64,000 bases of DNA from Neolentinus lepideus HHB14362 ss-1 (taxonomy: Eukaryota; Basidiomycota; Agaricomycetes; Gloeophyllales; Gloeophyllaceae), in contig KV425656.1 in assembly GCA_001632425.1 (NCBI GenBank), positions 23,039-87,038 of the forward strand, given 5' to 3'. The notes beneath the pieces were generated by a model. The model did not search any database. It saw nothing but the letters and a program-made list of their open reading frames with translations, and was not told the origin of the DNA. Within the stretch, counting starts at the first letter, position 1, and each line of letters opens with the position of its first letter. Positions 1 through 64,000 of this stretch are shown here, piece after piece. Made by a program: the position numbers and the translations under genes.

Positions 1-888
1 TGGCCTAACATTTGACAGGCTGAAAGGTGTATCTTTCGTGTCCAGGTGGCCCGTCCGCTGGATCATCCACTCCAAGATCCAAGCTAGAGTGTAGAGGATG
101 TCCAGCAAGGAAGGCGCCAGCAGAATGGAAACAAGTATAGAAGAGGACCCGAAATCGGCGTAGCACGAGGACAGGTACGATTTCGCGGTGTGGGGGGAGA
201 GGCAGTTACGGTGCCGAAATACGGAGGTGGCGCAGGTCACAATCGGGTGGCAAGCCGCAACCGGGGCTCTGAGCACGGCGGGTGTCCATACACATGGCGT
301 GGTGTCGAGGCTACAAGCCGAATTACGGACTACATCACACTATGCTAAACGCACAGGGCAGTGGTGTGTGGGTCGAAAAAGAGTGTACCCTACCCAACGG
401 CGAAGGAAAAAGGCACGGAGAGAGAGGGCTGACGCGTCCTGCTGAACCTTAAGAGAAAACGAGAAGCACTAATCACGCAGGCGCTTCCGCCGCATGCACA
501 CCTACCTTGGATGAGCACAAGCTCGAGCCGCTCGTTCATCGCTCCACACCAATGAAACGAGAGGAGTATTGAAAAGCTCCGAGACATACTTAACGACCTG
601 TCCAAGGTAACGGCTATTACCGAAGGAGGTTCAGGCAATTTCGCTCCCCAACTGGCTTGTATGAGACAGCGTCACGACCGCCCGTCGGATTTCAATAATG
701 CTACGGGATGCACCTCATCCGCCTTCGTGTGCCTCAGCCTGTAGTACGTACCGCATCACTGCTTACTGACTATATATGACAGCGCATTTCGCGTGGCAAT
801 CTCAGGTTATGTGAGGAAAACCGACAGACGTGACAGGCAAATGATAGATACGCAACGAGTGCTGGACCCAGGCAGTTCACCATTTGTT
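1..888. other. No gene recognised
   Basis: Short open frames exist on both strands, but none shows a recognisable domain, a convincing start or consistent splice sites. The right part is the presumed 3' flank of CFT1, which is transcribed leftward. I see no repeat or RNA gene. Confidence 0.4.
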
Positions 889-3800
889 TTACCAGGCCCC
901 TCCAATGGTCATCCAATCTCGAAGGACTGTAGTCCTTTCAGTGCCGATCTGTGTAGTCATCTCGTTCTGCCTGTCGACTGGGAGGGCCTCGAACTGTACC
1001 AAGAGGTTGTAGTCCAATACACCTTTAGTGAGCGGTTTTGAAAAATAGTCGTTTCGAACAATTCTGAAGAACAGCATGAGCGAGAGGCTAGTCTTCAGAT
1101 ATGAGTGTCACACAAACCGGAATGTCCTCGGGTTTAAAGCAGCGACGTGCTGTACATTTCGCGTGAGCTGTCCTTGTAGGAGCTGAAGTCTCTTGGCGGA
1201 TGACTCTTCGACAGGGACGATGGCAACGAGGGACCCATCAATGCAGCCTTACTCCATCCCTCAGATCTTGTGTTTCCATTCAGACTGAGTGGAACCTACC
1301 GCAGACTAGTTTGGACTGAGGCAGTACAGGATCCTCCTTCAATCGTCGTGCTATTGTCAATGATGTGGACGTCTGTACTTGCGCATGGAATTCCGTCCGA
1401 CACAGCAGGATCTGGCCATTTTTGGATTCAGGATCTATGCGATGAGAGTCGTCAATGACTGTGCAAGCTGTACCGAAGCGCAGTCTTACCATGCGGATCG
1501 TATTCGTACATCCTCAATATCCCATCCTCGTCGTCCGTGACAATGGAAAGGCTGTTGTCGGCAAAGAGGAAGTTCACACTCGTGACACAGTGATGATGAA
1601 TATCTTTGGCTAGTATAACCAGCTTATACGGATCCTCCTGGAATATCCGGTCAATACAACAATACCACGGAAATTCAGTAATATAGTAGAATCGAGCAAT
1701 TACCTGGAATGCAACAAACCAAACACTCTTAACCCCATCTCCTATCAGAAGCAGATTCTTCAGCGAGCGGAGAGACGTGACGTAGAGACCGACATCTAAG
1801 AATGCCACTCCCACGAGCCGTTCATCCAGATCAAGGGCACGAACGTAGATCTATCTGGTCGATGAGCAAAATCAAACCCGCCCTACAGCATCTTTCTGAC
1901 CTTTTGACCCATAGAAGACACCAGATAACCATTCAAGCCACAAACAGCTGTTACGGGACCTTTCGCATCGTCTCGGCAACGTAGTTTTAACTTATGCAGC
2001 CGTTTCATAGGCGAACCGGGATCAGGGACCACTTCTACAACTTCAAAAACGTATGTCTAGGTGCGTTTTAGTAGATGCAGTAAAAGTTTGGGATGGACTT
2101 CAGACTTACTGCACCCTTGACAGCAAGATCTTCGCCGCGATTGATGGTTGTGCCTACAGCGATGAAGTCCTTACTACCGGTCTCCGTACTCAGTGTCTCC
2201 AGAGGCACGCAGTCCAGGGTGTTCACAAATTCATTTGGTGCAAATTCATACCTATGTCGCGTTTTGAGAGGTAGCAAATATACATACAGTCTACTCACCC
2301 GTCCATGACTGTCCATGTTTCTGGAGATATCAGCTCCAGGGACGAACAGTCGCACATGGGATACGCCACATTCGGAGCTAGCGAATCACGCAAGTTATTA
2401 GGGAAATATCGGCCTTCAACAGGGGTCGCTCACCATCCGGTTCCCAAAGGCAATTGCCGTCGTCGTCGTAAGTAGTGAATTTCGCTTGTCTTACATTTGA
2501 AGCCACAAGAAGCGAGGTAGATGATTCATAGACGACGTGAGAATATGCCTGGCTACGCGGCACGAACCTAGAAGGCAGGTCCGTGGCGACCTGAATATCC
2601 GGCATCCACTCGAGCAAACTCGGGCCCTGAAGGAAGGTGAGCTACGTCAGAGTTACATGGGAGTTACGGACCTCATCGGAGTATAGAAGAAAGTCCCCTT
2701 TTGATTCCCATAATGAACACGCGGTGAAGGCGTGGACAACATTATGACCCGAGCTATGAATTCGGACTCCGCTTTTGTCGGTAGCTAATATCCAAGATGG
2801 ATGATCTCCAGTGAAGAAAACACCTGAAAGGACTACGCCGGGTGAAGGAGAGGTAACAAACGGAATGAGGTGGCGGGAGATTTTCTTCTGCTCGGCCAAG
2901 ATCGTCTTCTCCGTCTCTTCCATCCGTTGAATATCGAACGCTCGAGACGCAACCTTGACAAACTGCAACATGAGGAGTGAGGAACGTGCTGCTTGAGGTT
3001 CTTCCGGTGATTGATCTAGTCGGAATGCCTCATAGATGCCCAATTGTCCCGAGCGCAAAAATACCTAGTTCTTGCTTAGCTGAGAAGTTCTAGTAATAAC
3101 AGATGACTGACGAAAAGATGAGACTTTGGAGAAGTTTCCCCTAAGGGTGCCATCAAGATTTGCTCAATATCCAGTTCCTGTGGCTTTCGCGGAGGATCTT
3201 GAGGTGTGGACAGTGCAGGAGGGTCGAATGAATCAACGAGGACGCTTTGCAGGGTGGCTATAGCAGTCGTTGAGAACGCCAGAGTCAATTTTGGCAGCGT
3301 CCAAATCTGAGATAAGTTAATGAAGGGAAGCGCAAGAGATTCGAGAGTGCAAACCTCCATAACGCCTTGCGGCCGGACAAGTAGAAGCCACTGAGTTTTG
3401 GTACCGGAGTTGAGGACCGTGTGCAATGTCGTAGTGGCCGGTGTATCCGCACCATTGGTGCTTTTGCTTTGAGATCGGGTCGCCGCTTGAGTTTGGAAGA
3501 GACCAGTGGAATCGGCGAAGAAACAACCAGTGAGATAGCGTGAAGTCTGCAAACTGTTAGGAATATCTCCACCAGTAATGAACATAAAACTAACCTTTTC
3601 ACCCATCGGAGACATGTCCTTCCGTCTGATTTTTCCTCGCTCTGGCTCACCGATGAACAGACCCAGAGAATCGTCCTCCCTCAGGATCAGTACGAAAGGA
3701 TCGCATATGCTGCAGTACCGAATTTTGGATCTGCTCATCTGGTTCTCCAGGTCCTTGATAATCTGACGCTCCGTACCATCTACACACAGTCAATAAATGC

Positions 3801-6410
3801 GTTAAGAATTTGTACATATTTTCACTCGCCAGGTTCTAGCACACGGATAGCATTCGTCATCACATGTAAAATTGCTGTTCGACCAAAGAACGGTGCGGCA
3901 CCGATTGTCGTGCCGGGAATCCGAGTAGTGATAGTTATATCCGTTTTCGCTGTCCTCGTAGCAATCTACAGCTATTCAGTAATTGCCATAATCATATCGA
4001 CTTTCTCGACTTGCTTACACGGGAGAGTCCTGGAGACGGGTTGGCGTCCGTGCTGACGATGATCGTGTCGTTTTCCATCTGATTTGCAGCCTTTTCATAC
4101 GACGCGCCGTTCATTTTCAGAGGCTGGCGAACAGGCAATGCCCACATTCCGCGACCACCCCCAATCGCGTGAAGTTTGCGCTTAACACGAGTAGGCAGGT
4201 CTCGCTAATGTTAACCGTTTTAGACACTGCTACCGGCCAAGTACACGTGACGAAGTGCATACCTGGAAGAGAGTAAAGCCGCCCATTATACCAGCACCTG
4301 TCGCTGCTACCAGCTCGGGTACGGCACGGTCCTGCATGACGATAGAACGGAGCTTAAAGGTCATATTGTCAAAGAGATATCTGGATACATACGCCATTCT
4401 TGGTGACAGAGAATGCCAGATCAGAGATAGAGCCATGAGCAGGTAACGTGTCGCACAGAGAGAGGTGGACGACAGAGCGCTTTTTGACATTGTCAGCGGA
4501 GCCGTTGACGTGCCCGTTCGAGGACACAGCGGCATCCTGGGTCGACTCGCCATAGAGGTCTAAGAAACGTCAGTTGCATTAACTAGCACACCTCAAATAT
4601 TGTGTCCTGCCCACCTTCCTCTTCGTCTACATCCATTCTATCTACCGCTGGCACGACGGCAGCAGGTGACGAAGCGCTGTCCATCTCCTCCGTAATAATC
4701 TCCTCAACCCTCGACGCCTTCAAAAGTGTCGAAGGACCGACAGCACTGGCGACGAAAATGTACTCGTCTCCAACCTTTCTGATCGCAGAGGGAATCGTAG
4801 TCTGCGCTAACGCAGGCGCCATGGACAGCCTCGATACAGACTTGCCGTCCAACACTAACTCCACTGGGTACACTAGTCCATCGCGCAGCACCAGGAACAG
4901 CATCCGTTCATCGGCAAATATGCACCGACTGCCCTCCAGTTGTAAGATGTGATTTACCTCGTCATCGGATAGGTTCGGGAGCGGCAAATCGGAGACTCTG
5001 GACTGCCAGCCATTCACGGGCAGGGCAATTTTGCGCGCCGTAGGATCGATATAAATGACAGAGTTACTTGTGAGCACCACGACTCCGCCCAACGACGCAT
5101 TGCAGGGTAGAAGTGTTGTGCTGTCGTAGGGCAAATTGTCAACGACATTAATGACGGGATATGACCGGGTCACCAGGTCCAATGTGAAGATGAACAGTTT
5201 CACTGTGTCTTTATATTCTTTGAGGCGTCTGATGCGTCTGTCAGTAACTACTGCAGAGAAAAGGAAATGACGCTTACCCTGTCCAAGTCTGCTGCGGCTG
5301 AAACAGTACAGCTATGGTAGGATTGTTAAACCCCGGGAGGAATACGTAGTCTATCACATTGTGTACCCGTTCGTCGACATCCGTGATCAGGTCGAGGATG
5401 AAACTCGGTGAATAGGGCACGTCCCTGCAAACAGTTAATTACCGGGAGTGTGAAGCAAGGACAAGACTGTACCGTATCTGACTCTGGTCTTGGTCCATGA
5501 CATCCAGCTCCGCCTGGCTCTGATAGAACGGGAGTATGGCAATGGCGTCATTCGGAAGTGAGAGTGCCGCACAGCGCGAGAGTGGATCTACGCGAAGCTG
5601 CGATCGGAAGAGCGGGGCATCGAGGGACATCTGGGCCAACGTCAGTTCACGCGGAAGCCGTCCCGGGCTGCGAGCGCACCAGCTGGGGAGCACGTTCATA
5701 CGTGTGTATTGAGACGGTTATGAGATCTTGGATCGCTGTCGACCATTCCAGCAAGGCCACCTTATATGGATGTCAGTGGTGCAAGCGCTCGAAATAAGTC
5801 CAGCCAACCTTGGCGTCTTTGAAGGACACGAGAAGTCGATCCAACTTGTCTTCGAGTGTGGACATGATTTTGACGGATTCCATGCCCGTGACTGTACCAT
5901 GCAGGCGGTGTTCGCGGATGAAGTACATGCGAGTACGGATATTGGCGTACGCATTGTCATTCTGACCGGTGGGCTGCAGAGCAAGTCAGATCAGGCTCAG
6001 CGCTTACAAGGGCAGTCAAGTTTGCAGCTCATCATATATTCGAAACAGAAGTAATTAGAGCAACACAAACAAAGTATGCAAATCACCTTCGCTGCTCCTA
6101 CATTCACAAATCCCTCGCCCTGTTCATCCATTTCTACTTCTCCTTCCACTGCCTCCGTGCCTCGCCTGACCTTCCCTCTTCTTTCACGTTCATCTTCTAT
6201 GCCATCAGGAACCAGCGATGGCTCCTCTCTTACTTCAAATATCCGCAAGATGTTGGAACGCGCCACCACGACATTGCAGAGCGCTCGCGCCGTGAATTCC
6301 TGTCGTGCGGTAGCATTTGGCGGGGTAGGTAGAACGTAGGGGGTCAAATGAAGGCTGGTTGCAAACTCTACTCCACTGGCAGGGAGAAGCTCTTGCCGCA
6401 AAGCTTGCAT
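889..6410 (-). CDS. CFT1: CFT1, CPSF160-like subunit of the mRNA cleavage and polyadenylation factor
   Basis: Large nuclear scaffold of the pre-mRNA 3'-end processing complex, where family members position the poly(A)-signal-binding subunits. The gene is split into many exons that read as one family from end to end. The N-terminus MQALRQELLPASGVEF starts at 6410 and is followed by CNVVVARSNILRIFEVREE (about 6280). The first beta-propeller continues with LPYDSTTLLP and GGVVVLTSNSVIYID (about 5040-5140). The C-terminal CPSF-A region includes VNFLFADNSLSIV (about 1560), LLCRTEFHAQVQTSTSLTI (about 1370-1420), QLTRNVQHVAALNPRTFR (about 1130-1180) and IGTERTTVLRDWM before a stop at 889. Upstream Met codons exist (6575), but 6410 matches where family members begin. 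Exon boundaries are only partly resolved. It is divergent to the gene at 7073. Confidence 0.9.
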
Positions 6411-7072
6411 TCCTTTCGCAATAGGAGATTCTGTATGTTCGACTCGTATTCGAAAGTAAAGAGAGCCCGCCACACTACTAGTTAGCAGTGAAGGAACTGT
6501 AACTGTCACAGTACTGTCACATACATGCGGTGATGCCGGTGAGGCAGCTGAGGCTAGCTCGGGTCGCTCAACCATTCAAACGTTCAAGCTTCAAGCTTCA
6601 AATGTTGCACTTGATGCATGATGAGGTGAGAGGAAACAGCGGACTCATGAATCAGTTTTTAGACTGGCATTGGTATGGCATTGGTCGTTCAATCACGCAT
6701 ACTATGGCTTTCAATATTAAATCGGAAGATTTTCTATGGCAAGACGACAGCCTTATATCCACTCTCGTCGCATCCTACTTTCCTTCAGGCCGATGCGTTC
6801 AAAAAGCACAAGGCATGCTGTGGAGCGGATCAATGTTACCACTAGTCTTAGATCCACGACCTACTGTTCCGACACCGTATCTAAGTTTCACATGCCGTAT
6901 GAATTGATTGCTGAAGCTTCTCAGTCTGGGCTCATTGGGAGGGCGTGAATGTCATGCATCAGCCAGCAGTGCGTCGTGGCAGGAGCATGACATGAGTATT
7001 CTTCCGAGGATTGAGGAGCGTGGTTCCATATAACCACGCTAGCGACCCACTTCCGTCCTTAGGTCACTTACG
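6411..7072. promoter_or_regulatory. Divergent intergenic region (CFT1 / gene at 7073)
   Basis: About 660 bp between two genes transcribed away from each other, so it should contain both promoters. Open frames here (for example 6530-6907) have no recognisable content. No specific transcription factor site is claimed. Confidence 0.4.
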
Positions 7073-8735
7073 ATGTTCTCCTCGCTGGGTTTCGGTTCAA
7101 GAGGACGAACTGCTGCTAAGGTTCGTTCCTATTCCATTGTCGTCGTCATTCCGCGATACTAATAATATCTCTGAACAGACGTCCAAGGGGCTGGCTAACT
7201 TCTTCTCGACTGGCTCGACTGTCAATCCCCCGCCTGCGGCTGCGAAACTAGAGCTAACGTATAGTCGCCATGGAGAGCCTGCCCAAGGCAAGGATCGGGC
7301 ACCGACGTCAGGCGGTGCCACCGCTGGATCTCTTGAGGCTAAACAAACCAAGGGACCAAGCAGTCAGGCGCTGCATCCCCCGATCAACGTCGATGAATAC
7401 ATATACCAACGTCCACTGGCTCCTAAGCTCGACATCTCGGAGAGTATCGACTCTCTGAGATGTGAGTCGGGATCTATATTTGACATTAGTGCGAACGTGG
7501 ACTCCTACATTGCCTTACCGGTCGATGTGACGGACACGTCCGACGCCACGAGCAGCACTTCGTCGCCTCCATCACCATCACCGCTGGCTCGACCAAGGAC
7601 ATCATCGGTCTCTGCGCCGACACCAAAGCCTGTCCTGGTGTCGGGATCGCATCCGTCTGGACCGGCCTATGCCCGTCACCCGCCTACCGCGCCTCCGCCT
7701 CCTCAAGTCGGACCCATCATCCCGTCTCGTGTCGCTGTCTACGTCCCCATCCGTTCAGATCCTAGATTCCCTCCTGGTCGGGAAGTGTCCCCCGAGAGGG
7801 GTCGAGAGGCTACAAGGATTGTCAGGACATCACCACAATCTACCTCATTATTCGCATTCCCCACCGGTGGTGAGATCGATGAAGTGCAGGTCGCACGACC
7901 AGGGACATCCGCTGGACCTCGTCCCCGGAGGATGAGCAGAGATCAGCCGATGACTCAGCCGATTCCGATCCCAGGGCCTCAGCGACGAGGCTCAGGCGAC
8001 AGGCCCGCCCTCCGGCTGGAGACAGATCGGGTGTCTCCTTCGCGGGACACCACTTATGCAGAAGTACAATATCAATCCCCTGCTGCAGGACCGCCAACTG
8101 CACGCCCTAGGCTTGATTCGATTGACTATGCTGCAAAGCATTATCGTCACGAGCCTCCTGGCTTGGGGCCGTCCGTATCCATCAGCTTCCCCAAGGGCCC
8201 TGAGACGAGCATGTCTGCGCCAGCTGCATCCGGCAGTGGTCCGCTGACGGTTTCTCGTCGTACCGATCAAGAAGTGCTGCCGTCTCGTCCGAGGAAGGAA
8301 TCGGAAGCACGGGACGCTCGTAGTGCTGCGAGCACGAGTCCGCCTCAAGGGTCGGGTCCGAGCCGTCAATCTTCAACTAACAGTGTGCAGACTGTTCGAA
8401 GTGTTCGATGGGACGAGAATCTGATTTGTCCATCCCCGATATTACCCAGTCAGAGGAGACAAGGTTGGTTCAATCGTCGCGGGTAAGTACTGAATCATGT
8501 CCTCTCTGTGTCGGAAATGGATGGTACTGAACACTTGGTGCTTAGCGATCAGCTTTGGACAAACGACGGCAAGTTCAAGTCCCCTCCCGTTGAGGAGCAG
8601 TATCCTGCGGACCTTGATGGTTACCCTGAGGCCGGACAGGGTTGGATGAATGAACAAGGTGTTCGCATTGACATGCAACACCGTTTAGTGCCCAAAGTGC
8701 CTGCGCGCTCCGCTCTAAAACGGGCAACAATATGA
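7073..8735 (+). CDS. Proline/serine-rich protein of unknown function, 3 exons
   Basis: Not recognised. The start is a mini-exon at 7073-7120 encoding MFSSLGFGSRGRTAAK. A 58-nt intron (7121-7178) with a CTAAT branch-like site joins it to TSKGLANFFSTGS. Unspliced reading gives a false start at 7011 in another frame. A second intron at 8483-8545 restores the frame from NRRG to DQLWTNDGKF. The three exons total 1,542 nt and encode 513 aa. The middle is low-complexity, rich in Pro, Ser and Arg, and looks disordered. The ends look more constrained: WDENLICPSPI, then a GWFNRRGDQLWTN segment and a C-terminal stretch with PPVEEQYPADLDGY. There is no signal peptide or membrane segment. It is probably a conserved fungal protein with short structured motifs in a disordered chain. 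Confidence 0.75.
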
Positions 8736-8876
8736 CTATATATTCATAATGCTAAGAAAGCTAAGGCACATGCACCACTCTCGCCTATCATATCCTGCAT
8801 GATGGCTAATTTACACGCAGTAGGTATGGCCAGTATCATATTCCTTCCTAGTACAGGTTGCTAGTACGTCTTCGCT

Positions 8877-11924
<3,048 letters not shown>

Positions 11925-12077
11925 AACACGAGAGAGAACGCGTCTTGCACGCGTCGCGAGACACCTTTGTGGGGGTAGAAGGCAGATCTAAGTGGGCTTG
12001 ATACGCCACCTAAATGCGACTTAGTAGACAAGTGGCAACATCTAAGCACTGGCGGCATTTTCCCATTTGAGCTTGCT
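11925..12077. promoter_or_regulatory. Short bidirectional promoter region (RecQ / E(z)-like 1)
   Basis: Only 153 bp separate the chosen start of the leftward helicase gene from the rightward SET-domain gene, so the two probably share promoter sequence. No individual element is identified. Confidence 0.4.
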
Positions 12078-14794
12078 ATGCACCGAACTGCAGCCTCGAC
12101 CGCCTATTCTGTCGATTCGTCAGAGTCTTCACTCACCAATGACAGCTCTAATGGATGCGATCTAGAAGGATTAATCGAGTTCGTATTTCATGCAGTCTGG
12201 GAGGAGTTCTTCGCTTGGAAGCGGGACACTAGCCAGGACGAACTGAAACAGTTGGCTCGTTCAAGAACCTCTAGGGAGTGTTGTCAAACAGTCTACCCCC
12301 TGATCGCTTATCCGGAGGGCTTGTCGAATACTGTGCCCAGTGTGCATGACGACTCTGGCTTTCAAGCATGGGAGTACGACGACGGAGATTTAGGTGTTCA
12401 TACACGCAGAACACTCATACCAGATGTTTTGATGATCTCGAGAGGATTGAAGGATGCTCTTCAGCCTTACGAATCCAATACTCCCTCCTTACGCAACATG
12501 TTCCATGGAGATGACCCAGACAACATGCCGTTCATGCCATTTGCTGACGATCCTTCCTTCGATGGCGGAGAGCATCAACGTCACTATAAGACCTTGTCGT
12601 GGCAAAACGTACTGTTTGATCCTGACTGTATGTGAAACGCACTCCAACTTTCCACATCAAACGAATTTTACCACAGTACACATCGTCGTACTTGAAACCG
12701 CAAGGAGACTGCTTCATGAACATGCTGTGTCAGCTGAAGCAGTCGATGCGACCAATATTCTGCCTATGCCTCTACTGAGTGTGCCTGGCAAACGTGGTGC
12801 TTTAGAGCAGAGCTTACTACGGTGAGCATCTCCTATGTCGGTGGTATTTTAGCTTCATGCCATTGCAGCGATTATCCTTCGTGGTCAGGTTCTTTTCCTG
12901 GACAGCCAATTTCCCACTTGAGTGTACCGGATTTCGCAGATCTGCATGCCCGAATATCTAGTTCAGTGCGACATTTCTGCCCAAACATCAATTGCGTCGA
13001 CCCCTACTGTCCTACGCATAGTGTGTGCTACTATATATACGTCCTGATTTTCTTTTCCAACACGTGCAGTCGAGATTTGTACCGTGCCTACCCTGCAAAT
13101 CGCTCGACTATTGAATGATGAGATGCGTACTCAGGTCATGGGTTCTTGTGGAAAAGATTGCTTTCTGCACGAACATGAAGCGTCTCCAGTATGCCGCCCA
13201 CTCCGTCTTTCTCTCCGTAGCTCTCAATCTCGTCTAGATACCCTCTGCCTGGAGTCAGAATGTTCTGAACGACTTTGCGTCTATCATCCAACTGATGCCT
13301 GATACATCGCCTTGCGATCTTGCGATCATATGCCGTAAACCGTGTTGGGAGGGAAGTTCAAATTTTGATTCTGTAGTGCGAGAAACTCATGGCTAACTTG
13401 ATATTTCTGTAGGTCTTCAGGCAACGCGCAATTCTACTCCCAGACCAGAAGATAGAGGCCGCACAACAGGCTGTCCTGAAGTTCTCAGCAGGAGAAGGAG
13501 CGTCTGTCGTATTTCATAACTCATCCGCTTCGGCAGCTGTCAAGAAGGTCTCTAGGGAATCAAAAAGTCGAATCGTCCCGTAAGTGATATAGTAAATAAA
13601 TGGTTCATCTTCAATCATATCGTAACCTGTAGGTGTGGACCCTGCCGACATGTGGGATCGTGCACCGAGTACATCAAATCTCGAGATGGATCCGTCCGTC
13701 AACACTGCGTTTGCGCTCTGAACAAAACCTATTGCGAACGCAATTGCGGCTGCTCTGCAGAATGTCGTGACTCTGCTCCTTTCGCTCCAAATTGTAAATA
13801 CTCATGAAGGCATTACGTATTTCATAGGTGAAGTACGATGGTCTGGATGTACATGTTCCCGGCGTGCGGGTGTCTGCATTAGCAGTCATTGCCCCTGCGT
13901 TAGGGAAGGCCGCGAATGTGACCCGGAGCTGTGCCTCAAATGCGAAGCTAGGTATGCTGTCGCAATACATTTCAAATGGCTTCTGTGGCTGACGTGCCCT
14001 CATCGCATTTTCACGTAATGCAGAGGTGCGTTTTGAGACCCCATGAACAGAAACATGGAAAACGTGACATTTACTCTTTCCATTCACTTGAGATGCGAAG
14101 CGAAATATCTGCCAGAACGCGCAAATCCAGCAGGGACGTCGGAAACGGCTCTCCGTCAAGACCAGCCGATCTAACTATGGCCTTGGAGCTTTCCTCGACG
14201 AATCAGCCAGGCATGGTGATTTGATTGGCGGTATGTGGAGTTCGTTAATTCTATAGTCCGCTCCTAATGGGGCGATTATTCTCCGTCAGAATATGTCGGC
14301 GAAATTATCTACGAGCCGACTGTGCAAAGCCGAGAGTAAGCGCCTAATTTATCTCTCTTATTGACGACCAACTCAACCGCTTTTGCCCGAAAGGGATGTT
14401 GCCCAGCACCGTCGACGAAACTATGTTTTCGAACTAAATGAGACGTTCTCTCTGGATAGCTCGAATGTAGGGAACGAAACCCGTTTCATCAATCATTCGA
14501 GTACAAACGCAAATTGCAAGGCTTTAGGTGGGCCGATTCTCCTATATCTGTAAGCGCAGGACCAACCACAGCCATTTCGCAGTGATCTTGGTGAATGGAG
14601 AGCATAGGATTGGAGTATACGCCAGTGAGTTGGCTAGATTGTTCATGTAGCTCCAGATCCCCAGCTCACGAAGTGTAGCGAAAAGCCTTGGGTCTGGAGT
14701 CGAATTACGACTCAATTACGGGTCACAATTCTTCGTCAACACATCACGGGAAACCACACCTCCTCTGCTCCGTTCGAACTCTCCCAGTGTGTAA
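12078..14794 (+). CDS. E(z)/EZH2-like histone methyltransferase, copy 1 (CXC + SET)
   Basis: Predicted catalytic subunit of a Polycomb repressive complex 2, methylating histone H3 Lys27. This is inferred from the domain order, which is seen directly. The N-terminal part (12078-12630) is acidic with no named domain. A cysteine-rich CXC domain follows at about 13633-13950, with RCGPCRHVGSC, HCVCALNKTYCERNCGCSAEC, WSGCTCSRRAGVC, HCPCVREGRECDPELC. After CQNAQIQQGRRKRL comes a complete SET domain: SNYGLGAFLDESARHGDLIG, EYVGEIIYEPTVQSR, HRRRNYVFELNETFSLD, the pseudoknot motif RFINHSSTNANC (14481-14510), VNGEHRIGVYA and ELRLNYG. The stop is at 14792-14794. The frame is carried through several short introns. 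The tip motif is NYG rather than the more common DYG. The 3' end converges on cupin 1. Confidence 0.88.
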
Positions 14795-14852
14795 TGATAG
14801 CGGACAAATGAATGGCGAAAGATTCGGGTCCATCCAGAAATATATCTCCAAC

Positions 14853-15347
14853 CTACAGAATAACATTCTCTGGAACAACCCAGGTCTTCAACCCATCTCC
14901 CGTTCGATCAACAACTAATCTCATATCGATCTGCGGATAGTAACAAACGTCCATCACTTCCCTGCTTCCCCCAACCAGATAAACCACTTCTCCCTCGCCT
15001 GACTTCATTGAATGCGCGATTTTCGAACTTGCGCGGAATGCAAAGAAATCGCCATCCTTAAGCGGTTCTTCCTTAACATCCTTCTTCCCCTCCTTGATGC
15101 ACATCACAGCGCCCTTCCCCGCACTCAGGATGTAGACCCACTCTTCGTCGTTATTGTGCCAATGTAAGACCGTGCTCTCGTTGTTCGGAGGTAGGCGGAT
15201 GAGGTGCACCGCCGTCTTGGTGAGCCCAGTCAGGTCTCCCAGGCGCACCTGCTCGCGGTGGACTTTGGGGTTTAATCCGTGTGAGCCCGCCTCGAAGACG
15301 AGGTCTTCGGCGTGAAGGAGGTAGGGCTTCTGATTGGATGAAGACAT
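14853..15347 (-). CDS. Cupin-domain protein, copy 1
   Basis: Small single-exon cupin of about 164 aa. It contains the metal-binding cupin 1 motif HWHNNDEEWVYILSAGKGAV and a cupin 2 region, GDFFAFRASSKIAHSM, then VVYLVGGSRE. Such proteins bind a metal in a beta-barrel. The reaction cannot be assigned from sequence alone. The start at MSSSNQKPYLLHA is preferred because the other two copies begin MSSS at the same place; an in-frame Met at 15368 would add seven residues. The closest relative in the window is copy 3 (48998), which shares VHREQVRLGDLTGLTKT. The gene converges on the E(z)-like gene. Confidence 0.85.
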   Translation of the reverse strand: MSSSNQKPYLLHAEDLVFEAGSHGLNPKVHREQVRLGDLTGLTKTAVHLIRLPPNNESTVLHWHNNDEEWVYILSAGKGAVMCIKEGKKDVKEEPLKDGDFFAFRASSKIAHSMKSGEGEVVYLVGGSREVMDVCYYPQIDMRLVVDRTGDGLKTWVVPENVIL

Positions 15348-15460
15348 CGTCTGAACAGTACGTTTCACGGGTGATGTTGAACTGTCCGCACGCTGCCTGT
15401 GTGCTATGCCTGACCCTTATAACAAATTTAAGGACCCCGAGCTGATGGAGATAGAGTCAT

Positions 15461-15520
15461 TGCGGTGATGCGTTCGCTCCGATCAATGAGGGTGACTCCC
15501 AAGGGCCCAATAATGACTCA
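15461..15520 (-). promoter_or_regulatory. Upstream block shared between cupin 1 and cupin 3
   Basis: The + strand reads TGCGGTGATGCGTTCGCT, then ATCAATGAGGGTGACTCCC and a second TGACTCA. A near copy (TGCGGTGATACGTTCGCT, then ATATGAGGGCGTCCC) lies upstream of cupin 3 at 49640-49677. TGACTC(A) resembles the Gcn4/AP-1-type bZIP core. It may be a regulatory block retained after duplication, or just residual duplicated sequence. Confidence 0.45.
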
Positions 15521-15972
15521 CTCTGGACTACTTGTACCTGGGCGCTAGACGTGACGATGCCGATGTGCACGTCGTTAATAATGTGTACAGCTGTTTGCAA
15601 AACGATAGAGCCATCCCTGATTTATGCTCATGGAACGCCCGCCACCCAGAGCAAGCCATCCAAGGACCCACCACTCCGCACTCGAGCACCACCGAGAGCT
15701 CTGAGATGGGCGTTAGCCGTTTTGGATAGGCAATCCCTCTCTCTCAGCTTGCCTTCGGGGCCTTTCGGATTATGTTGTGGTCGTTTGGCTAGGAAGCTGG
15801 CTTCGCATCCGAGATGTTGTCCACCAGTGCACTTTGCAAACAGTTCGGCCCTGTTCCGCATGACACTGGACCCGGTAATGTTCCGGATGCTAACTGCCTA
15901 CAATATAAACATGGGGTCTGAGAGTCACATCCTACTGTATCGACAGGAACCTAGAAGCCGGTGTCGTATAAC
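15521..15972. other. Spacer between cupin copies 1 and 2
   Basis: About 450 bp. The frames in this stretch are not supported by domains or splice signals. It contains distal upstream sequence of cupin 1 and the 3' flank of cupin 2. Confidence 0.4.
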
Positions 15973-16491
15973 CTACGATGAGTCGATCAAGTCAATGGTT
16001 TCACCGTCATCCACGACCCAGCCTTTAGTTCTCCCCGTTCTATCCGTGATTCTCCTTTTGTCAAGCTGCGGATAATGAGAACTGTCGAGGTTGGTCCTGC
16101 TGCCTCCAAGGAGGTACAATACCTCACTCGTGTCGGTCTTTACTGCATGAGCAATCCGCGATGAGGCGGCGAAACCGTAAAAATCGCCTTCGCGCAATGG
16201 ATATTCCTCGATAAGCCCTTCCCCTTGCTTGATGCGCATGACCGCACCAGGGCCTGCTTTCAGGATGTATATCCATTCGTCGTCATTAGTGTGCCAGTGT
16301 AGTTCGGTGCTCTCGTTACCAGGAGGCAAGTGGCATAGATGGATACCGCACTTGGTGAGACCGAGGTGGTCGCCCAAGGATAGCTGCTCCCTCCGCTTGA
16401 TAGTGTTCATTGGGTGGCTCTGGCGCTTCAAAGACAGGTTCGACGCCCGAAGCATGTAAGCGTTTTCAGAGCTGGAGCTCGAAGATGACAT
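15973..16491 (-). CDS. Cupin-domain protein, copy 2 (diverged)
   Basis: Single exon, 172 aa, starting with an MSSSSSSS run. The cupin 1 motif is HWHTNDDEWIYILKAGPGAV, followed by GDFYGFAASSRIAHAV and VLYLLGGSRTNLD. It aligns along its whole length with copies 1 and 3. It is clearly more diverged (for example LSLGDHLGLTKCGIHLCHL against the VRLGDLTGLTKT type) and lacks the acidic loop after the first motif. The metal-ligand histidines and the following glutamate are retained, so it is probably functional. Tandem with copy 1 on the same strand. Its upstream flank has CAATGTAGGAGGAGACTCCC (16601-16620), similar to the shared block of copy 1. Confidence 0.83.
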   Translation of the reverse strand: MSSSSSSSENAYMLRASNLSLKRQSHPMNTIKRREQLSLGDHLGLTKCGIHLCHLPPGNESTELHWHTNDDEWIYILKAGPGAVMRIKQGEGLIEEYPLREGDFYGFAASSRIAHAVKTDTSEVLYLLGGSRTNLDSSHYPQLDKRRITDRTGRTKGWVVDDGETIDLIDSS

Positions 16492-17862
16492 CGCCCGATT
16501 GATAACTTGTCGAAGATCCAGCCTACATCATTATGAAGTTTATCAACTTGCAAGACTATGCAATCCCCAATAAGTGGCAGCGCACCGTATCAGTATACCT
16601 CAATGTAGGAGGAGACTCCCTACATGAAATTAATCCGTGTAGGCTTATAACACGGGCGTTCAGCCCACCGGAGCACATGATAAACTATAGCTGAGCCTGA
16701 CTAGTGTGACTCGGAAATTCGAAGTGGGCTGTAAATAGTACAATTTTCTAAGTGCCACCTATGAATAGTAAATATATACCCAGATTGTGAGCGCATATAG
16801 ACCTTACAACATATAGTCAGTGTCCCAGACAGCTGAGAAAGTGGACGTCCGTTGCCCGCGAGGCCAGTACTGCTGTACTTAAGGAATACACTTCTGACAT
16901 GACAAGACCTAGCACCTGCCTGTTCAACGTTCAAGCCTCAGGACCATCAGATTTGAAGATCAATAACCTTTCATAGCATGCATATTTGCCTAGCCATATG
17001 TATATGTTTCGCTCAGGGCAAAGAGTCTACACTCAGCCTTTGATACTATTTCTGATTTGACATTACGATTATACATGTACAGCAAAGAGTTACTGCTAGA
17101 CATACTCATTTGTCTGCTTCACTTTGAATCCGAAAGAGCTAGGGCAAGGTCCTTGTCTTCAATACTGAGATCTGAGTATCTGGGCACCTTCTCCCAGTGA
17201 TTCCTGAAATGGGTGACTCCCAGCGGTCTGTTAATAACTCAAGGGTTATTATTTAATGGCTAATAAGCGAAGTGATTAACAAGTAAATATTAGTATGGTT
17301 AATATATAACTGAAAAGACGACGCGACATATTCCAGGTTGCGTCCGTGGAACAGACCGTTCTTCGATATACATAGGAGAAGAGTATGCTTCATCTTTCCA
17401 CTAGATCCCTGTGCCGGTACTGCCTTTGGTGTGTCCAGTAAGCAACTCAGCACCGTGGAAGACTTGAGGTTGAGGGACAGGTCCGTGATGACAAGCTTGT
17501 CACTAGCATTAACGTAGGAAAAAGGGGTGTCATCGTTATCCTTCACACTTGAAGCTTGATTCTTCAGTAGTGTGATTACTCGTAGGAGGGCATAAGTACT
17601 CAATATTCAATAGCACCTCCCTAGTCAGACATCCAGTCCTGATCCATCCGACGTGGGTTATTAAGCGGGATGTTCCTGGGGGTCCAGTTATTAACACGGT
17701 AATTAACCCAGAATTAACCATATGTTATTAACCCGGTGAATATGCTAAGTATATTTCACTGAACTTCTACGTTGCAGGACTTAAGACGACGACGCGCTCA
17801 ATACCAGCAGCTTGCCTTCTTGTACCTTTGGATCTGCTTTACACGTTGATTGCACGGACAAA
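16492..17862. repeat. Gene-free AT-rich stretch with clustered TTAATAAC-type repeats
   Basis: No gene is recognised. At 17209-17260 the sequence GGGTGACTCCC is followed by TAATAAC-tcaagg-GTTATTA, a short hairpin. At 17655-17735 there is a cluster of TTATTAAC, TAATTAACCC and TTATTAACCC words in both orientations. The ends could be terminal inverted repeats of a roughly 500-bp non-autonomous element, but no target duplication was found. Minus-strand open frames of 60-116 aa inside it have no recognisable content. Confidence 0.35.
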
Positions 17863-19494
17863 ATGATGCTAACTCAGGCTGACCGCCATAATCCGAATCT
17901 CTTGTTCGCGAACTTCAATCAAGACTTCACGTAAGGACCGTGAGGGTGCGTTTCGTCCGTGGAGATGACTGAGGAAGTTCGAATGTTATGCAGATGCATA
18001 TCTGTCGGAACGAAGAAAGGATATAGCATCACTAACTGCGATCCATTTGGGAGGGTGTATACTATGAGTGCGCGAACTCTATATCTGTGTCCATTCGTAT
18101 CTTGAACGAAGGTAGACGACGGCGCCAGGGGAATCGTGGAAATGCTATTCTGCACATCCCTGATTGCACTGGTCGGTGCTGCAGATCAACCTTCTTCAAG
18201 TCCTCGGAAACTGCAGATTGTGAATACGAAAGTATGTTCCGATCTTCGAGGCACATACGGACGCTAATGCAGATTCAGCGACAATCCATGATCTGCGAAC
18301 TCCTCTTCCCTTCGTCCATCCTTGCAATCAAACTGAACCGCAAAACCCTCGTGATTGTTCTAGAGTCTGAGATCTACATTTATGATATTTCGAATATGCG
18401 ATTGCTGCACGTCATTGAGACGACGCCAAACCCAGAAGGTGAGTGCCCAATTCTCCCTTCACGAACCTAACTCAGCGTTTGAAATACAGCTATTTGTGCC
18501 CTGTCACCCTCCGCTGACAATTCGTACCTCGCATACCCTTCCCCGGTGCCTTCGCCCACATCCATGTCCGCGCAGGTACCCTCCGCTCCCTCGGTACAGT
18601 CCGGCGACGTCCTTCTCTTCAACACACGCTCGCTAACGGTCGCTAATGTCATACAAGCGCACAAGTCGCCGATCTCTTTTCTCTCGATTAACTCGATCGG
18701 CACACTGCTTGCGACCGCTTCGGACAAGGGCACGGTCATCCGTGTCTGGAGCATCCCGGGTGCGGAGAAGCTGTACCAGTTCCGTCGTGGGACGAGGGAG
18801 GCGCGGATATATTCCATAAATTTCAATGTGGTGTCTACGTTGCTGGCGGTCAGCTCTGCGCATGATACGGTACATATTTTCAAGCTTGGGCAGCAGAAGT
18901 CGTCTGGGTCGAGTATCAAGAACGGTCAAGGACCGGCGAGCCCATCTGGGTCTATCAACAGCGGCGACCAGGCGATGGATGGGGGATACGAGGCGTACAT
19001 CGATAGCCAGAAGAAGGGTAGCGTTTCGTCAGTGCTATCTCAACTGTGTCGGTGCAAACTATCTACTAAATTAATGTAGGTCAAGTCTCCGTCGGAAATC
19101 GTTGCAGATGACGAAGAGCTTGTCATCGTCCGTTGGCGGATACCTGCCCAACACGCTGACGGAGATGTGGGAGCCTTCTCGCGACTTTGCCTTCCTAAGA
19201 CTTCCAACCAGTGGAGTGAAGTCAATAGTAGCCTTGAGCGGGTGAGTACTGTATGCCTACTAGGAGCATCTACAGAACTCAATCAAACCCTCGTTAGCAC
19301 CATGCCTCAGGTCATGGTCATCTCCTCAGACGGATACTTCTACTCGTACAACATCGACCTCGAGAACGGTGGAGAGTGTTCACTTCTTAAACAGTATAGG
19401 TACGTGTCCCGAGTCTCATTCCAGCGCCTCGGAGGTACTGACGGATGTCTTGCACAGCCTACTCGACTCCGGTGAAGAAGGCGGCACGGAGTGA
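17863..19494 (+). CDS. ATG18: ATG18-like PROPPIN (WD40 beta-propeller, autophagy)
   Basis: Phosphoinositide-binding beta-propeller of the Atg18/WIPI family. It acts on pre-autophagosomal and endosomal/vacuolar membranes. Spliced reading starts [20 protein letters not shown]. It continues [20 protein letters not shown], then [60 protein letters not shown] and [20 protein letters not shown]. The family-defining FRRG lipid-binding motif is at 18780-18791. [19 protein letters not shown] and VHIFKL follow. After a low-complexity loop the last blade is [20 protein letters not shown] final small exon encodes [11 protein letters not shown] and the stop. Several short introns are inferred. It lies tandem to the gene at 19804. 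Confidence 0.88.
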
Positions 19495-19803
19495 TCCTGA
19501 CAGATTCCTTCAGTAATCCTTCATTCCTCTTGTAATTATCGCCCTCCGGGCTTATCGGACAGTCTATACGTCCCTAGCTAATTGCGTTACCCCCACTGTA
19601 TTATACTTTGTCGTTCAATCCTTGAATGATGAGTAGTGGGGGATAAAACTCCTGAAAGCGCAGTGCACCGGCCCAGCCGGCTCGATTCGGTAGCCGTAGG
19701 CCCACCACCACCTGATGTAGGGCTGGTTGACCGAAAGCGCGTGTTTCGAGCTATGTCTCGTATATAACTTTTCTTTGCTTCCCTAACGGCGTTCCCGATA
19801 ATA
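19495..19803. promoter_or_regulatory. Intergenic region upstream of the gene at 19804
   Basis: About 310 bp between two rightward genes: the 3' flank of ATG18 and the presumed promoter of the next gene. No RNA gene or repeat is visible. Confidence 0.35.
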
Positions 19804-20967
19804 ATGGACAACTTCTCGTGGTCTGACAGTATTCAAGCCGTTCTTGCACCCTGCTTACCATGCTTCCGACCGCGTACTAACTCAAACGAGGGAAACCGAG
19901 CACGACCCGACCTCGAAGGGCTACTCGCGGACGTCGAGACAGATACCGAAGCGGAGACGGTGTCGCTGCACTCTAATATAGGCGACAGGAACAGGAGGAG
20001 AAAGAAGAAGAAACGGGGCGGGAATAAGAGCATCTCACTGTTCGGCTACGACCTGTTTGGCCGTCCGCCCATTCAGTTGCCGGAGTCGGATGACGAGGAC
20101 CGTGGGCGGGGGAGGCGGCGGGGACGCGCAATGTCAGGTCAGCTAACTGCGTCGTCGTCTGCTACGTTGGACTCGGACGCGTCCCCATTGGACCCAGTGA
20201 CAATCGACCAGCTATCGGCGATGCAGGTGCAGGCGCGTGCGGCTTTGGAGGAGGAACGTAGGCAGAAGGAGGAGAGAAGGGCGCAGAGGCAGGAGCGGAA
20301 GCTGATGAAAAAGGTCGCGGCAGCGCTGGCGCTAGAGAGCGCGGACGGGGCAGGCGACTTTGAAGGTTTCCCGGGCAGCGGGGGTGCGGTGCACGGGAAC
20401 ATACCGTCGCCGTTCAGGGCGGGATCATCGCAGGGCGGATACGAGGAACCGTTGCTGGACGTCACCGCGGATATGGAGGACGAGAATGCGGACTTTGGCG
20501 GGGAGCTATATGCCAAACGCGTGGCTTCAAACAACTCGGACAGGGGATCGGATTCGCGCTCAAGGACATCGGGGACGCTGTCGAGTAGTGGCGACCCATC
20601 GCGGATGTACAATCACCATTATACATCTCAGCCTATGCCTCCTTCTGGCGTGCAGTATTACTCGGAAGAATTCATCCAACAGCCAGGTCTCGAGTCACTC
20701 CCCAAGAAAAAGAAGAAGAAGTCTGGGAAGTCCAAGTCCTCGCATGACTCTGCCTCGTCCACCTCGCAATCTCAATCCATCCCTTCGCCTGTTACGGCCT
20801 TCCCAGAATCTCATCCTGAAGTCGCGGAGGGCTCGCCTGCACGTCACTTACCTCGAGTGGACATACCCAACGATACCTCCGGCGGATTCCCCAGCGCGGG
20901 TTTAGGAGGGATACGACGCAAAAATAGTGACATGGGTGTGTTTCTGGCTCGGAGGGGCGACGAGTAA
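19804..20967 (+). CDS. Unrecognised single-exon charged protein, 387 aa
   Basis: Not recognised. It starts MDNFSWSDSIQAVLAPCLPCF, a cysteine-containing N-terminus followed by acidic and then highly basic patches (RRRKKKKRGG). SISLFGYDLFGRPPIQLPE is the most domain-like stretch. A predicted coiled-coil (ALEEERRQKEERRAQRQERK) lies at about residues 147-166. The rest is Ser/Gly-rich and probably disordered, with a second lysine block (PKKKKKKSGKSK). The C-terminal segment LPRVDIPNDTSGG...RRKNSDMGVFLARRGDE looks conserved in style. Cys residues near the start could be lipid-modified, but this is a guess. Intact frame, no intron needed. Confidence 0.7.
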   Translation: MDNFSWSDSIQAVLAPCLPCFRPRTNSNEGNRARPDLEGLLADVETDTEAETVSLHSNIGDRNRRRKKKKRGGNKSISLFGYDLFGRPPIQLPESDDEDRGRGRRRGRAMSGQLTASSSATLDSDASPLDPVTIDQLSAMQVQARAALEEERRQKEERRAQRQERKLMKKVAAALALESADGAGDFEGFPGSGGAVHGNIPSPFRAGSSQGGYEEPLLDVTADMEDENADFGGELYAKRVASNNSDRGSDSRSRTSGTLSSSGDPSRMYNHHYTSQPMPPSGVQYYSEEFIQQPGLESLPKKKKKKSGKSKSSHDSASSTSQSQSIPSPVTAFPESHPEVAEGSPARHLPRVDIPNDTSGGFPSAGLGGIRRKNSDMGVFLARRGDE

Positions 20968-21285
20968 GTTACGAATATGCCATACCGACCATACCACAAT
21001 ACCCATTATTCGGTTGCGGTGATCCGTGCTCCTGGGTTTCCTCGGATCGTTGGTTTGTACTTCCCCCAGATGTGTTGTACTATACCGTATATACCGTTAA
21101 TGGATGGTTATTTATTAGGTATATCGTTGCAGGTTTAATCATGCCACTTTGATTTCTTTGAATATTCGTACAACACCAGGATGATATTGGTATCACAATC
21201 AAATAGGTCTATAACGCGGAAGTAAACCGTGTGAGCGCCTTAGAAGGACGAAGCACAGCGCCAAATATTAATTATTTACACAATC
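20968..21285. other. Convergent intergenic region, nothing recognised
   Basis: About 320 bp of AT-leaning sequence between the 3' ends of the gene at 19804 and HAP3. It should contain both transcription terminators. No repeat or RNA gene seen. Confidence 0.4.
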
Positions 21286-21839
21286 CTAAACATCGCCGTG
21301 GTCAGCGCCTTCTCCAGGTCTTTGGGCTGAGTTCTGATGCTATCGTGGATCAGTGTCGCAGCTATGCCACAGATGGATAATTACTGGACGCACCTGTCTA
21401 AGCTTGGCCAGATGGATTTTCAACGTCTGGGCATAGTTCTCAAACCCCAGCGTGATCATAGCATACAGGATATCCTCGCCGCCTATTGTCTTCCGCTTCT
21501 CCATCGCACATTTCTCGGCCGCTTCGGACGTGATGAAGCTAATGAACTCGGATACGCACTCCTGCACACATTCCTTTGCCTCCTTCGCGATTTTGGCAGT
21601 CGGTGGCACGGATGACTTCATTATCCGAGCGACATTGGCGATCTGTGGACACGCACACGTCTACGGTGATTCGGGTATATCGAAACCGGTGCTGAGATAC
21701 GCACAGGTAGAAAGCGGTCTTGCTCGCGGTACTCCCCGATGTCTTGCTCTGTAATTGGTGCTGGCTCGGGTGGCTCCTGCACCTGGGCGCCTTCCCCGCC
21801 GTCGGTTTGAGGTGCGATATTCGGTGGAAATTCAGACAT
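21286..21839 (-). CDS. HAP3: HAP3 / NF-YB, CCAAT-binding factor subunit
   Basis: Histone-fold subunit that pairs with HAP5 and HAP2 to bind CCAAT boxes in the nucleus. The first exon starts [11 protein letters not shown] and reaches the canonical REQDRFLP. After an intron the frame continues [20 protein letters not shown], then [20 protein letters not shown] and [20 protein letters not shown], the complete NF-YB histone-fold core. A last small exon encodes [17 protein letters not shown] and the stop at 21286. The protein is short, with little sequence beyond the core. A Met further upstream (21872) is possible. It is divergent to the second E(z)-like gene, with about 360 bp between starts. 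Confidence 0.92.
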
Positions 21840-22200
21840 ACTGTCGTATGACGTTTGATCTATGCAACACAAACCGCGTCAGTGGACCACTTCGCGGTCA
21901 AACATGAGTAAGATACCTTATGTGCTGCGAGAAACATGGTCATGGGGAAAGAAACTTCAGACATTGTATGTGAGGGTATTGTACAAAAGGCGGTACCGGA
22001 GAGAGCCAGCTGCAGGCTTAGAGCCAATCCCCTTGCGATGAGGTTTCGTCCAATGAGCGAGAGCCTGAGAATACCGTATGTGGGTGCCGGCTCGTCCCGC
22101 TTAACGTTACGGCATCTCCGCATTGGTTTAAACGTGGTCACGGTCGAGTTCGTTGAACATTCACTGCCGCTTTCTTTCCTCTCTGATTTCTGCGCAGGGT

Positions 22201-24888
22201 ATGGACTCGGAGAGTGAATTTACGGAGTATTCTCGAGCAAGAGAAGAATCAGAAAGTTTAGCAGACCCCCAAGACCGAGTTCTGGCAGCGTACAGCCGAG
22301 TCTGGGACGAATTCTACAGATGGGAGCCAGATGCCTGTCATGAAGTTCTTGCATCTCTCAGACGGGACACAAATTCATTACATAGTCTCATGGAGGACAT
22401 TCCACCACAAAATATCAATCATTCCGGCCAGGATAGCACCGAGAGTGATCTATGCTTCATCTCCGTGACGACTGGAGGGCCTTCCACAGTAATGTCTATT
22501 GAGGAGACACTTGCGAAGTCGTTTGCAGCGCACCCACCCTACGAGGCATGTACACCTATATCGCGTAACATCATCTTCCGTGAAGGGGACTATGACGACG
22601 CCCAAGAGTGTCAGTTTATCCCATATGCAGATGACCCAGAATTTGACTCCATCAAATATTTGGCGCACTTCGCTGCGGGTCTTGCGTGGGACGGGTTCAA
22701 GAGCGTACATAAGCCTGACAGTGTGTATACTTTCTGTTGCATGTATCCCGATCTATTAATTTTGTGAAGTCGAGACGATACAGCTGGAAGCTGTGCGAAG
22801 ATTATATCTGGGCCAGCCCAGTGTACCTTTACACGAAATAAATGGTTGCGGCATTCTGCCCAAGTTATTTCCTGATATAGGATCTGGCCTTCGATCCGGC
22901 TTTCTTTGGGAGACTATGCAAAGGTAAACCTAGTGAGGTAAAACCGTAAACTGCTAATACGGGATTGTGGTCCAGAGATGCTCTGACTTGGCCGGGTGCT
23001 TCCCTCTCCACTCTAGGAGCACTAGAGTGGACAAGGGAGTGTTCGGAGTTTGATCTCTTGTCCAGAATGAATGCAGTCACTACTCACTTTTGTCCTAATC
23101 TCAATTGCGTGGATGCTCATTGCCGGACTCATAGTATGCGCTTACTCGCCTTCGTCCACACCTTGTCTGATTTTAATTGAACATAGCCTTCGACTACCCA
23201 TTCATTACCCCGAAAAAGGCAACATTGAACAGCATCAATTTATTCCCCACTGCTAGTAACATCTGTGGAGAAGATTGTTTTCTGAATGTCCTGGATTATG
23301 ATATTTTCAAGGTAGGTATCCCCGAGACGGTATGTTTACCTATGACATTGTGCGTAGGAATCAGTATTGTGGGGAGACGCAGACATCCGAGCGCTTCAAG
23401 CTATCCTGGCCGTTACACCTGACTCGAGCCCTTGCGATCTCGCAGTCATATGTCGCAAGCCTTGCAACGAAGTACGTTCCTGCTCACTGAAACACTAGCT
23501 CCGTATGAAATGCTGAAACGCTTTCCGTCACAGGTCTTCGTTCAGCGCTGTTTGATTCTACCTGACGAGACCATCTACGTGCCACCCATTGGCGATGATC
23601 CAGTCGAATCGGGCCTGGAGTCAGACCCTCTTGTCTTTGGTATACTCTATGATCTTGCCTCATCTAACTCGGCCTTTGATATGTGGGTACAGATGACGAT
23701 GACGATGGGGATGCCAGGATGTAGGCCAAGCCATTTATGGAAATCTCAGCCATAATTGACAACGAGATAGTGCACCTATTCCTCCTTGCAGCCACGAGGG
23801 GCCTTGTGACAGGAGAGCAAAGTGCCCATGCTTCCTATCGTCTCTGCGTTGTCAACGAAGCTGTAGATGTGACTTGGATTGTGAGTGTCAGCGGATCAGC
23901 TGTGAATACACCCCTGAATCTTACCCTCAAGGCGGACGACGATTCATGGGCTGCAATTGCAGGTCGTCACAGCCCTTTACATGTGAGAGCGCAAAATCTT
24001 GCCCGTGTGCCAGAGTGGGTAGGGAATGCGATCCCGAACTCTGCATGCCATGTTTCTCCAGGAAGTAAGTGTCTGACATCGACGTCGTAAGACCATTACT
24101 GATATGTCTCCAGAGGTAAGCTTAACGCTGATGTGACGAGCTGAACGTCAACATCCTATGTCAGGGAGATGTGTCAGAGGGACAATCCAATCGGCCCATT
24201 ATGCAGTGAGATCTGTTTGTCTCGAGATTTGGTTTCCACTGACCCTAGCAGAGCACAATTGTCAAGAATGGCACATACGGCATGGGCCTTTTTGCAGTCG
24301 AGACAATCCCAAAAAACGCGCTAATAGGAGGTGAGGCTTGCTTCTTATTTGATCCAGACAATTTGTTTACAAGCACAGAATACGTGGGGGACATTCTTTG
24401 GCAGCACTACATGGGGCACAGGATGTAAGGTTTTTGTCCCGACCTGTTTCACGGCGTAACTTATGTCCGACATATATCTACAGCCAAATTCAAGACTACC
24501 GAAACTTGAACTACCAATTCCACCTAGACGGCGCCGTGGATGACACGGAGCAGTTCCATATCGACGCCATGCGTGCGGGCAACTGCTCAATGTATGTGAA
24601 CCACGCTTCGGGAAAGGATGTCAACGTCCAGGCTGAATGTACGTGAAGCACCCTAGTGCATCAAGCAGATTTGTATTCTTTCTCATATCACAGGTCGCAA
24701 CGTCAACTCTGAGCACCGGATCGGAATATTCGCAAGTAAGCCAGATCCCAGTCATCCTACCTGACCTAGACGTGCCTAACGCTGTTACTGTGCTAGCTAA
24801 AATCATCTATGCGGGCAAGGAATTGTTCCTCGATTACGGGCCCAATTATTTCACGGACAAGGATGGAGGTTCGATCGATCAGCACTAA
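22201..24888 (+). CDS. E(z)/EZH2-like histone methyltransferase, copy 2 (CXC + diverged SET)
   Basis: Paralogue of the gene at 12078, with the same overall layout: acidic N-terminal region (MDSESEFTEYSRAREESE...), CXC domain and C-terminal SET domain. The CXC cysteines are present at about 23788-24066 (CSHEGPC, CPCFLSSLRCQRSCRCDLDC, FMGCNCRSSQPFTC, CPCARVGRECDPELC). The SET domain reads STIVKNGTYGMGLFAVETIP, EYVGDILWQHYMGHR, NLNYQFHLDGAVDDTEQFHI, MYVNHASGKDVNVQAEC, NSEHRIGIFA, ELFLDYGPNYF. Oddities: the pseudoknot NHS is NHA and the NxNC-like stretch is VNVQAEC, so activity may be altered. The ATG follows a CAG that could be a splice acceptor; an upstream in-frame Met at 22153 is the alternative. 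It converges on UNC-50. Confidence 0.83.
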
Positions 24889-25165
24889 ATGTAGAGAGTT
24901 CAGTCTGTATCGGTCAGACGTTCAACAGTAGCCGTCCGGGCACAGGACGTCATGACCTGCAAGTACTCGTTTACCAACTTATTTAAGATCTTGGCTGGAT
25001 GTTGTACAGCATTTTCCTCCAATATGTTTTGGTCGCCGAGTGGACTCAGTGGAAGCCTATGCCAGTTACTCTTAGATGTAGACCACAGGATCTTGAAGTC
25101 TCGATTATCAAGAGGAGGATGGATGACATCCACGGAGTGCTGTAACCTTACATATGCAGCTACGA

Positions 25166-26291
25166 TCATGACCCAAAATACGCCGTGAGCACATGTTTTG
25201 CGACATTGAAGCCGAGTAAAGAGACGATGTAGCCGGTGAATAGTGGGAGTAGTGGCGAGAGGAGCAGCTCCGATCGCACCAGGAACGGTAGCGCTGCAAT
25301 ACAAAATCAATGCAGTCCATAGAAAGTCCGGCTTCCACGAGAACTTACCACTCAAACCCAGATACACTCCGTAAATGTACTGTGCAAAGCTATTCGATAG
25401 AGAGCCAAGGCTCAGTAGGATATAGTATAAGCACATCAAGACACGCACGCAGCAAGGTACAGAGTGTTCCCCACCCAAAGACACACCCAATTTGCACGGA
25501 GCACGATAGGGACAAGAAAGAGCTGCGCAAGATAAAGTGTGAGGTACAGCGGAAAGAAGGCGTTCGTGTGCACGTCGAAGGCGTACGCCCACTCCACAGC
25601 AGTGTCCGTAAGACTTGTGTGCGAGGGCGGCGACAGCAGAAGGCGGTTGGCGGTAAACCAGAGGATGGTGGCGTTAATGATTCCGATGAGGAGGTAGTCG
25701 CGGAAGATCATGAGAAATGCCAGGCGTATTGCGTCGAGCACGCCGAAGGAGTAGACTACGGACCATGCAATAGCAGCGACTACAGAAAAGTGCAAAAGTA
25801 CTGTTAAGTCTCAACAAAAAGCCGACCTGTGTTCTATGGACGTACCGACAAGACATGCGGAAAGTAGGATCAGAATTGCAGGATCATCTCGTGCCCACGT
25901 ATTCTTCGTTTCTGCGTGAAGGCGCTCAGCTTTAGTCTATCCGTACAGCACTCAGGGTCTTACGTTTGTGGAAATAGACATTCCGGTATCTAGCACACGA
26001 TCAACAGCTAAACTTGCATTGCAGACGAGACGTAGCTCACACTCGTTTAGGCGCTAGACACAAGTACGTTAACTGCCAGGCCGCCAATTCAAAGTCCTGA
26101 TACAACGAACAAGCGAACCCATTTCAGTCAAAGTCCCTCGACCCATCCAAGACGCAAACCATTTGATGGAACCTGAGCAGACGTCTGAATATTAAAGGTA
26201 CCCGGTTCGACATCCCGGGCTTTCGACAGCCAGGACTGCTTGCGCCGTCCTCGAAGGTTGCTTCAGTTGCAGACAATGGTAGGATTGCCAT
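25166..26291 (-). CDS. UNC-50 / GMH1 family Golgi membrane protein
   Basis: Multi-pass inner nuclear/Golgi membrane protein of the UNC-50 family, implicated in vesicle traffic. Hand splicing gives a coherent protein. MAILPLSATEATFEDG starts at 26291 and continues VPLIFRRLLRFHQM, DFELAAWQLTYLCLAPKRV, YRNVYFHKQ, then TKNTWARDDPAILILLSACL. The hydrophobic core is AIAWSVVYSFGVLDAIRLAF, the family signature AVEWAYAFDVHTNAFFPLYL, then LAQLFLVPIVLRANWVCLWV and GNTLYLAAC. The C-terminus LPFLVRSELLLSPLLPLFTG...KHVLTAYFGS ends at 25166. About five short introns have consensus ends. Divergent (252 bp) to the WW-domain gene. Confidence 0.9.
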
Positions 26292-26543
26292 CGCACGGTG
26301 CGTCCTCGGACGTCGAAATAAAAGTCCAGGGTCCAGTGACGACAGATTGGGCGTAAACGAGCGACTAGGACGACCAGAATGTGCAGAACGTGTATAGCGC
26401 TGCAGGCACTGCCGACGCCGACACTGCTTTCGGAGTTTGCCTTTTCGGTCGGCACTCGAATTATAAATGCTGAATCTGCGCTGAATCTTGTTGGCGTTTG
26501 TTCTTTTCACTTACCACTTTCTCTGGCGACTTCGTCGTTCAAC

Positions 26544-29500
26544 ATGGCTGATGAGGAGATGGAAGTTCTGGACTGGGGAAACGAAGATGACGAGCAGCTG
26601 CATCCGTCGCACAGGGGAGAGGTGGAAGAAGACGCGGTATCTCTCGGCGGCGACGAAGACGACAACGACATGCAGGCGTTCTATGCTTACCAGGCTCGCT
26701 CTGAGCAAGAGTCAACGAGAGCGTCGGCACCGACGCCCAAACCGCAGCAGCAGTCACACAAGCGTGATATGACGAGCAGTTCGCAGAACGTGGCTCCGAG
26801 TCCCGTCTCTGTTTCTCAGTCTCAGTCTCAGCAGTCGCATTCAACTCTCAGACGGAACTCTTCGCAACCGAAATTGACTCATGAACTCCCACCGAAACCT
26901 ATTCTTGCTGTCGCGCCATCAGTCAAGGAGACAAGCACATTGGCAAGCTCGATGGCGCGTCATGACAGAGAGAGAAGATTGAACGGTAAACCGCACTCTT
27001 CTAGCGATGACCAGCTTCCCCCCGAGTGGGAATTGAGATATCCTAGGCATGGCGGAAGCAATCCGTACTACTACAATACTAAAACCGAGGTGTCGCAATG
27101 GGAGCGCCCGAGTGGCGTCAGAGTAAGGGAGAAGGAGAGAGGGAGATCGCCAGCGAGGGATATCGGATCTTCGCGCTCGGGAGGTGATGGGCATAAAACG
27201 TCTGATCATCCAGTTTCCTCTCGATCGGATATAGCTCACTCTGGACCGCGTTCTGTGTCTGCCAGTGGTCTTTCATACGACGATAGACACTATCGGCCGG
27301 GCAGTTCGCCGCGCAAATCGACTGAGGAGGCTAGCAACAAGCAGGAAGGCGCGTCGAATGTACCCTCGTCGCGTGCGCGGTCACCGGCTCCGCGTGGCGC
27401 CAGGGAGTTGCATCGGGACCAGCGTGGACGTCTTAACAGGAACTCTGTTACGTCTGTGGATCGTCCTTCTGGGACGCAGACGCGTTCTCACGAGCGCCCT
27501 CCTGAAGAGGCGGAGAGAATGTGGATACCTCGGGATGCTGTACCTCCTGAGCCAGTGCAAGTTGACAGGGACGAGCGTGTGGTACTGAGCCGTCGGAAGC
27601 GTCATGATAGCGACCCGCCCCGCCGTGAACCAGTCACTCCACGAGAACAGACTACTCGTCGCGACTACAGTCCACCAAGTACGTTATCTACATCATTACC
27701 TCCCCACCCCTCTCGTCTATGGTGCTGTAGTCTCTTTCGGTGCATTACGGGCATCCGAGAGTTGAGCTACGCTTATCTGCTGGGCCTGTACGGACGCCTC
27801 GAACCAAAACGTTCCCCCTCGCTGCATTTCTTCCATGCCCTGCATCCGCCTTTTTAACATGCGATTTGCTTCTTTCATTTGCAGGGTATAGATCACCGTC
27901 TCCAATGCTCCGACCATCAGCAGCCTGGACGAGTCAAGAGTCCTCTGCCTACGAACCTGCGCCCTCACCTCATCGGCCTCCACTCCTGTCCAGGCAGGAC
28001 AGTAGAGCTGAACATCTCGCAGCTCCGTCGATAGAAGACAAGCAGCCACGACCACGCCGTGAGGAGTATGATTCATACGCTCCCGTGGATTCCGTTCCTC
28101 AGCGACGGGGTAGGGAGCCTGAATTGACCTCTCCACAGATGGACGGCGAGAATGAAACAAAGCGTCGGCGTATAGACGATGCTTCTTCAGATCGGCCAGG
28201 ATCACGCTTTTCGGGTCTGCCACCTAAACCCCTAGACGAAGAACCACGTACGTGTCACTTTACCTCCGTTGTTCCCATTCTTCACGCCGACATGCTGGTA
28301 CTTCTTCCCCTTCGTCCCTGCCTGGTCCTCAGCGCATCGTAAACGTGCCCCATTGCCGCCCCAGAGCGAACGATTCCGCGAAGCTGCAAATAAACGCCCG
28401 GCGCCGCCGCCGCCACAGTCCCCTAGCGGAGCCTACCCAGAGCCGGGGCCCTCGTATGCTGGTGGAGGTACGGCACAGAGATCGGGTATTAACAATAATG
28501 TGCCATCAGGACCACGAAATCAGTATCCACCGCCTTCAGCTCCCGTACGAGACGCCAGTCATCCCGACTTTGCACAAGGTCGACTGCCGCCTTCGGGTCC
28601 GTCCGCAGGATCGACAAGAACGAGACCTAGTAGGTTCCAAAACGATGCCGTTCCGCCCCAGTTCCTCGATAGGGACGCTATGGAGATTGACATAGCCCTT
28701 CCTCGCTCTGTATCGACAAATAGAGCAGGCCCGTCTACTTACGATAGGGATCCGCAAGAATCACTGCCGAAGGGTCCCCGCGCGATGGCGCATCGGCTGT
28801 CTACCAGTGGCTACCCTGCTGCAAATGCAACAGCACCTTCACCCACGGCAATGTATCCATCGCGACAAGTAGCGCAGCAGGAAATGCTTCCTCCCCGTCT
28901 TCGAGATCGATCGCCACCCCCGCACTTTACCCGCAGTGACGCGCGGGGCACTTATCCTACCCCAGTTACTGCGGAGATGCCATCTCGCTTCGATGGGTCG
29001 GCGAGTTTTGGTCCTCGTGATGTTCACCAGCAAGAAGTCCCTGATGCAAGGAAAGTTGTGAGTGCATATTGTTTTGTTTTTAAGCATACATTGGACCCAA
29101 TTAATCGCGAATTATGCAGGCTCCTGTTGATTTTCCGAAGGGTCGACGCCAGTCAGAAACGAAACCGCCTTCTTCTACGTTGGGGGTCAGACCGAAACTT
29201 TCAGGTACGAACAGTGTGCCCATCGCAAATAAAAGGATGTTCGGCGCTGCTCCCGTGGCTCCTCCGCCCCTACCAAACGCGCCCATGTCGGTGGATCGGT
29301 ACGTAGCTAGATCGGAAATGGATAGGGAACCTCCCCCAAGATCGAGGTATGTTGATGACGAGGAACAAAAGAATACATCTTACGAACGAGGTGGAGAGGT
29401 ATGCGCATTGATATCCCCGTGGTGTTTGTCTAACTCCCAGAGTTAGCAGGATTATGGACCCAGGTCGGCGGGCCCAGAAAGCTACAGAATGAATTACCCG

Positions 29501-30881
29501 AGACAAGAAGAGACGAGAACCAGAGCACCTACAGGAGATCATCTGGTATCTCAGTCGCCCCAGGGCTTTGCATAGTCACTAAATTTGCCCTAACAGGAAC
29601 TTAACCGTCGCCCTGTTTCTCCCGTGTCTAGCAATGGAGGAAAAGTTTATCAACGCAACTTCGCGACGGACAATCGTTACCAGGAGGCGCCTCCCGCGCT
29701 TGGAAGACGAGTAAGATAATCACTTAGCATCTCGTCTGTTCGAGGGATGAGCTAACTATGGGATCTAGTCGCGGTTTGATACTCACGAGGCAAGAACACC
29801 AGTGGACTCCCACTCGCCGGAGGCTCGTATCTGGACCCCCAGAGGCGTCACCCCACCACCACCTCCACAGCCACGCCCAACATACACTCGCGAACCTGAA
29901 TATCGTCCGGCTACACCACCCCCTCCTTCCAGAGAGCCGTCATTATCATGGCGTGCGTCACAGGAGAGCATGGATGATTACGCCCCTCCGGTTCGGTCAC
30001 AGGAAAGAATATATCAAGATAATCGGCCAGAGCGTACATCATTTCGAGCCTCAGATAACGAGAGAGAGTTTTACTCCAGGCCACCTTCGATCACCAGGAC
30101 TGAGCGCGATGAAAGGGACTATTATGCGACAGATCCTTCGCGAGGTCCCCGACCAAGCAGCGTGGAAGGTTATCCTCGAGGTCAATACGGCGAGCGGCAC
30201 GCAGAGACATCGGACCGTCTTGAAGACAATGACTTACCCCAGAGGTCTCGCCCTGAGCACCGACAGGTTCATCCTGAAGAGCCTAGTTCCAGTGGTCGAA
30301 AGACTGGTTCGTACCACCGGTATCCCAACGGATCCCGGCAGAATTCCCGTTGGGATCGACCTGAGGCCGATATGCCACGGCAAGAGGATTCGCCTGCTGT
30401 TACTGCACATCCTGAACGAGCGCCTATGTTCGAGGATGTCCCTGAGGCCGCAATAACCCCGAATACAGACCCGGAGTTTTCACGGACTTCCAAGCCTGTT
30501 CGTATCCGTCGACCTCAAAATTCTCAAACCCCATCACAACCAATAGAGACCCTTCAACCTCCTGCTGAAGGGCGGCTTGACAATAAGAAGCGATATCCGC
30601 CAGATCGCATCGCTATCCGCCGAGGTGATGAGAGTTTTGAGCGGCCCAACATGCACCGCGGAGGTTCGTTGTTGGATAGACTATCCGTTGCACCCCCACA
30701 CGCTGCCACTTCGTTGCGTGACAGGGTGCAACTGAATGAGCATGACAGTCCGGAGGTTTCTCTGCTCCCGGGAGGCGAGTATCCTGGTGAAGCGAATGAT
30801 TCAGGCCCTTCGGATTTGGTTGCCAAGAAGCAAAAGAGACGTGCCGGCAAACCGAAAAGAGGGCGGCGTGGCGGTCCCTGA
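26544..30881 (+). CDS. Large disordered WW-domain protein, 7 exons, 1274 aa
   Basis: The start MADEEMEVLDWGNEDDEQ is acidic. A single WW domain follows: LPPEWELRYPRHGGSNPYYY, then NTKTEVSQWERPSG (about 27015-27118), with both signature tryptophans, the aromatic patch and the terminal proline. WW domains bind proline-rich ligands. The rest is Arg/Ser/Pro-rich and low-complexity (RSP-type blocks, PPPPPQPRPTY). A basic C-terminal tail ends RRAGKPKRGRRGG. This composition resembles RNA-processing or transcription cofactors; that is inference. Exons: 26544-27678, 27885-28247, 28333-29057, 29120-29398, 29450-29545, 29597-29710, 29769-30881. These sum to 3,825 nt, divisible by three, with every junction in frame. 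Confidence 0.85.
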
Positions 30882-31787
30882 AGTGTGAAGGAGGAGGAAT
30901 GGAAATGAAATCCCAGTATGGACGTTGTATTGAAGTGCGGTGTCATCCTCCTATAATCCAGCAGAATTGTATCATTTCGCGCCCCTGCTTCGCTTCCTTC
31001 GACGTGGTCATGTCGATGCATGACAACCCTGACTTTATCATCCAGCAACTCGACTGGATCAACCGCTGCTTAACCGCATTCTGAAGGTCACTGCATCAAA
31101 AGAATCGCAGGGTCTTACTCCTACAGAGCCTTTCCTTGCTGGTTTGCGAGACCTGAGCTTGGCGACTACAATGACTCCTCATGGCCACGGTAGGTGCTCT
31201 CGGCAGATAAGAGTATTGATGGGTCACGAAGCCCGCCGAATACCACATGGCGACGTCCACTAAGAGGGTGGCTAGCTTTGGACTAACCATCCCCAAGCAT
31301 TCCAAATGCCGTAGAACAGATGCGACAAAATACCCTGACTCGGCGAAAATGGGAGCTTGATTTTACGGACCGCCTTGTTTTGACTGTGGCTCTCTTTCTA
31401 TACCACCACGGTACTGGAGGCACTTATATCGTACAGGAACAAAAGCTGCTTCGCCGTCCGCTGTAAATGAATGTCTCGTTTGCTCGGAGGACAGCTTGAT
31501 GACCATGCACTCACATTCCTTCAGTATCGACAAAGGAAGTTCTGAAGGCGCTCCCGGCGCTTTTGACATTGCCATCTTGTCTCTTTGGCTCAAACGACCT
31601 GCTTTGTGCGATTGCACTCTTTCGGGGCGAATCAACTACTCTGCGCTGCTTGGCATGCAGATATAAAATCAAATCAATGATGCAAGTATAAATAATGCAG
31701 TCGCGGCAACAGCAGTATGATCGCAGTCCTATGTCCATGACTGTCGGCATAATATCATCGGCCATGACTACTCATGCTATTTATTGC
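30882..31787. other. Intergenic region, no gene supported
   Basis: About 900 bp between the convergent 3' ends of the WW-domain gene and the MFS transporter. Small minus-strand frames (31096-31305, 31363-31635, 31511-31765) have no domain or splice support. No repeat recognised. Confidence 0.4.
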
Positions 31788-33507
31788 TCAGACCTTGTCG
31801 AATAGCTTCCTGGTCTGGACGACATGTGCGGCACCAATGATCACACCGCCAGCGAGGACCATAACACCGGTGAATATAATCAGGCCATCAAAGTCATGTT
31901 GACCGACGACCTTTACGAATGCTCCAGCGGTAGGCGTGCCAACAAGAGCAGCTACGGCTGCGATCATATAAATAGAGCCTCCAGGGCAGAAGGGTTCAGT
32001 CAATGTAAATCCTTGTTACCGGAACGTCACTTACCAACTCTTGCGCCGTAGACCTCCATGGGAGTGATGGTTGCGATATAGGCTGGGAGGAGCGTGACAA
32101 ACGCACCTGACCCGAGTCCGTATAATGCGCTGAAGATAGTAATAGGAATGGCTCCTCTTGATGGAAGCCAGATGCTCAAAGAGAATATGCCGGACAATAT
32201 CGTGCACGGCACCAGGACATTCAAACTTTGGCGCAAAGCGTTAATTCAATGAGAGGCCGCCCAGCACGTGTTTTGATGACTCACACTCCAAACCGGTCTG
32301 CCACCAGACCTGGTAGAACGCGGGATGGGAATGAGGCTGCATTCATAATCGGGAGAAGGTACTTGGCTAGGCGCGTCGAGACCCCCTCGTACGTGCCGTA
32401 AACCTGTATGTAGAAGAACGGGATGAAGAGGGCGTAGAACGTCCTGGTCGCGCCATCAGTATCATAGACGTTCGTACGCGTCGTCGTCCAGGGTCGACCG
32501 CCTTGCCACTCACAAGAACGACCCAATGGCGGTCAACGTATATTTGAGGTCTCTGAACCCGCCCAGATCCACGAAGCTCATCCAGGCAATGTGGCCTTTG
32601 TGCGGCAGCCGTCCACGTATCGTGATGCAGGATACCGTGAGGCATGTTAGACTGACAAAGGCCGAGACTCTAACGGCCCACCCGAAGCCAATAGCAGGAA
32701 TCAGGCGCTGCAGCATGACAGGGTAGACGACACCGCCCAACGAGCTGCCAGAAGCGCAGATGCCAATAGCAAACGCCCTGCGGCGTCGAAACCAATGAGC
32801 CATCACGGCCAGCGCTGGATTGAAACTTCCGTGGAACCGTGAATATCGCATGCGGGCGTAGTTCACAAGGTTCACTTACACCATGGATATGCCAATTCCA
32901 AAGAGTACGCCCTGGGACAGAAAGAATTGGTAGACCTTGTTTTCTTGGCATATGGACACCATCATCATGGAAAGTACCACGAAGAAAGATCCCACTGGGA
33001 GCAGAACCTCGTTACATGGTCAGTCGGGACTTTCAATAACATCGGGAGCTCCTTACTGCGGAACCATGAGCATCAAATATCCGCCCTACTATTGGGCCAA
33101 GGCCATACAGGAAGAATAGCTGCAGTGCTCCGATAAGTGAAATGACGGAGGCGGAGGTGGAGGCAAGAAGGTTGGTCCCGTAATAGTCTTGGAAGACACC
33201 CTACGAAATACGTTAACAATGCGCGCAACCTGTTACACGACGTCCGTACGTATGCATTGACGGTCCCGAAAGTGGAAAACAGAGCTAGATGGCAACCAAG
33301 AACGCATAGCCACGCCCGTGTGCCGCCGTCAGGTGGGGGGTCTAGGACGGGATCGCCAGGCTGGATAGTGACCTTCTCGTTGACTCCAGTGGGTGGCTCC
33401 TTCTCCGCCTTCGGCTCTCGGAAGGTGGGTTCTTCCAGTATGACTACCTCAAACGCGGGCGGAATTCGACGTGTCGTCATGGCTTGGGAATGCTGGGTAG
33501 TAGACAT
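31788..33507 (-). CDS. MFS transporter, monocarboxylate-transporter type (MCT/MCH family)
   Basis: Plasma-membrane-type permease with about 12 predicted membrane segments. The cytosolic N-terminus ends PPPDGGTRAWLCVLGCH, the DGGxxAW signature that opens the first helix of fungal MCT-like proteins. The spliced frames continue SFFVVLSMMMVSICQENK, NPALAVMAHWFRRRRAFAIG, CASGSSLGGVVYPVMLQRLI, FYALFIPFFYIQVYG, YLLPIMNAASFPSRVLPGLV, SALYGLGSGAFVTLLPAYIA, and a last helix GLIIFTGVMVLAGGVIIGAA. Substrate unknown: fungal members include carboxylate-like and riboflavin transporters. About six introns. The start is MSTTQHSQ at 33507; an in-frame Met at 33537 would add ten residues. No partner gene adjoins it. 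Confidence 0.85.
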
Positions 33508-36500
33508 CGTGCTTGTAACGAAAGGTAATATATCCAATTATTCTTGTATGTACCGTAGGCAGGATCCGCTGAAAGAATTCGGGCGTTAACAGTTGGTACA
33601 GTGCAGAGAAGGACCCACATTATGCAAGAAGATGGTGTGCAAACGGTACAAAGAAAATGATAGACAAGAAAACAGGGACAGAGCAAGGTAGGTCGGGATG
33701 CGATCCTGGATATCCAAGGACCCTTTTTATTCTGTGACTCGTGCACCGAGGATAGGTCAAGGGTCCTATGAATCCATACATTACAGAGACCTCCGAACTT
33801 ATAAATGGAGGGAAACTGGAAGCTCGGTCTCAAAGACAACCCGGGTAGGAAAATATGTGCACATATCCCGAGTGCGCATCTGATTATCAACTCGGTAATT
33901 ATCTCGGTGCAACAAGAATACCCGAAACATGCTCATGCACTCCCACCAAACGCAGCAGGCTGTCCGACAGGCATCTGACCGTCCCTACATGATGTCGTAG
34001 TCGTGTGGGTGCAATGCTTATACACCATGGAGTGAATCATTGTAGGCCAGCGCACAGTTATGTAGGAGAAAGAGCACCGCGATACTGCATTTGTTTTTCT
34101 GAGAAATATATGTCAAAGTGCCGTAAATAGATCTGAGGTGATTGAAAGGTGTACTACACAAGGCCTGTCACAAGGCAGCCACGACTCGGACTGTCAAAGC
34201 CGGTCATGTAACTCATCACCGGCGCCGCTGCCGGGAACCAGGTTACTTCAACTCGAGCTTCAGTTTACCATTTACTATCTGCCCTGCAGCTCAAAGGACA
34301 GCTTTGACCTTGAACCTGTGTCGAACATCGATTTCACTTTAGTCGCAGCACCAACGTAAGTAATGAGCATACTGCGTGCGCCTAGAAGCAGTGGTCCGCA
34401 TACTGTTTCAGGACTTGCGCGTGTGGTACCTTCTGCCACGACGACATACCGGACGATACAAGCCGAGAAATTTGCAAGATGTAAGTGTAACGCTTCACAG
34501 AACTTCGCCATATATTGTTTGTAACTAACCATTCGTAGAGACTACACTGGTGCATGCTCCGACGGATGGCCTTAACGGTTGAGAGCATGAGGCTCCTGGC
34601 ATCGCCTTACGCGAGGCTGTCGGCTGCCCCAATCAAGTCTACAGCGCGTTCCAATCGACCTAGGGAGAATACGTACTTCCGGTCAATACGATCTCCCCAG
34701 TTTAGGGTGACATAACTTGTGAAAGTTGGGTCCTTCAGTGATTCGGCCGTGAACACGCACCCATCGGCGTTCAAACCACAGGAGAACTATTTGACAGGAC
34801 CGTCTTCGTCACACACAATGACTGCTCCGCCGAGGCCCCGGGAGCGCTATGATCGCCCAACAAAACCCCATTAACGCGGTAGAATCTTGCTTTACGAACC
34901 CAAGGCGTCACGAAGTATAAAACACATGCTCTGGGCACCCTTGTTCCGTCTGTACCGGGTTTGGTATTGTCCAGGATTCGCGACTGGGTGCCGAGTCCCG
35001 ACCTGTACGGGGCTGTGTGCAATGGAAACCTCTGCTGCCGTAGGCTTTCCTTCTCTGCTTTGGATCTGGTATTCTTGCCTCCGCCCGACGTCACCGTCAT
35101 CGCTGCCACCAAAACTTCCAAGATAAATCACTGCTGTCCAATGCACTTCTAGATACCTTGATCCTTCCGTGAAGTACGGAACTCACGGTTCTCATCAGCA
35201 AGATACAATTCTTCCAGATACGCTAAGAGCGGATATCTCGGATGCAAATCTAGAGTCTGATGGGGCCACGGCGCTGACTTGCTTCGAGCAATATCCTTCA
35301 CTGTACTCGCACGAGCAGACGGATGGTGGAAGAGGACCAACAAAGCTTCAGTCTAATTTCCGCTCTAGCAAGCGTCGCCTTTGAAAATCCAGCGAGCCTG
35401 TTTTTAGGTGAGTTGTTTGTACAAGTAGGCTTGGCCTGGCTCTGGTTTTTTTCCCTCTCCACGGACACAGTGATATCATTTCTTTCTATCTGTCGGACGG
35501 GCATACCTACACGCGCTCCGCATGGCTTGGGTGTCCCACCGCTCGGGTACTATCTCCATAGATGCATGTCTTATGTCTTGCCACCAACCATGAGTACAAA
35601 GCACACGCCTCTGGTCTCCACTGCGGCGTGCATCACCAGTTGTCCTCGGGGGTTATGGTATGGCATATGGCTAGTTGCGGATTTGAAACATCGTCGTGTT
35701 TACCACCGAGCCATCGAATGTTGATTCTATCTGGTGCCTAGGCCCGATCCATACTGCTCGCCAGTCTCACCGCTCGATGCTTTGCAGTTCCTGAAAGAGC
35801 TGTTCAGGCGCTGTGAGGCATCATTTGTCCCTCCCTTCCATTATCACACTGTGATTCAGTTTGGATTTCAGGCTGCTCTTCAAATTGTATGCGTCCTGTG
35901 ACCGTTCGACTCCATTGACTAGCGTCCGAGCAGGGGCGCATTGTGGCCCGATGTGGCGTCGGGCCTTTTCCTGCTATCGACATCCCTTGCTGGTTGGCGA
36001 TATAGGCGACCTGTTCATTGTATGATTGATTACGGTCCACGGATTACACAACACTCACCTACTGCCACGTCCACGGCTGCACGGTGGCCTGTACCTCATC
36101 CGCTCTCGAGGACGTGGATCCTCACTTGTAGCGTGCGAGCATCTTGCGACTATACGCCCGCTTATGTGCCTACTGTGTTTGCTATCTGATTACAATTGCT
36201 GCAGAAGGGAACATAGACATTGCAAGTTCAGGCAAACTGCCACTCCCTCGATCCCGATATCATTGTTCACTTCCTTCTCTGTACGCTACCTTGGGACTTT
36301 TATACACGAAGGACAGAATCTATACTATCAGGCAGTTCGAATGATGGGGCATCCTGTCAATACGGTGCAGCGGTTTCTCATGAAATGGCTATCGTCCCGC
36401 TAATCCGAACAGCTACCTGACGCTATTGAGTAAGTTCAGCTATGTCCGGATGTCTACTCTCGGATTCTGTAACTTCTATCGCACCCTCTTGGGAGATCCA

Positions 36501-37067
36501 TGGTCGGGAACATAGCTCCGTATACGACCAAACATGGTTCTACCGTGAACAACGCAGATTCGCTCACACCCTGAATACTCGAAAATGGAAGATCGGCGGC
36601 GGTAGCGAGAGTAGAGATCTGCCGAACGGGCGCTTGATGTCACTCGACTCACCGGGTACTTTAAACTCCTCAGATTGACAATTGACACTCTTCCTCGACC
36701 AGTTAGTCACTAGGCGGACATAGAGCCCTCGAAGGGCGGAAAAGAGAGCGGAGATGTGAGCTTCTCAACGGCATTCTGTATTCCATGTGTGCTTGCGATG
36801 CTGACTTGCCTCAAGGGGCACGTCGCATCGTGGCAGCTTATCTATGTAGTCCGTCAGCATTCCTAAGCTTCTTCTGAACCGATCACTTACATGCATAGTC
36901 CAGTTGAAACGCAAAGTGATCAATGCATTTGAACGCAGGCTATGCCTTTTTTTGCCTGCAGCTGTCAGTAGGACGGAGATATAATATCTCGACAGGCTCG
37001 AATTTCAAGGCAGCCATTCTTGTAAAAGGTCGTACTCGTCCAAAGTTTCGACGTTGAAGCGTTCACT
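33508..37067. other. 3.5-kb gene-poor stretch with scattered coding-like fragments
   Basis: No confident gene. It holds the MFS 5' flank and then many short frames on both strands. The most protein-like are on the minus strand at 34610-35343 (listed separately). On the plus strand, 35323-35724 has a hydrophobic N-terminal half (LGELFVQVGLAWLWFFSLS) but no recognisable family or consistent continuation. The rest reads as non-coding or decayed. Confidence 0.3.
34610..35343 (-). pseudogene. Possible remnant or unrecognised small gene
   Basis: Several minus-strand stretches have protein-like composition: SAPWPHQTLDLHPRYPLLAY, ARFYRVNGVLLGDHSAPGAS and VFTAESLKDPTFTSYVTLNW followed by GDRIDRKYVFSLGRLERAV. 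They lie in different frames. One plausible intron (donor at CAAGgtatct near 35158) links two of them, but stops remain. I do not recognise the family. It may be a decayed gene or one with unusual splicing. Confidence 0.25.
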
Positions 37068-38185
37068 ATGCCGAGGACTATCTTGTGTCTCCCGCTCAGC
37101 ACGTCTTTTTCCTATCTTCACGCGAACAAAATCCTTCTTGGTCAATTATTCCTCGCTAATGAGTTCCGACAAGTCCTCGGTTCTGCAAGTAATGTGCTTT
37201 GGACCTTGTTCTTGTTTACGAAGTCTGATTTCAAGACGATAATTTTACCCGTGGTATGTTACCCTTCCGCCAATACGTTGTTTCTGTGCTCAAGTTCCAT
37301 TAGATGGCTTGCGCTCTAGCCTCATGTCCCGATCTGCGGCTCGAGAATCTAGTAATCACTTTTATGTGGACATGGCTCCATCTTTTGCAATTTTGCGCAT
37401 CAAACCAGACACTCAGCGTTGATGAAGATGCCGCAAATAAGCCATGGCGGCCTGTGCCATCCGGGCGTATTTCCCTTGCCAATGCCAAGGCGCTGCGTTG
37501 GTGGCTGACTCCACTGTGCCTTGTTTGTTCGCTTCAGCAAGGCATGTTGCTGCCAAGCATTGCCCTGAATGTCATGACATATGTACATAATGAGCTCGGC
37601 TTCCACTCGGGATGGTTGGGGAGGAACGTATGCTGTGCTCTTGGATACATGGCATTCGAGTGGGGAGCTATCTGTATGGCTTCTTCATCTTGTCTCCTCG
37701 GTAAGCTATCTCTCAAATTAGCCACTGACTAAGCTTACATGTTGTGCAGACATCTCCACTCAAAATCGATCTAACATCATCATCGCGGTCATCCTCTCTG
37801 GAATCCTCTTGATTACTACCATTCACGCGCAAGATTTCAAGGATGTGGCCGGGGACCGCATTCACCATCGGAAGACACTTCCCATCGCCATGCCAAAACT
37901 ATCGCGTATCTCCTTAATGGTTGCGATGTTCGCTTGGTCATTCTACTTGCCTCGACTGTGGCAGGTAGACTTTCCGGTATCTTGCCTCTTTGGCGTGTTG
38001 GGATCTTCCGTTGGCCTTCAGTGCTATCTGTGCCGCTCGGTGAAAGCGGACAAGCGGATGTATATTGCCTATAATGTACGCCCTGATCTATCTTGTGTAC
38101 TACATTTCACTGACGAAATATGCAGATATGGCTTGGATGGGCCCTGATACTACCGTCGCTGGGACACGGATATCATTGCGCTTGA
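37068..38185 (+). CDS. UbiA-superfamily membrane prenyltransferase or UbiA-type terpene cyclase
   Basis: Predicted multi-pass membrane enzyme acting on a polyprenyl diphosphate. Exons 37068-37253, 37304-37700, 37750-38075 and 38126-38185 sum to 969 nt and encode 322 aa, a normal UbiA length. The first metal/diphosphate motif is NQTLSVDEDAANKPWRPVPS (about 37403-37460). The second is QDFKDVAGDR (about 37830-37860), with the two aspartates of a DxxxD-type site. Hydrophobic helices fill the rest (VITFMWTWLHLLQF, IIIAVILSGILLIT, WSFYLPRLW). Fungal relatives include both aromatic prenyltransferases and membrane sesquiterpene cyclases, and I cannot separate these here. No terpene-tailoring cluster adjoins it. 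The nearest oxidase gene (44022) is 6 kb away, past a tRNA ligase. Confidence 0.82.
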
Positions 38186-40078
38186 ACATTTTGTGTAAGT
38201 TTTAAGAGAGCTTGTCTCGCGGATGATGTCCTAATAGCTTCTACAGGTCTCATAAATGTGCATAGCGGCTTCACATTACTACAAGGGTCTCCCACGAAAT
38301 TTCTACGTTCACGCCTAATAACGATCATATGTTCGCTCTTATAGTCCCATCACGAATGAAGCCAGGATACTGTGCAACCTAGCATGCTTGGTTTATAAGT
38401 ACCATACACGTACATCCTAGTTTATCGTATAAAACGTTGAATGACTTTGTACAAAATGAAGCCAAGGGTAAACTTCCTTGCGTTACTACATCTGCATTCA
38501 TAGAAGCCGACAACAAGGTTAGGGTTCCCATGTAAGCCGCGTACAAGCGCCACCTCCTTGTCACTTATGTATTTGTCTTTATGTTTCAACTACTAATACT
38601 TGCCTCGACGCCACAACAGTCGTTGCAACGTTGATTCTTAACGTCGTTTACAATATTTACACTTGCAGTTTGCTCATTCATGTTCATGCACAGCCCAGTC
38701 TCAGCAGTACGGTCCACAGGTAAAACTTTGGGTAGCAAGATATCCGTTCTGCGCGTCCGCGCAGGTGTTCTCGAAATTTGCGCGAGGTACTGAATGATAC
38801 ACACCCCGAAGCTTGAGCCGCACTTTTGCATCAAGTGAAGAAAGTGGGGAGAATCGCTCAGTCCCTCCAGGCTTGAGTTACTGAAGTAAAGTAACTCCGT
38901 TGTGTTTCAACCTGAATATTATAGTTCAATTCAGTTCATTGACAGCAGTATGGAACACGATTAGTCCTCTTTTATCGTACTCCGAGGTGGGTCGGATCGA
39001 GTTCTCATCGCATGTACGTGTAACGTGAAGGAAGACAGCAGTACTTACATTGTGACAGCTCGATTTTCAGGGACATCTAACGGGGCCGAGGGGACGTAGT
39101 CCGGGACACTGCCTACGTACGGCCATAAATATTAATGATGCTCTTGCAGGTATGTGCAATCAGCTCCTTGATATTCCATGAAATCAAGAACAAGTCTTTT
39201 TGTTCCAGCTCGAGTGAATAGAACAGCATCACTTTCTGCAAGTTATCATTTGGGTGCCAAGAATGTGGACATCACGCGACAAAATCCAACTCCTTGCAAG
39301 CGGGCTCAGTTTCTAGGACGAGGGCTTTCCCCATGTTTAGAGTCGGTCACGTCGTCCTCGCGCCTCTCAAGTCTGTATACCCCCTCCGCGCAGGCACACC
39401 CCCCTTCCCGTCGGCGAGCGATAACTAGGCTTTCGACGTGTTCACGATAGACCCAAATTTTCGTGCAGTGCAGAAGAATTATGACTCTTGTCATAGAACT
39501 ACGACAAGTCTACACCCTCTACCCCTGTAGCCTTTGACACCAGCATGAACATTTTTATTGATGCCCGCCTTCTTCCTTCTCGTTCTCTCATGCTCTGCCG
39601 CTTGCTCTGCAAACGCGTTCCAGCTGTGGTATCGTTCATGGAATTCTATCCAGCGTTTTTCGACATGGTTGCGACGATTTAAGTCTGCACGCTGGGTGGG
39701 ACCGGCGTTCCTTCGCGAGATACTTGTCGCAAACTTAAACCTGAGAGGTTTCTACCCTGCTCATGGGGCAGGTGGTCTTCTAGAATTGAACTGGGATGCA
39801 CTTTGACCTGAACCAAAACAAAGCTGGACATAGAGTGTCGAACTATAACGTCTAGTATAACGTTATGCGAGGCGCGTAACTGTGTCAAGTGCCCATCTAT
39901 CAGGATTCATCATAAATTTACATGTCAGTCCGGGCGTGCGGGAATTGAATGTTACGACAATGTTTTCGAGAGCTAGATTAGATCAAAAATACATGATACT
40001 AAGCATATAAATTATCGTACCCGGACCCAGTCTAATGGGTTGCCATCTGTTCCTCCAGCAATATATTTCCCTCCGTCC
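38186..40078. other. Gene-poor region, 1.9 kb
   Basis: No gene is supported. The 3' flank of the UbiA gene is followed by AT-leaning sequence with short frames. One plus-strand frame at 39558-39806 (82 aa) begins with a signal-peptide-like stretch, FFLLVLSCSAACSANAF, but has no recognisable mature part or intron structure and could be chance. Confidence 0.3.
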
Positions 40079-42815
40079 CTAGCTGGCTAGACCTTTTACG
40101 CGTCCCTGCACACGAGCCTCTTGTAGAGGAATAGACCCCAATACCCCTTCCTGCTCTCCTTTGCGCCACTTCTCCACCAGCGTCTTCGCTTCGACAGGTG
40201 CAACGTCCCTGTCCCTTGTTCCCACCGTGATGTGCAATCGGTCCCGCACCTCATGTGGCAGCTTTGACACAAACTCATGTCCCTCCTGCTGCTCCGCGTC
40301 TCCCTCTGAGATGACCTGCAGGTTCTCCACGGTAACGGCTATGATCCTGTCATTCCACACCAAATCACCCAGCTTAAAGTCAAAGAGCGGGCCCGTCGGT
40401 AGTCTATGGATGTTCATGCATCGCTCCCATAGCTCCGACTCGGTGGACAACGATTTCGAGTGAACGATAGTAATGTGCGGCCGTTTCGTAATTCGATTCT
40501 GATCTCGCATCGTCGTGTAGAGCTTGACTACCGACTCGGGGACATCGGCGCCCGGGCTGTCAAGAATCTGTCCGAGGAGGCGTTGACAGTCGACCTCAGC
40601 AAGTAACCCAAAGTATCGAGGCGCAGCCGGTGCCTTCTTGGCCTTTTCCTTTTCCGTCTTCTTCACCGTGGGCGCGTACGCCTTGGCCACCTGCAATGCC
40701 TCTTCGATCTTCTCTGGGGTCGGTCGAGGCAGGCCCAGGACTTTCACACATGCGTCCACAGACCTGTTTAGCGCCTGTTCGGGGGTATCCTCCAAGCTCA
40801 TCTCGACGGAGACATCCACCTCCTCCTCGCCAAGCTCTTCTGCGTTCTGTAGGAATTGCCAGATAACATCCTCATGCGTCTTTCCGAGGGTATCGGCGCG
40901 GAGAGCTTGGTGATTCTCCCCGCGCTTGTATATCCGGTCCCCACAGATGCGGTGAATCGTCGCCAGAGGCTGATCGAGTGGCCAAATAAGCGCCATGAGC
41001 CTCACCGGAGGGTCGTACAACTTCGTAGCCTCTCGTAGCTGATCCCGATGTTGTTTGAGATGGTTGTTCCTGCATCGCCAATCAATACAAGAAGGGATGC
41101 AAGACACGTCGATCCTTACTTGTCGGCGATCACAACGTCGTGGTTCTTCAGAAGGTTGACGACGCTCCTGATGAAGGCAGGCGCAGGCTTCCTCGCTTGA
41201 ATATCGTCACTCTGTGTGTGGCCAAAGCCGAAAAGATGGGCCAACGCCACCGCGATTGCAGTCTTGCCTTCGAGAAACTGAGAGTCCGCCCGACGACAAC
41301 GGAAAATGCGACTCACCAGACCCTGGAACGGCGATTGGTACGATGATGGTCTTACCAAATTTCTTATTTTCCTTTTCCGTAAGACCATACTCGTCTGGTT
41401 TCTCGGCCGTCTCTGTTTGCAGGCGCACCTTCCCCTTATCCCCCCTCATCCACTCCAAGAACCTCTCTCGCGTCGCGATTATTCCGCGCCCAGCGTTGAA
41501 AACCTCGAACTTCTTCGGGTCTCGCTTGATCTCCTCGATCACCCACCGCACGTACAGTCTTGTCTCGGGTCTCTTCATCTTTGCTCTACTGACGCTGCCC
41601 GCATCCAGAGACTTCTTCGATAGCAGAGTTTTAGTGACTTCTCTCCAATCCCGGTACATCATATATGGTTCGTCAAATTTCACTTTGAAGAAGAAGGACG
41701 AGCCGGGCGGGTAGGGAGAGAGAGAGGCGGGCTGGTCGCTCTTCTCCGTTGGCGGCTCCGTAACGTGCGTCCGGACAACAAACCCTTCGACTGCCTCGCC
41801 GTTCCATGACCCTGTATTCCCGATGTTGTCCGTGAACTCTTTGACCTCCTTTACCGTCTCGAACGTCGTGTACGCTGTTTCAATAAAGCCCCAATCTCTC
41901 GCAAAAGAGGTAACAACGTCAGGTGGCATTGTTGTGAACGCCTTTGCGCATTCATTGATGCCGTGCAAATGCAGTCCAGTCTTTTCTGGAGAATACGCGA
42001 GAACGTGCTCCTCGAATTCATCGTCACAAAGCTGAAGCGAATCATGTGAATATTTTGACACGATCTATCATGCGCCTCTTACCTCGGCAGCAGCAGTCCA
42101 GTTATTCTTCCATAATACGTCCGCTAACTGTTCTTCCGTTTTGCCTATTTTCTCGAATTGCTTTCTCAGCCACCATTCGCCTCTTGACGCGTGACTCTTG
42201 GCTGCGTCGTTACCTGCCCCAACAGAGTGTTTGGACGTGACTATGAGTTTCGTAGGTGTCAAGGCAGCTATGAATATAATGCATCCATTCGACTTCAGTG
42301 TGACGGTGTACGGCGAGGCCGTGTGCGACTCAATTGATGACCACTGTGTATAACACAGCGTCAGACTATCAAACCACCTCGAGTATCGTTTGTGGAATAT
42401 GACCGTGTATATAGGTTGATATCACGACGGTCTCAGGATGCATCACAAGCCTCAGCCTCTCGCCACACAACGCACAGCTCTATGATCGGTCCGAGACAGA
42501 GAGAACTCCACTTACCTTTGTCCAAGGTACCTCTCCGATGTTAAAGAATTTATCGTAACCTCGCACGACGATACGGTGCTTTACGCCATCTACCTGGTCT
42601 TCTAACTCCTCGGTGAACAATCCTCGAGCTAAGGTCGGGAACGGGCAGGGAATATTATTATACTTATATTCATTCATCTTCCAACTCCTGACTTTGACAT
42701 CCGGCTGAGCTGGCGGCTGGTACACTGTCGACTTGACGAGTTTCGGCGATTTTTTCGAGAGTTGCACGAGCTCCTCGATGAGATCCGAGTCCTCCTTGGA
42801 ATACTGCGAAGCCAT
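40079..42815 (-). CDS. TRL1: TRL1, multifunctional fungal tRNA ligase
   Basis: Heals and seals tRNA exons after intron removal, and in yeast also splices the unfolded-protein-response mRNA. Three domains are visible in the family order. The N-terminal adenylyltransferase runs from MASQYSKEDSDLIEELVQLS, with the nucleotidyl lysine in KSNG (K codon at 42293-42295), AVEGFVVRTHV and FFFKVKFDEPYMMYRDWREV. The central polynucleotide kinase P-loop VPGSGKTAIAVAL is split by an intron between GSG and KT (about 41280-41345); SDDIQARK follows. The C-terminal 2H cyclic phosphodiesterase has HITIVHS (about 40461-40480) and HITVGT (about 40224-40240). The stop is at 40079. About five introns. The intact catalytic motifs argue for a working gene. 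Confidence 0.93.
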
Positions 42816-44021
42816 AGCACGCGTCCGTAGTTGACGGAGAAAGTTGAAACGATTCCTGCGGAGCCCAGCGTCTCTCAGCCCCGCCGGGCGTATGAGAGTA
42901 AAAGTCAGATGGGACAGAATATTGTAATGACTCAAAGGATTTGCAACTTAGCCTTGAATAACCCGTCCGAGTCAGAGCCTGTAGTTATAGTAGAACTGAG
43001 TTTGAAATAAAGTATTTCGGAGTTTGATCTAACTTAAAAGAGCATATGAACAACTAGATATGCTGGATAGAAGAATAGAACAGTCACGGTGGTAGCAGCA
43101 TGCTGCTGCATTGCTGCAGGAGAGAAATCATGAGACAAGGGATTTGTGGAAGATGCATGTAAGTACTTCTTGTCCGGTCAAGGTGATGCTGGCGCGACTT
43201 ACGTATACCAAAAGAACAAATAGTCGTGAAAAGATGAATTTCATTTTGACGTGCCAGACCTTGCTAGTCGCAAGGTAAGTAATACACCTGAATGAAGGAC
43301 ATCCCTTTGCCTACTTCATCATTTGCTATATAGAGAAGCCTGGCGTCACTAGACTATTACACTCCATGCATTTTTGTAGTCCGATTATCACGATTGCTAG
43401 TGTCGCATAGACTCCCAGCCTCCATTCGCAAAAGGATCCACAGGAGGGAGTTCCGACGGTAAGTAAATCGTTACAGTGCGGGGAATTAAGGAGCCTGGAA
43501 CAGTCTCATTCGGCGCATCCCGTCAAGTGTAGTGTTCTTGATGTCTAATATCTGTCCCCCCAACTTGCGCTTCAGTGCCTTGTGTCGAGGCTAAATCAAC
43601 ACACTAACCTCTATAACAGGATACCGGCCCATACCAAGGTGCCATTCCTGTGCAAACAGTTATTTTCTTTCTTATGCGCCCGCAATCAGGGACTCGGATC
43701 ACCCAGCGAAATCTGGTGTATGGAAGCAATATGATGGACAGCTGTTTGTCCAAGAATGCATCAGTCCTCGCGCTCGTTCCAAACGGACTTTCCTGCTATG
43801 AATTGCCTGTCTCTCAACATAGAACAACGCCCATGACGGGCAGGCCTCATCTTAGCATATCTTTCGGGCCCGCCACGCACACAGGAAATTCAATTCCTGT
43901 AAGACAGTCTTTTGAACGTGCGTTGGCGTTTCGTGCATACTGGATTGTCTTATAACTGGCGGTGTCGTTCCAAAATTTCCCCATCCGAACTGTCCCAAGT
44001 TCCCGACAGACACAAGCGCTC
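42816..44021. other. Intergenic region between divergent genes TRL1 and the monooxygenase
   Basis: About 1.2 kb. It should contain both promoters. Several GTAAG-like donor words occur at 43275-43460, but no coding exon could be linked to them. The frame at 43650-43955 has no recognisable content. Confidence 0.35.
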
Positions 44022-45946
44022 ATGGCTTCTTCCTCTAGGACGGCGTCACTCTCCCTCCAATTCATTATTGTCGGTGGCGGGATCGCAGGGTTGGCTTCTG
44101 CGTTCACCCTGCGGAAGGCCGGCCATCAAGTTCTCGTGCTCGAGAAGGCCTCCGGCCCTGCAAAGGTACGTCGTATTCGAAGTACTAGTAATAAAGGGAC
44201 AACGTTCCGACTGATAACTTATCGATAGGGAGGTGGTGGATTGCGTTCTCCACCTAATATGTCCCGCATATTGGACCGCTGGGGTCTGGGCCCTGAGTTA
44301 GCTCAGTACGCTATTAAAGGGTCCGAGATCTCCTTCAGACTCGGTCAGTAAACCATGCCCGCACATTCTGCACTGAAACAGTTCTCGCTGATATTTTGTG
44401 ATTCCTTCAGCTGAGACTGGAGAGAAAGTCGGAGCTATGGTGTTCCACAAGGAGATCATGAAAGGATTCGGAGCTGATTGGCTCTACGTCCAGGTATATC
44501 AGTCTTATTCTGAAGTCCGAGCGCAATGTTGATCGTCTGTTTTTGTCTAATAGTATGGTGACGTCTGTAGTTGGTTGTATGCCCTTGCGATCGAAGCAGG
44601 AGCTACAATCCGGTACGAATGCGAGGTTATCAGCATCGACCCATACGGTGTCTCGGCTACGCTATCCACCGGAGAGACTATCAAATCAGATCTTATACTA
44701 GGCGCGGATGGCTTAACAAGTCTCGTCCGTCGCTCGGTTGTGGGACGGACTTCACTTAGTTCCCCCAATGCATCTCAACTTTACATTATCAAGTTTGTCT
44801 CTCTGAACAATCTCTCCGTTCATCGACTGATGTATTCCTTTACAACAGCGGGTCCGTCAAAACAGAAGTTGTCAAGAGACACGAAATTCTGCGCGATCTC
44901 CTTCGTGAACCTGAGGTGAGCATCGCTTCTTGTTGAGCCGAAGATAAATTACGACGATCTATTGACAGATGCACATGTGGATGGGTGACCGTTATGTGAT
45001 CTATGGCCACGCCGTTGTTAGTATATTCGTCATTAAACTCTGTCAGGAGTATTCTCATTCTCTTTTTATCCAATAGCATGGCTATCAGGATTATTCCGTG
45101 ACTATTGCTGCGCCGCTCCGTCGTCCATACATACGGTCCAACGGGGATGTGGAAGTTCCCGACTTTGATGTCGATCGGAATTCTCTGGAACCGAGGTATG
45201 AATTAGTGGGCGTCAAATAGCCTCGTTCTAACTCATCACGCCGTCTGATAGACTACAGCGCCTTCTCGACTTAATGGAAATAAGTGACGTCGCCACTCCT
45301 CCAAGCCAAGAGCCTCTCGAGAGCCTCGTGCATGACTCCGGCAAAGTCATCCTAGTCGGCTCAGCAGCCAACCTCATCCCTGTAGGTTAAATTTCCACCC
45401 TGAAAAAATTGTATACATGTGTCTGACTGACACTTTTTCCCCGTAAATTGTAAACAGCCTTGTCAGACGCAGGACGCCGCCACTGGCATCGAAGACGCAG
45501 CGACACTTGGCAACCTCTTCTCTCGCCTCCGTTTGTCGGAGCAGATCCCTTCCCTCGTATCGGCGTATGAAGAGATCCGACAGCCTCGATTAGCCGAGGT
45601 CTTGCCCTCCGAGTTACGCAAGCAGCAGCAGGTCACTCTCCCTGCAAATAGCGCGCTCAGAGTTATACGGGACAGCGGCTTGCGCGCCGCCATGGCACAG
45701 GCCGTATTAGACTGGGAGCAGGCTGACGAGGAGCTATTGAGAGAGCAGTGGGATGAGTACATCCGGATGTTCGATTACGACGCGGACGAGGTGGCGGATG
45801 ATTGGTGGATTAAATGGGGGAAGCTGATGGATGTCGAGCAGCAGAACCGCCAGGAGGAAAGCATCAGGCAGCAGAGGCTTTCCGGTGCGCAAATGCAGAT
45901 TTCCATAGCAAGAGTGTTAGACAGGAGGATGGGAATGCGGGCATAG
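44022..45946 (+). CDS. FAD-dependent monooxygenase (salicylate hydroxylase-like), GD motif degenerate
   Basis: Class A flavoprotein monooxygenase fold, cytosolic. The N-terminal dinucleotide motif is LQFIIVGGGIAGLASAFTLR (44055-44115), with the downstream acidic LVLEKA. The middle has the DG motif, LILGADGLTSLVRRSVVG. The substrate-domain exon reads MHMWMGDRYVIYGH, then DYSVTIAAPLRRPY. The GD motif that normally reads GDAAH...P is GSAANLIP (45358-45381). The following helix is QDAATGIEDAATLGN, near the usual GAN..IEDA pattern. The C-terminal tail is charged (DDWWIKWGKLMDVEQQNRQE). At least six short introns. Substrate unknown. The altered GD motif may weaken FAD or NAD(P)H handling, or the enzyme may have a different role. 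Confidence 0.8.
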
Positions 45947-46514
45947 TCTTGACGGCCTCGCACCATTATTATTGGACGCCTCCTGCTATGATATCTGGCC
46001 GCAGGGACTTCTGCTGCAGGATATTAGTGATGCTGATATGTTGACCGGACAGATCTAAAGACATGTACAGGCTATGTTAGTCCGGAAGAGTCTGTTGTTT
46101 GCAGTTGTCCTTTGTCTTGTTATATATATATAACGTAGAGAACGTATTAGGTACTATATAGAGAGTTATTAGTGTTTATAACATAACAGAATATATTATA
46201 CAAACTTGTAGTCGCATGTCGGATCTTTGTTAACGTGGGAATCTCACGATCTGTAGTGTCTCAGATCTCAGGCGTAGTGGTAGTATAGGACAAGCTTTCA
46301 TTTCTAGTGACTTATTCATCCAACGTCTACTCCTCTTGTACTCCTCCCCAAGGGAAAGTGAGCATATTTTGTCCGCATACTTATCAGATGGTGTTGACGC
46401 GTTAAGTACTAGGATATCAAGAACACAAGTGACTTCGATACTGACTTGCTCTGGTCAAGGCATCGCATATCGACAAGAGGCTAGCCATAGCACACAGCAT
46501 TTAATCCGATCGAG
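45947..46514. other. Intergenic, AT-rich
   Basis: About 570 bp with a short (TA)n run at about 46120-46133 and AT-rich sequence after it. It should hold the terminator of the monooxygenase gene and the promoter of EXO70. No gene seen. Confidence 0.35.
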
Positions 46515-48907
46515 ATGGATGACGAGGCAGCAGAGATTGAACTAGTATGCTACTCGAGTAAGGGAATTTTTGGCCTGGAAGGCTAACCTTGCCGAAGCTA
46601 GAGCAGAACCTGAACAAGACACGCCAGATCTCTCAACGTATGACTTGTACGTCTTATCTTGACTGCACCTGCTGTTATATATCTATTGAACTGTGTGTAT
46701 TTACCTTAGCGATCTTGACCTCTTTTGACACTCGTCTGGTCAAGTTAGAGAAGTCTATCCTGCCGCTGTATAACTCGACCCAGCTATTGACTAAACGAGC
46801 GTCCAGTAAGTGTTCTGCTATCAAGGTTATGTCATGACTTGAATGATCGACCAGACATTGAAAGTGCCCTGCAGAAGATCGACGAGGTCGCTAGCAACCA
46901 GGAAGGCATAGCGGTCGAGGAGGCACTGATCTTACGGGGGTGCATATGATCTCATCGCACTACGAATCTTGCACTGTTCCTGAAACACTCGATAGGCCTC
47001 AACCTTCACAGCTTGGGGTGTACAAGGAAGCCCTAGAGCGTTTAAATGCCAGCATTGCGTTCAAGTCCTCCGATCGTGATTCTCGGGATACGGTCCGTGT
47101 AGACGGCACATGTCATACGGATATCTTACTCTCCTTTGCAGGCGCGGTTAGTCGAAACGGGTGCCAAGAAGCTAGCGCAGCTGTATACAAAACTAGTAGC
47201 AGAAGGTTCTTCTGGCACACCACCCACTGGGATCGAGATTACAGCATCGCCCTTCCCTCCTGAGCTCTTACCAACCCTTACTCCCCTTGTCACCTTCCTC
47301 CGCACACTCCCTCAGCCTTCGACACATCCCTCCCATCCCGCTGCACCAGCGATCCTGACGACATTGAAGGAGGCTCAGCGGGGTTATGCAGATATGCGAG
47401 GCAGCTGGATCAAAAAATGCCTCGAGAGCCAAGGAAGGTGGATCGTGGAAAGAGCTGAGACCGTCGATGGTGTTGTGTCAGGAAAAGAGTTTGGCAAGTG
47501 GGTGGACAGTATCCTAAATGTTGCAGAAGTAAGGCAGCGGCCTATGTCTAATTATGTCATCCGACTAATACATGAATTCATCCAGGAAGAGTATGAGCTT
47601 CTGAATCAGCTCGCACCATTACTAGCATCCTCTTCACTGTCGTCGACATACAACACCCTCCTTACTCCTGTCATCAGCCTTTTCAGCTCAACGCTGTCTT
47701 CACTGACCTCACTTATAAAGCGCTCCCTTCACAAGTACACCTTCTTAGCTTTATCCACATATTCCTCTCTGCTCGCATCACAATCGAGATGGGACGACCT
47801 TCTAATACGTCGTGCGGGTAGAAAAGACAAAGACAATGATTTCCGTGAAGGCGCGCATTCCTTGAGAGCAGTCTGCCTGAGAAGCTTCCCCGAGTTTATT
47901 GTCGATATCAAGAGTGCAGGATTAGGGCCGGGTAAAGGCGGTGAGCTCAGTACCGGCTTAGCCGACTTCACAATCTCGGTAAGTCGGTGCCCATCTACGA
48001 ACTACGCGTATGATGTTTGTTGACCCTCAGTAGACGGTGCAGTACATGGAGCGCATACCAAATGTGAAGGATGCTGTCGGTTCCGCGTTGCTTACGCTTG
48101 GGGACGGAAATTGGAAGATGGGCGACGGTATGCAAGTCGGTAAGGGTTCAAAGCTTGGTGATGGCGACCAGCAAATTATTCTGGAGCACTATACTTGTAT
48201 GTTATTTCTGTATCTCCTCTAACTCAGGTCGTTCACTGCTTCATCACAGACGATGTTGTGAGCACCGTGGTTAATAGTCTTACGACCCTGTCACGGACGC
48301 AAAAGCGCCCAGCCTTCGGTTCCATCTTCCTTCTCAATAATATCTCTTATCTGCGTACCCGGCTCCTCGAGTCCGATCTCGATATTCTTTCTCTGCTCTC
48401 CAAGCCTACTATCGAGGTCCTGAATAGCAACTTCCGCACCGCCAAGGCAGCGTACTTCGATTTGAACTTCTCTCCTTTGCTCCAAGCACTGGCAGAGGAG
48501 AAAGGCAGTGGAGGAGGGAAGGCAGCAACGAAGGAGCGTTTTACGCGGTTCTTTGACCTGTTCGAGGAAGTCAAGGAGAGGCATAGGATGGCGAAGGTAC
48601 TGGAGGAGGATGAGGATGGGAGGGAGCAGCTTTGCGAGGAGGTGGTGAAGTTGGTTGTTCCGAGCTTGCAGAGATTCACGCAGAGAAATCGGGAGAAGGA
48701 GTTCAGCAAGAGTGAGTGACGCAGTTCAATCCGGTCAATCTTCATGTTACTGACTTGTGTACTTTGCGGGTTCGCGTTGCAGATCCCTCGAAGTGTAAGT
48801 TCTCCGCATGCCTAGGATATGGTTATGATTGACTAGAAGTTCTGTTCGCAGATATCAAGATGTCCGCCGAAGAGGTGGAGTCGCAAATCCGGAGTTTCTA
48901 CTCGTAG
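46515..48907 (+). CDS. EXO70: EXO70, exocyst complex subunit
   Basis: Exocyst subunit that tethers secretory vesicles to the plasma membrane through PI(4,5)P2 and Rho GTPases. The first exon is MDDEAAEIEL, continuing LEQNLNKTRQISQRM and TSILTSFDTRLVKLEKSILP, then YNSTQLLTKRA, which is the Exo70 N-terminal coiled coil. Later parts include DIESALQKIDEVASNQEGIA, QLGVYKEALERLNASIAF, SWIKKCLESQGRWIVERAE, then VSGKEFGKWVDSILNVAE. The alpha-helical C-terminal domain contains SIFLLNNISYLRTRLLESDL and KERFTRFFDLFEEVKERHRM. Two tiny exons (including IKMSAEEVESQIRSFYS) end at 48907. About nine introns. The start context and frame are consistent. Confidence 0.9.
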
Positions 48908-48997
48908 GAAACTGGCCATAGTCCAAGGACCATGGTTTGCCTGCTTAATACCCATTCTTGTACACTAGAAATGTCTCAGGTGCGATATGTCTACGTA

Positions 48998-49501
48998 TTA
49001 TGGGGCCTCTTGAATGGCCTTTTCAGGCACACCCCAATTCTTCCCTGTTCCAGTCCTATCAATTAGGATCCTTACGCCAATCTCCGGATAATAGCACACA
49101 TCCAACTTCTCCCTACTTCCCCCGACCAAGTAAACCACTTCTTCGTCGTTTGACTTCATAAGATGGGCATTCTTCGTCCCCGCCGGGAACCCAAAGAAAT
49201 CACCGTCCTTGAGCGGCTCCTCCTTGCCGTCCTTGTCGCCCTCCTTAATGCGCATCACCGCTCCCTCTCCTGCGCTGAGGATGTAGATCCATTCATCGTC
49301 GTTGTTGTGCCAGTGCAAGACCGAGCTCTCGTTGTGCGGAGGCAGGCGGACAATGTGCACGCCCGTTTTGGTGAGCCCCGTTAGGTCGCCCAGGCGGACC
49401 TGCTCGCGGTGGACCTTGGGGCTCAGCGGGTGCGAACGAGGCTCGAAGGTGAGGTCTGTGGCATGAATGTGGTAAGGCTTCTGCTCGGAAGACGAAGACA
49501 T
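48998..49501 (-). CDS. Cupin-domain protein, copy 3
   Basis: Single exon, 167 aa from MSSSSEQKPYHIHA. The cupin motif is HWHNNDDEWIYILSAGEGAV, followed by GDFFGFPAGTKNAHLM and VVYLVGGSREKLDVCYYPEI. It is very close to copy 1 (VHREQVRLGDLTGLTKT and RLPPHNES shared) though 34 kb away and past many unrelated genes. So it is a dispersed, not tandem, duplicate. A Met at 49561 could extend the N-terminus by 20 residues. The 9.5-kb mobile element begins 186 bp upstream of this ATG, so its promoter may now be truncated or replaced by transposon sequence. Confidence 0.85.
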   Translation of the reverse strand: MSSSSEQKPYHIHATDLTFEPRSHPLSPKVHREQVRLGDLTGLTKTGVHIVRLPPHNESSVLHWHNNDDEWIYILSAGEGAVMRIKEGDKDGKEEPLKDGDFFGFPAGTKNAHLMKSNDEEVVYLVGGSREKLDVCYYPEIGVRILIDRTGTGKNWGVPEKAIQEAP

Positions 49502-49639
49502 GGCTTGTGCAGGTGTGTTTGCCGTAATGAATGTGCGCGGCCGGTCTGTTATACTGGCCATTTATAGCAATGCAAGGTGTTCTCCCCAAGGGAAATGATC
49601 ATATACGTGTACCCCACCCCATGCTTATATTAGTGATAC

Positions 49640-49677
49640 TGCGGTGATACGTTCGCTGTGATATGAGGGCGTCCCCA
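49640..49677 (-). promoter_or_regulatory. Upstream block of cupin 3, matching cupin 1
   Basis: The + strand reads TGCGGTGATACGTTCGCT, then ATATGAGGGCGTCCC, the counterpart of 15461-15500. The similarity stops at about the target duplication of the mobile element (49679), so the element inserted at the edge of the block. Confidence 0.45.
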
Positions 49678-49678
49678 C

Positions 49679-49686
49679 AGTCACTT
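49679..49686. repeat. Left target-site duplication (AGTCACTT)
   Basis: Eight bases, AGTCACTT, directly abut the left inverted repeat. They recur exactly at 59156-59163 after the right inverted repeat. This is the direct footprint of insertion. Confidence 0.85.
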
Positions 49687-49711
49687 ATGACGGTCCGTTT
49701 GACCTTTTAAT
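49687..49711 (+). repeat. Left terminal inverted repeat
   Basis: The 25 bases start ATGACGGTCC. They differ from the inverted right end at three positions only. Tandem AT-rich subterminal repeats follow. Confidence 0.85.
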
Positions 49712-49809
49712 CGAGGCCGCATATATTACCACAGCACATATATATCAATAACAGGTTAACATAATTCCGCATATATATCATATCACACATTGAGCATTAT
49801 CAACGCACC

Positions 49810-49867
49810 ACATATATATTTGAACACAATTGTCAATCACACATATATTCAAATACAGTTGTCAATC
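49810..49867 (+). repeat. Subterminal tandem repeat, two ~29-bp copies
   Basis: Two imperfect copies of an ACATATAT...ACA-TTGTCAATC unit lie side by side within 200 bp of the left end. Subterminal repeats often serve as transposase-binding sites; that role is inferred. Confidence 0.5.
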
Positions 49868-50006
49868 GGACATGTAGTCAGACGTGCTCACTTCACATAG
49901 GGTGTTGAAGTCTGTACGATGGAGTCTTTTATTTAATACCAGCAAGTAAAGGACATCATCTTTTACGTGCTGTGATAGTATATAATACCTCATACAATAC
50001 CTCTAT

Positions 50007-51772
50007 CTACAGTGACGGCCAAGGGCTAGTGCGAGGTTTACCCGGTGAGGGTAGCTTTGGCTTTGCCTGCCAGAACAAAACTCCATCCGCATATGCTGCC
50101 CCACCACTGATAGACATTGAGCCACTGCCCGATGCAACAGGCTCTCCAGCATCACCAGACCCTTCAGAAGGAAAAAATAATATGTCGTTTAACCCCTCAA
50201 CATCCCAAGGGTCTGCTCCATCAACGTTGAAAGGGTTTGCTTCAGCTGCAAGCATGCGGTCAGTCATACAATAATCGCAGCACCACTGGACACTTACAGC
50301 CATGCCCATCACCATTCACCTTCATCTTCTTAGTAGACGATCCTTCGACAAACTCTACCTCACTCTCCTCTGCATAGCTTCTCTTCTTCTTACCATGCAA
50401 GCGCAAGGACTTTCGCACACCCTCATTCTGCAACCCACCACCCAGCTCCTCCCAGTCGCTTACATCCTCAGAATTCCCCTCTCGAACGGCATCACTCTCA
50501 TCTTCTGACGATGAAGATGACTCACTAGCCTCTGATGCATCTGGGTTATGCACGTAGAGCTTCCCCTTATGACGAATAGCCCCAGATGCAGGCGCAGCTC
50601 CTTTATATGCAGGACGAGGCTTAGGACGGGAGGAGGGAAGACCAGAGAGACCCTCGTTATCCGAACCAGGGTCGCTAGCTTCTTCTTCATCTGTGGTAGG
50701 GTCGCCAGGATCCTCCCCAACGCCGATGACTTCAGGCAAGCCCTCTTCGGCCAGAGTGATGGCTGACTCCCAGTTCTTGAAGGCTGATTTGGGTATTCGA
50801 TGAGCTGAGACTGAAACACACAGGTAAGATGTTATTGACAGCTGGATAGAGTACGTGACGTACCAAAGTGCACTACATAATCATCGGTGTTCTTGCCTGG
50901 GCCACCCCTGACCTTGAACAAGTCGTGGCCGATATACTCACCGCTCCTTTCAACTACTGCAATCTTCTTTCGGTCCTTGAGCAGAGCTTCCAATGGTACT
51001 GGCCATCATCAGGCACCCCATGCCGAGCATCAAGGTACATGAAAGGCTTGGGGAGCAAGCGTCGGAGCCAGCCATCGATCGTCTCTGAGCTCCACTCCTT
51101 TGCAAAGCTCAGGACTGAATTACCATCACGATCGATGGTCAAGCCAGCCCTCTGGAGTGTCGCCTCAAGGTCTGACTTCTCAGGTGCCCTGTGAGTTCGA
51201 ATTTTGCCATTAGACTGGAGCAGTAGTCAGTAATACGTTATACAGAAATCTCCATGTGCATAAGCGTACCTTAACACCATACGGCATCAGAACAACTCGT
51301 CCAATTGTGACGGGTCTTGAAGCCACTTTAGAGGCCTTGGTTGCCTGTGCAACGTCAGTAACCAATACGGAGCACCCAATTGGTACATCCTTACCTTGAT
51401 ACGCGTGTTGCCTCGACCACCAGCCCTCCCCTTCCCCTTCCCACCCAGCCTGCCGCCTGCTTCAGGCACCCGACGGAAGCCAGCGTTGGCCTCACGACGT
51501 GCCTCATCCTCAGAGGCCTTCTCAGGAAGTAGTAGTCGCCCCAAGTCACTGGAGTACTTGCTTACAATCCCAGATATTAAGTCATTCCCTGGTGCAGGGG
51601 TGGAAGCAGCCATGCCTGATGCCTCCAGCGCATGAAGGCTCTCCTTATGATGGCATTCACACCGTTTTTTCGTAGAGGTCTTGCCATTGCTCCTCTTCTT
51701 CGGTTTCCTCAGGACGAACCTCTGACAAGGACAAGGCTGTCCAACGTCCGTCAGACCGTTGCAGACTGGCAT
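50007..51772 (-). pseudogene. Zinc-binding-type protein of the mobile element, frameshifted
   Basis: The N-terminus MPVCNGLTDVGQPCPCQRF followed by KKRCECHHKESLHALE makes a Cys/His cluster likely to bind zinc. A Gly/Lys-rich linker (GGKGKGRAGGRGNTRIK) follows. After introns come VLMPYGVK, LTIDRDGNSVLSFAKEWSSE, TIDGWLRRLLPKPFMYLDAR and HGVPDDGQYHW. At about 50980-50995 the frame must shift to continue ALLKDRKKIAVVERSGEYIG, with no room for an intron. The shifted frame then splices correctly into SAHRIPKSAFKNWESAITLA and an acidic tail with a nuclear-type LRLHGKKKRS. I recognise the style of mushroom transposon-associated proteins but no named family. Role unknown. A sequencing error at the shift cannot be excluded. 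Confidence 0.6.
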
Positions 51773-52339
51773 AGCTGGGCTTCAGACAGAGAAGACGTCG
51801 AGGACAAGGGGCGAAGAGAGGCCCCCAAAACAAAGCTGGAAGCCTTATATGGCGGTCCCGTATCATTTTGCCGGGCAGTCCCGTCAGCCGCTCTTGACAG
51901 CGTTCGGCAGTTTTGCGGAATCTGCCCTGCCAGTTTCGATCACAAGTAGCCTAACCAATATGCCTGCAGCCTTCAAAGCAGATATGCTCTCAAATATATA
52001 AAGATCAAAGTTCGGATCGCTCAGGACCTGCAAGATGATGCTGAGGATGTTCACGAGATGCAACGGCACTTGCTGGTCCTCGGCCTGCTTCGAATGCTGT
52101 ACCGGCGACTGCGAATACAACGTTGGTTTAAATGTTATGAAAGAGGGAATGACGTACGATAAGCGGTCGATTTTTGGCCAAAACCCAGTTTACGCCCTTG
52201 CTCCAGGAGACGAGTCACGAAACACTCTTCCTGCGATCGGCCCTCCAATCTGCGGGCTTCCACATCCTCGGGAAGGCGGCCTTAGTTCTGTCTGTCGCAC
52301 TTCAGTTACGTTTCATATACGGAAAGAGATTTACGTACG
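51773..52339. other. Element interior without a supported gene
   Basis: 5' flank of the zinc-binding-type gene. Short frames only; nothing recognised. Confidence 0.35.
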
Positions 52340-53470
52340 GTCACTTCCGCTTTGTGTGCGCACGGTGCGTGAAACGGCGAAGGCGCGGGCCTGGTGCGGA
52401 AAACGAGGGCGGCGAGGGCAGGGCGCAGGTGGTGCTTTGAGCGGCGAGGGCGGGGCGCAGAGTATGCGCGCAGTACGTGAAGCGTAAATGGGCGAGCGGG
52501 CGTGGTGCGTTAAACGACACCAGCATCAGCATGCAGCAGAGGCGGCAGAGGCGGTTAAACGGCCAAGGCGCGGGCCTGGCACGGAAAACGGGCGGGCGGG
52601 CACGTCACGTGGAACAACGAAGGTGGTTAAACGGCCAAGGCGCGGGAAGCGGGGGGCACGGTGCATGTGGAGCAGCAGACGTGGTTAAACGGCCAAGGCG
52701 CGGGCCTGGCGCGGAAAACGGGGGGCACGGTGCATTAAACAACGCCGGCGTGGGACAGAGGCGGTTAAACAGCCAAGGCACGAGCCTGGCACAGAAAACG
52801 GGTGGGCGGGCGCGTCGCGTTGAACAACGAGGGCGGGGCGCAGAGTATGCGTGCGGTGCACGAAGCGTAAACGGGCGAGCGGGCGCGGTGCGTTAAGCAA
52901 CACCAGCATCAGCATGCAGCAGAGGCAGTTAAACGGCCAAGGCGCGGGCCTGGCGCGGAAAACGGGCGGGCGGGCGTGTCGTGGAACAACGAGGGCGGGG
53001 CGCAGAGTATGCGCACGGGGCGTGAAGCGTAAACGGGCGAGCGGGCGCGGTGCGTTAAGCAACGCCGGTGTGGAGCAGAGACGGCGAGGGCGGACGGGCA
53101 GAGAGGGCTGCAGAGCGCAGCAAGGGTGCGTGGGTGGGAGGCTGGAAGCATAGATGACGCGGGCACGGCCTGCTGCCTTGCGGTGAGTGCTGAGTCCCCC
53201 GGGCGTACTCAGATGCTGGATCATGCAGAATCAGAGGCACACGCACCTCGTAACCCAAGCGGTTCTTTCCCGCTGCAGCGTGTTCGCAGTTCTTCGCAGC
53301 CCGCGACGTCGCAGGCGTGGTGCGTAAGGCGTAAACGGGCGGACGAGCGCGGTACGAGCTTCGACGGCGGCAGATGGCGGTATGCATTCGATAGGCTCCG
53401 TTGCGTTGGATGGCCGAGGCGCGGGCCTGGCGCGGAAAACGGGCGGGCGGTTGAGAGAGACAAACGACGT
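52340..53470. repeat. GC-rich minisatellite
   Basis: At least seven diverged copies of a unit built around GGTTAAACGGCCAAGGCG, then CGGGCCTGGCGCGGAAAACG, begin near 52366, 52551, 52626, 52681, 52761, 52926 and 53403. Longer stretches such as CAGCATCAGCATGCAGCAGA recur about 390 bp apart (52520 and 52907), which shows nested, higher-order duplication. Long open frames on both strands here are by-products of GC-rich repetition, not genes. Confidence 0.75.
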
Positions 53471-54293
53471 ACCGAAGATGCACGCGTACCACCAGTCCGG
53501 AACCACGCATTCTTATCGAGCAGAACGGCGGTGACGTTGTAGGGCGCACCCGTGTTGTCGTACGAGCCGCGGGAGGACATGGGCACGTACTGCAAGTACC
53601 GGGCGTTGGTGTAGTGCATGACATCAGGTGCGTGGGACGGCTGCGTCACGTGATGGAGAGGCTCACACGCAGCGACTCCCAGCGCGACGCGACATGTACT
53701 TCTGGCACGACCTACTGCACGGACCATCGACGACCCTGACCGCGCACGGACCACACCCTGCTGGCGACCTCTACTGCGCTCAGACCTCACCCTCCTGACG
53801 GCCCCTACCACGTACACTACTTAAAGACACGGCACTGTGCTTTTGCCAAACCCAGGCCCCCCGCTGGGTCTGAAGAACCAAGATCATGCGTGGTACGTCG
53901 GCCCATCACCCCTCCTCACGCCTGCTACCACGCCGCGCGCCGCGCGCTGACTGTGAGCACCCCGACGGGTCGTCCTTCACGATATTGCGGACCCTCGTGT
54001 GTCGGCTGGACCCCTTCGGTGTTGTGAACGGGCGCGCTTTGACGCTGTCGAGCATGGCTGCTGCCCCTCGCCTCACTTCTCTCAGCATGATGAGGCTGCT
54101 GACTGCCCTCTTTTCTGTAGCGGCGAAATTTGTTGCACGCTTTCTCCATGAGGTACGCGAACCGTTTCACCCTCATGTGCCCGCCTGACGGCTCTGCTTC
54201 AAGTTTGGGAGGGCCGCCCCTCCAGCCTCTCCAGCCCACTCTGAGACGCTGCCAGCTCACCAGCTTCACTCAACGCACTCCGAGCGCGTCTTC
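53471..54293. other. Element interior between minisatellite and TET/JBP gene
   Basis: GC-rich sequence with overlapping open frames on both strands and no recognisable domain. A plus-strand frame at 53886-54188 could be a 5' exon of the dioxygenase gene, but no splice link was established. Confidence 0.3.
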
Positions 54294-55893
54294 TTGCCGT
54301 GGTCGCAGGCTGACGTGATCCACCCCATGACGCCCTTTGACATCAACGGGGCTTTGGAGGCATGTGAGGGACGTGCTTATGAGAGAGATGTGGAGGAAGG
54401 GACGGAGGGTGACGATGAGGATGACTTGGAGTTAAGCGATGAGCCATGTTGGTTGGTTCATTCTGACTCCATCCTCCTGCCCTGCCTACCATCCTCTGAG
54501 AACCTGCCTGATGCCTCTTCCCCTGCTACACCCTCACACCCTCGGCCCTCACACCCTTGGCCAGCACCATATACTTCGAAGGAGAAGGCAGCATTCCATC
54601 GGCGGCAGCAGAAGAAGCAGCGCCGAAGGAAGGACTACGAAACAGACCCTGCACTCCTCCGAGCTCGGGCGAAGCACAACTTGAAACAAAAGGAGGTTTC
54701 CTTCAAGAGGAAGGGTGAGTCTGAAGCCCTTCCTGTCAAGGGAGATTACAGCAGCCTCCATCGAGGCAAGTCGGGGTACCAAGGAGTCAATGAGAAGAAG
54801 GAATCTGCAGCATCGAAGGAGTATGGTTTGGAAGACCCAGAGATCCAGGCGATGTGGTATGTAGAATGGGACGGGGTGTATGCTATTTGCTTTCGTCTTC
54901 GCTATCTCGATCAACTTTTACTAAGTGCGCCCACAGGTCACCCAAAGCTGTAGTTAACGAGGATGGCAACGGCCACGTCCTTGCAGTGCTGGCTGGTGCG
55001 CCTCGTAACAGCTGGGATGGGGTTTACCAAGGGGCGTATGAAGCTATGGAGGATGCAGGCAGGCGATTTTGTTGCTCGGAGAGGAAGAGGAGCCATCGTT
55101 GAGGGGCGTTTGCTGTTGCGACCACAGGTATATCTCATGGAGGTGGTCGTAAGGTGTGGTACAGTCAAATATGACCCTGCAGTCCATCTAATAAGGCATC
55201 TAGGCTCCAGGCAACGTAGCAATTGCTGCGAAGACCAACCTTGTCATCATTCGAATGCTCCTTGACAACACATTCATCAGGAGAATTGTGGGTTTCACCA
55301 ACCATAAGCGTCCCCCTCTTCTTCCGTATTGTCAACTCTAACTCTTGATTCATGATGTATATATAGATGCATTTGACCTTTTCGCACCACTCCTGTTCAA
55401 CTACTATGCCAATGCTCTGAACTTACTCTGTGAGATGAACAAGAAGCTTGAGCGCCATTTTCCGAGGTCTGCGTTTGCGTGCTATGCGTTCAACCTGGGT
55501 GGGAAGGTGCGATCATACATCCATACTGATCATTTAAACCTTCCCTTTGGGTGGTGTGCTATCACCGCCTTAGGCACGTTCAACCCCCGGAAAGGTGGCC
55601 ACTTGGTGCTCTGGGATCTCAAGCTCGTAGTTGAGTTTCCTCCAGGTTCCACCATCTTCATCCCATCTGCAATCCTTCGGCACTCCAACATCGCGATTCA
55701 GCCTGGAGAAAGACGACTGTCTTTTGTGCAGTGGACTGCAGGAGGGCTGTTTCGATGGGTTGATTTTGGATTCAAGTCTGCCAAGGCTTTCCAGGATGAA
55801 GTTGGCAAGCAGGCTGCTGAGGAAGCAAACTCACGGCGATGGAAGGAGGGTCTTAATCTACTACCACGTCTATCTGATCTCACTTCAACTTAG
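54294..55893 (+). pseudogene. TET/JBP-family 2-oxoglutarate/Fe(II) dioxygenase with in-frame TGA
   Basis: Family members oxidise 5-methylcytosine or thymine in DNA. The N-terminal region is acidic, then basic (KEKAAFHRRQQKKQRRRKDY). A spliced junction leads to SPKAVVNEDGNGHVLAVLAG and APRNSWDGVYQGAYEAMEDA. In KRSHR-stop-GAFAVATTGISHGGG the TGA at 55100-55102 sits where relatives have Arg (CGA to TGA, one C-to-T change). The frame resumes APGNVAIAAKTNLVIIRMLL, then IRRIVGF. The catalytic exon is complete: iron ligands H (55522) and D (55528) in IHTD, distal H in LRHSN (55681), the 2-oxoglutarate arginine in GERRLSF (about 55711), then WTAGGLFRWVDFGF. The exon junction near 55300-55370 is unclear. 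The 5' end is approximate. Confidence 0.7.
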
Positions 55894-55926
55894 TATTTTC
55901 TCATGGTAAATTAGTACGTTTGTAAT

Positions 55927-57912
55927 CTACGACTCCATGTTACTTTCATCAGAGGATTCGCCACCCGTCTCACCGTAGATATCCATGAAATGTGTGAAAA
56001 CACTAAGACCCTGAGCCCATGAAACTGCTCGAGGCCACCAAACTGCAAAGGGCAAGGGTATGTCAACGTACTTACGGCCGCTCCGGATTGACTGAAATTC
56101 AGGATATCCTTCTTCATCCCACTCTGCCTCATGAACTCCAAAGCCTTCTGGGATGGCTGTCTGATTCCGAACGTCTTGCAGAGCAGAAAGAAATGCTGCC
56201 GTGACTTGGGGAGGAAAGGGACTTGTTGCTAAAGGTACGGCAATGGGTTCATGACGAATGTGTCGTTCCTGCTCATGAGCAATACGGTCCTCAAGATTCT
56301 CCTCCTCTGCATCAGAATGGCCAGCCCCACTATGTTCAGGATGGGCGACTTCATGAGCTGAGTCAGCACCATAGTATTGGTTCAAGACATCAGGATGCAC
56401 ATCTCTAAAGTCATCATCGTAGACACCGTGCTCCAATTGACCAAGGAACCGTAAATCCTGAGCTTCATTAGGATCAGATTCTGTTGCAATCAAAGATGAC
56501 TCACCGCAGGGGTTTGATCTGCTTCTCCTGAGATCAGATGGTGGTTCCAGTCTTGTTGAAACTTGGCACAATCATCACGAATGTTGATAAGGAAGAGCGT
56601 GTGCAGCAACCACAGATGCCCAGCATCTTTCGGGTCAAGACGATGAAGTCGCTCAAGCCTGGTAAAGAAAGCATGCCATTGCCGACCAAACTGGGACCCG
56701 ACTTCGACCCAAAGACGCTCAATCCGTGTGTTGCGGGTTGAGCTAGTAAGCCTGATTACATTGCGACAGAAGGCGGTAAGCGGCAGCTACTTACCTTCCC
56801 CACATGAATGAGGCCCGATTTGGCCCACGATACTTTATCATCCATACGCAGACCTCTAAATTCTCGCCACCACGATCTCCTCGCACCCTAGATGGGACCC
56901 CATACTCTCCGACTGCAGCCATGAAGAGGTTCAGGACAGTAGAGGCACGATTGTTTGTATTAACCTCAATTCCGACAACCTTGGGTGTGGAAAGTCAGCG
57001 GTGATCATGCAAGAGGTGCAGTAGAGGCTTACGCTGCAAGAAAAACCATCAACAATGCCATGTACCACCAAACCCCAGCGTATTAGCTTGTGGTATCCAT
57101 CCATATGCCAGAGATAGTTAGGCCGAGGTACGGTGTAATCACGTCGGTCAATAGCTTCATGGTTGCGAAGTACTTGACCAAGCCCATCAATACGGCGAAG
57201 TGACATACGCACACGACGTTTCTGCACCCTCAGTCCATGACCCTTAAAGAAGCCAACCACATAACGTAATCCAGAGGTTGGCCGGTGTTTCTTATAAAGT
57301 CGGACCAGAAGATCAATGTCATTGTCTGATATGTCTGAAAATCGCTGATAGACACCGTAGAGCTTCAGCTGCTTGCTTACAGCATTTCGATGCATTCCCA
57401 GAAGATCTGCAAGCTTCTGGATAGTGATCTTACGATGAGTGGACATAGCTTCCTGCAGCCAGGTAGGATCAATGACCTTTCGGGGACGACCACGAGACCC
57501 AGTCCGAACAATGGTGACAGGATTAAGGCGATGAATTTTTGCCTGCTCACTGAATAGCTTGAGTTGCAACTCAACATCAGTACGGGCAACACACGTACAC
57601 TCCATCAGCAGCCAAAGCAGCCTTCTCCAAGTCCACAGTGACCTTTGCAAGTGCATGAGTACATCCCGAAGTCCAGTTATTGTCAGCCACTTCTAGATCT
57701 AGTGCCTCCAGGATGGGAATCATACGCTTGAAGATGCGTTCAGAGTGTATACGAAGGCGAAGGGGGTCTCCATCTTCCTGACGTAGTAAGTCTGAGGCAC
57801 GGGTGTAGGCATCATGAAGAATTTGATGGGCACGAAGTACATTTGCAGACCAATTGGTACCATCAGGAGAAGGTGGAAGGGCAGGAAACACTAGAGGGCG
57901 AGCCGAATTCAT
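55927..57912 (-). CDS. DDE integrase / putative transposase (rve-type), intact
   Basis: Retroviral-type integrase core, five or more exons, all junctions in frame. The start MNSARPLVFPALPPSPDG leads to a helical region (SERIFKRMIPILEALDLEVA). A GT-AG intron restores AADGVEQAKIHRLNP. A DNA-binding helix-turn-helix-like part follows: GRPRKVIDPTWLQEAM, KITIQKLADLLGMHRNAVSK. The core has NYLWHMDGYHKLIRWGLVVH (first Asp, about 57100), RVRGDRGGENLEVCVWMIK (second Asp, about 56875) and NTRIERLWVEVG (Glu, about 56720), a full DDE triad. The C-terminal part reads HRLDPKDAGHLWLLHTLFLI, DLRFLGQLEHGVYDDDF, LPFAVWWPRAVSWAQGL. A longer frame begins at 58026 but would overlap the BTB start. Widespread in mushroom and some animal genomes. 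It is the probable mobilising enzyme here. Confidence 0.8.
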
Positions 57913-58005
57913 TGGGTTCACTTGGAAGGACGGGCGGAGGTTGTGGCGAAGATACAACAGATGCCAGATTGGGTGGTGGCTGAGGCGACCCTGCTCGTAC
58001 CTGCT

Positions 58006-59022
58006 ATGTCGGTGAAAACTCACCATCCTATCTTCTACTATAAGGACGGCTCATTTAGAATGCAGGTAAGCTACTGGATCTTGCATTAATAAGAGCATGT
58101 ATGCTAAAACACCATCTAGCTTGGGAACACTTTGTACAACCTTCACCTCAGCCTTCTTGCCGAACGATCCACAGTTTTTAAGAACATGCTAACTATGCCT
58201 GCTCCACGTGGAATAGAAGTGGAGGGAAGCTCAGATGAAAATCCGATGGTGCTACCTAGCACAATCAAGCAGGATGAGTTGGATATCCTACTAGAGTACA
58301 TGTTCAAGGGGTATGTCAGAGCAACTGCAGCTGTAGAATGTAGCTGACAGTAGATGAGAAGACATACCGCTGGTGCACCGAGCTTGAAGAATCTCATCGT
58401 GATCCTCAAGCTGTCAACGATGCTGGAAATAGATGATGGATGGAACTTTGCCATCAACGAGTTGCAGAAGGACCCAGGCCTCTCTCCAGCACTTCAATTC
58501 CACCTAGGATGTGCACATCATGTCATCGAGTGGGTAGAGCCTGCCTTTCGGGTGTTGATGGAGATGCCATTCAGCGAGATAACTGAAGAGATGGCTCACC
58601 TGATGGGACCCGACGCCTTCTACATCCTCAGCCAAACCCATGCTCGTATCAGGAATCACAAAACGATCCTCGCCTTCTATCCCTCTGACCCTATCACGAG
58701 CATCCGGTGTTTTCGGCCAGGTAAATGTTCAGAGGCTTGGGTAACCCAATGGTGGCAAGGAGTCGCAAAGCATCTGCTTCATCCCGAGTCTGGGAAGTCC
58801 GGTAGTGATATCTTGAAGATGCTAGAAGAGTTGGGCATCCCAGGAATGTGCCCGCATTGCCAGAAAGAGAATGTCGAATGGGTGAAAGACACGGGGGTAA
58901 TGACGAAAGCCGAAGAGTACTTTGAAGATGCAGTGGCGAAGATTGTATCGGGATATGGGTGCAAGGGAAAGGACGGAGAGGATGAGGCTGGAGACGACGT
59001 TCAACAAGTAGGGCAGGCGTAG
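58006..59022 (+). CDS. BTB/POZ-domain protein carried by the mobile element
   Basis: Three exons (58006-58065, 58120-58310, 58362-59022) total 912 nt and encode 303 aa, all in frame. The start MSVKTHHPIFYYKDGSFRMQ joins LGNTLYNLHLSLLAERSTVF, then KNMLTMPAPRG. This is the strand-helix pattern of a BTB domain, followed by DELDILLEYMFKG and the helical SLKNLIVILKLSTMLEID. This subclass is heavily expanded in agaricomycetes. The C-terminal part has CPHC (58850-58861) and a charged tail. BTB proteins mediate dimerisation and often recruit cullin-3 ligases; its role in the element is unknown. Its start is 93 bp from the integrase start, in divergent orientation, so both may share a promoter. Confidence 0.8.
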
Positions 59023-59061
59023 CAGGTAGTAACATTATTTGCGGCCATCATCCAACTTAAT

Positions 59062-59084
59062 GCGCACTTGGAATGTAAGTGCGC
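59062..59084. repeat. Perfect hairpin near the right end of the element
   Basis: GCGCACTT, a 7-base loop, then AAGTGCGC: an 8-bp perfect stem between the BTB stop and the right inverted repeat. It could be a transcription-end or transposase-recognition structure, or both. Confidence 0.55.
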
Positions 59085-59130
59085 GGTCGGACAATTTGTG
59101 CATATTTGGTCCAATTATATAAGCTTTTCC

Positions 59131-59155
59131 ATTTTAAGGTCAAATGGACCGTCAT
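59131..59155 (-). repeat. Right terminal inverted repeat
   Basis: Inverted counterpart of the left end, closing GGACCGTCAT. Three differences in 25 bases. Confidence 0.85.
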
Positions 59156-59163
59156 AGTCACTT
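59156..59163. repeat. Right target-site duplication (AGTCACTT)
   Basis: Exact copy of the 8 bases preceding the left inverted repeat. Confidence 0.85.
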
Positions 59164-60878
59164 CCCCAAGTCACAAGGTACTTATCTCTCAGGAATCGGG
59201 CTCCGGCCTCCTGATTCTCTTTCTACTGTGACTTTGAGCACATGCAATTTGCGCGCCGTTGCCGAGTTCAGAACAGTATTTATATTCGAGTTGACCATGC
59301 ATGCCTTGACCCGTTTCTCATTGTCGTTCGCAAACTCCAATGGATTTGCGGTCCGGGTTGTCTAAGGCAAGCGCTACCATTAGTAGGAAAATCATGTGTC
59401 AGAAACGTGACTCGTATGTGATCCAGAGCCATGTACAGGAACAGTACAGGAACATAAATCATCTCAGCAATCAATGAACGCCATGCAGTGAGAATGGGGA
59501 GGGCATACCGTCGTGTTAATAGTCTCATCCAAACAACGACAGTGGCATCTTTCCGGTTACGGTCCCAGCCTCACAGCCTGAGCGCTAGGGATATTCGACT
59601 TCAAGGCCATAAATCTACTGTCTCGATGGGAAGTTCAGGGCGGTGGCAGCGCGCGAAGCCTAGCTAAGGACGACAAGGTGGACAGCCATATTCTTTCGAC
59701 TATGCCGGTGCAGTCATCTATTGCCGCAGAATGAGAAGGGGATCCCAAGAATAAGGTCAGTTACAACTTACAACACCGGACGCATGTCATATTCGTCGAT
59801 GGGTCTGTCACGCAACGCCCGCTAAACAGACATGTCATACACGATGATGGCCCCAGGCCAAACAGTGGAACAACTTGCAAAAAAGCACGTCACTCTGTAG
59901 GTTAAGGCCATCTGCCATGAAAGTTGTCCGTAGAAGATACCTTCCGGTCTCACTACAAATGCTCACATAAATTGCTCGCAGTACTCATGACATTGCATTG
60001 ATTTGACAAGCATGTCAACAGGCAGTAGGAAGATCTAACTGCGTACATAATATCCAAGGGATCCTAAGCAAGGAACCGTAAGTACCAAGCCAGGAACAAT
60101 AATCGAATGAAGGAAGAAATCAGAGAAGCCGGTATTTTCATATTCTCCGCCCAGCAACATCTCTAACACTCGGCCCCATCCTATCAAAACGACAAGACAG
60201 TACACGGCTTCCTGCAAGCAAGAAGCGAGCACAGAAACATTGCAGCAGGCGAAGCGTTCAAAGAATGGATGAACTTGTTTTCGTCTCGGAAAACATGCAG
60301 TAAACCAGATACTCACCCGTTCAGAATATCTCAATAAGATCTGTTAGGGTAATATCGTCAGAATAGTTCACGAATACAACAGTACAACGAATGGAAAAAA
60401 GGGGAAGTCAGTGAGTTTTTTGGTATAAGGTTGTCCACCAGGAGATTACTCTCTCTTTCGGAAGCAGAACTGATTGATGAATCATCATAGAAAATGGAAG
60501 AATGCGCCATCGCATCAGTATGAAACAAAATACTCACTTCAACGTCCAGAGGCGGCGGTGGACGTGGACGTCTGGACACCCAACCGCAAGAAACAACGCA
60601 ACTGCTGGACAAGGATGACGCGAGGTACGAGCGGCTCAGACGTGATGTCGAGCCAAGCTAAGAGCGTGCGAATGAGACCACGTGCGCTGAGCACGCGTCC
60701 GCCATGTGGCGCACCCTCTGCTTGGCTTCCATTCGGGCTCAGCGCGCCCTCACTCTTTTTCTCCATTACGCGTCGCTCGCCAGCAAGCTCGACTCCGTTT
60801 CTCTTTCGCCGACTCTCGATTCTTAAAACCACACTCTCTGTCGCGTCTAGTGTCCACCGGCTAATATTTCTTCAAGCC
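59164..60878. other. Gene-poor stretch with possible decayed membrane-protein exons
   Basis: No confident gene. Minus-strand fragments look membrane-like: VYCLVVLIGWGRVLEMLLGG, SDFFLHSIIVPGLVLTVPCL (60035-60334) and ALPILTAWRSLIAEMIYVPV (59400-59528). A possible N-terminal piece lies at 60358-60520. The intervening frames contain stops and the splice sites are not convincing. The right part is the 5' leader of the retroelement Gag ORF. Confidence 0.3.
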
Positions 60879-62324
60879 ATGAGAATCTTCGGTCCCAAAC
60901 ACAAGAGCACAGACCCGAGCGCCTGGAGCCTCTGGCTGTCCAGCCTCTCGGCGCAGGATAAGAGTACTCAGAATGATATGCGTAATAAGGCTAATGAATT
61001 TAAGAAGCAACAGCTGGCGCTTCTCGACACTGAAGGAGAAGGCGGAGCCGACGCGTCGGGCTCATCCGCTGGCGCTGGACGGACCCTTTCGCGGGTATCG
61101 TCTTTTGCGAGCATGATCTCGATGCCGCCGGATGGCGACGACACCCAGGGCGGTGGCGGTGTCCCGGCGCCTCCTGCGCCACCTGCACGTCCTCAGACCC
61201 CTCCTCGTCAGATCTCGCTTAGTTCTATGGGTTCGCCGTCTCGATGGTCCCCGGTGACGAAGTTGGCGATGGAGATCGCGAAGGACCGTACGTCGCTTCT
61301 GGATTACCTCAGTAAGAAGAGGTCCGTGGAAGAAAAGCCTGCTGAAGAGGATGAAGACAACTCGAGGGTTCCGAAGAAGATGCGTGCTCTACGCACTACG
61401 GATGAAGAGATACCCTCCGAGCCGGGCGCCCCGTCAGGCCTGGACGCCTTCCATGAAGAGATCAAGATCCTATTTTGGAATAAACAGTACCTTCCAATTT
61501 CACTTTTCATTTTTGATGAGTTGAATAGATTCATGGTGGGCGCGGATCTCATGCCCAAGAGGAAACTCGACAACAAGATGAGGATCCTCGACCTCTCAGC
61601 AATCGACCTTACCGATGAACATTCCCTCACGACGGGCCAGTGGCGCGAGGCTGTTGACAATTATATTCGCTTCTGCAAGTTGGTCGGCGCTGAGGACTTC
61701 GTCCAGCGCTGGCAGGAGCATTTCAATTGGTTCATTCGGCTTCCCGCCTTCGAAAAGCAATGGCCCTCCATCCGGGAGACGGACATCGCGTTGCGAAGGC
61801 AGTACCGTACGCGTCCTTTCCAGTTCAACCCAGCGGCTTACCAGATGAAGCACCTGGAGATCTCCGAGCTTATCCGGAAAGGGGCTCTCCAGACTACCCC
61901 ATCTAGACCCTCTGGTAGGCAGGGACAACCGTCGCGTGGCGGACCCTCCCACGCAGGCGATGCTCAGCCGATGGGACGTGCGCGTGGTGGTGGTGCCGGG
62001 CCTGCGCAAGGTCGTGCGCCCTTTCGGATGGGCGGTGGGGGCGACCCTTCGGCCTCCATCTGCCTTATATGCTCTAGGAGGGGGCATCTGGTCCCCGGAT
62101 GCACCTCGGGCCAATTCCCGGGAGGGGGACAGGTCTTCGCGGAAGCGAGGAACGGCTCTCTCTTCGCCAGAGGTAGAGACGAAGAAATATGTCGCCGATG
62201 GAATGTTGCCGGCACCCAGACCTGTCGTCAGACCGACCACCCCGCACGTCGACACACCTGTTCCTTCTGCGGATCTGGCGACCACCACGCCTTCTCGTGG
62301 TCTTGCAAACCCAAGCCCAACTGA
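60879..62324 (+). CDS. Retroelement Gag-like protein with CCHC zinc knuckle
   Basis: 481 aa from MRIFGPKHKSTDPSAWSLWL. The same frame is open upstream to 60474 but that part looks like leader sequence. There is a low-complexity Pro/Ser/Asp region, then a helical core (FHEEIKILFWNKQYLPISLF, WREAVDNYIRFCKLVGAEDF, WQEHFNWFIRLPAFEKQWPS). An Arg/Gly-rich linker precedes a nucleocapsid-type knuckle, CLICSRRGHLVPGC (C-x2-C-x4-H-x4-C), and a second Cys/His cluster, CSFCGSGDHH. It lies directly upstream of and overlaps the reverse transcriptase frame. The RT layout resembles DIRS-type or related non-LTR/YR elements more than classic LTR ones, but terminal repeats and a recombinase lie outside the window. 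Confidence 0.75.
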   Translation: MRIFGPKHKSTDPSAWSLWLSSLSAQDKSTQNDMRNKANEFKKQQLALLDTEGEGGADASGSSAGAGRTLSRVSSFASMISMPPDGDDTQGGGGVPAPPAPPARPQTPPRQISLSSMGSPSRWSPVTKLAMEIAKDRTSLLDYLSKKRSVEEKPAEEDEDNSRVPKKMRALRTTDEEIPSEPGAPSGLDAFHEEIKILFWNKQYLPISLFIFDELNRFMVGADLMPKRKLDNKMRILDLSAIDLTDEHSLTTGQWREAVDNYIRFCKLVGAEDFVQRWQEHFNWFIRLPAFEKQWPSIRETDIALRRQYRTRPFQFNPAAYQMKHLEISELIRKGALQTTPSRPSGRQGQPSRGGPSHAGDAQPMGRARGGGAGPAQGRAPFRMGGGGDPSASICLICSRRGHLVPGCTSGQFPGGGQVFAEARNGSLFARGRDEEICRRWNVAGTQTCRQTDHPARRHTCSFCGSGDHHAFSWSCKPKPN

Positions 62325-64000
62325 TTCTTCGCCTTCCTGCTTTACTTGCTCTGCTTGCCGTTCTGTTCTATGCTTGTCTCGTCTAGATGAAGATTGCTGT
62401 ACTCGCATCAAAAACTGTATCATTACGCCTTACGACGCTTCCGCCTTCGATAGCCTACTTCGCGAACATAATTTGCTCGATGAACATGAAAACCTCGTCC
62501 ATAAACTCAGATTTGGGTTCCCTATGGGGGACTTCTCCTCGCCGCTCTCAGAATCAGTTATCTTTCCGAACCACCCTTCTTGCTCAGCACACGCAAAGTT
62601 TATCGACGACTACTTAGACGAGGAGGCCGCGGCAGGGCGCATGAGTGGCCCGTTCACTAAGGAGGAGGTGGAACACATCCTCGGCCCCTTCCAATCATCC
62701 CCTCTTACGATTTCTGAGCAACCGCAAGGCCCTGGCGAGCCATGCAAGCTGCGGCTTTGCCGCAATCTCTCGAAGGGCTCGAGGGATCATCCATCGACGA
62801 ATGACCACATCGATACGGACGAGTTCCCTACGCGTTTCGGTTCTGCACTTGAGGTTGCGGAAATAGTGAGTCTGTTCTTCCTCTTTTTACCCCTCTGGGT
62901 CGTTCCCCACCCACGAGCGTTGGTTCGGGTCGTTTCACGCCCTCTGCCCCGGGTCTTTGATGCCCGCGTTGGCTGCCCCGGGTCTTCGACGCCTGCGTTG
63001 GCTCATCGCACTTGCTGCGTCATTCTAGGGTCGTTCCCCACCCTCATCCTCTTTGCCTTTCCTCCTTTCCTTACTCGTCTACCTTACCCATCCTCCGCCT
63101 TATATCTTTGCTCTTTCTTATGCTGCTTCCCTCCTTCAGGTTTGTGGTGCTCCGCCGGGCACGCAGGCAATGACGTTAGACATCGCCAAATTCCACCGTA
63201 CATGTCCTATCTTACCTGCGCACAAGCCATGGTTTGTTGTCCAGAGCTCGAAGGGGTTCTGGATAGACCATACATGCCCATTCGGGTGCCGCTCGTCGGA
63301 GAGCAACGCGGGCTCGATAGCGAATGGTGCCTTGGACATCTGGAAGAAGAAGGACGTTGGCCCATCGGTTAAGTGGGTCGATGACATTGCTGCTTTTCGG
63401 TTCCCCCTGGGTCTTCTCGACGATGGATCCTTTTCTTATCCGTACGACCGCGAAAGCGCGCTCTCGCGCATCGCTTCCCTTCGCATTCCCTGGCACAAGG
63501 ATAAGGGTCAAGACTTTGACTTCATCTTTGCTTACCTGGGCTTTCGCTGGGACCTTAAGGAGAAGAGGGTCTCCCTACCGGATGAGAAGCGCTTAAAGTT
63601 CTTACTGCGCGTTCGGGATGCCTGCCGTCTCTTTGCGAAGAGCCGAGTTTCCATCGAGGACGTCAGGAAGATTCAAGGTTCCCTTTGTCATATCGCTTTC
63701 GTATACCCGCTAGGCCGCTCTTACTTGCCCAACTTGTTCCACCTGACTTCGAAGTTCGAGAACAACGAGTGGATCAGACTCTGGGCTCCGAAGTCTGTGC
63801 TTAGAGACCTCGAGTGGTGGGAGAAGGAGCTCTCAAAGATGGGTATCTTTCGTAGCCTTTCACCTCGCGGTGCCGAGAGGGAGCTGGGTATCTATGTGGA
63901 TGCCTCGACCTCCTGGGGTATTGGAGTTGTCTGGGATGAGGGCTGGGATGCGTGGAAGTCCCTCCCCGACTGGCGCGGCCGCTTCCGGGACATTGGGTGG
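62325..64000 (+). CDS. Retroelement reverse transcriptase / RNase H, partial, with intron
   Basis: The frame is +1 relative to Gag and open from 61936; true initiation is unclear (no in-frame Met near the first conserved residues at about 62400). It reads DASAFDSLLREHNLLDEHEN, LVHKLRFGFPMGDF, FIDDYLDEEAAAGRMSGPFT, LRLCRNLSKGS, DEFPTRFGSALEVAEI. A 274-nt GT-AG intron (62866-63139) joins this to VCGAPPGTQAMTLDIAKFHR. The polymerase active site is KWVDDIAAFRFP. The thumb/connection includes WHKDKGQDFDFIFAYLGFRW. The RNase H start is YVDASTSWGIGVVW. There is no stop through base 64000, so it is truncated only by the window edge. The arrangement resembles DIRS-like RT proteins. Intact coding suggests recent activity. 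Confidence 0.78.

Follow-up and report, generated by a model that had tools for sequence, protein, structure and literature searches.

How does a gene for a TET/JBP-family dioxygenase come to lie inside a DNA transposon of Neolentinus lepideus, to which superfamily does its carrier belong, and what could the enzyme do there? In this study, we have explored the element within a window of 64,000 nucleotides (the whole stretch analysed, to which all unprefixed positions refer), together with related copies in the same genome and with published systems. The best explanation as a whole, which we regard as likely, is an IS3EU transposon that makes a 6-bp target-site duplication (TSD) and carries the TET gene as cargo. 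Such a combination of integrase and TET may show how transposons fight silencing by DNA methylation.

Limits of the element and its target-site duplication

The interval 49686-59156 (9,471 bp) is almost certainly one complete DNA transposon. Its terminal inverted repeats, 49686..49714 on the plus strand (beginning TATGACGGTCC) and 59128..59156 on the minus strand (ending ...GGACCGTCATA), are complementary at 25/29 positions, while the best inverted 29-mer match in 12 random pairs of 250-bp window stretches reached 16-20/29. The inverted ends of the original prediction, counted there as 22/25, are thereby confirmed over a longer stretch. A looser terminus pattern found 23 termini in the genome, including the two of the window copy, and none with the reversed-pattern control; the exact termini, allowing up to 3 mismatches, gave no second copy. 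The genome-wide search for further copies that had been proposed was thus negative with the exact ends and positive with the looser pattern.

The exact AGTCACTT flanks had also been described correctly (49679-49686 and 59156-59163), and they are what favours the earlier proposal of a new superfamily with 8-bp duplications made by a retroviral-type integrase. TSDs of 8 bp are known from Zisupton and Dileera, but each of these is a separate superfamily with a transposase of its own (Kojima, 2025, PMC12730594). The 8-bp reading fits the window copy alone and is broken in three relatives, C62 (TGAAAACT/AGAAAACG), C24 (CATGGACT/AATGGACA) and C37 (ACCCCTGT/ACCCCTGA), each of which has an exact 6-bp repeat. 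Moreover, since all 23 termini found with the looser pattern begin with the same TATG (0 in the control), the two outer letters of the octamer belong to the element: T at 49686 and A at 59156 are its terminal bases, and each has a chance counterpart at the other end. The best parse is therefore a 6-bp duplication, GTCACT, at 49680..49685 and 59157..59162, around an element that ends in TATGACGG..CCGTCATA, and a new superfamily of this kind is most improbable. Among 8 paired copies, the 6-bp duplication is exact in four, retains 5 of 6 bp in two and 4 of 6 bp in one, and is missing in one; the C13 copy has no 6-bp duplication.

Transposase, superfamily and accompanying genes

The transposase gene (55927..57912, minus strand; 5 predicted exons, 594 aa) is free of stops and frameshifts in the window copy. 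Its spliced protein matches Pfam rva_4/rve with an E-value of 8e-64, in agreement with the rve-type, non-KDZ enzyme predicted, and its rva_4 integrase core has the DDE residues D255, D312 and E347. N-terminal to the core there are weak helix-turn-helix matches and a single Cys, the HHCC zinc domain being absent. Its homologues include rva_4 proteins of fish, a tardigrade and Rhizophagus, none of them labelled IS3EU. The IS3EU/GingerRoot superfamily is described as having TA..TA ends, a TSD of usually 6 bp and an rve-like DDE transposase without HHCC domain (PMC10045372). All three are present here, and judged by termini, TSD and transposase type the element very likely belongs to this superfamily. 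Since the supposed octamer consists of 6 bp and two chance matches, the proposed undescribed family gives way to a known one, which has been annotated in the mushrooms Phlebopus portentosus and Ganoderma leucocontextum (PMC12411881, PMC8955403). Relative to the TET-less IS3EU/GingerRoot elements described (PMC10045372), the element adds TET cargo, a BTB gene and captured fragments of host genes.

The BTB/POZ-domain gene (58006..59022, plus strand; 3 predicted exons, open) stands head-to-head with the transposase, and the claim of a BTB protein is upheld by a Pfam match above the curated cut-off (E 8e-5). The neighbour beyond TET is ORF2 (50007..51772, minus strand), the zinc-binding-type protein of the prediction, which we recognise as Cys/His-rich by its N-terminal CxCxxF...CxCxH...H motif, followed by a charged tail. 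Relative to the C2 copy, it has a one-base frameshift near 50980. The gene models P0137 and P0139 of other mushrooms, in which integrase and ORF2 are fused, contain a similar motif. The P0137 tail as query gave no ORF2 homologue at E 0.001 among 7,997 candidates, so ORF2 is seen just in the copies described here and in these two models. No alpha-kinase was present among ten window proteins scanned with Pfam.

Genome comparison identified host gene fragments, all on the minus strand, at 51973..52077 (81% to C28:13660-13764), presumably exportin-2/CSE1-like, and, abutting it exactly, at 52078..52347 (91% to C2:100179-100448), which we take to be from a P450-like gene. Degenerate GC-rich (67%) direct repeats, with units from tens of bp up to 123 bp, occupy 52354..53450, and a third fragment, assumed to be oligopeptide-transporter-like, lies at 53451..53622 in two pieces related to C110 (53451-53504, 87%; 53522-53622, 91%). 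A 40-bp sequence upstream of TET (53969..54008) is kept (90%) in C2, a TET-less sister element.

Related copies of the same genome contain the trio of transposase, ORF2 and BTB as well. The order transposase-TET recurs at C9, a decayed copy in which TET is a fragment and the pasted transposase has 11 stops. In C13 and C98, which have no TET, the genes for BTB, transposase and ORF2 are still present and flank the place that TET would occupy. Searches for TET remnants in C2, C13, C98, C37 and the readable part of C62, an element of which 7.6 kb reads N, gave a best E of 0.04 or worse in each. The C2 and C9 elements gave no right end in the sequence examined.

The TET/JBP dioxygenase gene

The TET gene (54327..55893, plus strand), delineated by gene model, homologues and the fold of a homologue, sits tail-to-tail with the transposase and has predicted exons at 54327-54856, 54937-55153, 55204-55291 and 55367-55893, separated by GT-AG introns. 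It is a full-length, multi-exon gene with catalytic residues (the HxD..H..R pattern), interrupted in the window copy by one in-frame TGA (55100-55102). An initial model with a frameshift near 55062 was dropped, as comparison with the Heliocybe sulcata homologue P0003 showed a continuous frame, one TGA and a different second intron. Because TET has a stop codon and ORF2 a frameshift, the window copy has itself probably lost full competence.

The presence of a TET/JBP dioxygenase, as predicted, was substantiated on P0003, which is 61% identical and has a double-stranded beta-helix closest to TET structures; we are highly confident that the window dioxygenase shares this fold. The best Foldseek match of P0003 is CcTet of Coprinopsis cinerea, which has the same fold but is about 14% identical when the structures are aligned, and which has Gly331 and Asp337 where the window protein has Asn and Cys; human TET2 has Asn1387 at the place of CcTet 331 (PMC11040006). 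By sequence, the homologues match Pfam Tet_JBP weakly and the window TET piece does not match it. With a query that carried 21 wrong-frame residues, a homologue search gave 609 matches among 7,999 candidates scored, from many mushroom genomes, and a sequence search of solved structures gave no TET; further searches of solved structures, one of them at E 10 with profile A2, gave none either. Intact relatives are P0003 of Heliocybe sulcata and P0002 of Gloeophyllum trabeum.

The window TET and 119/119 homologues listed have HxD rather than HxE, and Asn and Cys at the equivalents of CcTet 331 and 337, as placed by an ungapped offset from His326. The window TET is thus without the hallmarks of the AG type (Gly/Ser and Asp) and of the PE type (HxE), which sets its subtype apart from these two; a further type, PU, has conserved residues of its own (Kojima, 2025, Figure 7). 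The Asn and Cys would predict that the enzyme acts on 5mC. In the tree, the C9 TET fragment groups with Heliocybe P0003 and not with the window TET (98/92; 12% of columns filled), and the main grouping was unchanged when the tree was rebuilt with the corrected window row. This grouping raises the possibility that the window copy and C9 may have gained TET separately; the ancestor of the window copy, C9 and C2 probably had a TET.

Role of TET and its carriers

Based on family and anatomy, the DDE transposase would presumably bind the TATGACGG termini, excise the element and join it across a 6-bp stagger. TET, as cargo, would oxidise 5-methylcytosine within the element itself, thereby relieving its silencing by CpG methylation. 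We see this anti-silencing function as the most likely role of TET, at about even odds. The methylation pressure that it could counter is visible, because nearly all differences between two sister IS3EU copies are CpG transitions. A protective effect of TET is not visible: in CpG observed/expected, the transposase genes of the TET-bearing copies (window 0.68, C9 0.73) do not exceed those of the TET-less ones (C2 0.77, C13 0.69, C98 0.74), C62, whose TET state is unread in part, standing at 0.57. This small genome of 34 Mb unites the carrier, TET-less sisters and methylation-type decay, which makes the anti-silencing hypothesis testable by methylation mapping.

That CpG depletion is not milder beside a TET would also be expected if the gene were passive baggage that does nothing for the element, comparable to the adjoining fragments of P450-, CSE1- and transporter-like genes (81-91% identity). 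The in-frame stop in the window, the mere fragment in C9 and the absence from C2, C13 and C98 point the same way. However, the window TET is full-length and multi-exon and retains its catalytic residues, TETs are known from 11 transposon lineages (PMC12730594), and a second transposon type in the same genome carries one, so that we find passive carriage possible but rather doubtful. Given how many mushroom genomes have such genes, TET could instead be a chromosomal host gene with transposon pieces nested around it. This is highly improbable, as TET lies together with the element genes inside a single pair of inverted ends and a single TSD, the transposase-TET order recurs at C9, and C13 and C98 keep their genes around the TET position.

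The transposon with TET cargo can be placed among published carriers, whose 11 lineages supersede the earlier view that fungal TET/JBP genes are tied to KDZ elements (PMC12730594). A paper of December 2025 describes TET-bearing IS3EU elements of rust fungi and of the truffle Tuber indicum, its main text listing none in mushrooms (Kojima, 2025, PMC12730594). They share with ours IS3EU-type ends, a 6-bp TSD, a DDE transposase and a TET beside it. Unlike those described there, our element has a mushroom host (Gloeophyllales) and a TET without AG or PE hallmarks. In the rusts, TET lies between the transposase and an alpha-kinase gene, whereas here we find BTB and ORF2, and the rust ends, TAYGG..CCRTA, are not fitted by those of the window copy; C8, C46 and C48 have TATGGCGG at one of their ends, in accordance with TAYGG. 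TET-bearing Kyakuja, Zisupton, Plavaka, EnSpm and Helitron2 are known from Agaricomycetes and are likewise mushroom transposons with TET/JBP cargo, but with other transposases and TSDs and with TETs of AG type (in Kyakuja, Gly/Ser and Asp at CcTet positions 331/337) or PE type (PMC12730594). Among the literature matches listed for TET with IS3EU or MULE in mushrooms, PMC12730594 alone was directly relevant. New, then, are a TET-bearing IS3EU in a mushroom, its TET without AG/PE hallmarks, its BTB gene with no alpha-kinase found, and a second TET-bearing type in the same genome.

This second carrier is a Mutator-like transposon with a 9-bp TSD. Among the carriers published in PMC12730594, MuDR is absent altogether and IS3EU is absent from the mushroom ones. 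Our data extend the TET carriers to another order of mushrooms and, probably, to the Mutator-like superfamily, and so widen the set of transposons with their own enzyme of the DNA-demethylation type. It is a balanced possibility that a Gloeophyllales TET subtype, distinct from AG and PE, spread between two unrelated superfamilies, IS3EU and Mutator-like (MuDR), whose elements use it against CpG methylation. For the AG type, Kojima found no transfer between superfamilies (PMC12730594). The TET of the Mutator-like transposon groups with other Gloeophyllales TETs, and these look like a transfer between superfamilies of a non-AG type.

Termini, target duplication and superfamily

The window element, which overlaps the annotated N. 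lepideus HHB14362 ss-1 protein NEOLEDRAFT_1189264 (P0001) on contig C106 of the 33.8-Mb genome (G000; Agaricomycetes, Gloeophyllales), is a real and complete transposon; its superfamily and its sort of cargo are known, and the combination and the host group are new. The inverted ends of the original prediction are upheld, as the repeats at 49686-49714 and 59128-59156 match at 25 of 29 positions, against 16-20 of 29 at best for 29-mer inverted matches in 12 random pairs of 250-bp window stretches. Both flanks carry AGTCACTT, whose outer bases, judged from one copy alone, are ambiguous between element and flank. A genome-wide search for other copies with the exact window ends (up to 3 mismatches) returned no element besides the window's own, and only related termini were recovered: 23 matches to TATGACGNTCCNWWTGCACTTWWA at up to 3 mismatches, two of them the window's own (reversed control, 0). 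The route to these ends ran through related transposases at other loci of the genome. Both ends are present in eight copies: seven came from the TATGACGNTCCNWWTGCACTTWWA search (including the window), and the one on contig C37 from a scan of the retrieved loci for the strings TATGACG and TACGACG. When the six bases bordering TATG..CATA were compared, left against right, we found exact duplications in four of the eight (window, GTCACT/GTCACT; C62, GAAAAC/GAAAAC; C24, a 965-bp short copy, ATGGAC/ATGGAC; C37, CCCCTG/CCCCTG), one mismatch in two (C46, TTACGA/ATACGA; C48, CGATAC/CGATAG), two mismatches in one (C8, TGCCAG/TGCTGG) and no 6-bp repeat in one (C13, ATGACG/GACGTC). Based on this comparison, the window element is TATGACGG...CCGTCATA with a 6-bp duplication. 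The 8-bp duplication originally predicted fits the window alone among the paired copies, and the extra A and T of AGTCACTT match by chance (probability about 1 in 16). Short IS3EU derivatives of 1-1.6 kb with related ends lie at C8:347880-349471, C46:65736-67300, C48:71010-72607 and C24:366532-367496.

The transposase (594 aa, five predicted exons, every intron GT-AG) matches Pfam rva_4 at 8e-64, with D255, D312 and E347 and just one Cys upstream of the core. At E 0.001, 531 homologues were found among 7,993 candidates scored; among the 120 matches listed, most of those with a name belong to Agaricomycetes, and fish, a tardigrade and Rhizophagus account for some others. By its termini, target duplication and transposase type, the element very probably belongs to the known superfamily IS3EU, and not to an undescribed family as had been suggested. 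Passages of two papers already annotate IS3EU in other mushrooms (PMC12411881, PMC8955403). The BTB gene stands head-to-head with the transposase. The partner protein ORF2 (motif CxCxxF...CxCxH...H) has relatives at the equivalent place in the C2, C13 and C98 copies, a similar motif is visible by eye in C37, and the database proteins P0137 and P0139 are gene models fusing the transposase to an ORF2-like protein. The window ORF2 carries a one-base shift relative to C2, and a database search with the ORF2-like tail of P0137 gave no homologues (E 0.001, 7,997 candidates).

Two kinds of TET carrier

The transposase tree unites the window copy with those on C2 and C9 in a supported clade (98/100) with unresolved branching inside. 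The decayed C9 copy retains a TET fragment, tail-to-tail with the transposase as in the window; a remnant search found no TET in C2, where 40 bp upstream of the window TET are kept (90%). The simplest history is a single gain before the three copies split, followed by loss in C2. Separate gains in the window and C9 lineages are also possible, because the TET tree places the C9 fragment with the Heliocybe sulcata homologue P0003 and not with the window TET (98/92; 12% of columns). Between transposase and ORF2, where the window has TET, C2 carries a 654-aa Myb-like ORF (C2:878096-880057; L017) that may be alternative cargo or a gene nested there; its Myb-like domain scores just below the Pfam cut-off.

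A companion Mutator-like element at C69:135233-145050 (L028, L029) has 28-bp inverted ends, GGCTAGCAAG(TG/AC)CGCACAAAGTTCACAC, and a 9-bp duplication, CAGACACAG, which is weak by itself because the flank is repetitive. Such ends occur nine times in the genome, two being its own (control, 0), and of two short paired copies tested, the C22 one shows an exact duplication of 9 bp (TGAAATTGG), while the C7 one matches at 7/9. Its transposase (C69:136682-138683), split over two overlapping ORFs in different frames, matches Pfam MULE (2.6e-8) and SWIM, and its TET gene (about C69:139038-140675, minus strand, one stop within the stretch analysed) lies tail-to-tail with it. In the TET tree (30 rows), a 100/99 branch divides six Gloeophyllales rows, a clade only if the root falls among the others, from the remaining 24. 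The IS3EU TETs group with P0003 (95/88), apart from the Mutator-like TET, the Gloeophyllum trabeum homologue P0002 and the long-branched C73 (97/96). The main text of PMC12730594 gives 11 TET+ lineages, MuDR not among them, and for Agaricomycotina only Kyakuja, Zisupton, EnSpm, Plavaka and Helitron2. The Mutator-like carrier may be the larger novelty compared with the window element.

CpG decay and the possible role of TET

Over 3.3 kb of roughly 98% identity, the copies on C13 and C62 are separated by 54 transitions and 2 transversions. Although CpG accounts for only 284 of 1581 C/G sites, 49 of the 54 transitions fall at CpG counting C13 alone, and 52 counting either copy; T or A lies in C62 in 47. 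Among pairs of 1.6-kb short copies, a lenient count places 23/36, 65/74 and 70/85 transitions at CpG, with 7, 9 and 12 transversions respectively. This pattern is of the kind that methylation at CpG with subsequent deamination leaves. DNA-methylase family matches exceed the cut-off on four contigs, on one only with internal stops; the family is common (matched in 10/14 control genomes). A cargo enzyme oxidising 5mC would counter such methylation and deamination, and Kojima proposes that TET cargo counters methylation of TET+ elements (PMC12730594). Transposase-gene CpG observed/expected was no higher in the TET+ copies (window 0.68, C9 0.73) than in the TET-less C2 (0.77), C13 (0.69) and C98 (0.74), which leaves an anti-methylation role as a plausible proposal. 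C62, in which 7.6 kb of the element reads as N, has 0.57. Within the window element, the same ratio is 0.59-0.60 for the remaining genes and 0.96-1.37 for the captured and GC-rich middle part; the sequences flanking the element have 0.86 and 1.02.

Captured host fragments and neighbouring features

At least three host genes are represented by fragments (81-91% identity to the genome) at 51973-53622, which we take to be CSE1-like (51973-52077), P450-like (52078-52347, adjoining the former exactly at 52077/52078) and transporter-like (two pieces, 53451-53504 and 53522-53622). The element thus takes up chromosomal DNA, which amounts to Pack-type capture of gene fragments by an IS3EU-like transposon. 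Relative to their genomic copies, the P450- and transporter-like fragments show 24 A/T-to-G/C differences in the element and 9 in reverse, where either copy may have changed; this bias, absent from the CSE1-like fragment (5 against 8 in reverse), is the opposite of CpG decay. Between the fragments, 52354-53450 consists of GC-rich, degenerate direct repeats in which, in contrast to the element's genes, CpG is not depleted. Just right of the transposon, a 616-aa ORF (60474-62324) with a CCHC-like knuckle (CLICSRRGHLVPGC) is gag-like by eye.
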